A stretch of 43,835 nucleotides of DNA from an uncultured Thermoguttaceae bacterium (GTDB lineage: Bacteria; Planctomycetota; Planctomycetia; Pirellulales; Thermoguttaceae), in contig CALFBP010000094.1 of assembly GCA_937951625.1 (NCBI GenBank), forward strand, positions 1 through 43,835, read 5' to 3'. The notes under the pieces are model-generated. The model had not been told where the DNA came from. It made no database searches and saw nothing but the letters and a program-made list of their open reading frames with translations. Shown in pieces: positions 1-43,835 of the stretch (positions are counted from its first letter, which is position 1; the number at the start of each line of letters is the position of its first letter). The translations under genes and the position numbers were made by a program.

Positions 1-333
1 GTGTTACGGTCGTACCGGCTGGAGGGGTTAACGTTTCAACGGATGGCGGGTCGGATTTGGTATCCCGAGGTGGGGTTGGGGTTAGAGCTTTGGCAGGGGC
101 GGTATGAGGGCTGCGAGGCGACGTGGCTCCGGTGGGTGGACGGGGAAGGCCGGGTCATTCCTACCGGCTGCGAACGCGCCGAAGCGGAACGACTACGGGC
201 CGAAGCGGAACGCCAACGCGCCGATGCCGAACGACAAAAGGCGGAGGAGGAGAAGCGTCGCGCAGAGTTGGAACGGGCCCGAGCGGAACGGTTAGCGGAA
301 CAACTTCGAAAGCTTGGCGTGGATCCGGGCTGA
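1..333 (+). CDS. C-terminal end of a Uma2-family (DUF820) putative endonuclease, 5' truncated by the window
   Basis: The open frame runs from the first base, so the N-terminal part, including the PD-(D/E)XK-like core, lies outside the window; the GTG at base 1 is probably an internal valine. What remains is a short beta-rich part with the phrases GRIWYPEVGLGLELWQG and WLRWVDGEGRVIPTG, then a highly charged repeat of AEAERLRAEAERQRA type (about residues 59-105), which should form a coiled coil. This order, closing with a short LRKLGVDP tail, is typical of Uma2 proteins, which are abundant in planctomycetes and cyanobacteria and whose cellular role is unknown. Its stop lies 4 nt from the stop of the convergent URO-D-like gene. 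The family call rests on the tail and the last strands only. Confidence 0.7.
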   Translation: MLRSYRLEGLTFQRMAGRIWYPEVGLGLELWQGRYEGCEATWLRWVDGEGRVIPTGCERAEAERLRAEAERQRADAERQKAEEEKRRAELERARAERLAEQLRKLGVDPG

Positions 334-337
334 TCGG

Positions 338-1600
338 TCAACGCCGGCTTGCCTTCACCGCCTCGTAGAGTGCTACGAGGTTTGCCTGTGGGGTATTGGC
401 CTGGACGTTGTGGACGGTGTTGAAGACATAGCCGCCGCCCTGGTTGAAAATGGCGATTCGCTCCAGCACCTCTTTGCGGACTTGCTCGGGCGTGCCGAAG
501 GGGAGCGTTTTCTGAGTGTCCACGCCCCCACCCCAGAAGGTGAGCTTATCGCCGTAGCTGTTCTTCAAACGCCGAGGGTCCATGCCCGCTGCTGAGCACT
601 GCACGGGATTGAGGATGTCGAAGCCGGCGTCGATGATGTCCGGCAGCAGGTCCACGACAGAACCGCAGGAGTGGATGAACGTCTTCCAGGGCGTGTGCTC
701 ATGGACCCAATCGTTCACTTTGCGGTGGAACGGCTGGAAGAGCTTCCGATAGGTCGAGCAGCCGATAAACGGTCCGTTCTGCGTGCCGAAATCGGTGCCG
801 GTGATGAATACCGCGTCCACCCGGTCGCCCACCGCGTCGTAAATCTTGGCCAGATTCGCCAAGGCAATCTCGCATTGGCGACGGAACACCTCGTAGACGT
901 AATCGAATCGAGCCACGGTGCTGACGTACCATTCCTCGACGTCGCGGATGCCTTTGGGCCGCTTCAGCCAAGGCGCGGGGACCAAGGCGATGTCGCCAAA
1001 CGCCGTGCCACCGAAATTGGCCAAAATGGCTTTGTCCGTGTCGCGGTAAAGGCGATCGGCCTGGCGGGCAAAATATTCTAGGGTTTCATCGCTGATCGGG
1101 CCGAATTCCTCCAAATTGTCCTCCGGATTGAGCTTCGCGTCGTCGATCGGTTCTTGACGCACGATCGTATCGAAATAAAAGCCGCCTTTAGGCATGCGAC
1201 CGCTGGGAGGGGCACTTTTATCGCCCTCGGGATACATGAGGATGTCGCCGTTGGGCTCCGGGTCCGTGTTGAACGCCCCTGGCACCAGTACCGGAGTGCC
1301 GTCGAACAACGTCCACGGCTTCCAGTCTTTGTTCTCGAAACCGAACATGGTTTTCGGGCCACCGAGACCGACCACATCCACCCCCAAGGCGTCCATCAGA
1401 TCCGGGGCGATCTCGCCAAGCATCTGGTATGGCTCGACCACCTTAACCGGCGTGCCGGGCGGGTCCAACTTCAGCGCCTGACGCAAAAGATAGACGGAGC
1501 TGACATGCATCCCCGTAACGGCGCTGGCCCCTAGGTCCAAGGGCACATAGTCGGGCTGTTCGTGACGCAGAGCAGCGCGAACGCGTTGGCGCGAGTTCAT
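338..1600 (-). CDS. Uroporphyrinogen decarboxylase-like (URO-D superfamily) protein, probably not HemE
   Basis: Protein of 420 residues starting at an ATG giving MNSRQRVRAALRHEQPDYVP, a typical start for URO-D-like proteins of the methyltransferase branch (MtbA/MtaA-like). An upstream in-frame start would add 11 residues and has no better ribosome site. The long insert between residues about 85 and 160, and the HSCGS motif (H310, C312) in a late barrel strand, fit the branch that handles methyl groups or small ligands. The N-terminal Arg-rich substrate loop of true HemE is not evident. Such genes are multicopy in planctomycetes near sugar-catabolism genes, and their substrates are unknown. 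It is divergent from the sugar MFS carrier, with a shared upstream region of about 180 nt. Confidence 0.75.
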   Translation of the reverse strand: MNSRQRVRAALRHEQPDYVPLDLGASAVTGMHVSSVYLLRQALKLDPPGTPVKVVEPYQMLGEIAPDLMDALGVDVVGLGGPKTMFGFENKDWKPWTLFDGTPVLVPGAFNTDPEPNGDILMYPEGDKSAPPSGRMPKGGFYFDTIVRQEPIDDAKLNPEDNLEEFGPISDETLEYFARQADRLYRDTDKAILANFGGTAFGDIALVPAPWLKRPKGIRDVEEWYVSTVARFDYVYEVFRRQCEIALANLAKIYDAVGDRVDAVFITGTDFGTQNGPFIGCSTYRKLFQPFHRKVNDWVHEHTPWKTFIHSCGSVVDLLPDIIDAGFDILNPVQCSAAGMDPRRLKNSYGDKLTFWGGGVDTQKTLPFGTPEQVRKEVLERIAIFNQGGGYVFNTVHNVQANTPQANLVALYEAVKASRR

Positions 1601-1712
1601 GGCAGCAATCACCATTAGGCAGAAGGCAAGCAAGAATGTACCGAGGCGTCACAACGAGTGATCGCGGCTCGGGTCGCCATTCGGGACTTCATTGGATTGC
1701 CGCCTTGCCGTC

Positions 1713-1742
1713 TTGTCAAGGGTCACCCCAAGGCGCTACGAT
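1713..1742 (+). promoter_or_regulatory. Sigma70-type promoter for the sugar MFS gene
   Basis: TTGTCA (1713-1718) and TACGAT (1737-1742) are separated by 18 nt. The start of transcription should fall near 1749, just ahead of the GGGAGG ribosome site (1768-1773) and the GTG at 1781. This argues against the longer frame that opens at 1658, which would begin upstream of the promoter. Confidence 0.5.
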
Positions 1743-1780
1743 GGGAGCCGAACCTTCTGACAAACCTGGGAGGATCGCCT

Positions 1781-3175
1781 GTGTCCAGCAGCGTGGAACA
1801 TCGCAACGGGAGCGTCGCTTATGTGTATCTCTTGGCCGTGGTGGCGGCCTTGGGCGGGCTGTTGTTCGGGTACGATACGGCAGTCATTTCCGGCGCTATC
1901 GGGTTTCTAACCACCCATTTCAACCTCGATCCCGCCTTTGAAAAAGGCTGGGCCGCGGCAAGCGTGCTCTTGGGGTGTGCGGCGGGGGCGGCGGTGGCCG
2001 GATTCTTGAGCGACGCCTTGGGCCGTAAAAAGATGCTGCTGCTCGCCGGCGCATTGTTCCTCCTCTCGGCGTTGGGTACCGCGCTGCCCCAGACGGTCGC
2101 GGTGTTCGTCGTCTTCCGCCTGCTGGGCGGCGTGGCCATTGGCGTGGCCTCGATCAGCTCACCGATGTACATCGCCGAGGTCTCCCCTGCCCGGATCCGC
2201 GGCCGCATGGTCTCGATCAACCAGTTTGCCATCGTTTCCGGTATTTTGGCTTCCTACTTCGTCAACCTCCTCATCGCTTGGTATGGCGACTCCGTGGCTC
2301 CCGATTGGAACGTGCAATACGGTTGGCGGTGGATGTTCGGGCTTTGTGCCCTGCCTGCCGTGGTTTTTTTAGTGCTCTTGACCTTCGTTCCCGAAAGTCC
2401 GCGGTGGCTCGTCAAGCAAGGCTGTCCCGACAAGGCCGAATCGATCTTGGAGCGTATCCACGGTCCTGAAGCGGCCAGGAACGAATTGGCCGTCATCCAA
2501 CAAGCCATTGCCGAGGAAAGCGGCTCCCTCCGCCAACTTTTCGAGCCGGGAATGCGCGTGGCGTTCACGATTGGCGTGGTGCTTGCGGTGCTCCAACAAA
2601 TCACGGGCATCAACGTATTCCTGTATTTCGCTCCAGAAATTTTCAAGAAGATGGGATCCGGGGTGAACGCCGCTTTGCTTCAGACGGTCGTGGTAGGCGC
2701 GGTGAACATCCTGTTTACGGTAATCGCCATCCGCACCGTCGACCGCTGGGGACGCAAGCCGTTGATGCTCGTTGGCTCGGCGGGCATGGGCGCGACGCTT
2801 TTAGGCATGGGAGCGGCCGCCTATTGGGGCAGGGCCGACCTTTGGGTGTTGATTTTCATTTTGGGTTACATTGCCTGTTTTGCCCTTTCGGTCGGGCCGG
2901 TCACTTGGGTGATCCTTTCCGAGATTTTCCCCACACGAATCCGCGGTCGGGCCATGGCCATCGCCACGGTCTGTCTCTGGTTGGCCGATTTCCTCGTCAC
3001 CCAGACCTTTCCCATGATGGATGAGAACGCATGGCTGGTCGCCACGTTTCGCCGCGCCTTCCCGTTCCTCCTCTACGCCTTTTTCTGCGTCGTTTCGCTC
3101 GTCTTCGTGTGGCGATACGTGCCGGAGACGAAGGGTAGGACGCTAGAGGAGATCGAGCGGAGCTGGAGGCGGTAA
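1781..3175 (+). CDS. MFS sugar transporter, sugar-porter (SP) family
   Basis: 464-residue inner-membrane carrier with about 12 transmembrane helices. Sugar-porter signatures are present: GGLLFGYDTAVISGA in helix 1, DALGRKKM in the first cytoplasmic loop, PESPRWL before the central loop, DRWGRKPL in the second half, and PETKGRTLEEIE at the C-terminus. The family moves hexoses, pentoses or inositol with protons (XylE/GalP/AraE-like); the substrate cannot be read from sequence. The GTG start at 1781 is chosen because GGGAGG lies 8 nt upstream and the promoter sits between this GTG and the more upstream in-frame ATG. The gene stands alone, divergent from the URO-D-like gene and convergent with the polyferredoxin gene. 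Confidence 0.9.
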   Translation: MSSSVEHRNGSVAYVYLLAVVAALGGLLFGYDTAVISGAIGFLTTHFNLDPAFEKGWAAASVLLGCAAGAAVAGFLSDALGRKKMLLLAGALFLLSALGTALPQTVAVFVVFRLLGGVAIGVASISSPMYIAEVSPARIRGRMVSINQFAIVSGILASYFVNLLIAWYGDSVAPDWNVQYGWRWMFGLCALPAVVFLVLLTFVPESPRWLVKQGCPDKAESILERIHGPEAARNELAVIQQAIAEESGSLRQLFEPGMRVAFTIGVVLAVLQQITGINVFLYFAPEIFKKMGSGVNAALLQTVVVGAVNILFTVIAIRTVDRWGRKPLMLVGSAGMGATLLGMGAAAYWGRADLWVLIFILGYIACFALSVGPVTWVILSEIFPTRIRGRAMAIATVCLWLADFLVTQTFPMMDENAWLVATFRRAFPFLLYAFFCVVSLVFVWRYVPETKGRTLEEIERSWRR

Positions 3176-3194
3176 GGCAGCGACGCAATCCGCC

Positions 3195-3219
3195 GACGCC
3201 CTGCAACGAACCGGGCGTC
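3195..3219. terminator. Inverted repeat between convergent genes, possible bidirectional terminator
   Basis: GACGCCC (3195-3201) and GGGCGTC (3213-3219) form a perfect 7-bp stem with an 11-nt loop between the MFS stop and the polyferredoxin stop. No T-tract follows on either strand, so the terminator role is only inferred from position. Confidence 0.3.
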
Positions 3220-4549
3220 ATCGCAGAGGGCGAACCATGATGGCCTTCCTTGGCGCGGTCGGACAGGCGACCTGACAGGCGCCGCAGCCCGTGCAGCGTT
3301 GGGAATCGACCCGCACCGCCAGCGTATATTCCTCTTCCGACCAGACGGTGGCAATCGCCTCGTAAGGGCAGCAGTTGCGGCAAATGTTGCATTCGTGGTT
3401 GTCGGTCAGGAGGCAAAGCTCGATGTCCACCGTGGCCAGGCCCATCCGCGCAGTCTTTTTCTCGTTTGTTGCCAGCCACGCAATGGCCCCACTGGGGCAC
3501 GCCTCCCCGCAGCGGTGGCAATCTTCACGGCAGTAGCCCGGCTCGAAACCCACTTTGGGGCACAAAAGCCCGGAGAGTCCGTTTTCGCCAAGATCGGGAC
3601 GAAGGATGCTCGTGGGACACGCGCGGAGGCAATTGCCGCAGCGGACGCAGACGGCTCGGAATCGGATTTCGTCGATCGCGCCCGGCGGCCGGATCACGCC
3701 AGCCGCCGCGGCGACGCGGGGTCGGACGACCCATGCCCACGCTGCACCCAGCCCCCCGGCCAACACAACCCGTCGTGCCAAAGGCCAACCGTCATCTCGC
3801 GTTTTGTTTGCCAGTCGAGTCTCTTCTCTGATCGCCGGAGTGTTTGTGCCGAATGGCAAAGCCTGGCGCAAAGCCGACAACAGTTCTTGGGTCGCCCCTA
3901 AAGGACACACCCTCATGCACCACACCCCAGGGGCGAAAAGGCTCAATCCCAGCACGGCCACCAGTCCCAGCGCCGAGAGTAAGGTTGTCGTGGCCAACGG
4001 TTCGTCCCAAGATGCACCGACGAAGGCCGCTAACAGGGCCAAGGGATCGAGCCAAAGAAAAAGCGAGTAGCCAAACACCGCGCCGCCGAACGTCAACAGT
4101 GCAAACCAATGCCCCAGAGGCGCCTTAGTCAGAAGACGCCAAGGCCTGGCATTCCACGTGCGTCGCGGAAGCTTCGTCGCGGCGGCCGACGTGGTCATGC
4201 GGCGGCGAGGGATGAGGCCCCCGGTCGCCTCGCACAACAGCCCCGTGGGGCACAGCCAACGGCAGAACCACCGCCGCCGAAAGAAGGCGATGAGCAGCAC
4301 GGGCGCGGCGAGCAACGTCGTCCAGCCGATCGCTTTCACGGCCAGCGTCGATCCGACGGCCACAAATGGACTGACGGCCACGAGCGTCGCCGCAAGCCGG
4401 GCCGACGAAGGAAACAACCAGATGGCGATAATAACGAGGAACAGAGCGAGGCAACGAACGGTCAGACGGACTCGAGAGCATGTGGGGCTCTCGACCACCG
4501 TCCGCAATCGCGATCCATTTGATCGTCCTTCGTTTGGGAACTGCGACAT
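3218..4549 (-). CDS. Membrane polyferredoxin: NapH-like membrane part fused to NapG/MauM-like ferredoxin part
   Basis: 443 residues from the ATG at 4549 (start MSQFPNEG). An alternative ATG at 4597 would give 459. The first half has several hydrophobic helices and two CxxxCPxG signatures (FCRWLCPTG, WCMRVCPLG), as in the NapH/NosR/CcoG type of membrane [4Fe-4S] protein. Next comes ARRVVLAGG, which resembles the twin-arginine leader of NapG but is internal here, and then a soluble part with RPPGAIDEIRF and several ferredoxin Cys groups (CVRCGNCLRACP, CHRCGEACP, CNICRNCCP, CTGCGACQVACP). The likely role is electron transfer between the quinone pool and a periplasmic or cytosolic partner. It is the third gene of the cluster sulfatase > radical SAM > polyferredoxin; the partner is inferred only from this order. 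Confidence 0.8.
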   Translation of the reverse strand: MSQFPNEGRSNGSRLRTVVESPTCSRVRLTVRCLALFLVIIAIWLFPSSARLAATLVAVSPFVAVGSTLAVKAIGWTTLLAAPVLLIAFFRRRWFCRWLCPTGLLCEATGGLIPRRRMTTSAAATKLPRRTWNARPWRLLTKAPLGHWFALLTFGGAVFGYSLFLWLDPLALLAAFVGASWDEPLATTTLLSALGLVAVLGLSLFAPGVWCMRVCPLGATQELLSALRQALPFGTNTPAIREETRLANKTRDDGWPLARRVVLAGGLGAAWAWVVRPRVAAAAGVIRPPGAIDEIRFRAVCVRCGNCLRACPTSILRPDLGENGLSGLLCPKVGFEPGYCREDCHRCGEACPSGAIAWLATNEKKTARMGLATVDIELCLLTDNHECNICRNCCPYEAIATVWSEEEYTLAVRVDSQRCTGCGACQVACPTAPRKAIMVRPLR

Positions 4550-4659
4550 GCTTTTTTTCCCGCAGGACTGCGAAAGCCATGTTCTCGACTTTGCCATATT
4601 CAGGCCTGGATTGCAAAGCGGTCGCAGCCGAGGGCCTGCCAACGCTCCTCCCTGCCGCC

Positions 4660-5550
4660 TCACAAGAACGCTTTGCTGCAATTCGCGCAGAGGGCGATTT
4701 CGGCCTGGCGAGCTTGGCGGTGTTGCCGGCGGACTTCGCGATAAGCAGGGCCGTCGAAGATCTCGCGGATCGTGGTCGAACCGTCCAATCGCCCCAACAG
4801 GTGCTGGCCATCGTAGTCCAGGCAGCAGAGGGCGACCTCACCGCCGGCGAGGATCGTAAACGTCCGCCAAAGCCGCGAACATGGCTTTCGAATCGCGGTG
4901 CCGCGGATCGGCTGGCCCTCGCTGGCCCAGTTGTGGATCTTTCCAAAGGAGAACTCATCGACCCGTTTCGAAAGGGCCTTCATGGTCGCCGTGCGGTCGG
5001 TAGTGCTACAACAAGCCACGCCGATTTTGAGTGGGGCCCCCAGTTCGTCGCGGACCCTCACCAACTGCTCCACGTTGCCGACCACACGGTCGAAGCGGAG
5101 GGGGCGGCGGATGGCCTCGAATTCCTCTCGCGTCGCGCCGTCGAAGCTGATCTTGATCTCGTCCAACCCGGCTTGGATCAGCCCTCGGGCCCGCTCGGGC
5201 GTCAACAGCGAGCCGTTGGAAAAAATCTTCACCTTGGGGATGCCCTTCTGTTTGGCATAGTGGATCCGTTCTTCCAGATGCTTGTCCAAAAGCGGTTCGC
5301 CGAAGTTATGAAGGTGGATCTCCTGGCACCTCCAGGCGGCGCATTCGTCCACGATGCGAGCGAAGAGGTTGTCGTCCATGCGCCCGACGGGGCGATTCAT
5401 CCGCTGGTGCGGGCAGATGACGCACCGGGCATTGCAGGCGTTGGTCGTTTCGATGCGGACCACGGCCGGAAATCGGCTCCGCATCACATCCAAAGCCCCG
5501 CCGATCGAGCGGCAAACGATTTGGGAGGCAAGAATATGGAGTTTCTTCAT
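4660..5550 (-). CDS. Radical SAM protein with short C-terminal Cys-rich (SPASM/twitch-like) region
   Basis: 296 residues from an ATG giving MKKLHILASQIV; a TTG 45 nt further upstream is the alternative, but GAGG precedes the ATG by 11 nt. The CxxxCxxC cluster motif is TNACNARCVICPHQRM (C39, C43, C46), after the strand AVVRIETT. Glycine- and charge-rich SAM-binding strands follow (IHLHNFGEPLLD, KVKIFSNGSLLT, EIKISFDGAT). The C-terminus carries further cysteines (PCSRLW, ALCCLDYDG, CANCSKAF), enough for one auxiliary cluster of the twitch or reduced SPASM kind. It lies 51 nt after the sulfatase stop (7 nt with the TTG start), so the two are probably co-transcribed. The length is short for an anaerobic sulfatase maturase (usually about 370-420), so that role is not claimed. 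Confidence 0.82.
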   Translation of the reverse strand: MKKLHILASQIVCRSIGGALDVMRSRFPAVVRIETTNACNARCVICPHQRMNRPVGRMDDNLFARIVDECAAWRCQEIHLHNFGEPLLDKHLEERIHYAKQKGIPKVKIFSNGSLLTPERARGLIQAGLDEIKISFDGATREEFEAIRRPLRFDRVVGNVEQLVRVRDELGAPLKIGVACCSTTDRTATMKALSKRVDEFSFGKIHNWASEGQPIRGTAIRKPCSRLWRTFTILAGGEVALCCLDYDGQHLLGRLDGSTTIREIFDGPAYREVRRQHRQARQAEIALCANCSKAFL

Positions 5551-5601
5551 GTCGTCCGTGACCTCGTTGCTAGATAACGGGTGGTCTAGCTCCAAAACAA
5601 C

Positions 5602-6993
5602 TCAGTCGGCCTTGTCCTGTCTGCGTTTCTTTTTTGCGGCCTTTTTGGGAGCATCGGCCTTTTGGGGCTTTGCCTCGGTCGCGCCGCCGGCGGGATGGAG
5701 CTTGTCGAGAACGGCTTGCAACTGGCGGCGTGCAACCGTGGCGTCCGCCGTCTCGGCGTCGGGGAGCATCAATTTCTCCGTGTACGGGGCATCGGACATA
5801 TCAAACAACTCGCCGCGCTGGTTGAGCTTCCAACGGTCATTGCGGGCGTACCACTGGGCGCCGAGCTGGACGAAGACCCACTCTCGCGGGCTGCCCTTTT
5901 CGCCGCGGAGCTGTGGTGCGAAGCTGTGGCTGTCCAAGATCACGCCCTCAGGCGGTTTCACGCCGGCGACCTCGGCGAAGGTGGCGAAGAAGTCGCTGAA
6001 GTCCACGAGGTCGTTGAGCACGCGGCCGGCGGGGGTGACGCCCTTCCAGTTGACGATCAGCGGCACGCGGCTGCCGCCCTCCAACAGCGAGCCCTTACCG
6101 CCATCCACCAGGCGGCCGTGGACCTTGTGCCTGCCCACGCTCCCATTGTCGCCGGTGAAAACGATCAACGTCCTCTCGCGGAGTCCCAGCGCATCGATTT
6201 CGGCAACGAGCTTGCCAACCAGCTTATCGAGATACGCGACGTTGTCAGCATAGAACTGCGGGGCTTTGTCTTTCGTTTTGGTCGGTTGTGCTTCGCGGCT
6301 GTCGGGCGTGGGGAGGATCGGGCCGTGGATCAGCGTCATCGGGTAATACAGGAAAAAGGGCTCGTGTCGATGGCGGCGGATAAAATCCACCGCGAACTCG
6401 TGCAAGAGGTCGGGTCCGTAGCTTTTCTCAGTGACGGGCACGCGCTGGCCGTTCTTGTTCAGCGCTGGCCCCCAATAACGCTCGCCCCAGGGCCGTTCCC
6501 AGCGGAGGAATTCGTCGAAGCCCCAGGCCTGCGCCTCGGCCGGCGTGCTCAAGTACTCCAGTTGGTTCCATTTGCCGGACAATCCCGTGGCGTAACCAGC
6601 CTGTTTCAACACCTTGGCGATCGAGATTTCTTTATCCGGTTTGGCGGCGGGCCCGCTTTCGTTGGTGAGCACCCCGGTGCGGAAGGCGTAGCGGCCGAAC
6701 ATGCCCAGGGCCCGCGACGGCCCACAAAGCGGAGCGGAAAAGCACCGCTCGAAGCGAATCCCGCCGGCCGCCAGGGCATCCAGGTTCGGCGTCTTGAACT
6801 CGCCGCCGTAGCAGCTCACGCCGGGAATGCCGTAATCGTCGGCCAGGATGAAGACGATGTTCGGCTTCAATCCCGGCGTGATCCCCTCCGCCGCTTCCAC
6901 ACCACGGTCCGGCCATGACGCCAACCCAACGAAGACGACGGCAAGCGCGAGACTGATTTGCGTCCGAGACCCGCGTCGTTCCTGTTGCCCCAT
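5602..6993 (-). CDS. Exported sulfatase, Cys-type (formylglycine-dependent)
   Basis: 463 residues from the ATG at 6993; AGGGGGG sits about 8 nt upstream, which favours it over a GTG three codons earlier. An N-terminal signal peptide (basic start, hydrophobic SLALAVVFVGLA, cleavage near GVEAAEG) indicates export. The metal motif is NIVFILADDYG (D52, D53), and the formylglycine signature is CGPSR (C90) in CFSAPLCGPSRALG. FTGDNGS supplies later metal ligands. The family hydrolyses sulfate esters, usually of polysaccharides; the substrate cannot be told. The protein ends in a strongly basic Lys/Ala tail (about the last 25 residues) not needed by the fold. First gene of the leftward cluster with the radical SAM protein and polyferredoxin. 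The cysteine needs a maturase: FGE or a radical SAM anSME. Confidence 0.9.
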   Translation of the reverse strand: MGQQERRGSRTQISLALAVVFVGLASWPDRGVEAAEGITPGLKPNIVFILADDYGIPGVSCYGGEFKTPNLDALAAGGIRFERCFSAPLCGPSRALGMFGRYAFRTGVLTNESGPAAKPDKEISIAKVLKQAGYATGLSGKWNQLEYLSTPAEAQAWGFDEFLRWERPWGERYWGPALNKNGQRVPVTEKSYGPDLLHEFAVDFIRRHRHEPFFLYYPMTLIHGPILPTPDSREAQPTKTKDKAPQFYADNVAYLDKLVGKLVAEIDALGLRERTLIVFTGDNGSVGRHKVHGRLVDGGKGSLLEGGSRVPLIVNWKGVTPAGRVLNDLVDFSDFFATFAEVAGVKPPEGVILDSHSFAPQLRGEKGSPREWVFVQLGAQWYARNDRWKLNQRGELFDMSDAPYTEKLMLPDAETADATVARRQLQAVLDKLHPAGGATEAKPQKADAPKKAAKKKRRQDKAD

Positions 6994-7002
6994 TTTCGTC
7001 AC

Positions 7003-7313
7003 CCCCCTAGGCCCCCAAGGATTACCTCCGCGATGGCCTTCCTATTTTATCGCCCGGGTGGCCAGCAACGCGCAAAGGGCAATGCAAGGCAAGACGCAAG
7101 ACGGAAGCGATGATCTGAACGTTGAAAGGCCAAAGCATCGACGAAATCCTTTTTCCGTTCGCGCCGGCGCTGCCACCCAGTACTTCTCGCCTTGGTTGAT
7201 CGCTGTAATTCCCTCCCCGAGTGTTCACTGTAGCGGTCGCCGACTGAAGGCGTCAATGGCTTACTTAACGCCACTTCCGTGGAGCGCAAAAGCGCAATGG
7301 AAGACACGCTAAT
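7003..7313. other. Intergenic region between the Nudix and sulfatase genes, no gene seen
   Basis: 311 nt between two leftward genes. It holds the candidate sulfatase promoter (7227-7256). It also holds a small dyad at 7275-7302 (TTCC, GCGC-aaaa-GCGC, GGAA) just after the Nudix stop, which could weakly end or stabilise the Nudix transcript. No frame with a ribosome site and recognisable product was seen. Confidence 0.5.
7227..7256 (-). promoter_or_regulatory. Candidate promoter for the sulfatase cluster
   Basis: On the minus strand, TTGACG (7256-7251) and TACAGT (7232-7227) are 18 nt apart. Transcription would start near 7220, leaving a leader of about 225 nt before the sulfatase ATG. The hexamers are good, but no further support exists. 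Confidence 0.35.
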
Positions 7314-7808
7314 TCATGGCAATGACCTTTGGCGTCTCGGCAACGCGCGCACCTTTGGTTGTTGGCTGGACTGTTCCGGATGGGCTTGGTTACTTGCCGG
7401 GGCCCCTTGAAACGTTTCTCGGTCGGCAAGAAGAACCCCGATTGCCTGTTGATTGGCCGGGGGAAAGCAAAAGTTGCGCAAGTCGGCGATAGGAACCCAG
7501 CGAAAGGGCGCGGTGGGGGACTTCGCCGGATGGATCGGCTCGCAGGCGAAGAAGTGCAAGCATACCTGGCCGTGCTCGTATTCGTGGTTGATCACGCACA
7601 GTGGATCGCCGACGCGAATTTCCAGACCGGTTTCCTCGCGGCATTCGCGGGCCGCGGCCTGGGCGGGCGATTCTTCCGGAAAAATCTTCCCGCCGGGGAA
7701 CTCCCAGTAACCGGCCAACACGGCTGCGGCGGGGCGCTGCCCAATCAATACCCGCCCTTCGTGACGCACCACGGCGACGGCAATTTGCGAAACCTTCGCG
7801 TTGCCCAT
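7314..7808 (-). CDS. MutT-type Nudix hydrolase (8-oxo-dGTP diphosphatase-like)
   Basis: 164 residues beginning MGNAKVSQIAVAVVRHEGRV. AAGGAAAAGG lies just upstream of this ATG; the frame stays open for nearly 100 more codons upstream, but that part lacks similarity to the family. The complete Nudix box G-x5-E-x7-REUxEExGU is visible, starting at GGKIFPEES and ending at RECREETGL. VLIGQRPAAAVLAGYWEFPGG before it is typical of MutT enzymes that clean oxidised guanine nucleotides from the pool. The second half (HEYEHGQVCLHFFAC, FRWVPIADL) also matches MutT. The last 25 residues are Gln/Pro-rich and probably disordered. The gene is divergent from the methyltransferase-glutaminase gene. Confidence 0.85.
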   Translation of the reverse strand: MGNAKVSQIAVAVVRHEGRVLIGQRPAAAVLAGYWEFPGGKIFPEESPAQAAARECREETGLEIRVGDPLCVINHEYEHGQVCLHFFACEPIHPAKSPTAPFRWVPIADLRNFCFPPANQQAIGVLLADRETFQGAPASNQAHPEQSSQQPKVRALPRRQRSLP

Positions 7809-7900
7809 CAGCCTTTTCCTTGGGACTCTTGAGGCTCCATATTGGCCCGGATGGAGCGGGATAAGGGCTCGCGAGGGAATCTTACCATCGCAACGCATTG

Positions 7901-7929
7901 TGGCAACCGGTTTATGGGCATGGTATAGT
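7901..7929 (+). promoter_or_regulatory. Candidate extended -10 promoter for the methyltransferase-glutaminase gene
   Basis: TGGTATAGT (7921-7929) is an extended -10 element (TGN plus TATAGT). The -35 at 17 nt spacing, TGGCAA (7901-7906), is poor, as expected when the -10 is extended. The start of the gene is 58 nt downstream. Confidence 0.4.
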
Positions 7930-7986
7930 CGAAACTCGACCCGAACCCACCCTTGATTTCGAATCCGCAGAAATGGTGGCTCCGCT

Positions 7987-10716
7987 ATGAAACGTCTGAC
8001 TTGGTTTTGGCAATGCGTCGCTCTGGTTCTTGGACTGGTCGCCTGGTTGGGGGCGGGCGCGGTCCTGTCGCAGGAAAAGAGTGTCCGGCCTGGAATCAAT
8101 CACCCCTATGAAAAAGTCGATTTGCAGGCCCAAATCCGAAGTTTGGAAAGCGCCAGCCGGGACGTAGTGAAAAGAAAGGACGAAATCCTTGCCGCCTGCG
8201 GCTTGGAACCGGGGATGCACGTGGCTGACATCGGGGCCGGCACCGGCCTGTTCACGCGGCTTTTCGCCCCCAAAGTGGCTCCAGGTGGGAAAGTCTACGC
8301 CGTCGATATCAGCAAGGCGTTCGTCGACCACATCGGAACAACCTGCCGCGAACAGAAGATCGAGAACGTCGAGGTAATTCTCTGCCCGGCGGATTCGACC
8401 GGCTTGCCGCCGCAGTCGATCGACCTGGCCTTCCTCTGCGACGTGTACCATCACTTGGAGTTCCCACAAAAGACGCTGGCTTCCATCCGCCAGGCCTTGC
8501 GGCCCGGCGGGCGGCTCGTGGTGGTCGAGTTTCACAAGTCGGGCAAGATGAAGGACCACGTTCGGGCCGACCAGGAGACGTTCACGCAGGAAATCGTGGC
8601 TGCCGGTTTCCACCTCAGCGACAGCCTGCCGTTGGGCGAGAAGCAATACCTTCTGCGATTTCAGAAGAGTGGGCTGCGGCCGCCGGCCGTCCCGCTGGTC
8701 GTTCACGATCCCTACTTCAGCATCTGGTCGTTCAGCGACCGCCTGGCCGACGATTGGCCGCGGCATTGGACCGGGGCGATCCACGCCCTGTCGAGCATGG
8801 TGCGGATCGACGGCAAGACATACCGTTTGATGGGAATGGAGCCCCGCGAGTGTCCGGCCTTGCCGCAGGTGGGATGCAAGGTCCACGCCACGCGGACGGT
8901 CTACGATTTTGAAGGCGCCGGCATCCGCTTGCAGATCGTCTTCCTTTCGCCACTTTATCCAAACGACCTGGAACTCGTGGGGCGTCCTGTGACGTACTTG
9001 AGCTGGACACTTCGCTCCATCGACGGTGACGAGCACGACGTGCAGCTCTACTATGACAACTCCGCGGAGCTGGTCGTCAACGAGGCCTCGCAAGCGGTGG
9101 TTTGGGCCCGGCCCAAGATCGACGGCCTGGACGTGCTCAGCATGGGTTCGGCCGAGCAGCCGGTGTTGCAGAAAAAGGGCGACAACCTGCGGATCGACTG
9201 GGGGCATCTGTATGTGGCCGCGCCCGAGTCGGCAAAAGCGATGACTGTGGTAACGGATCATGCCTCGGCGCGCGAAGGGTTTGCCAGCCGAGGGCAGCTT
9301 CCCAAGGCAGATGATCCACGGATGCCGCGGCCCGCCCATGACCACTGGCCGGTTGCCGCCGTGGCCTTCGATTTGGGAAAGGTCGGCGCGACGCACGTCG
9401 AACGTTGGATCATGCTGGCTTACGACGACGAATACTCCATCGAGTACCTCGGGCAAAAACTCCGTCCGTGGTGGCGCCGCAACGGAGCCGACGCCGCGGA
9501 GCTGCTTCGCACTGCGGCCCAAGCGAGGATCGAGCTGTACCAGGACGAGTTCGATCTCGATTTCTCTCGTTCCGCGAGCTTGGCAGGCGGCGCCGAGTAC
9601 GCGGACCTCTGCGCCTTGGCCTTTCGCCAGGCGATAGGGGCCCACAAGCTCGTGGCCGGCCCGAAGGGCGAGCCGATGCTGTTTTCCAAGGAGTGTTTCT
9701 CCAATGGCTGCATTGGGACCGTGGACGTGTTGTATCCGGCGTCGCCGATTTTCGCCCTATTCAACAACGAATTGCTGAAGGCCACGGTCACGCCAGTCTT
9801 CGAGTACGCCATGACCGACCGCTGGAAGTTCCCTTTCGCTCCGCACGACTTGGGCACCTATCCGCTGGCCAACGGGCAGGTCTATGGCGGTGGGGAGAAA
9901 AGCGAGGAAAATCAGATGCCGGTGGAGGAGTCGGGCAACATGCTCCTCGTGGCCGCGGTGATCTCGAAGCTCGACGGAAACACGAAGTACGCCGAGCGTT
10001 ACTGGCGTCTGCTGGAGCGATGGGCCAAGTATCTTCAGGAGAAGGGGCTCGATCCGGAGAACCAGCTTTGCACCGACGACTTCGCCGGCCACTTGGCCCA
10101 CAACGCCAATCTCTCGCTGAAGGCGATCCTCGCGTTAGCGGCGTATGCGCGGATGTGCGAGATGGCGGGCAAGCCCGACGAGGCGAAGCAATATCGCTTG
10201 ACCGCTGAACAGTTCGCCAAGGAGTGGATCAAGTTGGCCGACGATGGCGATCACTACCGACTGGCCTTCGACAAGCCTGGCACGTGGAGCCAGAAATACA
10301 ACCTGGTGTGGGATAAGCTCCTCGATCTGAACCTCTTTCCGCCGGAGGTGGCTCGCAAGGAAATCGCCTTCTACAAGACGAAGCTCAACCCCTACGGCCT
10401 GCCGCTGGACAATCGGGCGCTGTATACCAAGACGGATTGGGAGGTGTGGACCGCCACGTTGGCCGAGTCGCGGGCCGATTTCGACGCCTTGATGAACCCG
10501 GTGTATCGCTTCGTCCACGAGACGCCCGACCGGGTGCCGTTGACCGACTGGTACATGACCGACACGGGCAAACTCAAGGGCTTCCGTGCCCGGCCTGTGA
10601 TCGGCGGCGTGTTCATCAAGATGCTCGACGACCCGGCGACGTGGAGGAACTGGATCACACGCCAGCGCAGCGCACCGGCGCGGCCGACCGCGTCTTCGTC
10701 TTCATCCGGGAAGTGA
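7987..10716 (+). CDS. Exported fusion: SAM-dependent methyltransferase domain plus glutaminase-A-like (DUF4965/DUF1793) domain
   Basis: 909 residues in one uninterrupted frame. Residues 1-29 form a signal peptide (MKRLTWFWQ followed by a hydrophobic run and an Ala-rich cleavage region). Residues about 60-227 are a class I methyltransferase: motif I VADIGAGTGLFTR (79-91), acidic ribose-binding VYAVDIS (D107), then LCDVYHHLEFPQKTL and LRPGGRLVVVEF. From residue 231 the protein changes to RPPAVPLVVHDPYFSIWS, the usual beginning of glutaminase A/DUF4965 proteins, with LYPNDLELVGRPVTYLSW, SFSNG-like FSKECFSNGCIGTVD, and the all-alpha DUF1793 barrel to the end (TDDFAGHLAHNANLS, YNLVWDKLL, LPLDNRALYTKTDWE). 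Standalone forms of both families are often secreted. As a fusion the second domain has no signal peptide of its own. Activity of a methyltransferase outside the cytoplasm is unexplained. Confidence 0.85.
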   Translation: MKRLTWFWQCVALVLGLVAWLGAGAVLSQEKSVRPGINHPYEKVDLQAQIRSLESASRDVVKRKDEILAACGLEPGMHVADIGAGTGLFTRLFAPKVAPGGKVYAVDISKAFVDHIGTTCREQKIENVEVILCPADSTGLPPQSIDLAFLCDVYHHLEFPQKTLASIRQALRPGGRLVVVEFHKSGKMKDHVRADQETFTQEIVAAGFHLSDSLPLGEKQYLLRFQKSGLRPPAVPLVVHDPYFSIWSFSDRLADDWPRHWTGAIHALSSMVRIDGKTYRLMGMEPRECPALPQVGCKVHATRTVYDFEGAGIRLQIVFLSPLYPNDLELVGRPVTYLSWTLRSIDGDEHDVQLYYDNSAELVVNEASQAVVWARPKIDGLDVLSMGSAEQPVLQKKGDNLRIDWGHLYVAAPESAKAMTVVTDHASAREGFASRGQLPKADDPRMPRPAHDHWPVAAVAFDLGKVGATHVERWIMLAYDDEYSIEYLGQKLRPWWRRNGADAAELLRTAAQARIELYQDEFDLDFSRSASLAGGAEYADLCALAFRQAIGAHKLVAGPKGEPMLFSKECFSNGCIGTVDVLYPASPIFALFNNELLKATVTPVFEYAMTDRWKFPFAPHDLGTYPLANGQVYGGGEKSEENQMPVEESGNMLLVAAVISKLDGNTKYAERYWRLLERWAKYLQEKGLDPENQLCTDDFAGHLAHNANLSLKAILALAAYARMCEMAGKPDEAKQYRLTAEQFAKEWIKLADDGDHYRLAFDKPGTWSQKYNLVWDKLLDLNLFPPEVARKEIAFYKTKLNPYGLPLDNRALYTKTDWEVWTATLAESRADFDALMNPVYRFVHETPDRVPLTDWYMTDTGKLKGFRARPVIGGVFIKMLDDPATWRNWITRQRSAPARPTASSSSSGK

Positions 10717-10903
10717 ACATGTCTGGCCGCCGCAATCGGCCGTGCCGTCCCGCCGCCATGCGTTCGTGGCCGAGGGGACTTTCCCGATGGTCCGAGGATC
10801 ATCGGGTGCTTGTCGTGGTTCGGGAGCGCCGGCAAGGTACGGGGGGGTGTTTTGGGGTGCGGCGTTATAACCGGACCTTCGGGCGGAATTTTTTCCTAAA
10901 GAC

Positions 10904-10928
10904 TGGGAAATTTTTCTCAATTTTCCCA
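10904..10928. repeat. Inverted repeat beside the pilus promoter, possible operator or weak terminator
   Basis: TGGGAAA (10904-10910) and TTTCCCA (10922-10928) are perfect inverted copies, 11 nt apart, in an AT-rich stretch. The right arm ends one base before the TTGACA hexamer at 10930. It could bind a dimeric regulator or act as the terminator of the preceding gene. Neither role is proven. Confidence 0.35.
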
Positions 10929-10929
10929 T

Positions 10930-10958
10930 TTGACAAGCGGCGATTGCGACCTAGGTTT
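10930..10958 (+). promoter_or_regulatory. Candidate promoter for the tad pilus transcript
   Basis: A consensus TTGACA (10930-10935) is present. The -10 is poor at all spacings (TAGGTT at 16 nt, AGGTTT at 17 nt), so an activator or a different sigma factor would be needed. It is the only consensus -35 seen in the 390 nt before the riboswitch. Confidence 0.25.
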
Positions 10959-11017
10959 CATTACAGAAAGCGGCGCGTCCTACGCAACGAAGTCGTGGGA
11001 CAACCGTGAACGAAAAC

Positions 11018-11076
11018 AAAAAGCCGAGTTCGCCGAGCTTGTGTTCACACGACTTGTCCATGCGGCGCGGCTTTTT
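11018..11076 (+). terminator. Terminator-like stem with T-tract just upstream of the riboswitch
   Basis: AAAAAGCCG (11018-11026) pairs with CGGCTTTTT (11068-11076), and CGCCG (11031-11035) with CGGCG (11063-11067); a small GTGT/ACAC hairpin is enclosed. Five T's close the right arm. It may end read-through from upstream, or it may lie inside the pilus leader if transcription starts near 10965. Confidence 0.35.
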
Positions 11077-11103
11077 GAAGAAAACCGAGGGCCTGCACGT
11101 CTC

Positions 11104-11198
11104 TTGTCCTCGATAAAGGCAAACCGGCCGCAAGGTCGGGACGCAAAGCCAAGGGCCAGCCTTTCGTGAGGCCGGCAGCCTGGCTGCCGAAAGGACAA
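11104..11198 (+). promoter_or_regulatory. Cyclic-di-GMP-I (GEMM-I) riboswitch upstream of the Flp pilin
   Basis: The region holds the conserved GEMM-I blocks in order: AAAGGCAAACC (11116-11126), a hairpin CCGGCC-GCAA-GGTCGG with a GNRA tetraloop at 11130-11133, GGGACGCAAAGCC (11138-11150), GGGCC at 11153-11157, then GGCAGCCTGGCTGCCGA (11174-11190), equivalent to the family's AUAGCCGGGUUGCCGA. The outer P1 helix is perfect: TTGTCCT (11104-11110) with AGGACAA (11192-11198). In this family c-di-GMP is sandwiched between a conserved G in GGCAAACC, the A of ACGCAAAG and a C in the 3' strand, all of which are present. The downstream gene is the major pilin of a Tad system, a typical c-di-GMP-controlled surface-attachment function. 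No covariance search was run. Confidence 0.88.
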
Positions 11199-11426
11199 AC
11201 GCTGTCAGTCGCTAGGGCGTCTTGCGGCAATAGTTTCGCTTCGGCATTTCGCGAGGAAGAGGCACTTGAGGTCGTTCTGGGCTCTGCGGGGCGCAATCGC
11301 AGGCCAACGCCGACCCCCTTGAGGATCGGCGGCGCCCGAAGGAGCCTCCCATGTTTCACTCCGGTGAGCGATTGGCGATGGCCGCAAGCGGTCCCCGCCG
11401 AAGCTTGACCGAATGGAGGAACCTGT
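11199..11426 (+). promoter_or_regulatory. Leader between riboswitch and flp, possible expression platform
   Basis: 228 nt with no convincing ORF. It holds a CGCCGA/TCGGCG hairpin (11308-11313 with 11326-11331) without a T-tract. CCTCCCAT (11345-11352) can pair with ATGGAGG (11413-11419), the flp ribosome-binding site, with one bulged C. A translational on/off switch is therefore possible, but this pairing is inferred by eye. Confidence 0.35.
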
Positions 11427-11618
11427 ATGAGGTCGCTCGCGAAGAAGGTGCATCGTTTCCTCGTTTCGGAAGACGGCCCCACCGCCGTGGAGTACGCCGT
11501 GATGCTGGCGCTGATTATTATCGTGTGCCTCACCGCCATCACGCAGTTGGGCCAGCAAGTGAACACGACGTTCACCAACATCAAGAACGCCATGCCTTCC
11601 GGCAGCACCGGCAGTTGA
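11427..11618 (+). CDS. flp: Flp-family type IVb major pilin prepilin
   Basis: 63 residues, the usual size for a Flp prepilin. The leader ends at G17 and is followed by PTAVEYAVMLALIIIV, giving the class-IVb pattern of Gly, four residues, then Glu-Tyr (E22, Y23). The mature protein would be 46 residues: one long hydrophobic helix and a short Ser/Gly-rich tail. The prepilin peptidase three ORFs on would cleave it, and assembly would use the RcpA secretin. GGAGG (11415-11419) lies 7 nt before the ATG. A c-di-GMP riboswitch precedes it. A large stem and an intrinsic terminator follow, which should make pilin mRNA more abundant than the mRNA for the assembly genes. Confidence 0.93.
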   Translation: MRSLAKKVHRFLVSEDGPTAVEYAVMLALIIIVCLTAITQLGQQVNTTFTNIKNAMPSGSTGS

Positions 11619-11637
11619 TGCAGGCATGGAACCAAGC

Positions 11638-11670
11638 CCCCTCGGGACGCCCCGACCGCGTCCTGAGGGG
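11638..11670 (+). other. Stable stem-loop in the flp 3' untranslated region
   Basis: CCCCTCGGGACG (11638-11649) pairs with CGTCCTGAGGGG (11659-11670): 12 pairs including one G-U, with a 9-nt loop, 20 nt after the flp stop. There is no T-tract. It probably protects or pauses the pilin mRNA. Confidence 0.5.
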
Positions 11671-11709
11671 ATCGCCGTTGGAGTGCGGCGACTTGTCTCC
11701 GGTTCCCGT

Positions 11710-11737
11710 GGGTCCTAAGGGGCGGGGACCCTTTTTT
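11710..11737 (+). terminator. Intrinsic terminator after flp
   Basis: GGGTCC (11710-11715) and GGACCC (11726-11731) form the stem, and six T's (11732-11737) follow at once. It separates the pilin from the rest of the tad operon, so downstream genes depend on read-through or another promoter. Confidence 0.65.
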
Positions 11738-11794
11738 GGGCAACCGGCGACCAGTCGCGGCACTCCGAGGCTATCAAGCAGCAGGAGAAAGACC

Positions 11795-11911
11795 ATGTAC
11801 CCAGCGTTTCTTCCCCCCGAGACCGTGGCTGCTGCCCAAATGGCGGTGGTGTTCGCCACGGCGGTCGCCATTCTGTTGAGCTGGTTGGCCGCACCGCGGG
11901 GTAGCGTTTGA
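11795..11911 (+). CDS. Small membrane peptide of the tad locus (38 residues), function unknown
   Basis: ATG at 11795 with CAGGAG 8 nt upstream opens a 38-codon frame: MYPAFLPPETVAAAQMAV, a hydrophobic run of about 17 residues (VVFATAVAILLSWLAA), and a short basic end (PRGSV). It predicts one transmembrane helix with a short N-terminal and a tiny C-terminal tail. It lies between the flp terminator and the prepilin peptidase. It lacks the Gly-x4-Glu-Tyr processing site of a pilin. I do not recognise a family. It may be an accessory membrane peptide of pilus assembly. Support is the strong ribosome site, the helix and the position. Confidence 0.6.
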   Translation: MYPAFLPPETVAAAQMAVVFATAVAILLSWLAAPRGSV

Positions 11912-11969
11912 TTGCGGCCTCCGCCGGCTACCCGCCTCTGCCCCAATGGCTTCCAGGAGCATTGTCCTC

Positions 11970-12530
11970 ATGCATCATGATCTAGACCCGACTCTGTTTC
12001 AGCATTGGCCCGTCTGGCTGGTCAGCATCACTTTGGTTATTGCGGCGGTGATTGACGGCTGGAAACTGAAGGTGCCCAACTGGCTCACCTTTCCGATGAT
12101 TGTGTCCGGCTGGATTTACAGCGGGATATTTTTCGGTTGGGAGGGGCTGGGGTGGAGCCTGACAGGCACCGCAGTCGGACTGGGACTGTTGCTCCCTGCT
12201 TATGCGATTGGGGGAATGGGGGCGGGCGACGTGAAGCTCCTCGCCGGCGTGGGGGCCTGGATGGGGGGAACCACGACTTTCTTTGCGTTCTGCGTCTCGG
12301 CCATCGTGGGCGGCATCATCGCCTTGGCAATGATTGCCGTGCGACGGAATTGGCTCCACCACGGGCGGCAATTCCTCGCCATTGCGACCGAGATCCTAGT
12401 GATTCGCAATCCCTCGGAACTCGCGGCCATTGCCGCCGACCGGAAAAGCTCGATGACCCTCCTACCGTATGGGATCCCCATCGCGATTGGAACTATCGCT
12501 TACTTTGCATGGAATGGAATGCTGCTATGA
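11970..12530 (+). CDS. Prepilin peptidase, A24 family (TadV/CpaA-like)
   Basis: 186 residues from the ATG at 11970, which has CCAGGAG about 10 nt upstream; an in-frame ATG 24 nt earlier has no ribosome site. It is an integral membrane aspartic protease with about six helices. The two catalytic aspartates are D29 in AAVIDGWKLKVPNWL and D87 in the GxGD motif GGMGAGDVKLLAG. It lacks the N-terminal methylation domain of the large PilD enzymes, as usual for TadV/CpaA. It should cleave the Flp and TadE prepilin-like leaders. The stop codon overlaps the next start (ATGA), so translation of the TadE-like gene is probably coupled. Confidence 0.9.
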   Translation: MHHDLDPTLFQHWPVWLVSITLVIAAVIDGWKLKVPNWLTFPMIVSGWIYSGIFFGWEGLGWSLTGTAVGLGLLLPAYAIGGMGAGDVKLLAGVGAWMGGTTTFFAFCVSAIVGGIIALAMIAVRRNWLHHGRQFLAIATEILVIRNPSELAAIAADRKSSMTLLPYGIPIAIGTIAYFAWNGMLL

Positions 12531-12952
12531 GACTGGAGAAACCCTACCGGTTGTGTCGAAGAAAACGACAAGGGGCTGCGGCGGTGGAATTTGCAGTCGT
12601 GGCCCCGCTGTTCTTCCTCATGGTGTTCGGGATGATCGAGTTTGGACGCATGATCATGGTCCAACAGGTCATAACCAACGCATCACGCGAGGGGGCGAGG
12701 ATGGCCGTGGTGGATGGTGCGACGACCGCCGGGGTGAAAACTGCGGTGCAAAACTATCTCCTGGGCGCGTCCATTAACGGTGCCGAGGTTACGGTTAATC
12801 CAGACCCACCGACTTCTGCCGGTTATGGCGATCCTGTCACGGTTACCGTCTCTGTCAGTTTTAATCAAGTTAGCTGGCTTCCGTCGCCAATGTTCTTAGG
12901 CGGGCAAGCGTTGACAGCAACCACCGCGATGCGTCGAGAGACGGTCCAGTAA
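12527..12952 (+). CDS. TadE-like pseudopilin
   Basis: 141 residues. A basic leader (MRLEKPYRLCRRKRQG) precedes AAAVEFAVVAPLFFLMVFGM. G16, then four residues, then E21-F22 matches the TadE prepilin-like processing site. The conserved IEFGRMIMVQQVITNASREG follows the helix. The remaining 90 residues are a small beta-rich domain. TadE proteins are minor pseudopilins needed for Flp assembly. The start overlaps the prepilin peptidase stop by four bases, and the stop TAA is followed directly by the ATG of cpaB. Only one TadE-like gene is present; some tad loci carry two or three. Confidence 0.88.
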   Translation: MRLEKPYRLCRRKRQGAAAVEFAVVAPLFFLMVFGMIEFGRMIMVQQVITNASREGARMAVVDGATTAGVKTAVQNYLLGASINGAEVTVNPDPPTSAGYGDPVTVTVSVSFNQVSWLPSPMFLGGQALTATTAMRRETVQ

Positions 12953-14125
12953 ATGCGACCTAAATCCTTTATTCTTCTCGTCTTAGCGCTTGGATGCGGG
13001 GTCGTGGCCTCGATCGGGATCACGCAGGTCATGGCCAAGCGAGGGGGCGATGCCGCCCCTATGGAAACGGAATCCGTGGTGGTCGCCGTTGCTGACATCC
13101 CCATGGGCGATCCCGTTTCGCCTCAGCTCGTCAAGCTTGAGGATTGGCCTAAGGACAAGGTACCCAAGGGTGCTTTGAGAAGCCTGGAGGAACTGCAAAA
13201 TCGCCGACCCAAAACGCGCATTTTTGCTGGCTCTCCCATCCTTGATAACCAACTGTTGGGCAAGGGTGTTGTCGATCAAGGGGCGTCCGACGTGATCCCG
13301 AAGGGCATGCGGGTCGTCGCCGTCAAGGTCGATGCGGTGAGTGGGAATGCGAACTTGATTCGGCCGGGCGATCGGGTTGACGTGCTCGTTCACTTGCAAT
13401 CGGGTGGGGGCGACCTCAGCAAGACGGTCACGAAGACCATTTTGCAAGACATCAAAGTCTTCGCCGTGGACAACGTTTGGGCGACGGCGAGCGGCGAGCG
13501 GTCCATCGTGGCAAAGACGATCTCGCTTTTGGTCACTCCGGCTCAAGCCGAGAAAGTCACTTTGGCCTCGGAGATGGGCAATGTCCGTCTCGTCATGCGA
13601 AGCCCCGATGACAACGAACAAGCAAAGGTTCCCGGGGCGGTGGCGATGGACGTGCTCGGCGGGAACACCAGTGGCGGTGTGGATAGGATGTTGAGCGTCC
13701 TGTTGCCTTCGAAACCTGCGGCCAAGGCAAAACCCAATCCTATGAATGGTCTCTTAGGGTTGCTCAGTGGGGCACGAGAATCGAAACCGCGAGACGAGGC
13801 CTCTCCTCGAATATCCGAAACCGAAAAGGCTAAACCTCCGGCGAATGTGTATCGAGTGCGAATCCTGTCCGATTCCGAACCTGTCGAGACGGTTCTGGAA
13901 TACACGGGCGAGGGCAATCCGCCACAATCCGAAACGAGTTTCCTACACTGGCGGGCGACCACAAGGCCCGGCACCGACGTAAACGGAAGCCCGCTCGCTC
14001 AGCCACCTTCGGAGCCCTCCAAACCGTTGCCGCCGGACAGTCTTTCCGAGCCCTCGCAGTACCCATCCGCTGAGGCCGAGCAGGAGGAAACGGCCAATCC
14101 CGCCAAACCACATCTTAGCGAGTGA
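12953..14125 (+). CDS. cpaB: Flp pilus assembly protein CpaB/RcpC
   Basis: 390 residues. An N-terminal membrane anchor (FILLVLALGCGVVASIGI) is followed by the SAF-type domain (VVVAVADIPMGDPVSPQLV, residues about 42-110). The RcpC/CpaB core comes next: VIPKGMRVVAVKVDAVSG, then NLIRPGDRVDVLVHLQ, SIVAKTISLLVTPAQAEKV and NVRLVMRSPDD. CpaB helps the secretin work, perhaps by binding peptidoglycan. The last 150 residues are an unusual low-complexity extension rich in Pro, Ser, Glu and Lys, with one ordered-looking patch (NVYRVRILSDSEPVETVLEY). The ATG directly abuts the TadE stop. Its own stop overlaps a GTG, though the next gene more likely starts at 14146. Confidence 0.9.
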   Translation: MRPKSFILLVLALGCGVVASIGITQVMAKRGGDAAPMETESVVVAVADIPMGDPVSPQLVKLEDWPKDKVPKGALRSLEELQNRRPKTRIFAGSPILDNQLLGKGVVDQGASDVIPKGMRVVAVKVDAVSGNANLIRPGDRVDVLVHLQSGGGDLSKTVTKTILQDIKVFAVDNVWATASGERSIVAKTISLLVTPAQAEKVTLASEMGNVRLVMRSPDDNEQAKVPGAVAMDVLGGNTSGGVDRMLSVLLPSKPAAKAKPNPMNGLLGLLSGARESKPRDEASPRISETEKAKPPANVYRVRILSDSEPVETVLEYTGEGNPPQSETSFLHWRATTRPGTDVNGSPLAQPPSEPSKPLPPDSLSEPSQYPSAEAEQEETANPAKPHLSE

Positions 14126-14145
14126 TTAGGCACGAGGAGTCAAGG

Positions 14146-15891
14146 ATGACCCGGCACTCACGATTTCGGTTTGAGGCAATTGGATCGTGCCGCCCGCGTC
14201 GGTTTGGGCCAGCGTCCTTGGCATTTGCTCTGTCGGTCCTAATTATCTTCGCGGTGTCGGTCCACCGATTGGAGGGGTCGGAACAGGGCTCCGCGCAATC
14301 AGCGGCGGGATCCGCTCCTGGACCTATCGTCCACATTGTCAGTCCGGCCCAACGACTAGAAATGCTGGTCAACACCAGCCGGATTCTGACGCTTCCCCAC
14401 CGCATCCCCGAGGCCATGGTCAACAACAAAGAGTTGCTGTCCATTGCCGCGCTCTCGCCCACGCAATACCAGATTTCCGCGAAGAAGGCGGGAGTAACGC
14501 AAGTCAACCTCTGGGACGAACGGGGGCAGATTTACACGATCGACGTGGTGATCACAGGCGACGCCCGCGAGCTCACCGCCTTGCTGACCAGCGAGTTTCC
14601 CTCGGCTTCGATCAAAGTGCGACCGGTTTCCAACGGCGTACTCATTTCCGGCTTTGTCGACCGACCGGAGGATGCCGATCGAATCAAACAGCTCGCCGAG
14701 GAATACTACCCCAAAGTGATCAACAACATCACGGTGGCAGGCGTCCAACAAGTGCTGCTGCACATCAAGGTCTACGAAGTTTCCCGCACGAAGTTGCGGA
14801 ATCTGGGATTCGACTTTACTCAAGTCTCATCGCCAGGGGGATTTGTGTCGTCGAGCATCGGCCAGATGTTGGTCGGCGGTGGCTCGACCACGGTGGCGGG
14901 CCCCTCGAGCTTCGCGTTTCAAGCAGTCAGCGGCAACAGCAGCTTTTTTGGCGTGTTGAACGCCTTGCGCCAGAATGATCTGGCCAAAGTCCTCTCCGAG
15001 CCGACCCTGATAACTCAGAGTGGTCGGCCGGCCTATTTTCGCGTCGGCGGCGAAATCCCCTACTCGGTTTCGCAGGGACTCGGGGCGGTGTCCATCGAGT
15101 GGAAAAGCTATGGCACACGCGTGGATTTTGTACCCTTCGTCCTTGGGAACGGGAAAATCCGCCTCGAAGTCCGGCCCCAAGTCAGCGAGGTGGACAACAC
15201 GCGGAGCCTCGTGTCCGGCGTTCCCGCCATCAAGGTCCGTGAAACGGATACGGGCGTGGAACTTGAGGCTGGACAAACCTTGGCCATCGCCGGGCTGGTG
15301 CAAACCCGAGTCGAGGCCCAAAATCGCGGCCTTCCTTGGGTATCGGAAGTGCCCTATCTTGGCGCCTTGTTCCGGCGCGTCCGCGAAGAGAACAACGACA
15401 TCGAGACCCTCATCCTCGTTACGCCCGAAATCGTGGACGGCGTTGCGCCCCACGAAGTTCCCCCGAATCCACCGGGGACGAACTCCAGCAGTCCCGGGGA
15501 CTGGCAGCTTTACATGCTCGGCAAGATCGAGGTTCCCAACGGTTACCGATCGGAAGAAGGGTTAGTTTATGAGAACGGCCCTGAACTCGGCACCGGGCAA
15601 GGCGGTTCGCGTCCAGCGTCGCCGGGAAATACGCTTTCTGCGGGCAACTCGGTGCCGTCTGCCCCCATGGTGAATGGGCCCAGGCCACGGCCCCAATCGC
15701 AATCCTCGTCCGGGGGCATTAAGCAATCTACGATGGATGGGTCCATGGTCTCGAATCGGGTAAATCCACGTCCCCTAAATCCCGCAGGCTTTCCCCCAGC
15801 ACCGAGACCTGCCGACAGCGGTACCCCCGGCGGAAAAACCACTGGTCTTCCGGGCTTCCTCGGGCCGATTGGGTACGATAGGGGAGAGTGA
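14146..15891 (+). CDS. rcpA: Flp pilus secretin RcpA/CpaC
   Basis: 581 residues from the ATG at 14146, chosen for GAGGAGTCAAGG just upstream (an overlapping GTG at 14122 is the alternative). A basic N-terminus and a hydrophobic segment act as signal peptide. The RcpA/CpaC N-domain follows (RLEMLVNTSRILTLP, VNLWDERGQIYTIDVVI), then a BON-like repeat (VLISGFVDRPEDADRI) and the secretin barrel (residues about 200-430) with PTLITQSGRPAYFRVGGEIP and the signature LPWVSEVPYLGALFRR (396-411), then ETLILVTPEIVDG. It makes the outer-membrane pore for the pilus. The last 140 residues are Pro/Ser/Gly-rich and likely disordered, longer than usual. Planctomycetes have an outer membrane, so the placement is sensible. 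Confidence 0.93.
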   Translation: MTRHSRFRFEAIGSCRPRRFGPASLAFALSVLIIFAVSVHRLEGSEQGSAQSAAGSAPGPIVHIVSPAQRLEMLVNTSRILTLPHRIPEAMVNNKELLSIAALSPTQYQISAKKAGVTQVNLWDERGQIYTIDVVITGDARELTALLTSEFPSASIKVRPVSNGVLISGFVDRPEDADRIKQLAEEYYPKVINNITVAGVQQVLLHIKVYEVSRTKLRNLGFDFTQVSSPGGFVSSSIGQMLVGGGSTTVAGPSSFAFQAVSGNSSFFGVLNALRQNDLAKVLSEPTLITQSGRPAYFRVGGEIPYSVSQGLGAVSIEWKSYGTRVDFVPFVLGNGKIRLEVRPQVSEVDNTRSLVSGVPAIKVRETDTGVELEAGQTLAIAGLVQTRVEAQNRGLPWVSEVPYLGALFRRVREENNDIETLILVTPEIVDGVAPHEVPPNPPGTNSSSPGDWQLYMLGKIEVPNGYRSEEGLVYENGPELGTGQGGSRPASPGNTLSAGNSVPSAPMVNGPRPRPQSQSSSGGIKQSTMDGSMVSNRVNPRPLNPAGFPPAPRPADSGTPGGKTTGLPGFLGPIGYDRGE

Positions 15892-15923
15892 CGACTCTCG
15901 GCGACGCCCCATGGTTGAGAAGC

Positions 15924-15992
15924 ATGCGCAGGACGCTGGCTAGCCGGTTTGCCGTGGCTGGCACGTGCCTGTTTGTGTCCAGTTGTTCATGA
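15924..15992 (+). CDS. Tiny lipopeptide ORF (22 residues) or remnant of a lipoprotein gene
   Basis: ATG at 15924 opens MRRTLASRFAVAGTCLFV, then SSCS and a TGA that overlaps the cpaE start (ATGA at 15989-15992). The sequence is a complete lipoprotein signal peptide: two Arg, a hydrophobic middle and the lipobox VSSC (C21), but only one residue follows the cysteine. It could be a genuine micro-lipopeptide, a coupling leader for cpaE, or the stub of a lost CpaD/TadD-like lipoprotein. Only a weak ribosome site (GAGAAGC) lies upstream. The exact fit of lipobox, stop and overlap is the reason for listing it. Confidence 0.4.
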   Translation: MRRTLASRFAVAGTCLFVSSCS

Positions 15993-17209
15993 GCGACGTT
16001 CTCCGGCTTGCTATTGTCGATCCCAATGACACCAGCCGCGAAGCGATGAAAACCGCTTTGCTGGGCATGGATTCGGTCTGGCTCGAGGCCGAATGCTCGC
16101 GGTACGAGTTTTTCGCCGACGTGGTGAGTCAGACCGGGCCTGACATCGGCATCGTCTGCTTGGACAGCGACCCCAAAAAGGGGCTGGATTTAGTTGCCAA
16201 GCTCGTCGAATCGTCGCCCGACTGCTCGATCCTGGTGGTCAGCTCCTCCACCGACGGCAGCCTGATCCTCCAGGCGATGCGGGCCGGGGCCAAAGAATAT
16301 CTCACTCAGCCAATTCGGATTGAAGACTTGGCCGCTGCCATCGGGCGAATCGGCGAGCGCCGCTTCGGCAAGGGGGAGAAGCGTGCCCGGGTGAGTCAAG
16401 TGATCGCCATTGCGGGAGCCACGGGCGGGGTGGGAACCACCAGCGTGGCCGTCAATCTTGGTTGTGTGCTCGCCCGATCCGTTAGAAACGCCGTGGCCCT
16501 CGTCGACTTGGATCTGTGTCTAGGCGATGCCGACGTATTTCTCGACGCCATCCCCGACTATACCCTGGTCGATGTTGCCCAAAATGTCACCCGACTCGAT
16601 TTCACCCTCCTGAAACGATCGCTGACCAAGCACGCTTCCGGGCTCTACCTGCTGCCTCGGCCCGTGCAATTGGAAGATGTCCGCCTGGTCACGCCCGAGG
16701 ATCTCCAGCGGGTCATTGGGCTCATGAAGGCGACTTTCACGCATTTGGTCCTCGATTTGTCGAAGAGTTATAGCCCTGTCGACATGGTCGCCTTGGAGAT
16801 GGCCACCCAAATTCTCTTGGTGACTCAGCTTGACCTTCCCTGCCTGCGCAACGTGGTCCGCCTGATGATGTCGTTTAAGGAGATGAAGGGCCTGGCAGAC
16901 AAGGTGAAGATCATCGTCAATCGGTCGGGTTTGGATCAGGGACAGATCACGATCAAGAAGGCCCAGGAGACCATTGGCCGTGAAATCTTTTGGCAACTGC
17001 CTAATGACTTCCGCACCATGATCGACTGTCGCAACAACGGCATCCCGCTCATCGAGCACGCCCCAAAGGCCGCCATCACCCAGTCTTTCTTGAGCCTGGC
17101 CGATGCCCTGTTTGGCAATGGCGCACCGGTTCCCGAGGCGGAGTCGGCGAGGGCCTCGGGCCTAGGCCGTTTGTTCGGCCTTTGGAGCGCCAAGAGCGGC
17201 AAGTCATGA
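15989..17209 (+). CDS. cpaE: Flp pilus assembly ATPase-like protein CpaE/TadZ
   Basis: 406 residues from the ATG at 15989. Residues 1-115 are a receiver-like domain (LRLAIVDPNDTSREAM, DIGIVCLDSDP, SILVVSSSTDGSLI, AGAKEYLTQPI). A MinD/ParA-type domain follows: IAGATGGVGTTSVAVN (141-156), VALVDLDLCLGDADVFLD, HLVLDLSKSYSPVDMVAL, ILLVTQLDLPCLRNV, VKIIVNRSG. CpaE/TadZ places the Tad machinery in the cell. Here both lysines of the deviant Walker A (usual KGGxGKT) are threonines, so ATP hydrolysis is doubtful, as in other atypical TadZ proteins. It is the last gene of the locus; a strong terminator follows and no tadA, tadB or tadC appears. Confidence 0.9.
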   Translation: MSDVLRLAIVDPNDTSREAMKTALLGMDSVWLEAECSRYEFFADVVSQTGPDIGIVCLDSDPKKGLDLVAKLVESSPDCSILVVSSSTDGSLILQAMRAGAKEYLTQPIRIEDLAAAIGRIGERRFGKGEKRARVSQVIAIAGATGGVGTTSVAVNLGCVLARSVRNAVALVDLDLCLGDADVFLDAIPDYTLVDVAQNVTRLDFTLLKRSLTKHASGLYLLPRPVQLEDVRLVTPEDLQRVIGLMKATFTHLVLDLSKSYSPVDMVALEMATQILLVTQLDLPCLRNVVRLMMSFKEMKGLADKVKIIVNRSGLDQGQITIKKAQETIGREIFWQLPNDFRTMIDCRNNGIPLIEHAPKAAITQSFLSLADALFGNGAPVPEAESARASGLGRLFGLWSAKSGKS

Positions 17210-17307
17210 AGGCGAGGGGGAAAGTTTCGTCGCGTCGTGTTCGGGTACCTGGGCACGCGGGCGAATGGAGCAGATTTCTGCCGTTTTCGAGAACATGCGA
17301 CGATCAC

Positions 17308-17345
17308 GGCTGGGTTGGAATGGAACTCTCATCCCAGCCCTTTTT
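17308..17345 (+). terminator. Intrinsic terminator ending the tad operon
   Basis: GGCTGGG (17308-17314) and CCCAGCC (17333-17339) form a perfect 7-bp stem, followed by C and five T's (17341-17345). It lies about 100 nt after cpaE and 65 nt before the stop of the convergent permease gene. Confidence 0.75.
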
Positions 17346-17410
17346 CAGTTGAAACGCCAACGCCCCCAGGGGTGGATTGGTGGCCGTGGGTGCGCTCGTC
17401 GAAGAGCTTC

Positions 17411-18547
17411 TCACCGGTTCATCGAAACGCCCATTTCCACTGCGATGGGTACGAAAACGATCAGCGGCATCCAGACCGCCAAGGCCGGGCTGAGAAGGTA
17501 GCTGCTGCCGAGCATTTGAAACAAAATCACAGTGCCCATGAACGCCGCGGAGACCAAGGCACACAAACTCAGGGCGAAAAAAACGTTGCGGCTTTCCAAT
17601 GTCATCACCAGCGGCAACCCGAGAAACAATAGGGTCAGGTCCAATAGCGGCTGCACGATCCTGCCGTGAATGGTTACCCGCACCGCGCCGCCAAGATCGA
17701 GACTCCGGTTGTGCAGACCGCGAATCAGTTGGGCGGTCGAGGAAAACTCGCGCCAGGCGTCAGCGTTGGTGAGCTGTTCGAAACTCACGCCGCTGACGAG
17801 AAAAATCTGGTCGCGCTGAAGCCACTCCGGGGCGTCCCGCGGAGTGATGATCACTGGGGAACCCTCGAGCTGGAGGGAGGGCCGCTCGCCGAGGTCCTTT
17901 GGGTGCTCAATTCCAACAAGCAGGTAGCCACCGGGTCGTTGGGCCGTGGGAGGATGGTAATAGGCTTCCCTAGCGATGATCTGTTTGGTGTAGTGATCCA
18001 GAGCGGCGGGCAGGCGAAGCACGGGCCTTTCGATTTTACGCAAGGCGGCAATCGCTCCCTGGCCACGAATCAGAATGTCGGTTCGCTCGTCGTACTGCGG
18101 ACTGAAGGGGAGGGGCTTGTCTAAGGCCAGATCGTGCGGCTTGCGCGAAAGTTCTTCTCGGAATTGCGGGATGAGCAGCTCCCGATTCAGCACCGCCAGC
18201 GCGATGACGACCGTCACGCCGGCCACGACCGGCGCCGCGGCCCTCGCCCGCGGCACCCCCGCCGCCATCAACGCCACCAGCTCGTTGTGACGTTGAAACC
18301 GAGTCATGGTGTACATCGCGGCGGTGAGGTTGACGAAACCCACCGTCATGTCAAAAAAGAGGATCGCTTGTCGGGCGTAGTATGCGCCCATCACACGGCC
18401 TACCCCCCCCTGACGATGGGCGATCTTCAGAAACGCCTCCAGGTTCGTGAAGGCATGAAACACGATGAAAAGCCCCAGGAGGCTCAAGAAACAGATCAGA
18501 AACGTCTGGAGGAATTGACGCAACAGGTAACGGTCGATGATCGTCAT
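17411..18547 (-). CDS. LptF/LptG (YjgP/YjgQ) family permease
   Basis: 378 residues from MTIIDRYLLRQFLQTFLICF; GAGG lies 5 nt upstream of this ATG, so the 22-codon upstream extension is not used. The layout is that of LptF/LptG: three N-terminal helices with RQ-rich start, a phrase MTRFQRHNELVALMAAGVPR in the first cytoplasmic loop (typical coupling region for LptB), a periplasmic beta-jellyroll (about residues 130-290), and three C-terminal helices ending VMTLESRNVFFALSLC onward. The family pulls lipopolysaccharide from the inner membrane toward the outer membrane with LptB. Only one such gene is in the window; whether it is F or G cannot be told. Confidence 0.85.
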   Translation of the reverse strand: MTIIDRYLLRQFLQTFLICFLSLLGLFIVFHAFTNLEAFLKIAHRQGGVGRVMGAYYARQAILFFDMTVGFVNLTAAMYTMTRFQRHNELVALMAAGVPRARAAAPVVAGVTVVIALAVLNRELLIPQFREELSRKPHDLALDKPLPFSPQYDERTDILIRGQGAIAALRKIERPVLRLPAALDHYTKQIIAREAYYHPPTAQRPGGYLLVGIEHPKDLGERPSLQLEGSPVIITPRDAPEWLQRDQIFLVSGVSFEQLTNADAWREFSSTAQLIRGLHNRSLDLGGAVRVTIHGRIVQPLLDLTLLFLGLPLVMTLESRNVFFALSLCALVSAAFMGTVILFQMLGSSYLLSPALAVWMPLIVFVPIAVEMGVSMNR

Positions 18548-18654
18548 GCGAGCCTCGTCGTGTCTGACGCGGCGGCAGCATAGGCCAGTTGGCAGCCACG
18601 AGTCAAGACGCAATCCACCTGCCCTTACTTTCCGCCAAGCTGTATGATGGAGCC

Positions 18655-19449
18655 ATGCGCTGGATCGTCCTCTTGGCGGATCGAGTGGTAGGGCTTCCGC
18701 GTGGCTTTTGGCAACGCAGCGAACCGTTGCAGGCCCATCTCCTCAGGTTGCTCTACCCTCCGAGGTGCGCTTTGTGTGACGCTGATTTAGCGACAAGTGG
18801 CTTTCGTTCTCAGCTCTGCGACAGGTGTGAGAGGGCTGTTGCGCCCCTCGATTGGGTTGCCTGTAATCAATGTGGATCCCCTCTTCGCGAGATGGAATAT
18901 CCCTTGCGGAATTGTCCCCAATGTCGGCATTTGCACCTGGAGTTTGATGCCGCGGTCGCGTTGTCTGCGTATCAAGGCCGCCTCAAGGAAGCCGTACTGA
19001 GGATGAAATGGAGGAATGGCGAGCCAATTGCCGAAGCCATGGGCGACTTGCTTTGCGCGCGACGGGGTGACCTGATCCGAGAATTGCGGCCAGACGTGGT
19101 TGCGCCCGTGCCCTTGCACTGGCATCGCCGATGGCTCCGTGGGACAAACAGCCCAGACATTCTAGCTAAACGAGTCGCTTCGTTTTTACAAGTGAGATGC
19201 CATTCCAATCTTCTCAAATTGACTCGTTCTATCCCCTCACAGAAGGGGTTGGGAATTAAGGAGCGCCGCCGGAATTTGGCTGGCGCGTTTCGCGTGGCAA
19301 AAGGCTACGATATTAAAGGTGCCCGAGTGCTATTAGTGGACGACGTCTTGACCACGGGAGCCACATGCGATTCGGCGGCAAAGGCCCTCAAAACAGCCGG
19401 GGCCGCCTCGGTTGCGGTGGTTGTTCTTGCGCGCACGATCTATCAGTAA
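18655..19449 (+). CDS. ComF family phosphoribosyltransferase-like protein
   Basis: 264 residues from MRWIVLLADRVVGLP. The N-terminal part holds four CxxC pairs (C38/C41, C55/C58, C70/C73, C87/C90), the double zinc-ribbon of ComF. The C-terminal part is a type I phosphoribosyltransferase fold with the PRPP loop VLLVDDVLTTGAT (225-237) and VVAPVPLHWHRRWLRGTN. ComF proteins take part in uptake or handling of incoming single-stranded DNA in competent bacteria; many relatives have no tested role. TATGAT lies 7 nt before the ATG, so the message might be leaderless. Codon choice here and in the next gene is more AT-rich than in neighbouring genes. Seventeen nt separate it from the DUF502 gene. Confidence 0.88.
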   Translation: MRWIVLLADRVVGLPRGFWQRSEPLQAHLLRLLYPPRCALCDADLATSGFRSQLCDRCERAVAPLDWVACNQCGSPLREMEYPLRNCPQCRHLHLEFDAAVALSAYQGRLKEAVLRMKWRNGEPIAEAMGDLLCARRGDLIRELRPDVVAPVPLHWHRRWLRGTNSPDILAKRVASFLQVRCHSNLLKLTRSIPSQKGLGIKERRRNLAGAFRVAKGYDIKGARVLLVDDVLTTGATCDSAAKALKTAGAASVAVVVLARTIYQ

Positions 19450-19465
19450 ATAGGATGACTCAAAC

Positions 19466-20506
19466 GTGAACCAGGGCCCCGCCTTTCCAACAGACGCCCC
19501 GACGATAAGCTTAGCCACCCCGCCGGAAACAGACACGTCAGCCACCAGATCACCTTTCTGGAGGGCGGTCATTCGCGGATTAGGGGTTGTTCTTCCCCCA
19601 TTATTGACTATTGTCATCTTCCTCTGGATAGGTGGCACAGTCGAAAACTACGTGCTGGATCCAGTGACGGGTCTTGCGCAGCGGATCCTACAGTTCGTCG
19701 TGGCAGACATCCGGGTTGAGGGGGCAATCCCACAATCGGAACGAGGTAAGGAAAACCCGTCCATTGATGGGATCGTCTACCAGCGTTTGGAGAGCGGGGA
19801 GTATGTGCCTCGGGCGATCTACGACCTTGTTAAGTATTATCCTAGCCAAGAGGGACCCCCTAGGACCGCCAGTCAGGTCTATCGCACCTACATTCGGTTG
19901 CTCTATCTGCGGCCCTACGTTGTAGTCCCTGCGTTCATCCTCGTTTTTACCCTCCTTTTGTACCTGCTTGGCAAATTCATGGCGGCGGGTATTGGACGGT
20001 TTTTCGTCTCCCTAATCGAGGGGGGGATTGATCGCGTACCAGTTGTCCGCAATGTGTATTCCGCAGTGAAGCAGGTCAGCGGTTTCCTGTTGAACGAGCG
20101 CCGGATGCAGGTTTCGCGGGTGGTGGCCGTCGAGTATCCCCGGAAAGGCATCTGGCAACTCGGCTTTGTGACCGGCGAGGGGTTGAGCGACATTGAGGCC
20201 ATGGTGGGGGAGCAATGTCTGTCGGTTTTGATTTGCACGTCGCCGATGCCCATGACCGGTTTTACGGTCATCGTCCGTCGCAGCGAGTGTCTCGATTTGA
20301 ATCTCACGCTGGATCAGGCCATTCAGTTCATTGTTAGTTGTGGGGTGGTCATTCCCCAACCCTCGGTGCAACAAGCTGGCGAAGCGGCACCGTCCCCCCG
20401 ACTTGAAACGGAGACGCGACCAGCACCCGCCGGGCCAGCACCCATACCCATGCCACCCTCCGGCACGTCGTTGCGGGGCGACAAGATTAACCCAGCGACT
20501 TTATGA
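19466..20506 (+). CDS. DUF502 family membrane protein
   Basis: 346 residues from a GTG with AGGA about 10 nt upstream; the nearby ATG in another frame stops after four codons. There are two membrane segments (GLGVVLPPLLTIVIFLWIGG near residue 40, VVVPAFILVFTLLLYLLG near 155). The rest is the DUF502 domain with IPVVRNVY-like DRVPVVRNVYSAVKQVSGF and LSVLICTSPMPMTGFTVIV. A segment of about 75 residues between the helices (VEGAIPQSERGKENPS onward) is longer than usual for the family, and the last 45 residues are Pro-rich. The function of the family is unknown; plant relatives (LCV/COV) affect vascular patterning. Its stop overlaps the hemC start (ATGA), implying translational coupling. Confidence 0.85.
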   Translation: MNQGPAFPTDAPTISLATPPETDTSATRSPFWRAVIRGLGVVLPPLLTIVIFLWIGGTVENYVLDPVTGLAQRILQFVVADIRVEGAIPQSERGKENPSIDGIVYQRLESGEYVPRAIYDLVKYYPSQEGPPRTASQVYRTYIRLLYLRPYVVVPAFILVFTLLLYLLGKFMAAGIGRFFVSLIEGGIDRVPVVRNVYSAVKQVSGFLLNERRMQVSRVVAVEYPRKGIWQLGFVTGEGLSDIEAMVGEQCLSVLICTSPMPMTGFTVIVRRSECLDLNLTLDQAIQFIVSCGVVIPQPSVQQAGEAAPSPRLETETRPAPAGPAPIPMPPSGTSLRGDKINPATL

Positions 20507-21480
20507 CGAGAAACCCCTCCGCAGCTCGCATCCGCTTGGGAACCCGCGCTAGCGCGCTGGCCCGATGGCAGGCCGAGTGGGTGGCCTCCCGCTTGCGCGA
20601 GCTGGGCGTGGAAGTCGTTCTCATTCCGATCACGACGATGGGGGACCGCAATCGGGAGGGGGCGATTGGGGCCTTGGGCGGGCGCGGCGTCTTTACCAAG
20701 GAACTTCAAAACGCTCTGCTGGAAGACCGCATCGACCTGGCCGTCCATAGCCTCAAAGATCTCCCCACCGAAGAGGTGCCGGGACTGTGTCTGGCGGCGG
20801 TACCCGAACGCGGTCCGGTGGGCGATGCCTTCGTCTCGCCGCGCTACGCCTCCTTCGACGCCCTGCCGGCAGGGGCCGTCGTGGGCACCGGGAGCTTTCG
20901 ACGGCGTGCCCAATTGCTTTTCGCTCGGCCCAACCTGACTTTCCATGACGTTCGGGGCAACGTCGATACGCGACTGAGGAAACTCGACGAGGGGCGTTGC
21001 GACGCCTTGATCCTGGCCCAGGCAGGATTAGAGCGATTGGGGCTGGGAAACCGCGTCACGCAGCAGCTTCCCCTCGCATTGCTCATGCCCGCCGTCGGCC
21101 AGGGAGCGCTGGGGTTGGAGACTCGGGCGGAGGATCGGGAGGTTTGTTCGACGGTCGAGAAGCTTGATCACCCCGAGACTCACGCCGCCGTGCTTGCCGA
21201 GAGGTCGCTGTTGGCTGCTTTGAAGGGGGGATGCTTGGCGCCGATCGCGGCGTGGGGGCGGGTGGAACGCGGGGTGCTGACGCTCTCGGCTCGAGTGACC
21301 CACCCCAGCGGCGCCGAGCAACTTGACGCGGAGGCCTCCGCCGCCCCCGACCAAGCCGTCGCGCTGGGCCGCCAGGTGGCCGAGGCACTTCGTGCCCGAG
21401 GCGCGGAGCGCCTGATCGAGGCAGCCCGACGGCCCGACGAGCCCTCGCCCCGCAACGAAGCGCACCGGGCCGCCGATTGA
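20503..21480 (+). CDS. hemC: Hydroxymethylbilane synthase (porphobilinogen deaminase)
   Basis: 325 residues, close to the family's usual 305-320. It polymerises four porphobilinogen molecules into hydroxymethylbilane in heme and corrin synthesis. Hallmarks: LGTRASALARWQAEWV (start), GRGVFTKELQNALL, HSLKDLPTE with the catalytic aspartate D86, GTGSFRRRAQL, DVRGNVDTRLRKLDEG, PAVGQGALGLE, and the dipyrromethane-cofactor cysteine C244 in ALKGGCLAPIAAW. The ATG overlaps the DUF502 stop by four bases. No other heme gene is adjacent, so it is detached from a hem cluster. Two overlapping small dyads directly after the stop (21481-21502: CCTCC/GGAGG and GAGGC/GCCTC) could fold as alternative hairpins. 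Confidence 0.96.
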   Translation: MTRNPSAARIRLGTRASALARWQAEWVASRLRELGVEVVLIPITTMGDRNREGAIGALGGRGVFTKELQNALLEDRIDLAVHSLKDLPTEEVPGLCLAAVPERGPVGDAFVSPRYASFDALPAGAVVGTGSFRRRAQLLFARPNLTFHDVRGNVDTRLRKLDEGRCDALILAQAGLERLGLGNRVTQQLPLALLMPAVGQGALGLETRAEDREVCSTVEKLDHPETHAAVLAERSLLAALKGGCLAPIAAWGRVERGVLTLSARVTHPSGAEQLDAEASAAPDQAVALGRQVAEALRARGAERLIEAARRPDEPSPRNEAHRAAD

Positions 21481-21502
21481 CCTCCTGCGGAGGCAACGCC
21501 TC
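21481..21502 (+). repeat. Overlapping small inverted repeats after hemC
   Basis: CCTCC-tgc-GGAGG-type and GAGGC-aac-GCCTC stems share bases, so only one can form at a time. No T-tract follows. Weak candidates for transcript ending or mRNA stabilisation. Confidence 0.25.
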
Positions 21503-21689
21503 GCGGTCTGGTCGTTTCGACTTACGAAGCGTCTCTCCCACCTGTCGCGGTCCGGCTCCACGATGGGATCGTTGACAATGCGATGGTCGTGAATTAGTTT
21601 GGCGACCAAGTCGTGGGCGAGCAACGAGCCGCGTTTTGCTGGTTCGAGTCCATTCCTTTTTTTCGCCGCAAGCGGCAACGAGGTGCATC

Positions 21690-22958
21690 GTGAATCTGAA
21701 CGTGTCGTTGGAGGTGTATGTCGCATTGAGTGCGGTGATGTTTCTGGAGTACGCAATCTGGGGCGCGTGGGCGCCGGTGCTGGCCGCGCGGCTCTTGGGC
21801 CCTTTGAAGATGACCGGCAAGCAGACCGGCTGGATCTATTCCACGTTGCCGATCGCCTGCATCGTCTCGCCGCTGGTGGCTGGTCAAGTGGCCGACAAAT
21901 GGCTCAATACCGAGTGGATCTTGGCCGTCTGCCACCTCGTCGGTGCGGTGCTTCTGTTTGTCGTAGCCAAACAGCGGACCTTTGGCGGCAATTTCGTGGC
22001 CATGCTGCTCTACTCGCTCTGTTACGGCGCCACGCTGCCGCTGGTCAACGCCGTACTCTTCGCCCACGTGAGCGATCCCGCAACCCAAAGCTGGGTCTTC
22101 ATCTGGGCGCCGGTGGCGTGGGCGCTGGTGGGCTATGCCTTGACTGGCTGGCGCGTGCTGCGGAAAGGGGAGGGCGAGGGGAGCGATTGCCTCGTGTTCG
22201 CCGCCATCCTTTCGGTGTTGATGGCGGTTTGCTGCTTGGCGTTGCCGGCGACCCCGCCCGCGGGCAAAGGCGGCGTGCCCATCGTCGATGCCTTGGCCAT
22301 GCTCGGCCGCTTCGACTTCGCCGTGTTCATCGTGGTTTCGCTGGTGATCGCCGGGCTGATGCAGTTCTATTTCCTCGGATCGGCGCGGTTCATGACCGAC
22401 ATGGGCATTTCGGCCAAAGCGGTTCCCGCCACGATGGGCATTGCTCAGGCCGCCCAAGCCATTGCCACCGTCGTGGCCCTCGGGGCCGTGCTCGGCGCGT
22501 TGGGGTTCAAGAATACCTTGGTCCTCGGGGCGGCGTGCTGGGTGGTCTTGTACGTCGTGTACGTTGCCGGAAAACCCAAGGAATTGATCATCGTTTCCCA
22601 GGTGCTTCACGGGCTGGCGTATGTGATGTTCATGATCGTCGGCCAAGTCTATGCCGCGACCGTTGCACCGGAGGCCATTCGCAGCTCGATGCAGGCCTTG
22701 ATTTTTGCGGCGACGACAGGGGTGGGGTTGTTCCTTGGCTCGCAACTGGCCGGGTTCGTGATGGATCAGTTCTCGGCCGAAGGAAAGTTCCAATGGTCAA
22801 AAATCTGGTCCGTCCCCTTGGTCATCATGCTCGCCGGCGCGCTCGTCTTGGCGACGTTGTTCCGCGGCGACACGCCCAAGGCGGAAAAACCGCCCGCCCC
22901 CGATGCACAAGCCCAGGCCGTGCTCGAACACCATTCGCCCACCGCGGTGTCGGGCTGA
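21690..22958 (+). CDS. MFS transporter of the nucleoside permease (NupG-like) type
   Basis: 422 residues from a GTG with GAGG 7 nt upstream (start MNLNVSLEVYVALSAVMFLEY); an ATG 18 codons earlier is not preceded by a ribosome site. About 12 helices are visible. The phrases FLEYAIWGAWAPVLAARL, TGWIYSTLPIACIVSPLVAGQVADKW and the second-half SSMQALIFAATTGVGLFLGSQ follow the NupG/XapB nucleoside:H+ symporter pattern. In planctomycetes relatives are numerous and often lie next to sugar oxidoreductases and isomerases, so a sugar-like substrate is equally possible. The C-terminal 30 residues are Pro/Ala-rich. It lies 209 nt after hemC and is convergent with the GHMP kinase gene. Confidence 0.85.
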   Translation: MNLNVSLEVYVALSAVMFLEYAIWGAWAPVLAARLLGPLKMTGKQTGWIYSTLPIACIVSPLVAGQVADKWLNTEWILAVCHLVGAVLLFVVAKQRTFGGNFVAMLLYSLCYGATLPLVNAVLFAHVSDPATQSWVFIWAPVAWALVGYALTGWRVLRKGEGEGSDCLVFAAILSVLMAVCCLALPATPPAGKGGVPIVDALAMLGRFDFAVFIVVSLVIAGLMQFYFLGSARFMTDMGISAKAVPATMGIAQAAQAIATVVALGAVLGALGFKNTLVLGAACWVVLYVVYVAGKPKELIIVSQVLHGLAYVMFMIVGQVYAATVAPEAIRSSMQALIFAATTGVGLFLGSQLAGFVMDQFSAEGKFQWSKIWSVPLVIMLAGALVLATLFRGDTPKAEKPPAPDAQAQAVLEHHSPTAVSG

Positions 22959-23174
22959 CTGGATCGAAGCCGGCAAGCAGTTCGTGATCGATCATCTGAG
23001 GCGACTTTGGCCGGACTTCCGAGAAGGTGCGACAAGCGAGAGTGATGCCCCGGGGCTGAGGCCACACGTCGTGAATCGGTCGCTGGCCTTTGCGGGCGGC
23101 GTTCCGAAAGCAAGTCACGAGGAAGACGCACCTGCTGACCGACATAACACGAGCTGCGTCGGCATCTCACTCCG

Positions 23175-24230
23175 TTACTGGAGCGGGGATTCCCAAACGC
23201 GGAGCCCCAGGGGGCTGAGGTAGATGGGAATGGTCTGCGTGCCAGGCACGTCCGCGATGACGGCGCGGAGCATCTCGCGATTGCGTGCGGCTTTCGGGCC
23301 GCCAAGGATGGTCACGCTGCCGCCGTCTCCGCCTGCTCCATTCACTTTCCAGCCCAAGGCCCCAAAGCGCTTGGCCACGTCGATCACGGCTTGATGGCGG
23401 GGGCTGACCAGGTCAGGGTGCAGATTGGCCTGCGCTTCCGTATTCTCAATCATCACTCGGCCCAAGGCGGCGAAATCGCCGGCGAACAAGGCGTCGCGGG
23501 CCCGAATCGGGGTGCGCCGCAGCACGCGGAGTTTCTCGGCGTCCGGACCGGCGTCCTCCAATTCCGCGATCACCAGTTCATGCACCTTGGACGAGCTGTG
23601 GGCCTGGCCAAGGAACACCAGCGAGAGCCGTTCTTCCAGCTCCCACTCGATGGCCTGCGTCAGACGCAGCGGACTGACCACCGCGTGCGGGTATTCAAGG
23701 ATTTCGATCAGGTTGATCCCGCCATAGGCCGAGGCCAACTGGTCTTGCACCCCGCACTGCTGGTGCAGCAATTCGGTTTCGATGCGATGGGCGGCGCGAG
23801 CGACCTCGTGCGGAGTCAGTCGGCCGGGCTTCAACAAGTCCAAGGCCCCGATCAGGGCCACGCTTACCGCCGCGCTGGTGCCGGTCGACGCGCCCGCCGG
23901 GGCCTCGCTGAAGATGTCGATCTCCAAGGCGAGATCGTTCGGCACGCCCATGAAGTCCAGCGCCGCCTCCAACAGCGGGTGCCGATCGTAGGCCCCGCCC
24001 ACCGCGTCCAGCGTGTACCGCTCGCCGTAATTCTCGGCGAAGATCGTGACCTGCGCCCGATCGTCGTTGCGGGCAAAGACCCGTATCTGCACCTCCGCAT
24101 AGGGGTAGACGGCGATGTTCAGCACCTTACCGAACTTGGCGAACCAAGTGTCGGTCCAGCCGCCGAAATCGGCAATCCGGATGGGGGCTACGCTGGAGAT
24201 GATCCGCAGCGGTTGTTGATCGTGGCTCAT
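23175..24230 (-). CDS. GHMP-family sugar kinase (HddA/galactokinase-like)
   Basis: 351 residues beginning MSHDQQPLRIISSVAPIRIA. The N-terminal APIRIADFGGWTDT matches the substrate motif of GHMP kinases acting on sugars (heptose-7-phosphate kinase HddA, fucose and glucuronate kinases). The ATP loop is EAPAGASTGTSAAVSVAL (about 109-126), with HRIETELLHQQCGVQDQLASAYGG after it, and the third motif is KVNGAGGDGGSVTIL near the end. The enzyme should phosphorylate a sugar at C1 with ATP in the cytoplasm. There is no hddB/C, gmhA or rfaE neighbour, so assignment to heptose activation is not possible. The 216-nt gap to the upstream MFS stop shows nothing clear. Confidence 0.85.
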   Translation of the reverse strand: MSHDQQPLRIISSVAPIRIADFGGWTDTWFAKFGKVLNIAVYPYAEVQIRVFARNDDRAQVTIFAENYGERYTLDAVGGAYDRHPLLEAALDFMGVPNDLALEIDIFSEAPAGASTGTSAAVSVALIGALDLLKPGRLTPHEVARAAHRIETELLHQQCGVQDQLASAYGGINLIEILEYPHAVVSPLRLTQAIEWELEERLSLVFLGQAHSSSKVHELVIAELEDAGPDAEKLRVLRRTPIRARDALFAGDFAALGRVMIENTEAQANLHPDLVSPRHQAVIDVAKRFGALGWKVNGAGGDGGSVTILGGPKAARNREMLRAVIADVPGTQTIPIYLSPLGLRVWESPLQ

Positions 24231-24385
24231 ACCGAAATTTCCACCTCAGCGCGATTTGCTTGTAGGTACGTGATGTCGAAAACGAAGAAAGGCAAGTCGG
24301 CGCGCGATTTCCCACCCTGGCCCCGCAGGACACCCGCTCCTCTTAGGAAATCCCCAACTCGAGACGCGCGATACTCGCGGCGCGC

Positions 24386-27300
24386 TCAGCCCACGTTCAC
24401 CACCCGACCCGGCTCGGTGAAAATCAGCCGGGCGGATACATGGTCGGCATCGAGCTGGAGCATCGCCGCGGCGGCCCGGCGATAGGCCTCCAGTTGCGGG
24501 CGGTACCAAGCGACACGGGCCTCCAAGGCCTGCGAATCGTCCGCGGCCAGGGCGTCTGTCTTGAAGTCGAGGACGTCCGCCCCCACCATCCGCTCGCCAT
24601 CGCAGAGCACGACGAGTCGGTCAAACCTACCATTTAGAATAACCTCGCCCTCGCGGATCGCAAAGGGACATTCCCGGAACACGGTCCAACCGGGGCGGGT
24701 AACATTCGGTCCGGCATGGACTTGCGACGGCGAGTCCAGCCGGGCTGGCCGCTGGTAGCTGCTGCGCGAGAGCGCCGCCCGCACAGCCGGTCGGGCTAGG
24801 GCTTCGCGGAACTGGCGAATCAGATTCGGCAGATCCGCACTGTGGCTGACCAGGGGGCCCGCCGCCTCGCGAAGTGTGTCGTCGTCCGGCTCGCCCTCGT
24901 CCAGCCACTCGATCAGCTCGAACCAGGCGTGCAGCACGCTCCCCCGGTCCAATGCCTGATCCACATCAACCCGCAGCCGTTGGGCGAGCAACACCCGGGA
25001 ACCCCCTTCGAGCTGCGAGGGGCTGCGGCGGTCCAACCCGCGCGTGGGTCGTGCGGTGGTGGGCGCCAGCCGCACGACGGAGGGTTCGCCGCGATCGGGT
25101 GATGCCGTGGCCGGCGCCTCGGCAAAACGCGGCGTGACCTTTTGATGCCACGCTGGATCGCCCGATTCGTAGGCGATCGCTTCCGGTTCCAATCGGCCGC
25201 CCGAGCCGAGCGCCGCGCGCAACAGGCCCGCGAACGTGCTGGGTAGGTTTTGTTCTTTCTCCGAAGACGGGGCGACAATCATCTCCAAGGCGTGGACGGC
25301 GCGCGTCAACGCCACGTAGAGCAGACACACCGACTCCTCCGCCCGGCGACGCTTTTGAACGGCAAACATATTTTGAAACGCCTCGGGCAACAGCGGCCAG
25401 AGTTCCGTGTTCACATAGCGGAGCACCCGGTCGATCGGCTGGATCGGCGAGTGGCGATCGACCGCGATCTGGGGGGGTTGGCCGAGGATTTGCACGTCCA
25501 GTTCTGGCAAGACGACGATGTCGAACTCCAGGCCCTTGGCCTGGTGGATCGTCATCACGCGTACGGCGGCGCGACGCGGCGTTTCGACCCGCGTCTTCTC
25601 CACGACGCGCAAAAAAGCATCCACCCGCGTGCTTGCCCGAGCCTGAAAGGCGTAGCCCATCTCGACCAGTTGCATCAGGCGGGCGAGTTCGCGGGCGTCG
25701 CAGTGTGGGGCGAGGTGAGCAGCCCAAGCGTAAAGTGTGGGGCCGTAGCCTTGTTGCAACAGTTCGGCACGGATGTTGTGCGACACGCCTGCCGCCAGGG
25801 AATCGTCGTCATGAGAAGTCAGCCCGACCAGAGGCCCCAAGGGCGAGTGCGCCACGTGGAAGCGGGCCGCCAAGTGGCCAGGATGCTCGGCCAGCGTCAA
25901 CAGCGACAATACCCACTGCACTGCCGGGGAATCGGTCAGCGGGTTGCCCCCTTCCTCGCTGGCCTCGATCCCTAGTTGACGCAGGCGGCGGATCAGCCAA
26001 GCCACGGCCTCGTTTTTCCGCACCAACACGCCGAGGGAAAAGCCCGGCGCCGCCTCGTGAAGCTCCACCACGCGACGGACCGCGAATTCCCAGGTGACGG
26101 CTTTTTGCTTCTGCCCCTCGGCGGCCCGAGGAGCCGCAACCATGCGGCAATAACCGGGGCGATCGGAGTGGGCCGTGGCATGGGGATGGAAGCGGGCGGC
26201 CCATTGCTCGGCGGCACCCGCGTAGTTCTGCAAGGCGGGATTGCCAGCCAGATTTCCGAATACCCGATTCACCAATTCGATCACCACCGGACTGGAACGA
26301 TAGCTCCGATCGAGCGGTTCGTTGCTCAGGCCGGGGAGTTCCTCTGCCAGGGCATCGAAGATCTCGGCCATGCCCCCGCGCCAGCCGTAAATCGCCTGTT
26401 TCACGTCGCCAACGCAAAAAAACGACCGATGCTCGCTGTCCGCCGTGCAACGCATGGCGATCGGCCGCAACACCCGCCATTGCAGCGACGACGTGTCTTG
26501 GAATTCGTCCAACAACAGATGGGAAACATGGGCGTCGAGGCGATGGGCAAGTTCGTTGAGCCGTTCCGTCGTGACGGCGCCGCCTACCGCACGGGTAACG
26601 TCCTCGAACCGCATCGCGCCTCGGGACAACTTCAAGGCGCGGTAGGCCGCGTCAAACCGCTCCAATAGCCTGCGCGTGGCCTTTGTCTGATCGGCAATCC
26701 GCGCCAGCAGCTTGGCCTTGGCGTGGTCAGCCAGCCGTTGGCACGCCTCCAGCATCTCTGGTGGGAGGGGTTTGTTGCCGTAGGTAACTTTGCCTTGGGC
26801 GACGTTCTTGAGCGGTCCACTTTGCAAAAGTACTTCCCACTCCTCCTCCGCGATGTTTTTCAGAACGGTATCGCGTGCCTTCTGGAATCGCTTGTCTGGG
26901 GGGCATTCTGCCTCGGCGAAGGCCTCGATGGCGGCTTGCAGTTCAACTTTGTCGAGGGGTTGATTATAAGGCAGGGCATCCCAGGCAGCAGCATCGCTCT
27001 CCAGAAACACGTCGTAAAGCTGGCCCACGAGGGTAGCGATCTGCTCATGGACGGAGCGCGTCGTTTCGCCCTTGGTCAAGAGGTGCATCAAGCGGACCGC
27101 GTCCCCGGTCGTCTCCCGATGGAGCATGACGCGAATCGCTTCGGCCCGCAGGGCCGCCTCCTCGGCATCATCCACGATCTGCCAGCCCAGGGGCAGGCCG
27201 AGTTCGAGTCCGTAAACGCGGGCAACGTCCATGAAGAAGCTATCCAGCGTGCCCACCCGCAAGCGGTGCAACTGCCGCACCAGTCCGACCAGGATTGCCA

Positions 27301-27559
27301 AGCAGCGATCCCGATGCAGGCCGGGATGTTGCAAATCGGCCGACAATTCGGCCAACTTTTGGGGGTTCCTTGAGGCTTCGGCCAAGCGGAGCAATACGCG
27401 GCCCAGAATCTCGCCCGCCGCCTTGCGCGTGAACGTCGTGGCGAGGATTTCGTCGACCGGCTCGCCCGAGACCAAAAGTTCCAGAAAACGGCAGCTCAAC
27501 CGGTACGTCTTTCCGGTGCCCGCCGAAGCCCGGATCACGAGGTTGGGGAAGCGGGGCAT
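24386..27559 (-). CDS. UvrD/Rep superfamily helicase-nuclease, AddA/RecB-like
   Basis: 1057 residues from MPRFPNLVIRASAGTGKT; the Walker A ASAGTGKT (11-18) so near the start is usual for AddA/RecB, and the frame upstream has no family likeness. Further helicase motifs: EILATTFTRKAAGEIL (Ia), LLLDEFQDTSSLQWRVL (II), FFCVGDVKQAIYGWRGG (III), VRVMTIHQAKGLEFDIVVLPE (V) and ESVCLLYVALTRAVHALEMI (VI). The last 200 residues carry the RecB-type nuclease: GSVLHAWFELIEW, GRFDRLVV, DVLDFKTDA and QLEAYRRAA. It processes double-strand ends for recombination. The usual partner addB is not next to it; a partner elsewhere in the genome is expected. Confidence 0.9.
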   Translation of the reverse strand: MPRFPNLVIRASAGTGKTYRLSCRFLELLVSGEPVDEILATTFTRKAAGEILGRVLLRLAEASRNPQKLAELSADLQHPGLHRDRCLAILVGLVRQLHRLRVGTLDSFFMDVARVYGLELGLPLGWQIVDDAEEAALRAEAIRVMLHRETTGDAVRLMHLLTKGETTRSVHEQIATLVGQLYDVFLESDAAAWDALPYNQPLDKVELQAAIEAFAEAECPPDKRFQKARDTVLKNIAEEEWEVLLQSGPLKNVAQGKVTYGNKPLPPEMLEACQRLADHAKAKLLARIADQTKATRRLLERFDAAYRALKLSRGAMRFEDVTRAVGGAVTTERLNELAHRLDAHVSHLLLDEFQDTSSLQWRVLRPIAMRCTADSEHRSFFCVGDVKQAIYGWRGGMAEIFDALAEELPGLSNEPLDRSYRSSPVVIELVNRVFGNLAGNPALQNYAGAAEQWAARFHPHATAHSDRPGYCRMVAAPRAAEGQKQKAVTWEFAVRRVVELHEAAPGFSLGVLVRKNEAVAWLIRRLRQLGIEASEEGGNPLTDSPAVQWVLSLLTLAEHPGHLAARFHVAHSPLGPLVGLTSHDDDSLAAGVSHNIRAELLQQGYGPTLYAWAAHLAPHCDARELARLMQLVEMGYAFQARASTRVDAFLRVVEKTRVETPRRAAVRVMTIHQAKGLEFDIVVLPELDVQILGQPPQIAVDRHSPIQPIDRVLRYVNTELWPLLPEAFQNMFAVQKRRRAEESVCLLYVALTRAVHALEMIVAPSSEKEQNLPSTFAGLLRAALGSGGRLEPEAIAYESGDPAWHQKVTPRFAEAPATASPDRGEPSVVRLAPTTARPTRGLDRRSPSQLEGGSRVLLAQRLRVDVDQALDRGSVLHAWFELIEWLDEGEPDDDTLREAAGPLVSHSADLPNLIRQFREALARPAVRAALSRSSYQRPARLDSPSQVHAGPNVTRPGWTVFRECPFAIREGEVILNGRFDRLVVLCDGERMVGADVLDFKTDALAADDSQALEARVAWYRPQLEAYRRAAAAMLQLDADHVSARLIFTEPGRVVNVG

Positions 27560-27771
27560 TGCCAAAAATCCATCGAAGTTCGGATGCGGTGATTGCAGGA
27601 GGATACCGACGACCAAGCAGCCGTAGCGTTTCAACGCCGTCCGACGACGATCCCCACGAGGTCCGGCCGTTCACGGCTCCCGGCGACCCGTGGTTTGCAG
27701 AAAATGCGGAAGGCAACCCGCCGAACGTATCAACGTAGTCTTGTCAACCTCTTGGCGCTGTTCGCAAGCCT

Positions 27772-28785
27772 TCAAAACCCCCTGGCCGCCTTGATGTCCT
27801 CGAAGTCCCGCAGGTGGTACCCGATCCGCGCGTAGTCCAGCACGCGACACAATGCCCGCAGGGCCACGCCCATGCCGTCGGGACCGCTGAAGCCGCCGAA
27901 CTGACCGCCGCCCTTCAGGTGCGGCTCCAAGTCGACAAACACGCCGGGAATGCCCCGCCGCTGGAGCTTTCCCTCCAGTTCCGGCAGCAGCGTGCGGAAC
28001 TCGCGGAAGATGGCCTCGTGGGCCGCATCGCCTTCGTCGGCGGGAACGAAGTGGTGCAAGGCGTCTTCGTCGATGTGGCCCCCTTTGGCCACAGGCCGAG
28101 GGTTACGATAGTCCTTCACGTGCATCCAGCCCAGACCGGGGGCCATCGCCCGGAATTGCTCGAGAACCTCCGCGGGCGAAAAACCTTGGACGATCAGATT
28201 CGCCGCGTCGAAGACCAACACCAAGGCCGGGTGATTCACCTGGCGGTAAATCTCGGCCAGATGAAAGCCGTCCCCGCCCACCAAATTCGCCTCCACCTCC
28301 AGCCCGAACGTCAGGTCTGAGCGGTGGCATACCTCGGCGATCTGGCCAAGCTGATCCACGACTTGGGGCAGGTGCCCGCGGGGATCCTCGCCCCGCGGAT
28401 GGTAAAACGAAAACCCCCGGATCAGTTTGGTCTCGAAGGCGTGGGCCAAGTCGCAGGCCTTTTTCACGTCGTTCGCCAAGTAACGCTTGAATGGGACGAA
28501 CACGTTCTTGGTGCCGTCCTCCACATTCTTGAGCTTCACCTTGCCGATCGGCGAACCAAGCGACGAGACGCTCAGCCCATACTCCCCCTGAAGCGCACGA
28601 ATCTTCTGAATCTCCGCCCGAGTCAGCTTCATCACGTTCTTCACGCCGTCGCCCACGTCGATGAAGCGGATGCTGTAATACTGGAGTCCGAGGGCGGCAA
28701 AGGCGGCAAACTGTTGGACCGCCGTTTTCTGATTGGCGGCTTCGTCAGCGAATCCCGTCAAAATCACGCGCGGTGCATTGGGCAT
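27772..28785 (-). CDS. Sugar phosphate isomerase/epimerase (xylose isomerase-like TIM barrel)
   Basis: 337 residues from MPNAPRVILTGFADEAANQ. The chain is a TIM barrel of the AP-endonuclease-2 superfamily: GLQYYSIRFIDV (strand 2), LSVSSLGSPIGKV, TKLIRGFSFYHPRGED, LTFGLEVEANLVGG with a metal-binding glutamate, LVLVFDAANLIVQG with aspartate, GWMHVKDYRN with His/Lys/Asp, and PGVFVDLEPHLKGGGQFGGFSG at the end with the last metal ligand. Such proteins isomerise or epimerise keto-sugars or inositols; the exact reaction is unknown. It has no signal peptide. It is divergent from the Tm-1-like gene; a 7-bp dyad (CGCCCCT 28855-28861, AGGGGCG 28876-28882) in the shared 180-nt region could be an operator. 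Confidence 0.88.
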   Translation of the reverse strand: MPNAPRVILTGFADEAANQKTAVQQFAAFAALGLQYYSIRFIDVGDGVKNVMKLTRAEIQKIRALQGEYGLSVSSLGSPIGKVKLKNVEDGTKNVFVPFKRYLANDVKKACDLAHAFETKLIRGFSFYHPRGEDPRGHLPQVVDQLGQIAEVCHRSDLTFGLEVEANLVGGDGFHLAEIYRQVNHPALVLVFDAANLIVQGFSPAEVLEQFRAMAPGLGWMHVKDYRNPRPVAKGGHIDEDALHHFVPADEGDAAHEAIFREFRTLLPELEGKLQRRGIPGVFVDLEPHLKGGGQFGGFSGPDGMGVALRALCRVLDYARIGYHLRDFEDIKAARGF

Positions 28786-28966
28786 GGCTTGGTCTCTTTG
28801 GCAAGAGTGTCTTCTCCGAGAAAAAATGACCCGCGAAACACGCCCGTATTCTGACGCCCCTGACGCTTGGCGGCAAGGGGCGCCTTACCACCCTCTTGAT
28901 TCGCTTGGTCCGATCCTTCATCATGCATCGGCTACGATTTTTTCGGTCCCTACCGGGGGACGTGCG

Positions 28967-30181
28967 ATGCCGAAGACGGTCGCGCTTCTAGGGGCGCTCG
29001 ATACCAAGGGCCTCGAGTATGGCTTCGTGAAGCAGTGCATCGAAGCCAGGGGGCTTCGCACCCTGGTGATCGACACGGGCGTGTTGGGCCCGCCGCGGAT
29101 CGCGCCGGACGTGCCGCGCGAAAAGGTGGCAGCGGCTGGCGGGGCCAACCTCGCAGATCTCGTGGCCCGGGAAGACCGCGGCGAAGCCGTGGCCGCCATG
29201 GCCCGGGGCGTTGAGGTTTTAGCTGCCCAATTGTATTCCGAGGGACGCTTCGACGGCATCTTGGCTCTCGGCGGTGGCGGGGGGACGTCGGTCGCCTGTG
29301 CTGCCATGCGGGCCTTGCCGCTGGGTGTGCCCAAAGTGATGGTCTCCACCGTCGCTGGGGGCGATGTTTCGAGCTACGTCGGCGTCAAGGACATTGTGAT
29401 GATTCCCAGCATCGTCGACGTTGCCGGGATCAACCGCATCAGCCGCGGGGTGTTTGCCAGGGCAGCCGGGGCAATTTGCGGGATGATCGAGGCCGCCGTT
29501 CCCCCAGGCGACGACAAGCCGCTCGTGGCCGCCTCAATGTTCGGCAACACCACCCCCTGCGTCGAAACGGCCAAAGCCATGCTCGAAGCGGCTGGGTACG
29601 AGGTGCTCGTGTTCCATGCCACTGGCACTGGCGGGCGAACCATGGAAAGCCTTGTCGAGTCGGGAGTCGTTGCCGGCGTGCTCGACGTGACCACCACGGA
29701 ATGGGCCGACGAGCTGGTAGGGGGCGTGTTCACGGCGGGGCCCACCCGATTGGAAGCCGCCGCACGCCACGGCGTGCCCGCGGTCGTCACCCCGGCCTGC
29801 CTCGACATGGTCAACTTTTGGGCCCCCTCGACCATTCCTGAGCACTTCCGCGGACGGCGATTTTATCAGCATAATCCGAACATCACCCTCATGCGAACCA
29901 CGCCGGACGAGTGCCGGCGTCTGGGGCAAATCGTGGCCGAGAAGTTGAACCTCAGCACCGGTCCGGTGGCGGTGCTGATCCCTCTTCGCGGCTGGAGCAT
30001 GATCGACGCCCCCGGCGGACCGTTCTGGTGGCCCGAGGCCGATCAAGCCTTCGCCGACGCCTTGAAGGCGGCCCTGCGCCCGGACGTGCCCATCGTGGAG
30101 ATCGACGCGAACGTGAACGATCCCGAGTTCGCCCGGCGTTGTGCGGAAACCCTACTCGAAATGATGCAGACCAACAACTAG
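28967..30181 (+). CDS. Tm-1-like ATP-binding domain protein (UPF0261)
   Basis: 404 residues from [20 protein letters not shown], with GGGGGA about 8 nt before the ATG; 78 upstream in-frame codons are rejected because they bear no similarity. UPF0261 hallmarks: GALDTKG start, [93 protein letters not shown], and [18 protein letters not shown]. The tomato relative Tm-1 blocks tobamovirus replication; the bacterial role is unknown. Plant and fungal forms carry this domain fused to a TIM barrel, which here is the next gene, 26 nt downstream. The two probably form one complex. Confidence 0.92.
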
Positions 30182-30207
30182 GCGACCATCCCCACGGAGG
30201 TGCTTCC

Positions 30208-31035
30208 ATGGCCGAGACGCGAACCCAAATCCTGCAACGCTTCAACCAAAAGATCGCTCAAGGCAAGCCCATCATCGGGGGAGGGGCTGGCACGGGCATC
30301 AGCGCCAAGTTCGAAGAAGCCGGGGGCATCGATCTGATTGTGATCTACAATTCGGGCCGATTCCGCATGGCCGGGCATGGTTCGCTGGCCGGCCTGCTGC
30401 CTTACGGCGACGCCAACAAGATCGTCATGGAAATGGCCAACGAGGTCCTTCCCGTGGTCAAGCACACCCCGGTGCTGGCCGGTGTCTGCGGCACCGATCC
30501 CATGCGACGCATGGAACGGTTCCTCCGTGAGGTCAAGGAAATCGGTTTCGCCGGGGTGCAGAATTTCCCCACCGTCGGCCTGTTCGATGGCGTGTTCCGC
30601 CAGAACTTGGAAGAGACGGGCATGGGCTTTGGACGCGAGGTGGAAATGATCCGCCTGGCCCGCGAAATGGACCTGCTCACCACTCCCTATGTCTTCAATC
30701 CCGACGAAGCGGTCCAGATGGCCGAGGCGGGGGCCGACATCCTCGTGGCCCACATGGGGCTGACTACCTCCGGTTCCATCGGGGCGAAGACGGCCAAGAC
30801 GCTCGATCAATGTGTGGCCTTGATCGACGAAATCGCCAAGGCCGCTCGAGGCGTCCGCAGCGAAATCATCCTCCTGTGTCACGGCGGCCCGATCGCCGAG
30901 CCGGAAGACGCTGCCTATATCCTCAAGAATTGTCCGGCAGTGGACGGTTTCTACGGGGCCAGCTCCATGGAACGATTGCCCACCGAGCGCGCCATCCGCG
31001 AGCAGACAGAGCGGTTCACTGGAATCCGGCGATAA
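30208..31035 (+). CDS. Phosphoenolpyruvate hydrolase-family TIM-barrel protein (Tm-1 C-terminal half equivalent)
   Basis: 275 residues from an ATG with CGGAGG 7 nt upstream. Starting phrases [19 protein letters not shown] and [20 protein letters not shown], followed by [61 protein letters not shown] and [15 protein letters not shown], fit the PEP-hydrolase-like family (igps/PEP-mutase barrel). Its reaction is uncertain; PEP hydrolysis is only a name carried by the family. It directly follows the UPF0261 gene with 26 nt between, consistent with an operon in which the two products act together. A stem (31037-31067) follows the stop. Confidence 0.9.
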
Positions 31036-31036
31036 T

Positions 31037-31067
31037 CGTTCGCTGCCCGTCCTGTTCCGCAGCAACG
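31037..31067. terminator. Stem-loop between convergent genes, possible terminator
   Basis: CGTT-c-GCTGC (31037-31046) pairs with GCAGC-AACG (31059-31067): nine pairs and one bulge with a 12-nt loop. A second dyad, ATCGCT/AGCGAT (31078-31083, 31095-31100), lies next to it. Neither has a T-tract. Confidence 0.35.
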
Positions 31068-31100
31068 AGACGGCGGGATCGCTTCTGTCTGTTGAGCGAT

Positions 31101-33023
31101 TCACCGTGGATCAGCGTAGCGCCGATAGAGCTTGCCCTGCCAGGTCGCGTCGGCGGCGGGCGACTCGGGTTTGCCATCCTGCCGCACCCAGACGATCATT
31201 TCACCCGGCTGCCGATGGTCCCAGGCGTAATACGGAATCGCCGTTACCGTGCGGCTGTTGCGGTCCTGAGCACGCACCACGGTCACGCCGCCCAGCAGGT
31301 CGGGCTTGTGCTCGACGCTGAACTTCGGTTCTCGGGCCAAGACGAGGTCTTTCACTGGCCCGCCATTATCGACCTCTTCGAAGCAATAGACGATCGGGCC
31401 GCGCTGGATCGCCACGCGGCCAGCATTGGCTTGGACCTGGGGATGGGCCTCGATCCGCTGGACCGGCATGGGCAGGTCCAGTTGAACGATGTCGCCGCGC
31501 TGCCAGGCCCGATGCACTCTGGCGTAGCCCTTGACGATTTCCAACTTCTCGATCGGCTGACCGTTCAAAGCCAGCGTAACGCCCTCGCACCAGCCGGGGA
31601 TGCGCAAGGCCAAGTCGAACTCGGCGGCATGCTCCGGCTCGACGCGGATTGTCACCTTGCCATCCCAGGGATACTGGGTCTGCTGCACGAGCTTCACCTT
31701 CATTTGCCCGTGCGCGACCGTGGCGGTTCCTGCTACATAAAGGTTGACTGCGATTCCGGCGTCGTTTTGGGCATACACATAACCGGGAATCGAGGGAACG
31801 AACCGCACCACGTTGCTGGGGCAGCAGGCGCAGCCAAAGAACGGCTGGCGGTGGTGTTTGCCTGCCGACGCCAGGGGGTTGACGTAGAAGAAGTGCTCGC
31901 CGTCCAGGGCGATTCCCGAGAGGATCCCGTTGTAGATCGCCCGTTCCAGAACGTCGGCGTATTGGGCGTCGCCGTGGAGTTGGTTGAGCCGATGGGCCCA
32001 GAAGGCCAGCCCGATCGCCGCGCAGGTCTCGCAGTAGGCCGTGTCGTTGGGCAATTCATAGGGATCGCCGAAGGCCTCGCCCTGATGCCGCGAGCCGATC
32101 CCAGCGGTAATGTACATCTTGCGGTGGACCACGTCTTCCCAGATGGCCCGCATGGCCTCGATGAAGCCTGCGTCGCCGGTGTACGACGCCATATCGGCTA
32201 CGGCCGTGTAGAGATACATGGCGCGGACAGCGTGACCGACGACCTCCCGCTGTTGCCGGATCGGCATGTGGTCCTGGGCATACGCACCGAAGAGCTTCGG
32301 CCGTTTCGACTTGTCGCCGCGGATGTCGAGGAAGAACGCAGCGAGCTTGAGGTAACGGGCCTCGCCCGTGGCCCGATAGAGTTTGATCAACGCCAACTCG
32401 ATCTCCTCATGGCCGCTCACTTCGTGCCGCTTTCCTGGCCCGAATAGGGCATCCAAGTGGTTGGCCAGCTTCAAGGCCACGTTGAACAGCGTCTTCTTTC
32501 CCGTGGCTTGGTAGTGCGCCACCGCCGCTTCGATCAGGTGGCCGGCACAATACAACTCGTGTTTGACGGCGAAATCGGTCCACTTTTTGTCAGGCTCGAC
32601 CAGGGTGAAGTAGGTGTTGAGGTAGCCGTCGGGCTGCTGGGCGGCGGCGATCTTGGCGATCACCTCATCCACTTTCTTTTCCAGCGCCGGATCGCGCTGG
32701 TCGGCCAAGGCGTAGGACGCGCCTTCGAGCACCTTGTACACGTCGGAATCATTGAAGTAGATTCCCTCGAACTTGCCAGGGATCAGCCCCGCGGCCTTGG
32801 CGAAGTTGCTGATCCGACCGGTTTCTTCGCACCACTTGAAATTGTGCGGCAACGATTTTTCCCGGTTGGTGCGAATGCGGGGGGCCCAAAAGGCGTCGTT
32901 CAGCTTCACCTCGGTAAAAGGCACGGCGGAAAGCGCGCGGTGGTCGGGCGGAGGGGGCTCGGCCCCGCTGCCCACACTGCCCGCCAAAAGCAGTCCCCAC
33001 AAGAAAAAACGCCCTATAGTCAC
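31101..33023 (-). CDS. Exported glycoside hydrolase family 127 protein (beta-L-arabinofuranosidase-like)
   Basis: 640 residues from a GTG at 33023 (GAGGAG 7 nt upstream), preferred over a TTG five codons earlier. A signal peptide covers about residues 1-21 (FFLWGLLLAGSVGSGAE). The DUF1680/GH127 domain follows: FTEVKLNDAFWAPRIRTN, LEGASYALADQRDP, QQPDGYLNTYFTL, GHLIEAAVAHYQATGK and SGHEEIELALIKLYRATG. The zinc-cysteine site of the catalytic centre is conserved: E332 and C334 (NDTAYCETCAAIG), C400 and C401 (FFGCACCPSN). GH127 uses one cysteine as nucleophile to release L-arabinofuranose. It lies 217 nt downstream of the Tat-exported oxidoreductase gene on the same strand, with a large stem between them. 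Confidence 0.93.
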   Translation of the reverse strand: MTIGRFFLWGLLLAGSVGSGAEPPPPDHRALSAVPFTEVKLNDAFWAPRIRTNREKSLPHNFKWCEETGRISNFAKAAGLIPGKFEGIYFNDSDVYKVLEGASYALADQRDPALEKKVDEVIAKIAAAQQPDGYLNTYFTLVEPDKKWTDFAVKHELYCAGHLIEAAVAHYQATGKKTLFNVALKLANHLDALFGPGKRHEVSGHEEIELALIKLYRATGEARYLKLAAFFLDIRGDKSKRPKLFGAYAQDHMPIRQQREVVGHAVRAMYLYTAVADMASYTGDAGFIEAMRAIWEDVVHRKMYITAGIGSRHQGEAFGDPYELPNDTAYCETCAAIGLAFWAHRLNQLHGDAQYADVLERAIYNGILSGIALDGEHFFYVNPLASAGKHHRQPFFGCACCPSNVVRFVPSIPGYVYAQNDAGIAVNLYVAGTATVAHGQMKVKLVQQTQYPWDGKVTIRVEPEHAAEFDLALRIPGWCEGVTLALNGQPIEKLEIVKGYARVHRAWQRGDIVQLDLPMPVQRIEAHPQVQANAGRVAIQRGPIVYCFEEVDNGGPVKDLVLAREPKFSVEHKPDLLGGVTVVRAQDRNSRTVTAIPYYAWDHRQPGEMIVWVRQDGKPESPAADATWQGKLYRRYADPR

Positions 33024-33072
33024 AATTGTGCTCCTCAAACGTTTGACCCGGAATAGTCGCGATGGCTCACTC

Positions 33073-33122
33073 AGGGGTTGAATCGTTGGGCGGCCGTGGA
33101 CAGGCCCAACGCTCCAACCCCT
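33073..33122 (-). terminator. Long imperfect palindrome between the MocA and GH127 genes
   Basis: AGGGGTTG (33073-33080) and CGTTGGGC (33084-33091) pair with GCCCAACG (33104-33111) and CAACCCCT (33115-33122): 16 perfect pairs with one 3x3 internal loop and a 12-nt apical loop. It follows the oxidoreductase gene and precedes GH127. No T-tract follows on the minus strand, so it might end transcription, attenuate it or protect the upstream mRNA. Confidence 0.5.
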
Positions 33123-33240
33123 TGGCTCGTCTGAAAGCCGACGATGGCTTTGCCTACTTCGTCGTTTATCGATGCGCTTTCACACATTCCCTAGCGATGT
33201 CACCATCGGCCTGGATGATGACGTTGGCGGGCGTCACGCG

Positions 33241-34482
33241 TCAAGAAACCAGACGGCTGGTGTCGAACTCGAATTTCTCGGCCTTGCGCATCATCTCTTC
33301 CCACGTTACTTCGGCTTTCGCATAGGCAGCCATCCGCCCCAGGATCGTCGTCAGGTTGCTGCGGACGCTCGGGGCCACGGTGGGATTGGAGAAGTCGCCC
33401 TTGAGGATGCTCTCGCGGAAATCGGCGATGTTGCGGATCGCGCCATCCGTGTACAGGTGGGGGCTCCTGCCGCCCTTATAGGATTTTTCGCCGCGAATGA
33501 AGCACTGCCCGGCGTAATGGGTTTCGATCATGCCCTGGGGGCCGAACATGCGGCAACCGATGTCGTCGTAACCGGTGCCGTATTGCTTCGAGGCGAAGGT
33601 GAGCGTCACGCCCTTGGGGAACCAGAAAATCACGGAGAAATGGTCGTGACAATCACCCGCGTCTTGGCGGCCTCGCTTGTCGCAGGTGCCGAACGCCTTG
33701 ATCGGCTGGTCGTCGATGATCCAGGTGGCCACGTCCAAAGCGTGGATGTTCTGCTCCGTGATGATATCGCCCGAAAGTACCCGATCCAGGCCCCACGCGC
33801 GGAGGCGATTTTCGGGGTTCTTGGGATCCTGGGCCAGGACGTCAGCCCCTCCCCAAGTGATGCCGCAGTAATACACGGCCTCGCCCGACACCAACGGGCC
33901 GATGTCGCCCGCGTGGACCCGGCGGATCGACTCGCGGTAGAACTCGTCGGTCCGGCTTTGAAAATCGACCAAAAAGCAGCGTTTGTTTTCGGCCGCCTTG
34001 CGTGCGGCCTCGGCGATCGTCAGGCAGCCGGGGACGTCCACCGCGATCGGCTTGGCCAGAAACACGTGGCAACCGGCCTCGGCCGCGGCCATGGCGTGGA
34101 TGGGATGGAAGTAAGGCGGGCTTTCGATTACCACCGCGTCGGGCTTTGCTTCGACCAGTTTGCGGTAGCCGTTCAGCCCCGTGAAACGTTTCGCCGCATC
34201 GAGCTTGAACTTGTCGCCCAAGCGATCCACACGATCCTTGAAGTAGTCGGCCGCCGCGACCAGCTCGTATCCGCCATTTTGCATAAACAAATCCGTAATC
34301 CACACTCCCCGGTTGCCGCAACCGATGATTCCCATCCGGATCTTCGAGTTGGCCTGCGAACCGGCCACCAGTTCCGGCTTGACGATCATCACGCTCGCGG
34401 CGGTGGCGCCCGCTAGAAATCCACGGCGATTCATCCCCGCCAATTTCTTTGTTCTTCTGGATGTCGTATCGTAGCTGGTCAT
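33241..34482 (-). CDS. Tat-exported Gfo/Idh/MocA-family oxidoreductase
   Basis: 413 residues from the ATG at 34482 (MTSYDTTSRRTKKLAG); GGAGG is 8 nt from it but only 2 nt from the ATG two codons earlier. The twin-arginine signal is NRRGFLAGATAASVM (about residues 18-32). The NAD-binding start is IRMGIIGCGNRGVWI, followed by LVAAADYFKDRVD, VVIESPPYFHPIHAM and the signature HVFLAKPIAVD (Lys in place of the EKP motif's usual context). The C-terminal beta domain (GDIITEQNIHALDVATWI, FWFPKGVTLTFASKQYG) is that of planctomycete exported MocA proteins. The nucleotide cofactor must be bound before export, as in glucose-fructose oxidoreductase. Likely works on a sugar released by neighbours such as GH127. 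Confidence 0.92.
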   Translation of the reverse strand: MTSYDTTSRRTKKLAGMNRRGFLAGATAASVMIVKPELVAGSQANSKIRMGIIGCGNRGVWITDLFMQNGGYELVAAADYFKDRVDRLGDKFKLDAAKRFTGLNGYRKLVEAKPDAVVIESPPYFHPIHAMAAAEAGCHVFLAKPIAVDVPGCLTIAEAARKAAENKRCFLVDFQSRTDEFYRESIRRVHAGDIGPLVSGEAVYYCGITWGGADVLAQDPKNPENRLRAWGLDRVLSGDIITEQNIHALDVATWIIDDQPIKAFGTCDKRGRQDAGDCHDHFSVIFWFPKGVTLTFASKQYGTGYDDIGCRMFGPQGMIETHYAGQCFIRGEKSYKGGRSPHLYTDGAIRNIADFRESILKGDFSNPTVAPSVRSNLTTILGRMAAYAKAEVTWEEMMRKAEKFEFDTSRLVS

Positions 34483-34512
34483 ATCCATGGCCTCCCTTGA
34501 GCGCAAGAACAA

Positions 34513-34928
34513 TCCAATTACCGAGACAGAGCGGTCCCGGGATGCTTTTCGGGCCCGCGCAGACCTGAAAAACCACCCCGCTTTCGCCGTCCCTCAACGA
34601 TTGACCCATTAGCATAGGCGAAACCGCCGTGTTTTGCCATAGGCCGAGGGTTATAAGCCCTGGTGCGATGTACGCTCGAGGTCAAAACGTCGACCTTGCG
34701 CTTGAGCTGTGGCGTTGGCAATAAGTCAGGAAAGGGCCGCAGAGGGGCCCAATCGGGTGACTTGCCCGAAGCCGTAGCGGGGCGAGAAAGCAAGGTGGCA
34801 ATGCCCCCTGCAATAGCGGACACGAGGAATAGGCAGGAAGCCCCAAACTAATGCACCTCTTGCTTGCACGCACGCTCTGGTGCGAAGCAAGCGAGGGGGG
34901 GATGTTGGGCAGTTCGCAGGTAGCTCTT
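34513..34928. other. Intergenic region between the RND pump and MocA genes, no gene seen
   Basis: 416 nt between two leftward genes. On the minus strand a TATAAC hexamer (34655-34650) could be a -10 element for the oxidoreductase, but no -35 stands at the right distance. A stem at 34862-34892 lies close to the RND stop. No frame with a ribosome site and a recognisable product was found. Confidence 0.45.
34862..34892 (-). terminator. Stem-loop downstream of the RND pump gene
   Basis: GCTTGC and CGCA (34862-34867, 34869-34872) pair with TGCG and GCAAGC (34881-34884, 34887-34892) around an 8-nt loop with a 1x2 internal loop. It is 36 nt after the stop codon. It has no T-tract on the minus strand; terminator role is by position. 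Confidence 0.35.
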
Positions 34929-37900
34929 CTAGCTCTCCATCATCGTTTGCGGCAGGCCGTGGCCCGGCTTGTTGGCATACAGCAGCCAATACGCTACCGG
35001 AATGACGAAGAGTGTGAACAACGTCGAGGCGAACAAGCCGAAGATCAGCGACCAAGCCAGGCCGGAGAAGATGGGGTCGATGATGATCGGCACCGCCCCC
35101 AGCATGGCCGCACTGGCCGTCAACAAGATCGGCCGCAGCCGCACCACGCGGCTTTCCATAATGGCGTCGAAGAGGGTCCGTCCCCGGGCCAGCGAGAGGT
35201 GGATGAAGTCCACGAGGATGATCGAATCGCGGGTCACAATGCCCGCCAAGGCGATCATCCCGATCATACCCGTCGCCGTGAAATACACCGGGTCGAGATA
35301 CCCGCCCACGTATTGGGCGTTGATCGCATTGAGCAGCCAAAAGCCGGGCATCACGCCCAGGATCGTCAGCGGAATGGCCAGCATCACGACCACGGGAATG
35401 GCGAACGAGCCGGTCTGGGCCACCAAGAGCACGTAGATCGCGATCATGGCGGCGCCGAAAGCCAGGCCGAGGTCGCGGAACACATCCAAGGTAATCTTCC
35501 ATTCACCCTCACCGGCGAAATCGACCGTGAAGCCCGGCGGAAGCCCCCAGGCGATGCCGCTGCCGTTGGAAAAGAACGTACGGCCCTCGACCGGCCGAGG
35601 GGGATTCGCGGCGATCCAACCGTTCCCCCGATTGACCCCCGCTGCGTCGCGCCCCTTTTCGAGGGAGACCCGCTTGGCATCAGGCGTGTCGCTCAGGTCT
35701 GCCAGCAGGTCGACCACCACGTCGGCCGGCGGTCGGCCAGCGGTCTCGGCGAATACGTAAGCCACGCGCTGGAGGTTTTTGTGGAAGATCGTTTGATCGA
35801 CGCGGGCCGTCTGCCAGCGGCCGAGTTCCGCCAAAGGCACCAACTGCCCTCCCGCTCCCTTCACGTGGACCTTGGCCAAGTCGAATTCGCTCGTGCGTCG
35901 GTCGATGGGCACGCGGAGAAGGATTTCGAGGGGGTTGCGTTCCGTTTCACTCCGCACGGTGCCCATGGCTTCGCCCTTCAGCACGGCTTGGAGCGTGGCG
36001 GCGATTTCCTGAGTGGAAATGCCATTCAGGGCGGCCTTCTCTTTATCGGCAACGAACGTCAATTTGACTTGGGGCGCTTCGCGCACGGAGTCCACATCGA
36101 CGACGCCAGGCTCGGCCGCCATGCGCGCCCGGACCGTGTCGGAGGCCAGAAGGATCTCTTCGTAACTATGGTCCGCTCGCCCATAGACCTCGGCCACCAC
36201 GCTGGCAATGACGGGCGGGCCGGGCGGCGTCTCGACCAATTTCATCCGCGCACGGTGTCGATCCGCGATGGCCTGCAAATCGTTCCGCATCCTCAAGCCG
36301 ATGGCGTGGCTCTGAAGCTGCCGGTTCTTCTTGCCCGCCAGATTGATCCGCACCTCGGCCACGTCGTCGCCTTGCCGGAGGTAGTAGTGCCTGACCAGGC
36401 CGTTGAAATCCATCGGCGAGGCCAGACCGACATAGCTCGTGAAATCGCACACCTCCGGAACGCTCGCCAGATAAGACTCGATCTCCCGGACCGCAGCGTC
36501 GGTGCGTTCCAACGTCGTCCCCTTATCGAAGTCCAAAACCAAGAGCAACTCGTTCTTGTTGTCGAAGGGGAGCATCTTCAAGGGCACGGTCCGCAGCGCG
36601 GCCAGGCCCATGGCCGCGACGGTCAAGAGCGTGATGAGGATGAGGAATGCCCAGGCCGCGAGGCGGGAATGCAACAAGGGGGCCATCAAGGGATAAAACA
36701 ACTTGTAAAGGCGCGATTGCTTCACGGCATCGAGATCGTGGGGATCGTGCGCATCGTGGACCGGAGCCTCCCCAGAGCCGTAGGCCCGACGCAACACGTG
36801 ATACGCCAGCCACGGCGTGATCGTGAAGGCCACGACCATGGACATGATCATCGTCACCGGAACATTGAGGGCCATCGGCCGCATGTAGGGGCCCATCATC
36901 CCCGTGATGAAGAACATCGGCAGGAAGCTGACGATGACGGCCAACGTGGCCGTGATCAGCGGCGGTCGGATTTCCGCCACGGCCTCGAGTACGATCCGCC
37001 GCGTGGCCTTTTTGCGGAGCGAGAAGTGCCGGGCGATGTTTTCGACATCGACGATCGGGTCGTCGACCAACAGGCCCAGCGAGAGGATCAACGCGAACAA
37101 CGTCACGCGGTTGATCGTGAACCCGAACAAAAGATTTACCGCCAGCGTCAGCCCGAACACGACCGGCACTGCCACGGCTACGATCAAGGCCTCGCGCCAG
37201 CCAAGCCCCAGGGTCAGCAGGGCGATGACGATCACCACCGCCACGGCCAGGCCTTCGACCAGTTCGTTCACTTTTTCATCAGCGGTAAGACCATAGTTCC
37301 GCGTGACGACGAGTTCCATGTTGTGCGGCAAGATCGCGGCCTGAAGCTGTTCAGCCTCGCGGAGCACCGCCTTGGCCACCCAAACGGCGTTGGTGCCTTT
37401 CTTCTTGGCGATCGCGATGGTGACGGCGGGTCGGGTCCCCGAGGCCGCGTTGCTCGTCCCGCCTTCGCCCGAGCCATGCTCGCTCCGTGTTGCTTGACCG
37501 TGCCCGTGTTCTCCCAGCACGGTGCCGGGGAAGTACTCGTGATGCGTGAAGCCGCGGGCCGGTCCCCAGCCGTGACGGACGTAGTTGGCCACCTCGTCGG
37601 GGCCGTCTTCAATCTGGGCCACATCTTTGAGAAAGACAGGCCGACCGTCGAAGACCCCCACCACCAAGTCTCGCAGTTCCGCGACGTTGGTGAACGGTTC
37701 CCCTGCCTCGACGCGTACGAGTTCATCCCGACGTCGGAACTCGCCAGCCGTCTGTCGCACGTTGGCCCCTTGCAAGGCCCGATGAACTTCCAGTGGCGAG
37801 ACCGAATGGGCGGCCATGCGGTCCGTGTCCAAGAGGATTTGAACCACGCGGGGCCGACCACCCACCACGTAGGCCCGCGACACGTCCCTCACACCCGCCA

Positions 37901-38507
37901 GCCGTTCGGTGATTTCCTCGGCCACGCGGCGAAGCGTCATGTCGTCGGGCAGGGAATCGCCGGTGGAGTCTGATGGCGAGTCGGGATTGCCGTGCTTGGC
38001 GGTACCGTTTGCCCCACCTGGAACCTTGCCCGCCAAGGTCAACGTCACGATCGGCACATCGTCGATCTCGACCGGCTTGATGACCCAGCCGGTCACGCCC
38101 GGCGGCACTAAATCCAAGTTTTCGTCGATCTTTTTGTACAGTTTGACGAGGCTCCGCTCGCGGTCCTCGCCGACGTAGAACCGCACGGTGATGATCGCCA
38201 AGTTTTCCCGGCTCATCGAGTAAACGTACTCCACGCCGTCGATCTGGTAGAGCATCTTCTCGAGCGGGGTAGCGACCAATTGCTCGACCTCGGCCGCCGA
38301 GTGGCCGGGAAAATTGACGTACACGTCGGCCAGGGGAACGACGATTTGGGGGTCCTCTTCCCGAGGCGTCAGCCCCAGCGCCGCCAGCCCAACCACCGTG
38401 GCCAGCAAGATGAGAATCAGCGAAAGGTTCGAGTCGAGAAAGATCTTCACGATCTTGTTCGTGAAGTGATGTTCCTCGCTCGCGGAATGGACGCTTGGAT
38501 CGCTCAT
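34929..38507 (-). CDS. RND efflux pump, inner-membrane permease (AcrB/MdtC-like)
   Basis: 1192 residues, about 150 longer than AcrB. Two repeats of helices and periplasmic loops are clear: N-terminal helix LSLILILLATVVGLAAL, then REEDPQIVVPLADVYVNFPG, TM4 with the proton-relay pair D482-D483 in LGLLVDDPIVDVENIARH, and the second half with ATGMIGMIALAGIVTRDSI and LTASAAMLGAVPIIIDP. Extra length comes from insertions at about 161-188 (Gly/Asp/Ser-rich) and 312-359 (HGWGPARGFTHHEYF onward, six His with Gly and Glu), both in the first periplasmic domain. The TM4 motif is that of drug/small-molecule pumps, not CusA. It sits 260 nt downstream of the adaptor gene; the outer-membrane channel is not in the window. 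Confidence 0.92.
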   Translation of the reverse strand: MSDPSVHSASEEHHFTNKIVKIFLDSNLSLILILLATVVGLAALGLTPREEDPQIVVPLADVYVNFPGHSAAEVEQLVATPLEKMLYQIDGVEYVYSMSRENLAIITVRFYVGEDRERSLVKLYKKIDENLDLVPPGVTGWVIKPVEIDDVPIVTLTLAGKVPGGANGTAKHGNPDSPSDSTGDSLPDDMTLRRVAEEITERLAGVRDVSRAYVVGGRPRVVQILLDTDRMAAHSVSPLEVHRALQGANVRQTAGEFRRRDELVRVEAGEPFTNVAELRDLVVGVFDGRPVFLKDVAQIEDGPDEVANYVRHGWGPARGFTHHEYFPGTVLGEHGHGQATRSEHGSGEGGTSNAASGTRPAVTIAIAKKKGTNAVWVAKAVLREAEQLQAAILPHNMELVVTRNYGLTADEKVNELVEGLAVAVVIVIALLTLGLGWREALIVAVAVPVVFGLTLAVNLLFGFTINRVTLFALILSLGLLVDDPIVDVENIARHFSLRKKATRRIVLEAVAEIRPPLITATLAVIVSFLPMFFITGMMGPYMRPMALNVPVTMIMSMVVAFTITPWLAYHVLRRAYGSGEAPVHDAHDPHDLDAVKQSRLYKLFYPLMAPLLHSRLAAWAFLILITLLTVAAMGLAALRTVPLKMLPFDNKNELLLVLDFDKGTTLERTDAAVREIESYLASVPEVCDFTSYVGLASPMDFNGLVRHYYLRQGDDVAEVRINLAGKKNRQLQSHAIGLRMRNDLQAIADRHRARMKLVETPPGPPVIASVVAEVYGRADHSYEEILLASDTVRARMAAEPGVVDVDSVREAPQVKLTFVADKEKAALNGISTQEIAATLQAVLKGEAMGTVRSETERNPLEILLRVPIDRRTSEFDLAKVHVKGAGGQLVPLAELGRWQTARVDQTIFHKNLQRVAYVFAETAGRPPADVVVDLLADLSDTPDAKRVSLEKGRDAAGVNRGNGWIAANPPRPVEGRTFFSNGSGIAWGLPPGFTVDFAGEGEWKITLDVFRDLGLAFGAAMIAIYVLLVAQTGSFAIPVVVMLAIPLTILGVMPGFWLLNAINAQYVGGYLDPVYFTATGMIGMIALAGIVTRDSIILVDFIHLSLARGRTLFDAIMESRVVRLRPILLTASAAMLGAVPIIIDPIFSGLAWSLIFGLFASTLFTLFVIPVAYWLLYANKPGHGLPQTMMES

Positions 38508-38767
38508 GGTTCTTTCAGCATTGCGTAGGTTTGACGCCTTAGATCAGCGGCATGTGCGTGTGATCTGTGCAGAGGCAGAGGGGAAGGGGACATCGCAAGG
38601 CCGAGCCTTTTTCAAGCCCTTCCTGTGGCTGATGAACGCGAGGGAACTCAAGGCACGAAGGGATGCGACTTCCCGTGCGTGGCTTGAGTCGCTGTAGCTG
38701 GTCGCATTCTTTCATGCGAAAGCCGCCCTTGTTCACACCGTAGCTCACCGCGAGGGAGAATTGGCCG
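38508..38767. other. Spacer between RND adaptor and permease genes
   Basis: 260 nt in which no gene, promoter hexamers at proper spacing or strong stem was recognised. Only a weak ribosome site (TGAAAGAACC) precedes the permease ATG. The spacer is long for a single efflux operon. Confidence 0.4.
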
Positions 38768-39865
38768 TTACGATTGGGTCGAAGCGTCGGGTAACAGCAC
38801 GAGCTCCCCCTCTCGCAGTCCGGACAGAATCTCCACTTCGTCGCCGAGGGAGCGGCCGGTCCGCACCGCACGCCGCACGCTTTGCCCATTCTCTATGACG
38901 TCGACCAATTCCAACTGGCCGACTTTGCGCACCGCGTGACGGGGGACAACCAACACCAGTTCTTCCTCGAGCGGAATCAAGATCCGGCCGAACATGCCGG
39001 TATAGACGCCCTCGGGACAGGGACCGGTGACTTTAACTTGAAACGTGCGGCTGGCCGATTGGGCCTCGGGCACGATCTCGCTGATCATCCCCTGGCATTG
39101 CTTGTTAATGCCCTCGACGCGGACGTCGAGCGACTGGCCAACTTGGAGCCGATGGGCCAGCGACTCGCGCACGCTGGCCACCAATTGCATGCGCTTGGGA
39201 TCGAAGAGCGTGACCAAGACTTGCCCTGGGGTGACCATATCGCCGACGTCGACTTTTTTGTCGATGACAATGCCGTCGATGGGCGAGCGGATCGTTGCCC
39301 AATCCAGCATGGCCTGGACTTCCTTCACGGTTTCCTGAAGGCGGACCACTTCGGCCTCGGCCGCACGTGCGGCGGTAACCGCTTTCTCGGCCTCCTGTTG
39401 GCTGACGGCGTTTCGCTTGGCCAAGTCGGTGAAGCGCTTCTCATCCGCGAGGGCTTGCGTCTTGGCTGCCTCGGCGGCAGCCACGGCTGCCTTGGCCTGT
39501 TGTAGCCTGGCACGGAGGTCCGTATCGTCAAGCCGGATCAACACATCGCCTTCTTTGACCGGCTGACCTGCCTTCAAGTTGACTTCCACCACCCGGGCCA
39601 GGAGCTTCGCCCCGATGCTCGTCTCGTGGACCGCTCGGATCGAACCCACGGCCGACTCTGCCACGGGTAGCCGGACTAGTCGGGCCGGCACAGCGCGGTG
39701 GTCGCTGGGAGGCGTTGGAAGCGGCTCGGCAGCCACATCCATCGGTACTTTGGGGGCGAATTTCCCCGCCAGCCAAAGCAACAACAGCACCACGCCGACG
39801 CTAAACCCGAAAAACGTCGCCGCTCGACCCGCCCCTTGCCACAAGGCCTTGCTGCGAAACGACAT
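38768..39865 (-). CDS. RND efflux periplasmic adaptor (membrane fusion protein)
   Basis: 365 residues from MSFRSKALWQGAGRAATFF. A single N-terminal hydrophobic segment (FSVGVVLLLLWLAGKFA) anchors or exports it. The lipoyl-like halves are IGAKLLARVVEVNLKAGQPVKEGDVLIRLD and WATIRSPIDGIVIDKKVDVGDMV, with an alpha-hairpin coiled coil in between (about 115-185, Ala/Glu/Lys-rich with DLAKRNAVSQQEAEKA). A beta-barrel (LVASVRESLAHRLQVGQSL) and the membrane-proximal part (RHAVRKVGQLELVDVIENG) follow, ending with EILSGLREGELVLLPD. It should bridge the RND permease to an outer-membrane channel. It is the upstream gene of the pair and divergent from cutA. Confidence 0.92.
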   Translation of the reverse strand: MSFRSKALWQGAGRAATFFGFSVGVVLLLLWLAGKFAPKVPMDVAAEPLPTPPSDHRAVPARLVRLPVAESAVGSIRAVHETSIGAKLLARVVEVNLKAGQPVKEGDVLIRLDDTDLRARLQQAKAAVAAAEAAKTQALADEKRFTDLAKRNAVSQQEAEKAVTAARAAEAEVVRLQETVKEVQAMLDWATIRSPIDGIVIDKKVDVGDMVTPGQVLVTLFDPKRMQLVASVRESLAHRLQVGQSLDVRVEGINKQCQGMISEIVPEAQSASRTFQVKVTGPCPEGVYTGMFGRILIPLEEELVLVVPRHAVRKVGQLELVDVIENGQSVRRAVRTGRSLGDEVEILSGLREGELVLLPDASTQS

Positions 39866-40223
39866 GCGTCACCAACCTTTCGTCCCAGGTGCGGAGGGGT
39901 AAGCGGCCACCGCATGGCGGCGATCCCGCCTCCTCTGCCCTACATCTCTGATGCCTACTCGACTGGTTAAGTTACATGGATTCGGCCTTTGGCAAAAAAT
40001 GGACAAACGTCCAGATTCCCGTTTTCATGCCCCGCCGGCACAATTGCTTGCGATGGCACGGCACGCCGTCGTGCCGCTTCATGCAAGCTTTTGGGCAGCC
40101 GGCGGGGCAGACACAGCCGGTTCGTTCGCGGGTCAACGCGGCCCGCCTCGGCCGGGGCATTCGCGGTGGTGGCTGACCACGACCGCGACTACCAGACTAA
40201 ATCACCTGTACATTGAGGAACGC
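39866..40223. other. Divergent intergenic region between RND adaptor and cutA
   Basis: 358 nt with no credible gene. Its main content is the nested palindrome at 40029-40108. Downstream of it (40109-40223) are more short GC-rich repeats (GCCTCGGCCGGGGC; GTGGCTGACCAC) and the cutA ribosome site TGAGGAA. No consensus promoter hexamers with proper spacing were found for either gene. Confidence 0.5.
40029..40108. repeat. Nested, highly stable palindrome of about 80 nt
   Basis: Three arms are stacked around one centre. GCCCCGCCGGC (40029-40039) pairs with GCCGGCGGGGC (40098-40108), 11 perfect pairs. GCTTGC-g-ATG (40046-40055) pairs with CATGCAAGC (40080-40088), 9 pairs and one bulged G. CGGCACG (40059-40065) pairs with CGTGCCG (40070-40076), 7 pairs closing a CCGT tetraloop. 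Small internal loops separate them. It lies 115 nt before cutA. It could be a structured RNA, a REP/MITE-like element or a bidirectional transcription block; no flanking direct repeats were recognised. Confidence 0.6.
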
Positions 40224-40556
40224 ATGACTGGGCATATTCAAGTGTTGACGACCGCCGGGTCGCGCGAGGAGGCGGATCGTATTGCCCGGGCTTTGGTCGA
40301 ACAGCGATTGGCGGCCTGCGTTCACGTGATGGGGCCCCTTCAGAGCACCTATCATTGGAAGGGAGCCATGGAAACGGCTGAGGAGTGGCTATGCACGGCC
40401 AAAAGCCGCAGCGAGCTTTACGAGCGGATTGAACAAGCGATCCGCGAAGTGCATTCCTACCAGGTGCCGGAGATTCTTGCCGTGCCGATCGTGGCAGGCA
40501 GCGCCGCTTATCTCCATTGGTTGGACGAGGTACTAACGTGGAAGACGCAAAGCTAG
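40224..40556 (+). CDS. cutA: CutA1-type divalent cation tolerance protein
   Basis: 110 residues, the usual CutA1 size, from an ATG with TGAGGAA 5 nt upstream. The core is visible: IQVLTTAGSREEADRIARALVEQRLAACVHV, YHWKGAMETAEEWLCTAKSR, YERIEQAIREVHSYQVPEILAVPI and YLHWLDEV, matching the ferredoxin-like trimer of CutA1. Genetic work in E. coli linked CutA1 to copper and other divalent-cation tolerance, but the mechanism is unclear. The last 19 nt overlap the next gene's start, which implies coupled translation. Next to an RND pump with a His-rich insert the gene hints at metal handling, an inference from position only. Confidence 0.93.
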   Translation: MTGHIQVLTTAGSREEADRIARALVEQRLAACVHVMGPLQSTYHWKGAMETAEEWLCTAKSRSELYERIEQAIREVHSYQVPEILAVPIVAGSAAYLHWLDEVLTWKTQS

Positions 40557-41563
40557 GGGTGGCGATTCACGGGGCGGGCTGGGTGGCGAGCGCCCACGCC
40601 GCAAGCTGGCTGAAGAATCCGCATGCCCGGATTGTTTCCATTAGCGATCCTCACCTGGAGCGTGCAAGGGATTTGGCCTCGCGTTTGAGCATCACTTGCC
40701 GGCTGGGAACCGATTACCAGGCCGTGCTCGACAATCCCGAGGTCCATGTCGTCGATCTCTGCGGCCCTAGCCACGTCCACGCTGAACAGGCGATCGCCGC
40801 CGCTGAAGCCGGCAAGCACCTGCTGGTCGAAAAACCGATCGCCCTCTCCATGGAAGAAAATCGCGCGGTACGCGACGCGGTGGCTCGGGCAGGCGTGCGG
40901 AGCCTGGCTGGGTTCGTGCTTCGATGGAATCCAGCAATTCAAACCATCAAATCGCTTGTCTCCGCCGGCGCGATTGGCGAACTGTTCTACGCCGAACTCG
41001 ATTACTGGCACGGCCTCAAGCCCACTCACCATGCCTGGCACTTGCTCAGTAAGCGAAAAACCGGCGGAAGCGCGATGCTGTTCGGCGGCTGTCATGCGGT
41101 GGACGGCCTGCGATGGCTCACCGGGGATGAACCGGTCGAGGTCACCGCCATGGCGAACAACAAGCGGGGCTGGTTCGAATATGACGCCAACGTGGTCGCC
41201 ACGATCCGCTTTCGCAGCGGTATCCTCGGCAAGACCTCCGTCCTGTTCGACTGCGAAATGCCCTACACGTTCAATATCGACCTCGCCGGCACCGAAGGCA
41301 CGATCCGCGACAACCGGGTGTGGTCCAGGCGGCTCTTTCCCGGTCAAACCGGCTGGACCTTCATCCCTACCGTGCTACCGCACACGAGCGACGTCCAACA
41401 CCACCCCTTCGACGCCGAAATCGAGCACTTCGTGCAGTGCATCCGCGAGGGACGCGAGTCCCATTGCAACATCGCCGACGCCTACCGCACGCACGAACTC
41501 TGCCTGGCCATCGATCGCTCGATCGAACTGGGCGGCCGTCCCGTGACATTGCCGTTGGATTGA
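40538..41563 (+). CDS. Cytosolic Gfo/Idh/MocA-family oxidoreductase
   Basis: 341 residues from a GTG with GAGG 7 nt upstream (MEDAKLGVAIHGAGWVASAH). Unlike the MocA protein at 33-34 kb it has no signal peptide. The Rossmann start GVAIHGAGWVASAHA has Ala/Gly substitutions relative to GxGxxG but keeps its shape. HVVDLCGPSHVHAEQA and HLLVEKPIALSMEEN carry the family EKP motif; HAWHLLSKRKTGGSAMLFGGCHAVDGLRW supplies the catalytic-region lysine/histidine, and DYWHGLKPTHHAW is part of the substrate loop. The enzyme probably oxidises or reduces a sugar or cyclitol with NAD(P). The gene overlaps cutA by 19 nt, so both are likely translated from one mRNA despite unrelated functions. Confidence 0.9.
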   Translation: MEDAKLGVAIHGAGWVASAHAASWLKNPHARIVSISDPHLERARDLASRLSITCRLGTDYQAVLDNPEVHVVDLCGPSHVHAEQAIAAAEAGKHLLVEKPIALSMEENRAVRDAVARAGVRSLAGFVLRWNPAIQTIKSLVSAGAIGELFYAELDYWHGLKPTHHAWHLLSKRKTGGSAMLFGGCHAVDGLRWLTGDEPVEVTAMANNKRGWFEYDANVVATIRFRSGILGKTSVLFDCEMPYTFNIDLAGTEGTIRDNRVWSRRLFPGQTGWTFIPTVLPHTSDVQHHPFDAEIEHFVQCIREGRESHCNIADAYRTHELCLAIDRSIELGGRPVTLPLD

Positions 41564-41816
41564 AAGCAGGCAGGTAAACGGGGGCCACGCTCCCTCGTAG
41601 CTGCGATCCCCTCTGCATCGGCGATCGCGACGGATTGCCCCGACACGAAACAGCGCGTCCCATTATTAGCTTGGATTGGAATCGCCGAAGCAAGACTCTC
41701 AGCGGTGGATTTTGCCTTCCTCCCGCGGCCGGGATGTCGCGGCCTCGGCCGCGCGATGTTCCGAGTTCAGTCGGCAGTCATGACCGATGCCACCGATGCC
41801 AAGCAATGGCGAGCTA
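41564..41816. other. Intergenic region between convergent MocA and Cys-rich protein genes
   Basis: 253 nt. It contains three copies of the heptamer CGCGGCC or its complement (41724-41730, 41738-41744, 41747-41753) which can pair in two ways, and a small direct repeat ACCGATGCC. These might end transcription; no T-tract is present. No gene was seen. Confidence 0.4.
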
Positions 41817-42434
41817 TTAGCGATCTTCTCGTTGGCTCACAGTTCGGGCGGTCAGGGACGGCATGGGAGCTGCGGGAAGGGGGGCGACGACGTAGGTGGA
41901 CGAGTGCGTCGTCACCTCGGCAGACGCTGGGGTCGCCTTCCCACGGCAATCCTCGCAAAGGTACTTGACGACACCTTTATAGACCGGCACCTCGCACTCG
42001 TATTCCTTTTTTACGAGCTTCTTGACATTGCGCGGATGCCCAGGCTTCGGCGGCACCTGGCATTTGGTGTTGCAGTTCGGGCCGCCTTTGACGCCGCGAC
42101 AGTTTTCGCACGCTTCCTCGCACTGTTCGCAAGAGTTGCCGCCGCGGAGGCTGCCGCAGCCGGGCAAAAGCGGGCTGATCGCCTGACACTCCACGGTCCA
42201 ATAGTGCTTCTTCACTTTGGTCGTTTCTGCCACGACGTCGCATACCGTCGGCCGACATGGCACTTCCCGCCCACAATGGGCGCAGCGAGTCGGACTGCCC
42301 GTATCGCTCGGGTCGTTGCACCCCCCTTGGCCGCCGCAAGCTGGGTCAACACAGCGTGGCCCCTCCTCGGCAACGACCGCTGGGAGCAGGCAGCTCAAGG
42401 CGGTGAACGTCAAAATCATTCCGAACATTCTCAT
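41817..42434 (-). CDS. Secreted cysteine-rich protein, function unknown
   Basis: 205 residues from an ATG with CAGGAG about 7 nt upstream. A signal peptide (MRMFGMILTFTALSCLLPAVVAEE) is followed by about 160 residues with some 18 cysteines, many as CxxC (CAHCGREVPC, CEQCEEACENC, CEDCRGK). Between the clusters stand short basic/aromatic phrases: TKVKKHYWTVEC, VKKLVKKEYECEVPVYKG and VVKYLC. The last 35 residues lack cysteine and are Ser/Ala/Pro-rich. It is probably a disulfide-bonded or metal-binding envelope protein. I know proteins of this look from planctomycetes but no function. It follows the porin gene on the same strand, about 110 nt downstream. Confidence 0.72.
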   Translation of the reverse strand: MRMFGMILTFTALSCLLPAVVAEEGPRCVDPACGGQGGCNDPSDTGSPTRCAHCGREVPCRPTVCDVVAETTKVKKHYWTVECQAISPLLPGCGSLRGGNSCEQCEEACENCRGVKGGPNCNTKCQVPPKPGHPRNVKKLVKKEYECEVPVYKGVVKYLCEDCRGKATPASAEVTTHSSTYVVAPLPAAPMPSLTARTVSQREDR

Positions 42435-42545
42435 GGTTATTCTCCTGTGTTGCGGGCTCGCCGCCAGGCGGACCCGATGGATGTCTGTAAAACCAGGCCA
42501 ACGTGTCTTTCCGCAATCGTAAGCGCCCCGATAGGTACACGACGA

Positions 42546-43835
42546 TCAGTACTCGAGCGCCATCCGCATGGCAAAGATATCCATGGGCACGGTCCAACCG
42601 GCGGACGGCCGGGCCGCGGTGGTGTGGATATAGTTGAACATCACCTTGGCATAGGGGTTCCAGTACCAGGTCAGGCCCAGCGTGTGGTCATCGGCCGTAC
42701 CGCCGTTGATCCCGGCCGTGAAGTCCTGCAAGTCGAGATTGGAGTACCGGTAGAGGATTTCCCAAGCCCCTTTGCCCATCTGCACATCGCCGTCGCCGGT
42801 GCGAACGCGGAAGAAGTTCTCGAACGGCTTCACGCGATCAAAACAGCCAGCACGCCGATTGTAGACGCGGTTCTCGCCGGTCAGGAAATAGCTCGCGTAG
42901 ACGTAGTAGCCGGAGAAGTAAGCATCCGGGTCCGCGCCGCTGCGGTTCACCGTGACGCCGATCCACTCCGTCTGCAACGAGAATGGCCCATACACCAAGG
43001 CCGCTTCCGGTCCAAAGAGGTGGTAATTTACGGTGTTCGCGATGTTGCCGGTATCGACGACGGTCCGGTCCGAGCCGTTTTGGTCCCTCATCATTCCGAC
43101 CTCGGGACGGGATCGGAACCGCACGACGCCGTCGTCATCGTCGCGATAGCTGTAGCCGAATCCCACGTGGAACAGGCCTCGCCCCTCCGTAGCTTCGTCG
43201 TACCAGGGAAGCCAGGTGACCCGGCCCGTCACCGCTCGACCACCATCATCATCCGCGCGGAACGGCGGGATGTCGGTCAAGTCGCGGAAGACGCCGATGG
43301 CCCAAGTGCCGCTTTCCTCCGCAAAGGTGTTCATGGCCCGAATGCCCATGTTGCGCGCGGGAGAAAAGGCATTCGGCAGGCTGCGTTCCATGAAACTGAT
43401 GAACCGCGAGCTGGTGAGCTCTTCCAGGCTGAAAGGCTCCTTATAATGGCCGATCTGCACGTTGCCCAGCAGAGGCAACTCGTTCACGCCTACGTAGGCG
43501 TCCTTGAACGAGATCACGCTCACGTCGGAGATGGTGTGCGTGTGGGCAGGCGTCCCGGCGCTGGAAGTGGTGTAGTTGTTACGGGCCGCGGCGTCGATCT
43601 CGAGGCGGTAATTGAATACCTCGAACATATCACCACCCACGCCGATCCGCGCGGTGCGGAAGTAGGCCGCGTCCTGGGCGTCGCCAAGGAACGTGCGACT
43701 ATCCGCGTTCTGATTGAAAAACACCGCGTCGGCGTGGACTCGGCCCTGGACGACTACCGTCGGCCTACTGGCGGCCTTCTTCTTATCGGCGGCCTCTTTC
43801 TCTCCGGCCTTCTTCATGAAGTCCTCGACGCGTTT
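42546..43835 (-). CDS. Porin of the phosphate-selective OprO/OprP type, N-terminus cut by the window
   Basis: 429 visible residues; the frame continues past base 43835, so signal peptide and start are missing. A Lys/Ala-rich stretch (KKAGEKEAADKKKAA) precedes the barrel. The barrel begins TVVVQGRVHADAVFFNQN and has OprO/OprP phrases: YFRTARIGVGGDMFEVFNYRLEID, ISFKDAYVGVNELPLLGNVQIGHYKEPFSLEELTSS (split by turns) and SLPNAFSPARNMGIRAMN. Many strands alternate polar and hydrophobic residues. GAWEILYRYSNLDLQDF and TLGLTWYWNPYAKVMFNYIHT form the last strands, and the protein ends in an aromatic (EY), as outer-membrane barrels do. It should let anions such as phosphate pass, though specificity cannot be read. 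Confidence 0.85.
   Translation of the reverse strand, partial: KRVEDFMKKAGEKEAADKKKAASRPTVVVQGRVHADAVFFNQNADSRTFLGDAQDAAYFRTARIGVGGDMFEVFNYRLEIDAAARNNYTTSSAGTPAHTHTISDVSVISFKDAYVGVNELPLLGNVQIGHYKEPFSLEELTSSRFISFMERSLPNAFSPARNMGIRAMNTFAEESGTWAIGVFRDLTDIPPFRADDDGGRAVTGRVTWLPWYDEATEGRGLFHVGFGYSYRDDDDGVVRFRSRPEVGMMRDQNGSDRTVVDTGNIANTVNYHLFGPEAALVYGPFSLQTEWIGVTVNRSGADPDAYFSGYYVYASYFLTGENRVYNRRAGCFDRVKPFENFFRVRTGDGDVQMGKGAWEILYRYSNLDLQDFTAGINGGTADDHTLGLTWYWNPYAKVMFNYIHTTAARPSAGWTVPMDIFAMRMALEY

Follow-up and report, generated by a model that had tools for sequence, protein, structure and literature searches.

A predicted signal-peptide-bearing methyltransferase fused to a Glutaminase A-type enzyme in an uncultured Thermoguttaceae bacterium

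We analyzed a stretch of 43,835 nucleotides (hereafter the window) from an uncultured Thermoguttaceae bacterium and found a gene in which a methyltransferase (MT) from a widespread and apparently exported family is linked to a secreted enzyme of the Glutaminase A (GtaA) type that probably cuts sugars. Judging from sequence, the product is probably bifunctional and exported by Sec, with an MT that acts beyond the cytoplasmic membrane. This poses the question of how SAM would be supplied on the far side of the inner membrane. To our knowledge, SAM has not been found to reach the bacterial periplasm, and SAM chemistry is generally thought to end at the cytoplasmic membrane.

The gene translates without a stop as one frame (Table 1), which opens at 7957 and has its sole in-frame ATG ahead of residue 77 at 7987. 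By eye, its N-terminus, MKRLTWFWQCVALVLGLVAWLGAGAVLSQE, has the appearance of a Sec-type signal peptide. The MT domain scored above the curated Pfam cut-offs for both Methyltransf_31 (66 bits vs 27; residues 74-202, E 3e-18) and Methyltransf_11 (64 vs 21). The remainder of the protein carries all domains of the Glutaminase A family (PF16335 with DUF4964 and DUF5127), in order and above cut-off. A first-pass annotation had proposed a single 909-residue frame with a signal peptide and a complete class I MT with motif I, and these proposals agree with our results. Its glutaminase-A-like module starting at about residue 231 was likewise recovered, but the DUF4965 and DUF1793 labels given to it were not: neither Pfam model matched the window protein, and GtaA_6_Hairpin covers that part.

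Table 1. Features of the fused gene, in window coordinates
Feature	Position	Strand	Residues	Remarks
Fused gene: signal peptide, class I MT, GtaA-type six-hairpin enzyme	7987..10716	+	909 aa	
Signal peptide MKRLTWFWQCVALVLGLVAWLGAGAVLS	7987..8070	+	1-28	cleavage site by eye; no twin-arginine motif
MT domain, family motif SVxPGIN at its start	8080..8673	+	about 32-229	Pfam, alignment, AlphaFold2, Foldseek
Motif I (SAM site) VADIGAGTG	8221..8247	+	79-87	intact; family alignment
Acidic residue D107, end of second strand	8305..8307	+	107	97% conserved in family alignment
Family signature CDVYHHLEFP	8437..8466	+	151-160	consensus CDTYHHFE[FY]P
Junction KSGLR	8665..8679	+	227-231	alignment with stand-alone copies and G018; no long linker
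DUF4964	8644..8844	+	220-286 (Pfam span)	E 2e-21
DUF5127	8890..9519	+	302-511 (Pfam span)	E 1.6e-55
GtaA six-helical-hairpin domain	9589..10620	+	535-878 (Pfam span)	E 6e-143

The two halves meet cleanly. The MT stops where stand-alone MTs stop (...YLLRFxK), and the first residues of the GtaA part correspond to those with which mature stand-alone copies begin (LRPPAVPLV). Furthermore, a second fused copy with an identical junction is present in another genus of the same family (locus L147, genome G018), sharing 62% identity with the window copy over the MT and 70% over the GtaA part; the two signal segments are 31% identical and hydrophobic in both. Although the window genome is a draft of 105 contigs, an assembly or frameshift artefact is hardly conceivable given this second genome, and we discarded it; because the other genus has the same junction, an assembly error at 8600-8760 in particular is very unlikely. 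The fusion proposed by the first-pass annotation is thus real. In the tree, the window and G018 fused MTs are sisters (98/94), nested among stand-alone MTs of the same family. Read most simply, this suggests a single fusion origin in an ancestor common to both genera. There, a complete exported MT would have been joined to a GtaA-type enzyme that was likewise complete and exported, of which the mature portion was kept. Between the two fused copies dN is 0.31 and dS 1.33, the latter close to saturation, and dN of the fused MT is well under dS; both halves appear to be under purifying selection. We also considered two further genomes. In G019 the GtaA copy proved to be stand-alone with an RR-type signal, and it was dismissed as a third fusion; G054 holds a candidate third fusion whose contig runs out at residue 539.

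The MT family was defined here by a signal-peptide-like start and the signatures SVxPGIN, CDTYHHFE[FY]P and HVRA. The window copy has SVRPGIN, CDVYHHLEFP and HVRAD, and the tree agrees with its membership. Among 61 aligned family members, D81, G83, G85 and G87 of motif I as well as Y154, H155 and H156 are conserved at 100% and E158 at 98%. The alignment and an AlphaFold2 model of the domain (mean pLDDT 95.4) show the hallmarks of a class I MT, namely a Rossmann-like fold, the glycine-rich motif I and an acidic residue after strand 2; this residue, D107, presumably occupies the position of the ribose contact in class I enzymes. The closest solved relative in both fold and sequence is 3dh0, a class I MT of Aquifex aeolicus whose PDB title gives no function (Foldseek TM 0.82/0.88 with chain A; profile E 9e-28). 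Identity is about 24%, the aligned part reads FTFHEL in place of the family's DTYHHF, and the alignment leaves the SVxPGIN start outside. Another MT-fold match, 3ocj of Bordetella parapertussis, is called a 'possible exported protein' in its entry title; it ranks 47 in Foldseek, with 14% identity.

Is the domain still an enzyme? The window copy departs from conserved family positions, among them T153V, F157L, D181E, R184K, G187K and S189K, and the fused copies lack about five residues ahead of HVRAx; these changes may mean an altered or weakened activity. The departures of the window copy would also suit a domain that no longer methylates and instead binds another small ligand, or SAM or SAH from lysed cells, and so helps the glycosidase in sensing, scavenging or substrate binding. 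A binding or sensing function had been suggested by the first-pass annotation. Such a role would remove the SAM-supply problem, and SpnF, a [4+2]-cyclase with an MT fold, ranks 3 among the fold matches. Nevertheless, the window copy retains motif I, D107, Y154-H155-H156 and H191-R193, and the low dN of the fused MT also speaks against it, so that we regard a non-methylating domain as rather unlikely. A catalytic MT is the simpler reading, because motif I and D107 are invariant or nearly so and selection appears purifying.

Export is suggested by the family as a whole. We scored a locus as positive when a start codon lay 18-60 codons upstream of SVxPGIN and was followed by a hydrophobic segment, as judged by hydropathy. 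Of the 129 distinct loci of the family, 117 have a signal-peptide-like start just ahead of SVxPGIN, compared with 215 of 526 among the control ORFs; another domain stands in front in 9 of the 12 family loci that fail. When equal ranges were scanned from the frame opening, the counts were 104/129 vs 202/526 for 60 codons and 114/129 vs 262/526 for 100 codons. An additional count of 129/129 vs 192/462 was set aside since the scanned range was longer for MTs than for controls. That the protein instead stays in the cytoplasm, with the N-terminal segment serving as an anchor or with translation starting downstream, would fit the lack of any SAM pool known to us outside the cytoplasm, and the export evidence is heuristic, with many control ORFs passing as well. 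Yet SVxPGIN lies directly behind the segment and is conserved family-wide, which places the expected translation start ahead of it; moreover, some family members have lipobox-like patterns and one is fused to a cytochrome c, and the stand-alone GtaA copies whose N-termini we read (L002, L006, L007, L010 and L055) have signal peptides of their own. Taken with the family-wide hydrophobic starts, these observations make a cytoplasmic protein highly improbable. The exported SAM enzyme had been flagged as puzzling by the first-pass annotation; with an entire conserved family apparently exported, the puzzle extends beyond this one protein.

The route is likely Sec rather than Tat, given lipobox-like patterns in 23/129 members and RR patterns in just 2/129. 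The window signal contains KR only and no RR, and Tat export with SAM already bound was therefore rejected. We propose that the signal peptide exports the chain unfolded, that the N-terminal domain would fold outside the cytoplasmic membrane as a SAM-binding class I MT and methylate a small extracytoplasmic acceptor, and that the C-terminal six-hairpin module would work independently, most likely as a glycoside hydrolase by analogy with a published homologue. A protein passing through Sec should not bring a bound cofactor along, so SAM would need a source other than the protein itself. A dedicated permease may provide SAM in relatives; the surroundings of the window gene yielded no such permease. 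Proteins of the amino-acid-permease type that transport SAM have a precedent in yeast Sam3 and Candida Gap4, as described in the relevant part of PMC5177730. Those are fungal importers, whereas the bacterial permease linked to some family members has its nearest PDB matches among LAT-type amino-acid transporters.

The amidase reading of the GtaA module in the first-pass annotation finds no support in published work. In the portions of PMC9668830 consulted, a homologue from Streptomyces lacked glutaminase activity and acted weakly as a beta-galactosidase, and a fungal DUF4964/5127/4965/1793 protein reacted with an activity probe for glycosidases. These proteins (WP_074995790 and Phchr2|3002168) have DUF4964, DUF5127 and the GtaA hairpin in common with the window protein; the same portions favour glycosidase over glutaminase activity and mention no MT. 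The glutaminase or amidase label is thus doubtful, and the module is most likely a secreted glycoside hydrolase. Invariant columns among 21 aligned GtaA sequences include K340 E341, D393, E419 E420, D461 and D469 D470 (A3 numbering). A profile of these 21 sequences found no PDB relative to E 1, and the structure prediction (pLDDT 32) was too low for use.

We proceeded to the gene context and fusion partners of the family. One clade is located in sulfide/persulfide operons, recognized by a neighboring SQR, PDO-rhodanese, TauE or CoADR gene, and family members are also fused to rhodanese or DsrE. From its gene neighborhood, the acceptor in the operon clade is suggested to be sulfide, persulfide or a thiol. 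A parallel is METTL7B (TMT1B), a human thiol methyltransferase that uses SAM to methylate H2S and alkyl thiols according to the part of PMC7921093 consulted; the likeness is to the activity predicted for the clade, at superfamily level. In another subset, to which L096 and L211 (Blastopirellula marina DSM 3645) belong, the next gene downstream encodes an amino-acid permease. These two contexts do not carry over directly to the window gene, where the neighbors searched were NUDIX, sulfatase, radical SAM, prepilin peptidase and RcpC, with none of the four sulfur genes among them. An SQR query, whose positive control worked, had no match in the window genome (G000) or in G018, and no close copy of the linked permease was found in the window genome (best 26% identity over its length); we accepted neither a sulfur role nor permease-supplied SAM for this gene.

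In the window clade and its vicinity, context points to carbohydrate breakdown. Besides GtaA, partners include GH5 (L161) and BD-FAE with 3-keto-disaccharide hydrolase (L099 by Pfam, L109 by near-identical sequence), and in L089, of the window clade, a protein resembling the latter hydrolase by eye lies directly upstream. The MT might accordingly methylate sugars handled by the fused enzyme (O- or ester-), and so cap, for instance, saccharides after their release or glycans of the cell envelope. However, the acceptor may not follow from the fusion partner, because other clades pair the same MT with sulfur enzymes, a di-haem cytochrome c peroxidase (L105; CCP_MauG, CxxCH motifs) or an endonuclease/exonuclease/phosphatase domain, and no NCBIfam model scored above its cut-off on the window protein. 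We consider sugar methylation distinctly unlikely.

Taken jointly, these data allow a speculative reading, possible but somewhat doubtful, in which planctomycetes and some other bacteria would methylate with SAM outside the cytoplasmic membrane through this family; in some lineages the directly downstream permease would supply SAM or swap it for SAH, the acceptor in the sulfur-operon clade would be sulfide, persulfide or a thiol, and the window version would be tied to a secreted glycosidase. A conserved, apparently exported and motif-complete family makes the view that SAM chemistry stops at the membrane testable, for example in Blastopirellula marina, and the cytochrome c peroxidase fusion adds to this. 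With the permease there is a specific gene to consider as the SAM carrier that is still missing, and the operons for sulfide and persulfide suggest which class of acceptors to assay.

Family records come from Planctomycetota, including Blastopirellula marina, Verrucomicrobiota and Pseudomonadota. In literature searches on exported, periplasmic or planctomycete MTs, SAM transporters and sulfide/persulfide MTs, the family was absent among the matches listed; in the places examined of a planctomycete subcellular proteome (PMC8567305), 'methyltransferase' appears once, with nothing on this family. No consistent sulfur context emerged for Pseudomonadota when sulfur and permease queries were matched and six of 18 loci (16/18 Pseudomonadota) were inspected by eye. 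Exceptions in that survey were L150 and L218, each with a gene of the MBL fold nearby, L220, with a weak oxidoreductase match in its vicinity, and L203, with a divergent permease.

The fused gene (7987-10716, +) codes for 909 residues with no internal stop; its frame opens at 7957 and the first start is the ATG at 7987. The protein begins, judged by eye, with a typical signal peptide (SP), and Pfam placed methyltransferase (MT) and GtaA-type domains behind it (table below), confirming the architecture seen in the first-pass annotation. The interpretation given there, an exported SAM methyltransferase whose fusion may link a binding or sensing function to an amidase, was partly supported: we consider it fairly probable that the protein is an exported bifunctional enzyme, and the glutaminase or amidase label is doubtful, since PMC9668830 reports no glutaminase and weak beta-galactosidase activity for a Streptomyces homologue. 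In the same paper, a fungal relative of the GtaA half was labelled by a glycosidase probe, and its authors propose that these proteins act as glycoside hydrolases. Searching the PDB with a profile of 21 GtaA-module sequences returned no match, and no listed NCBIfam model reached its cut-off on the window protein (best, a UbiE model, 49 bits versus 378).

Domains of the window protein and other architectures of the methyltransferase family (L numbers, loci in searched genomes)
Protein	Feature or architecture	Residues	Basis
Window protein	Methyltransf_31	74-202	Pfam, E 3e-18
Window protein	DUF4964	220-286	Pfam
Window protein	DUF5127	302-511	Pfam
Window protein	GtaA six-hairpin domain	535-878	Pfam, E 6e-143
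L105	SP-MT-CCP_MauG-esterase		Pfam; CxxCH motifs present in sequence
L099, L109	esterase (BD-FAE)-3-keto-disaccharide hydrolase-MT		L099 Pfam; L109 near-identical sequence
L092, L121	MT-DsrE		Pfam
L132, L158, L195	MT-rhodanese		L132 Pfam; L158, L195 blastp
L133	BLH-phosphatase-like-MT		Pfam E 4e-4, below curated cut-off
L161	MT-GH5		
L189	MT-endonuclease/exonuclease/phosphatase		

The domain-pair search found an MT match running into GtaA in 2 of 119 searched genomes of the window's taxonomic family, the window's own and G018 (Thermoguttaceae MAG A05DMB26, locus L147). The family, order and phylum samples overlap: the same two genomes were found in the order sample (at least 2/396, among the matches listed) and the window's own alone in the phylum sample (1/392). 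In G018, SP, MT and GtaA share a single frame as far as a run of N near codon 646. Identity between the two fused copies is 61.9% in the MT and 69.8% in the GtaA part (compared to residue 640), with NG86 dN/dS values of 0.31/1.33 and 0.24/1.24 respectively, dS being near saturation. G019, a further candidate, was rejected as not fused, and the copy in G054 is cut by a contig end.

Apart from these fusions, MT and GtaA occur as separate proteins. Stand-alone MTs were found in 6 of the 119 family-sample genomes at E <= 1e-30 (G063, G016, G045, G003, G058, G002) and, by hand count, in at least 74 of 392 phylum-sample genomes at E <= 1e-35; stand-alone counts in the order and phylum samples are lower bounds, because the two best candidates per genome were scored. 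The stand-alone GtaA N-termini inspected (L002, L006, L007, L010, L055) each begin with a signal peptide of their own and continue with an RxP start, so the window joint looks, from sequence, like a complete exported MT attached to the mature portion of an exported enzyme. The start of L055, the stand-alone copy in G019, is MQRRNFLQSALALG and resembles a Tat signal, and relatives of the GtaA half may therefore differ in export route. In the tree the fused copies are sisters (98/94), with the bootstrap not fully settled, nested in starred sets with stand-alone same-family copies (L087, then L088, L089 and L145). A single fusion event is the simplest reading.

We collected 139 MT loci, 59 in a first set (a 60th stretch, L146, contained none) and 80 with record titles; ten were duplicates, leaving 129 distinct. 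A hydrophobic N-terminal segment from an in-frame start 18-60 codons 5' of the SVxPGIN motif was present in 117 of these 129. Over an equal number of codons 215 of 526 neighbouring ORFs passed the same test, a control that includes true membrane and exported proteins and also had the best start chosen. In nine of the 12 exceptions (L099, L109, L133, L136, L142, L197, L199, L219, L226) the MT is preceded by a further domain or a long stretch; the others are L168, L205 and L216. Loose lipobox-like and RR patterns occurred in 23/129 and 2/129. The records of titled members are assigned to Planctomycetota, Verrucomicrobiota, Pseudomonadota, Acidobacteriota and Kiritimatiellota. Almost all of them are MAGs, and their titles may therefore reflect mis-binning; MAG is absent from three of the 80 titles, including that of Blastopirellula marina DSM 3645 (L211). 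As these are the best 80 of 487 confirmed loci, the distribution is a lower bound. The window genome encodes a second MT-like protein (G000:C25:25366-26343, L058) with a signal-peptide-like start and DVYHEFSHP as a variant form of the signature, so exported methyltransferases there may be of more than one type. Directly 3' of the closest stand-alone relative (L087) lies a long ORF (6718-10161, +) with an internal signal-peptide-like start, after which, by eye, another methyltransferase-type motif (VVHLGCSDGK) seems to follow.

Partner domains also bear on location. Haem is acquired by c-type cytochromes only outside the cytoplasm, which makes the L105 fusion the strongest sequence argument. 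By blastp, MT-DsrE was found in 11 of the 80 best titled loci (one, L170, duplicating L103) and the L133 architecture in L197, L199, L219 and L226; extra sequence in L159 and L186 had no Pfam match. In L089 an exported 3-keto-disaccharide-hydrolase-like protein lies, by eye, 5' of a window-clade stand-alone MT, echoing the L099/L109 fusions. The export counts leave our estimates unchanged, because the conserved motif right behind the segment and the fusions weigh most. We regard it as rather unlikely that this family carries out SAM methylation outside the cytoplasm and has a SAM supply of its own there, though this would be of considerable interest if true.

A possible supply route lies in a LAT/APC-type amino-acid permease gene (all NCBIfam matches below cut-offs). 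In 10 of 139 loci, including L217 with only 32% identity, it lies directly 3' of the MT on the same strand, at most 160 bases past the matched end. In L223 a permease lies 669 bases 3', and in L203 there is a divergent permease. Hypothetically, this permease would move SAM or SAH; counting against this, permeases of this kind commonly transport ordinary amino acids. Across 58 control genomes there were 15 copies with at least 40% identity (query included), of which six were directly 3' of an MT and nine were not. The permease label (four rows, without L123 and L130) was not clustered on the tree beyond chance (82/500 shuffles as low), a pattern that fits repeated association or loss. A precedent for SAM movement by such a protein is given by the fungal permeases Sam3 and Gap4 (PMC5177730).

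Other relatives sit among sulfur genes. At least one of four queries, which we take from sequence and family to be SQR, PDO-rhodanese, TauE and CoADR-rhodanese, matched at 1e-40 in 20/139 loci (19 distinct), with three or four in L092, L093, L106, L110, L112, L118 and L121; L092 and L093 supplied the queries and match by construction. Of 118 direct neighbours, 109 were run through Pfam, with nine ORFs set aside as short or overlapping; 8 matched Pyr_redox_2, 8 rhodanese and 2 TauE. In a control set of 58 genomes, 7 of 18 close SQR copies (identity >=57%, query included; one 30% copy set aside) lay within 0.9 kb of an MT and 11 did not, and shared ancestry means fewer events than cases. Thirteen of 17 sulfur-labelled rows fell in one part of the tree, the label needing 4 changes versus 8.4 in shuffles, though it is broad and also covers rhodanese, ArsR or BLH alone. 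In this clade L093, L121, L166 and L190 carry a His-rich domain starting RADQxVFHxLLxHH after the MT; it had no Pfam match in L093 and possibly binds metal. The SQR query had no match in G000 (the window's genome) or G018, and their best permease matches are distant; both contexts are therefore evidence on the family, not on the window gene.

The MT itself is well conserved. Eighteen positions are identical in all 61 aligned members (N38, E54, R58, D81, G83, G85, G87, G101, L140, D146, Y154, H155, H156, A170, G175, R193, E202, F225) and D107 in 97%; the window MT retains them all. It deviates elsewhere (for example T153V, F157L, D181E, R184K, G187K, S189K) and is about five residues short ahead of the HVRAD signature, where G018 is short too. 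The domain was modelled confidently (mean pLDDT 95.4, pTM 0.92, 51 sequences), and 3dh0, also the top profile match, is the nearest solved fold (TM 0.82/0.88).

Among the neighbours searched no operon was apparent around the window gene: a NUDIX gene, a sulfatase and a radical SAM/SPASM gene lie on the minus strand, and prepilin peptidase and RcpC genes downstream. By eye, 338-4681 holds uroporphyrinogen-decarboxylase-like, sugar-transporter-like and polyferredoxin-like ORFs. The prepilin peptidase and RcpC/CpaB genes at 11946-14125, with an ORF in between that looks TadE-like by eye, point to a Flp/Tad pilus cluster.
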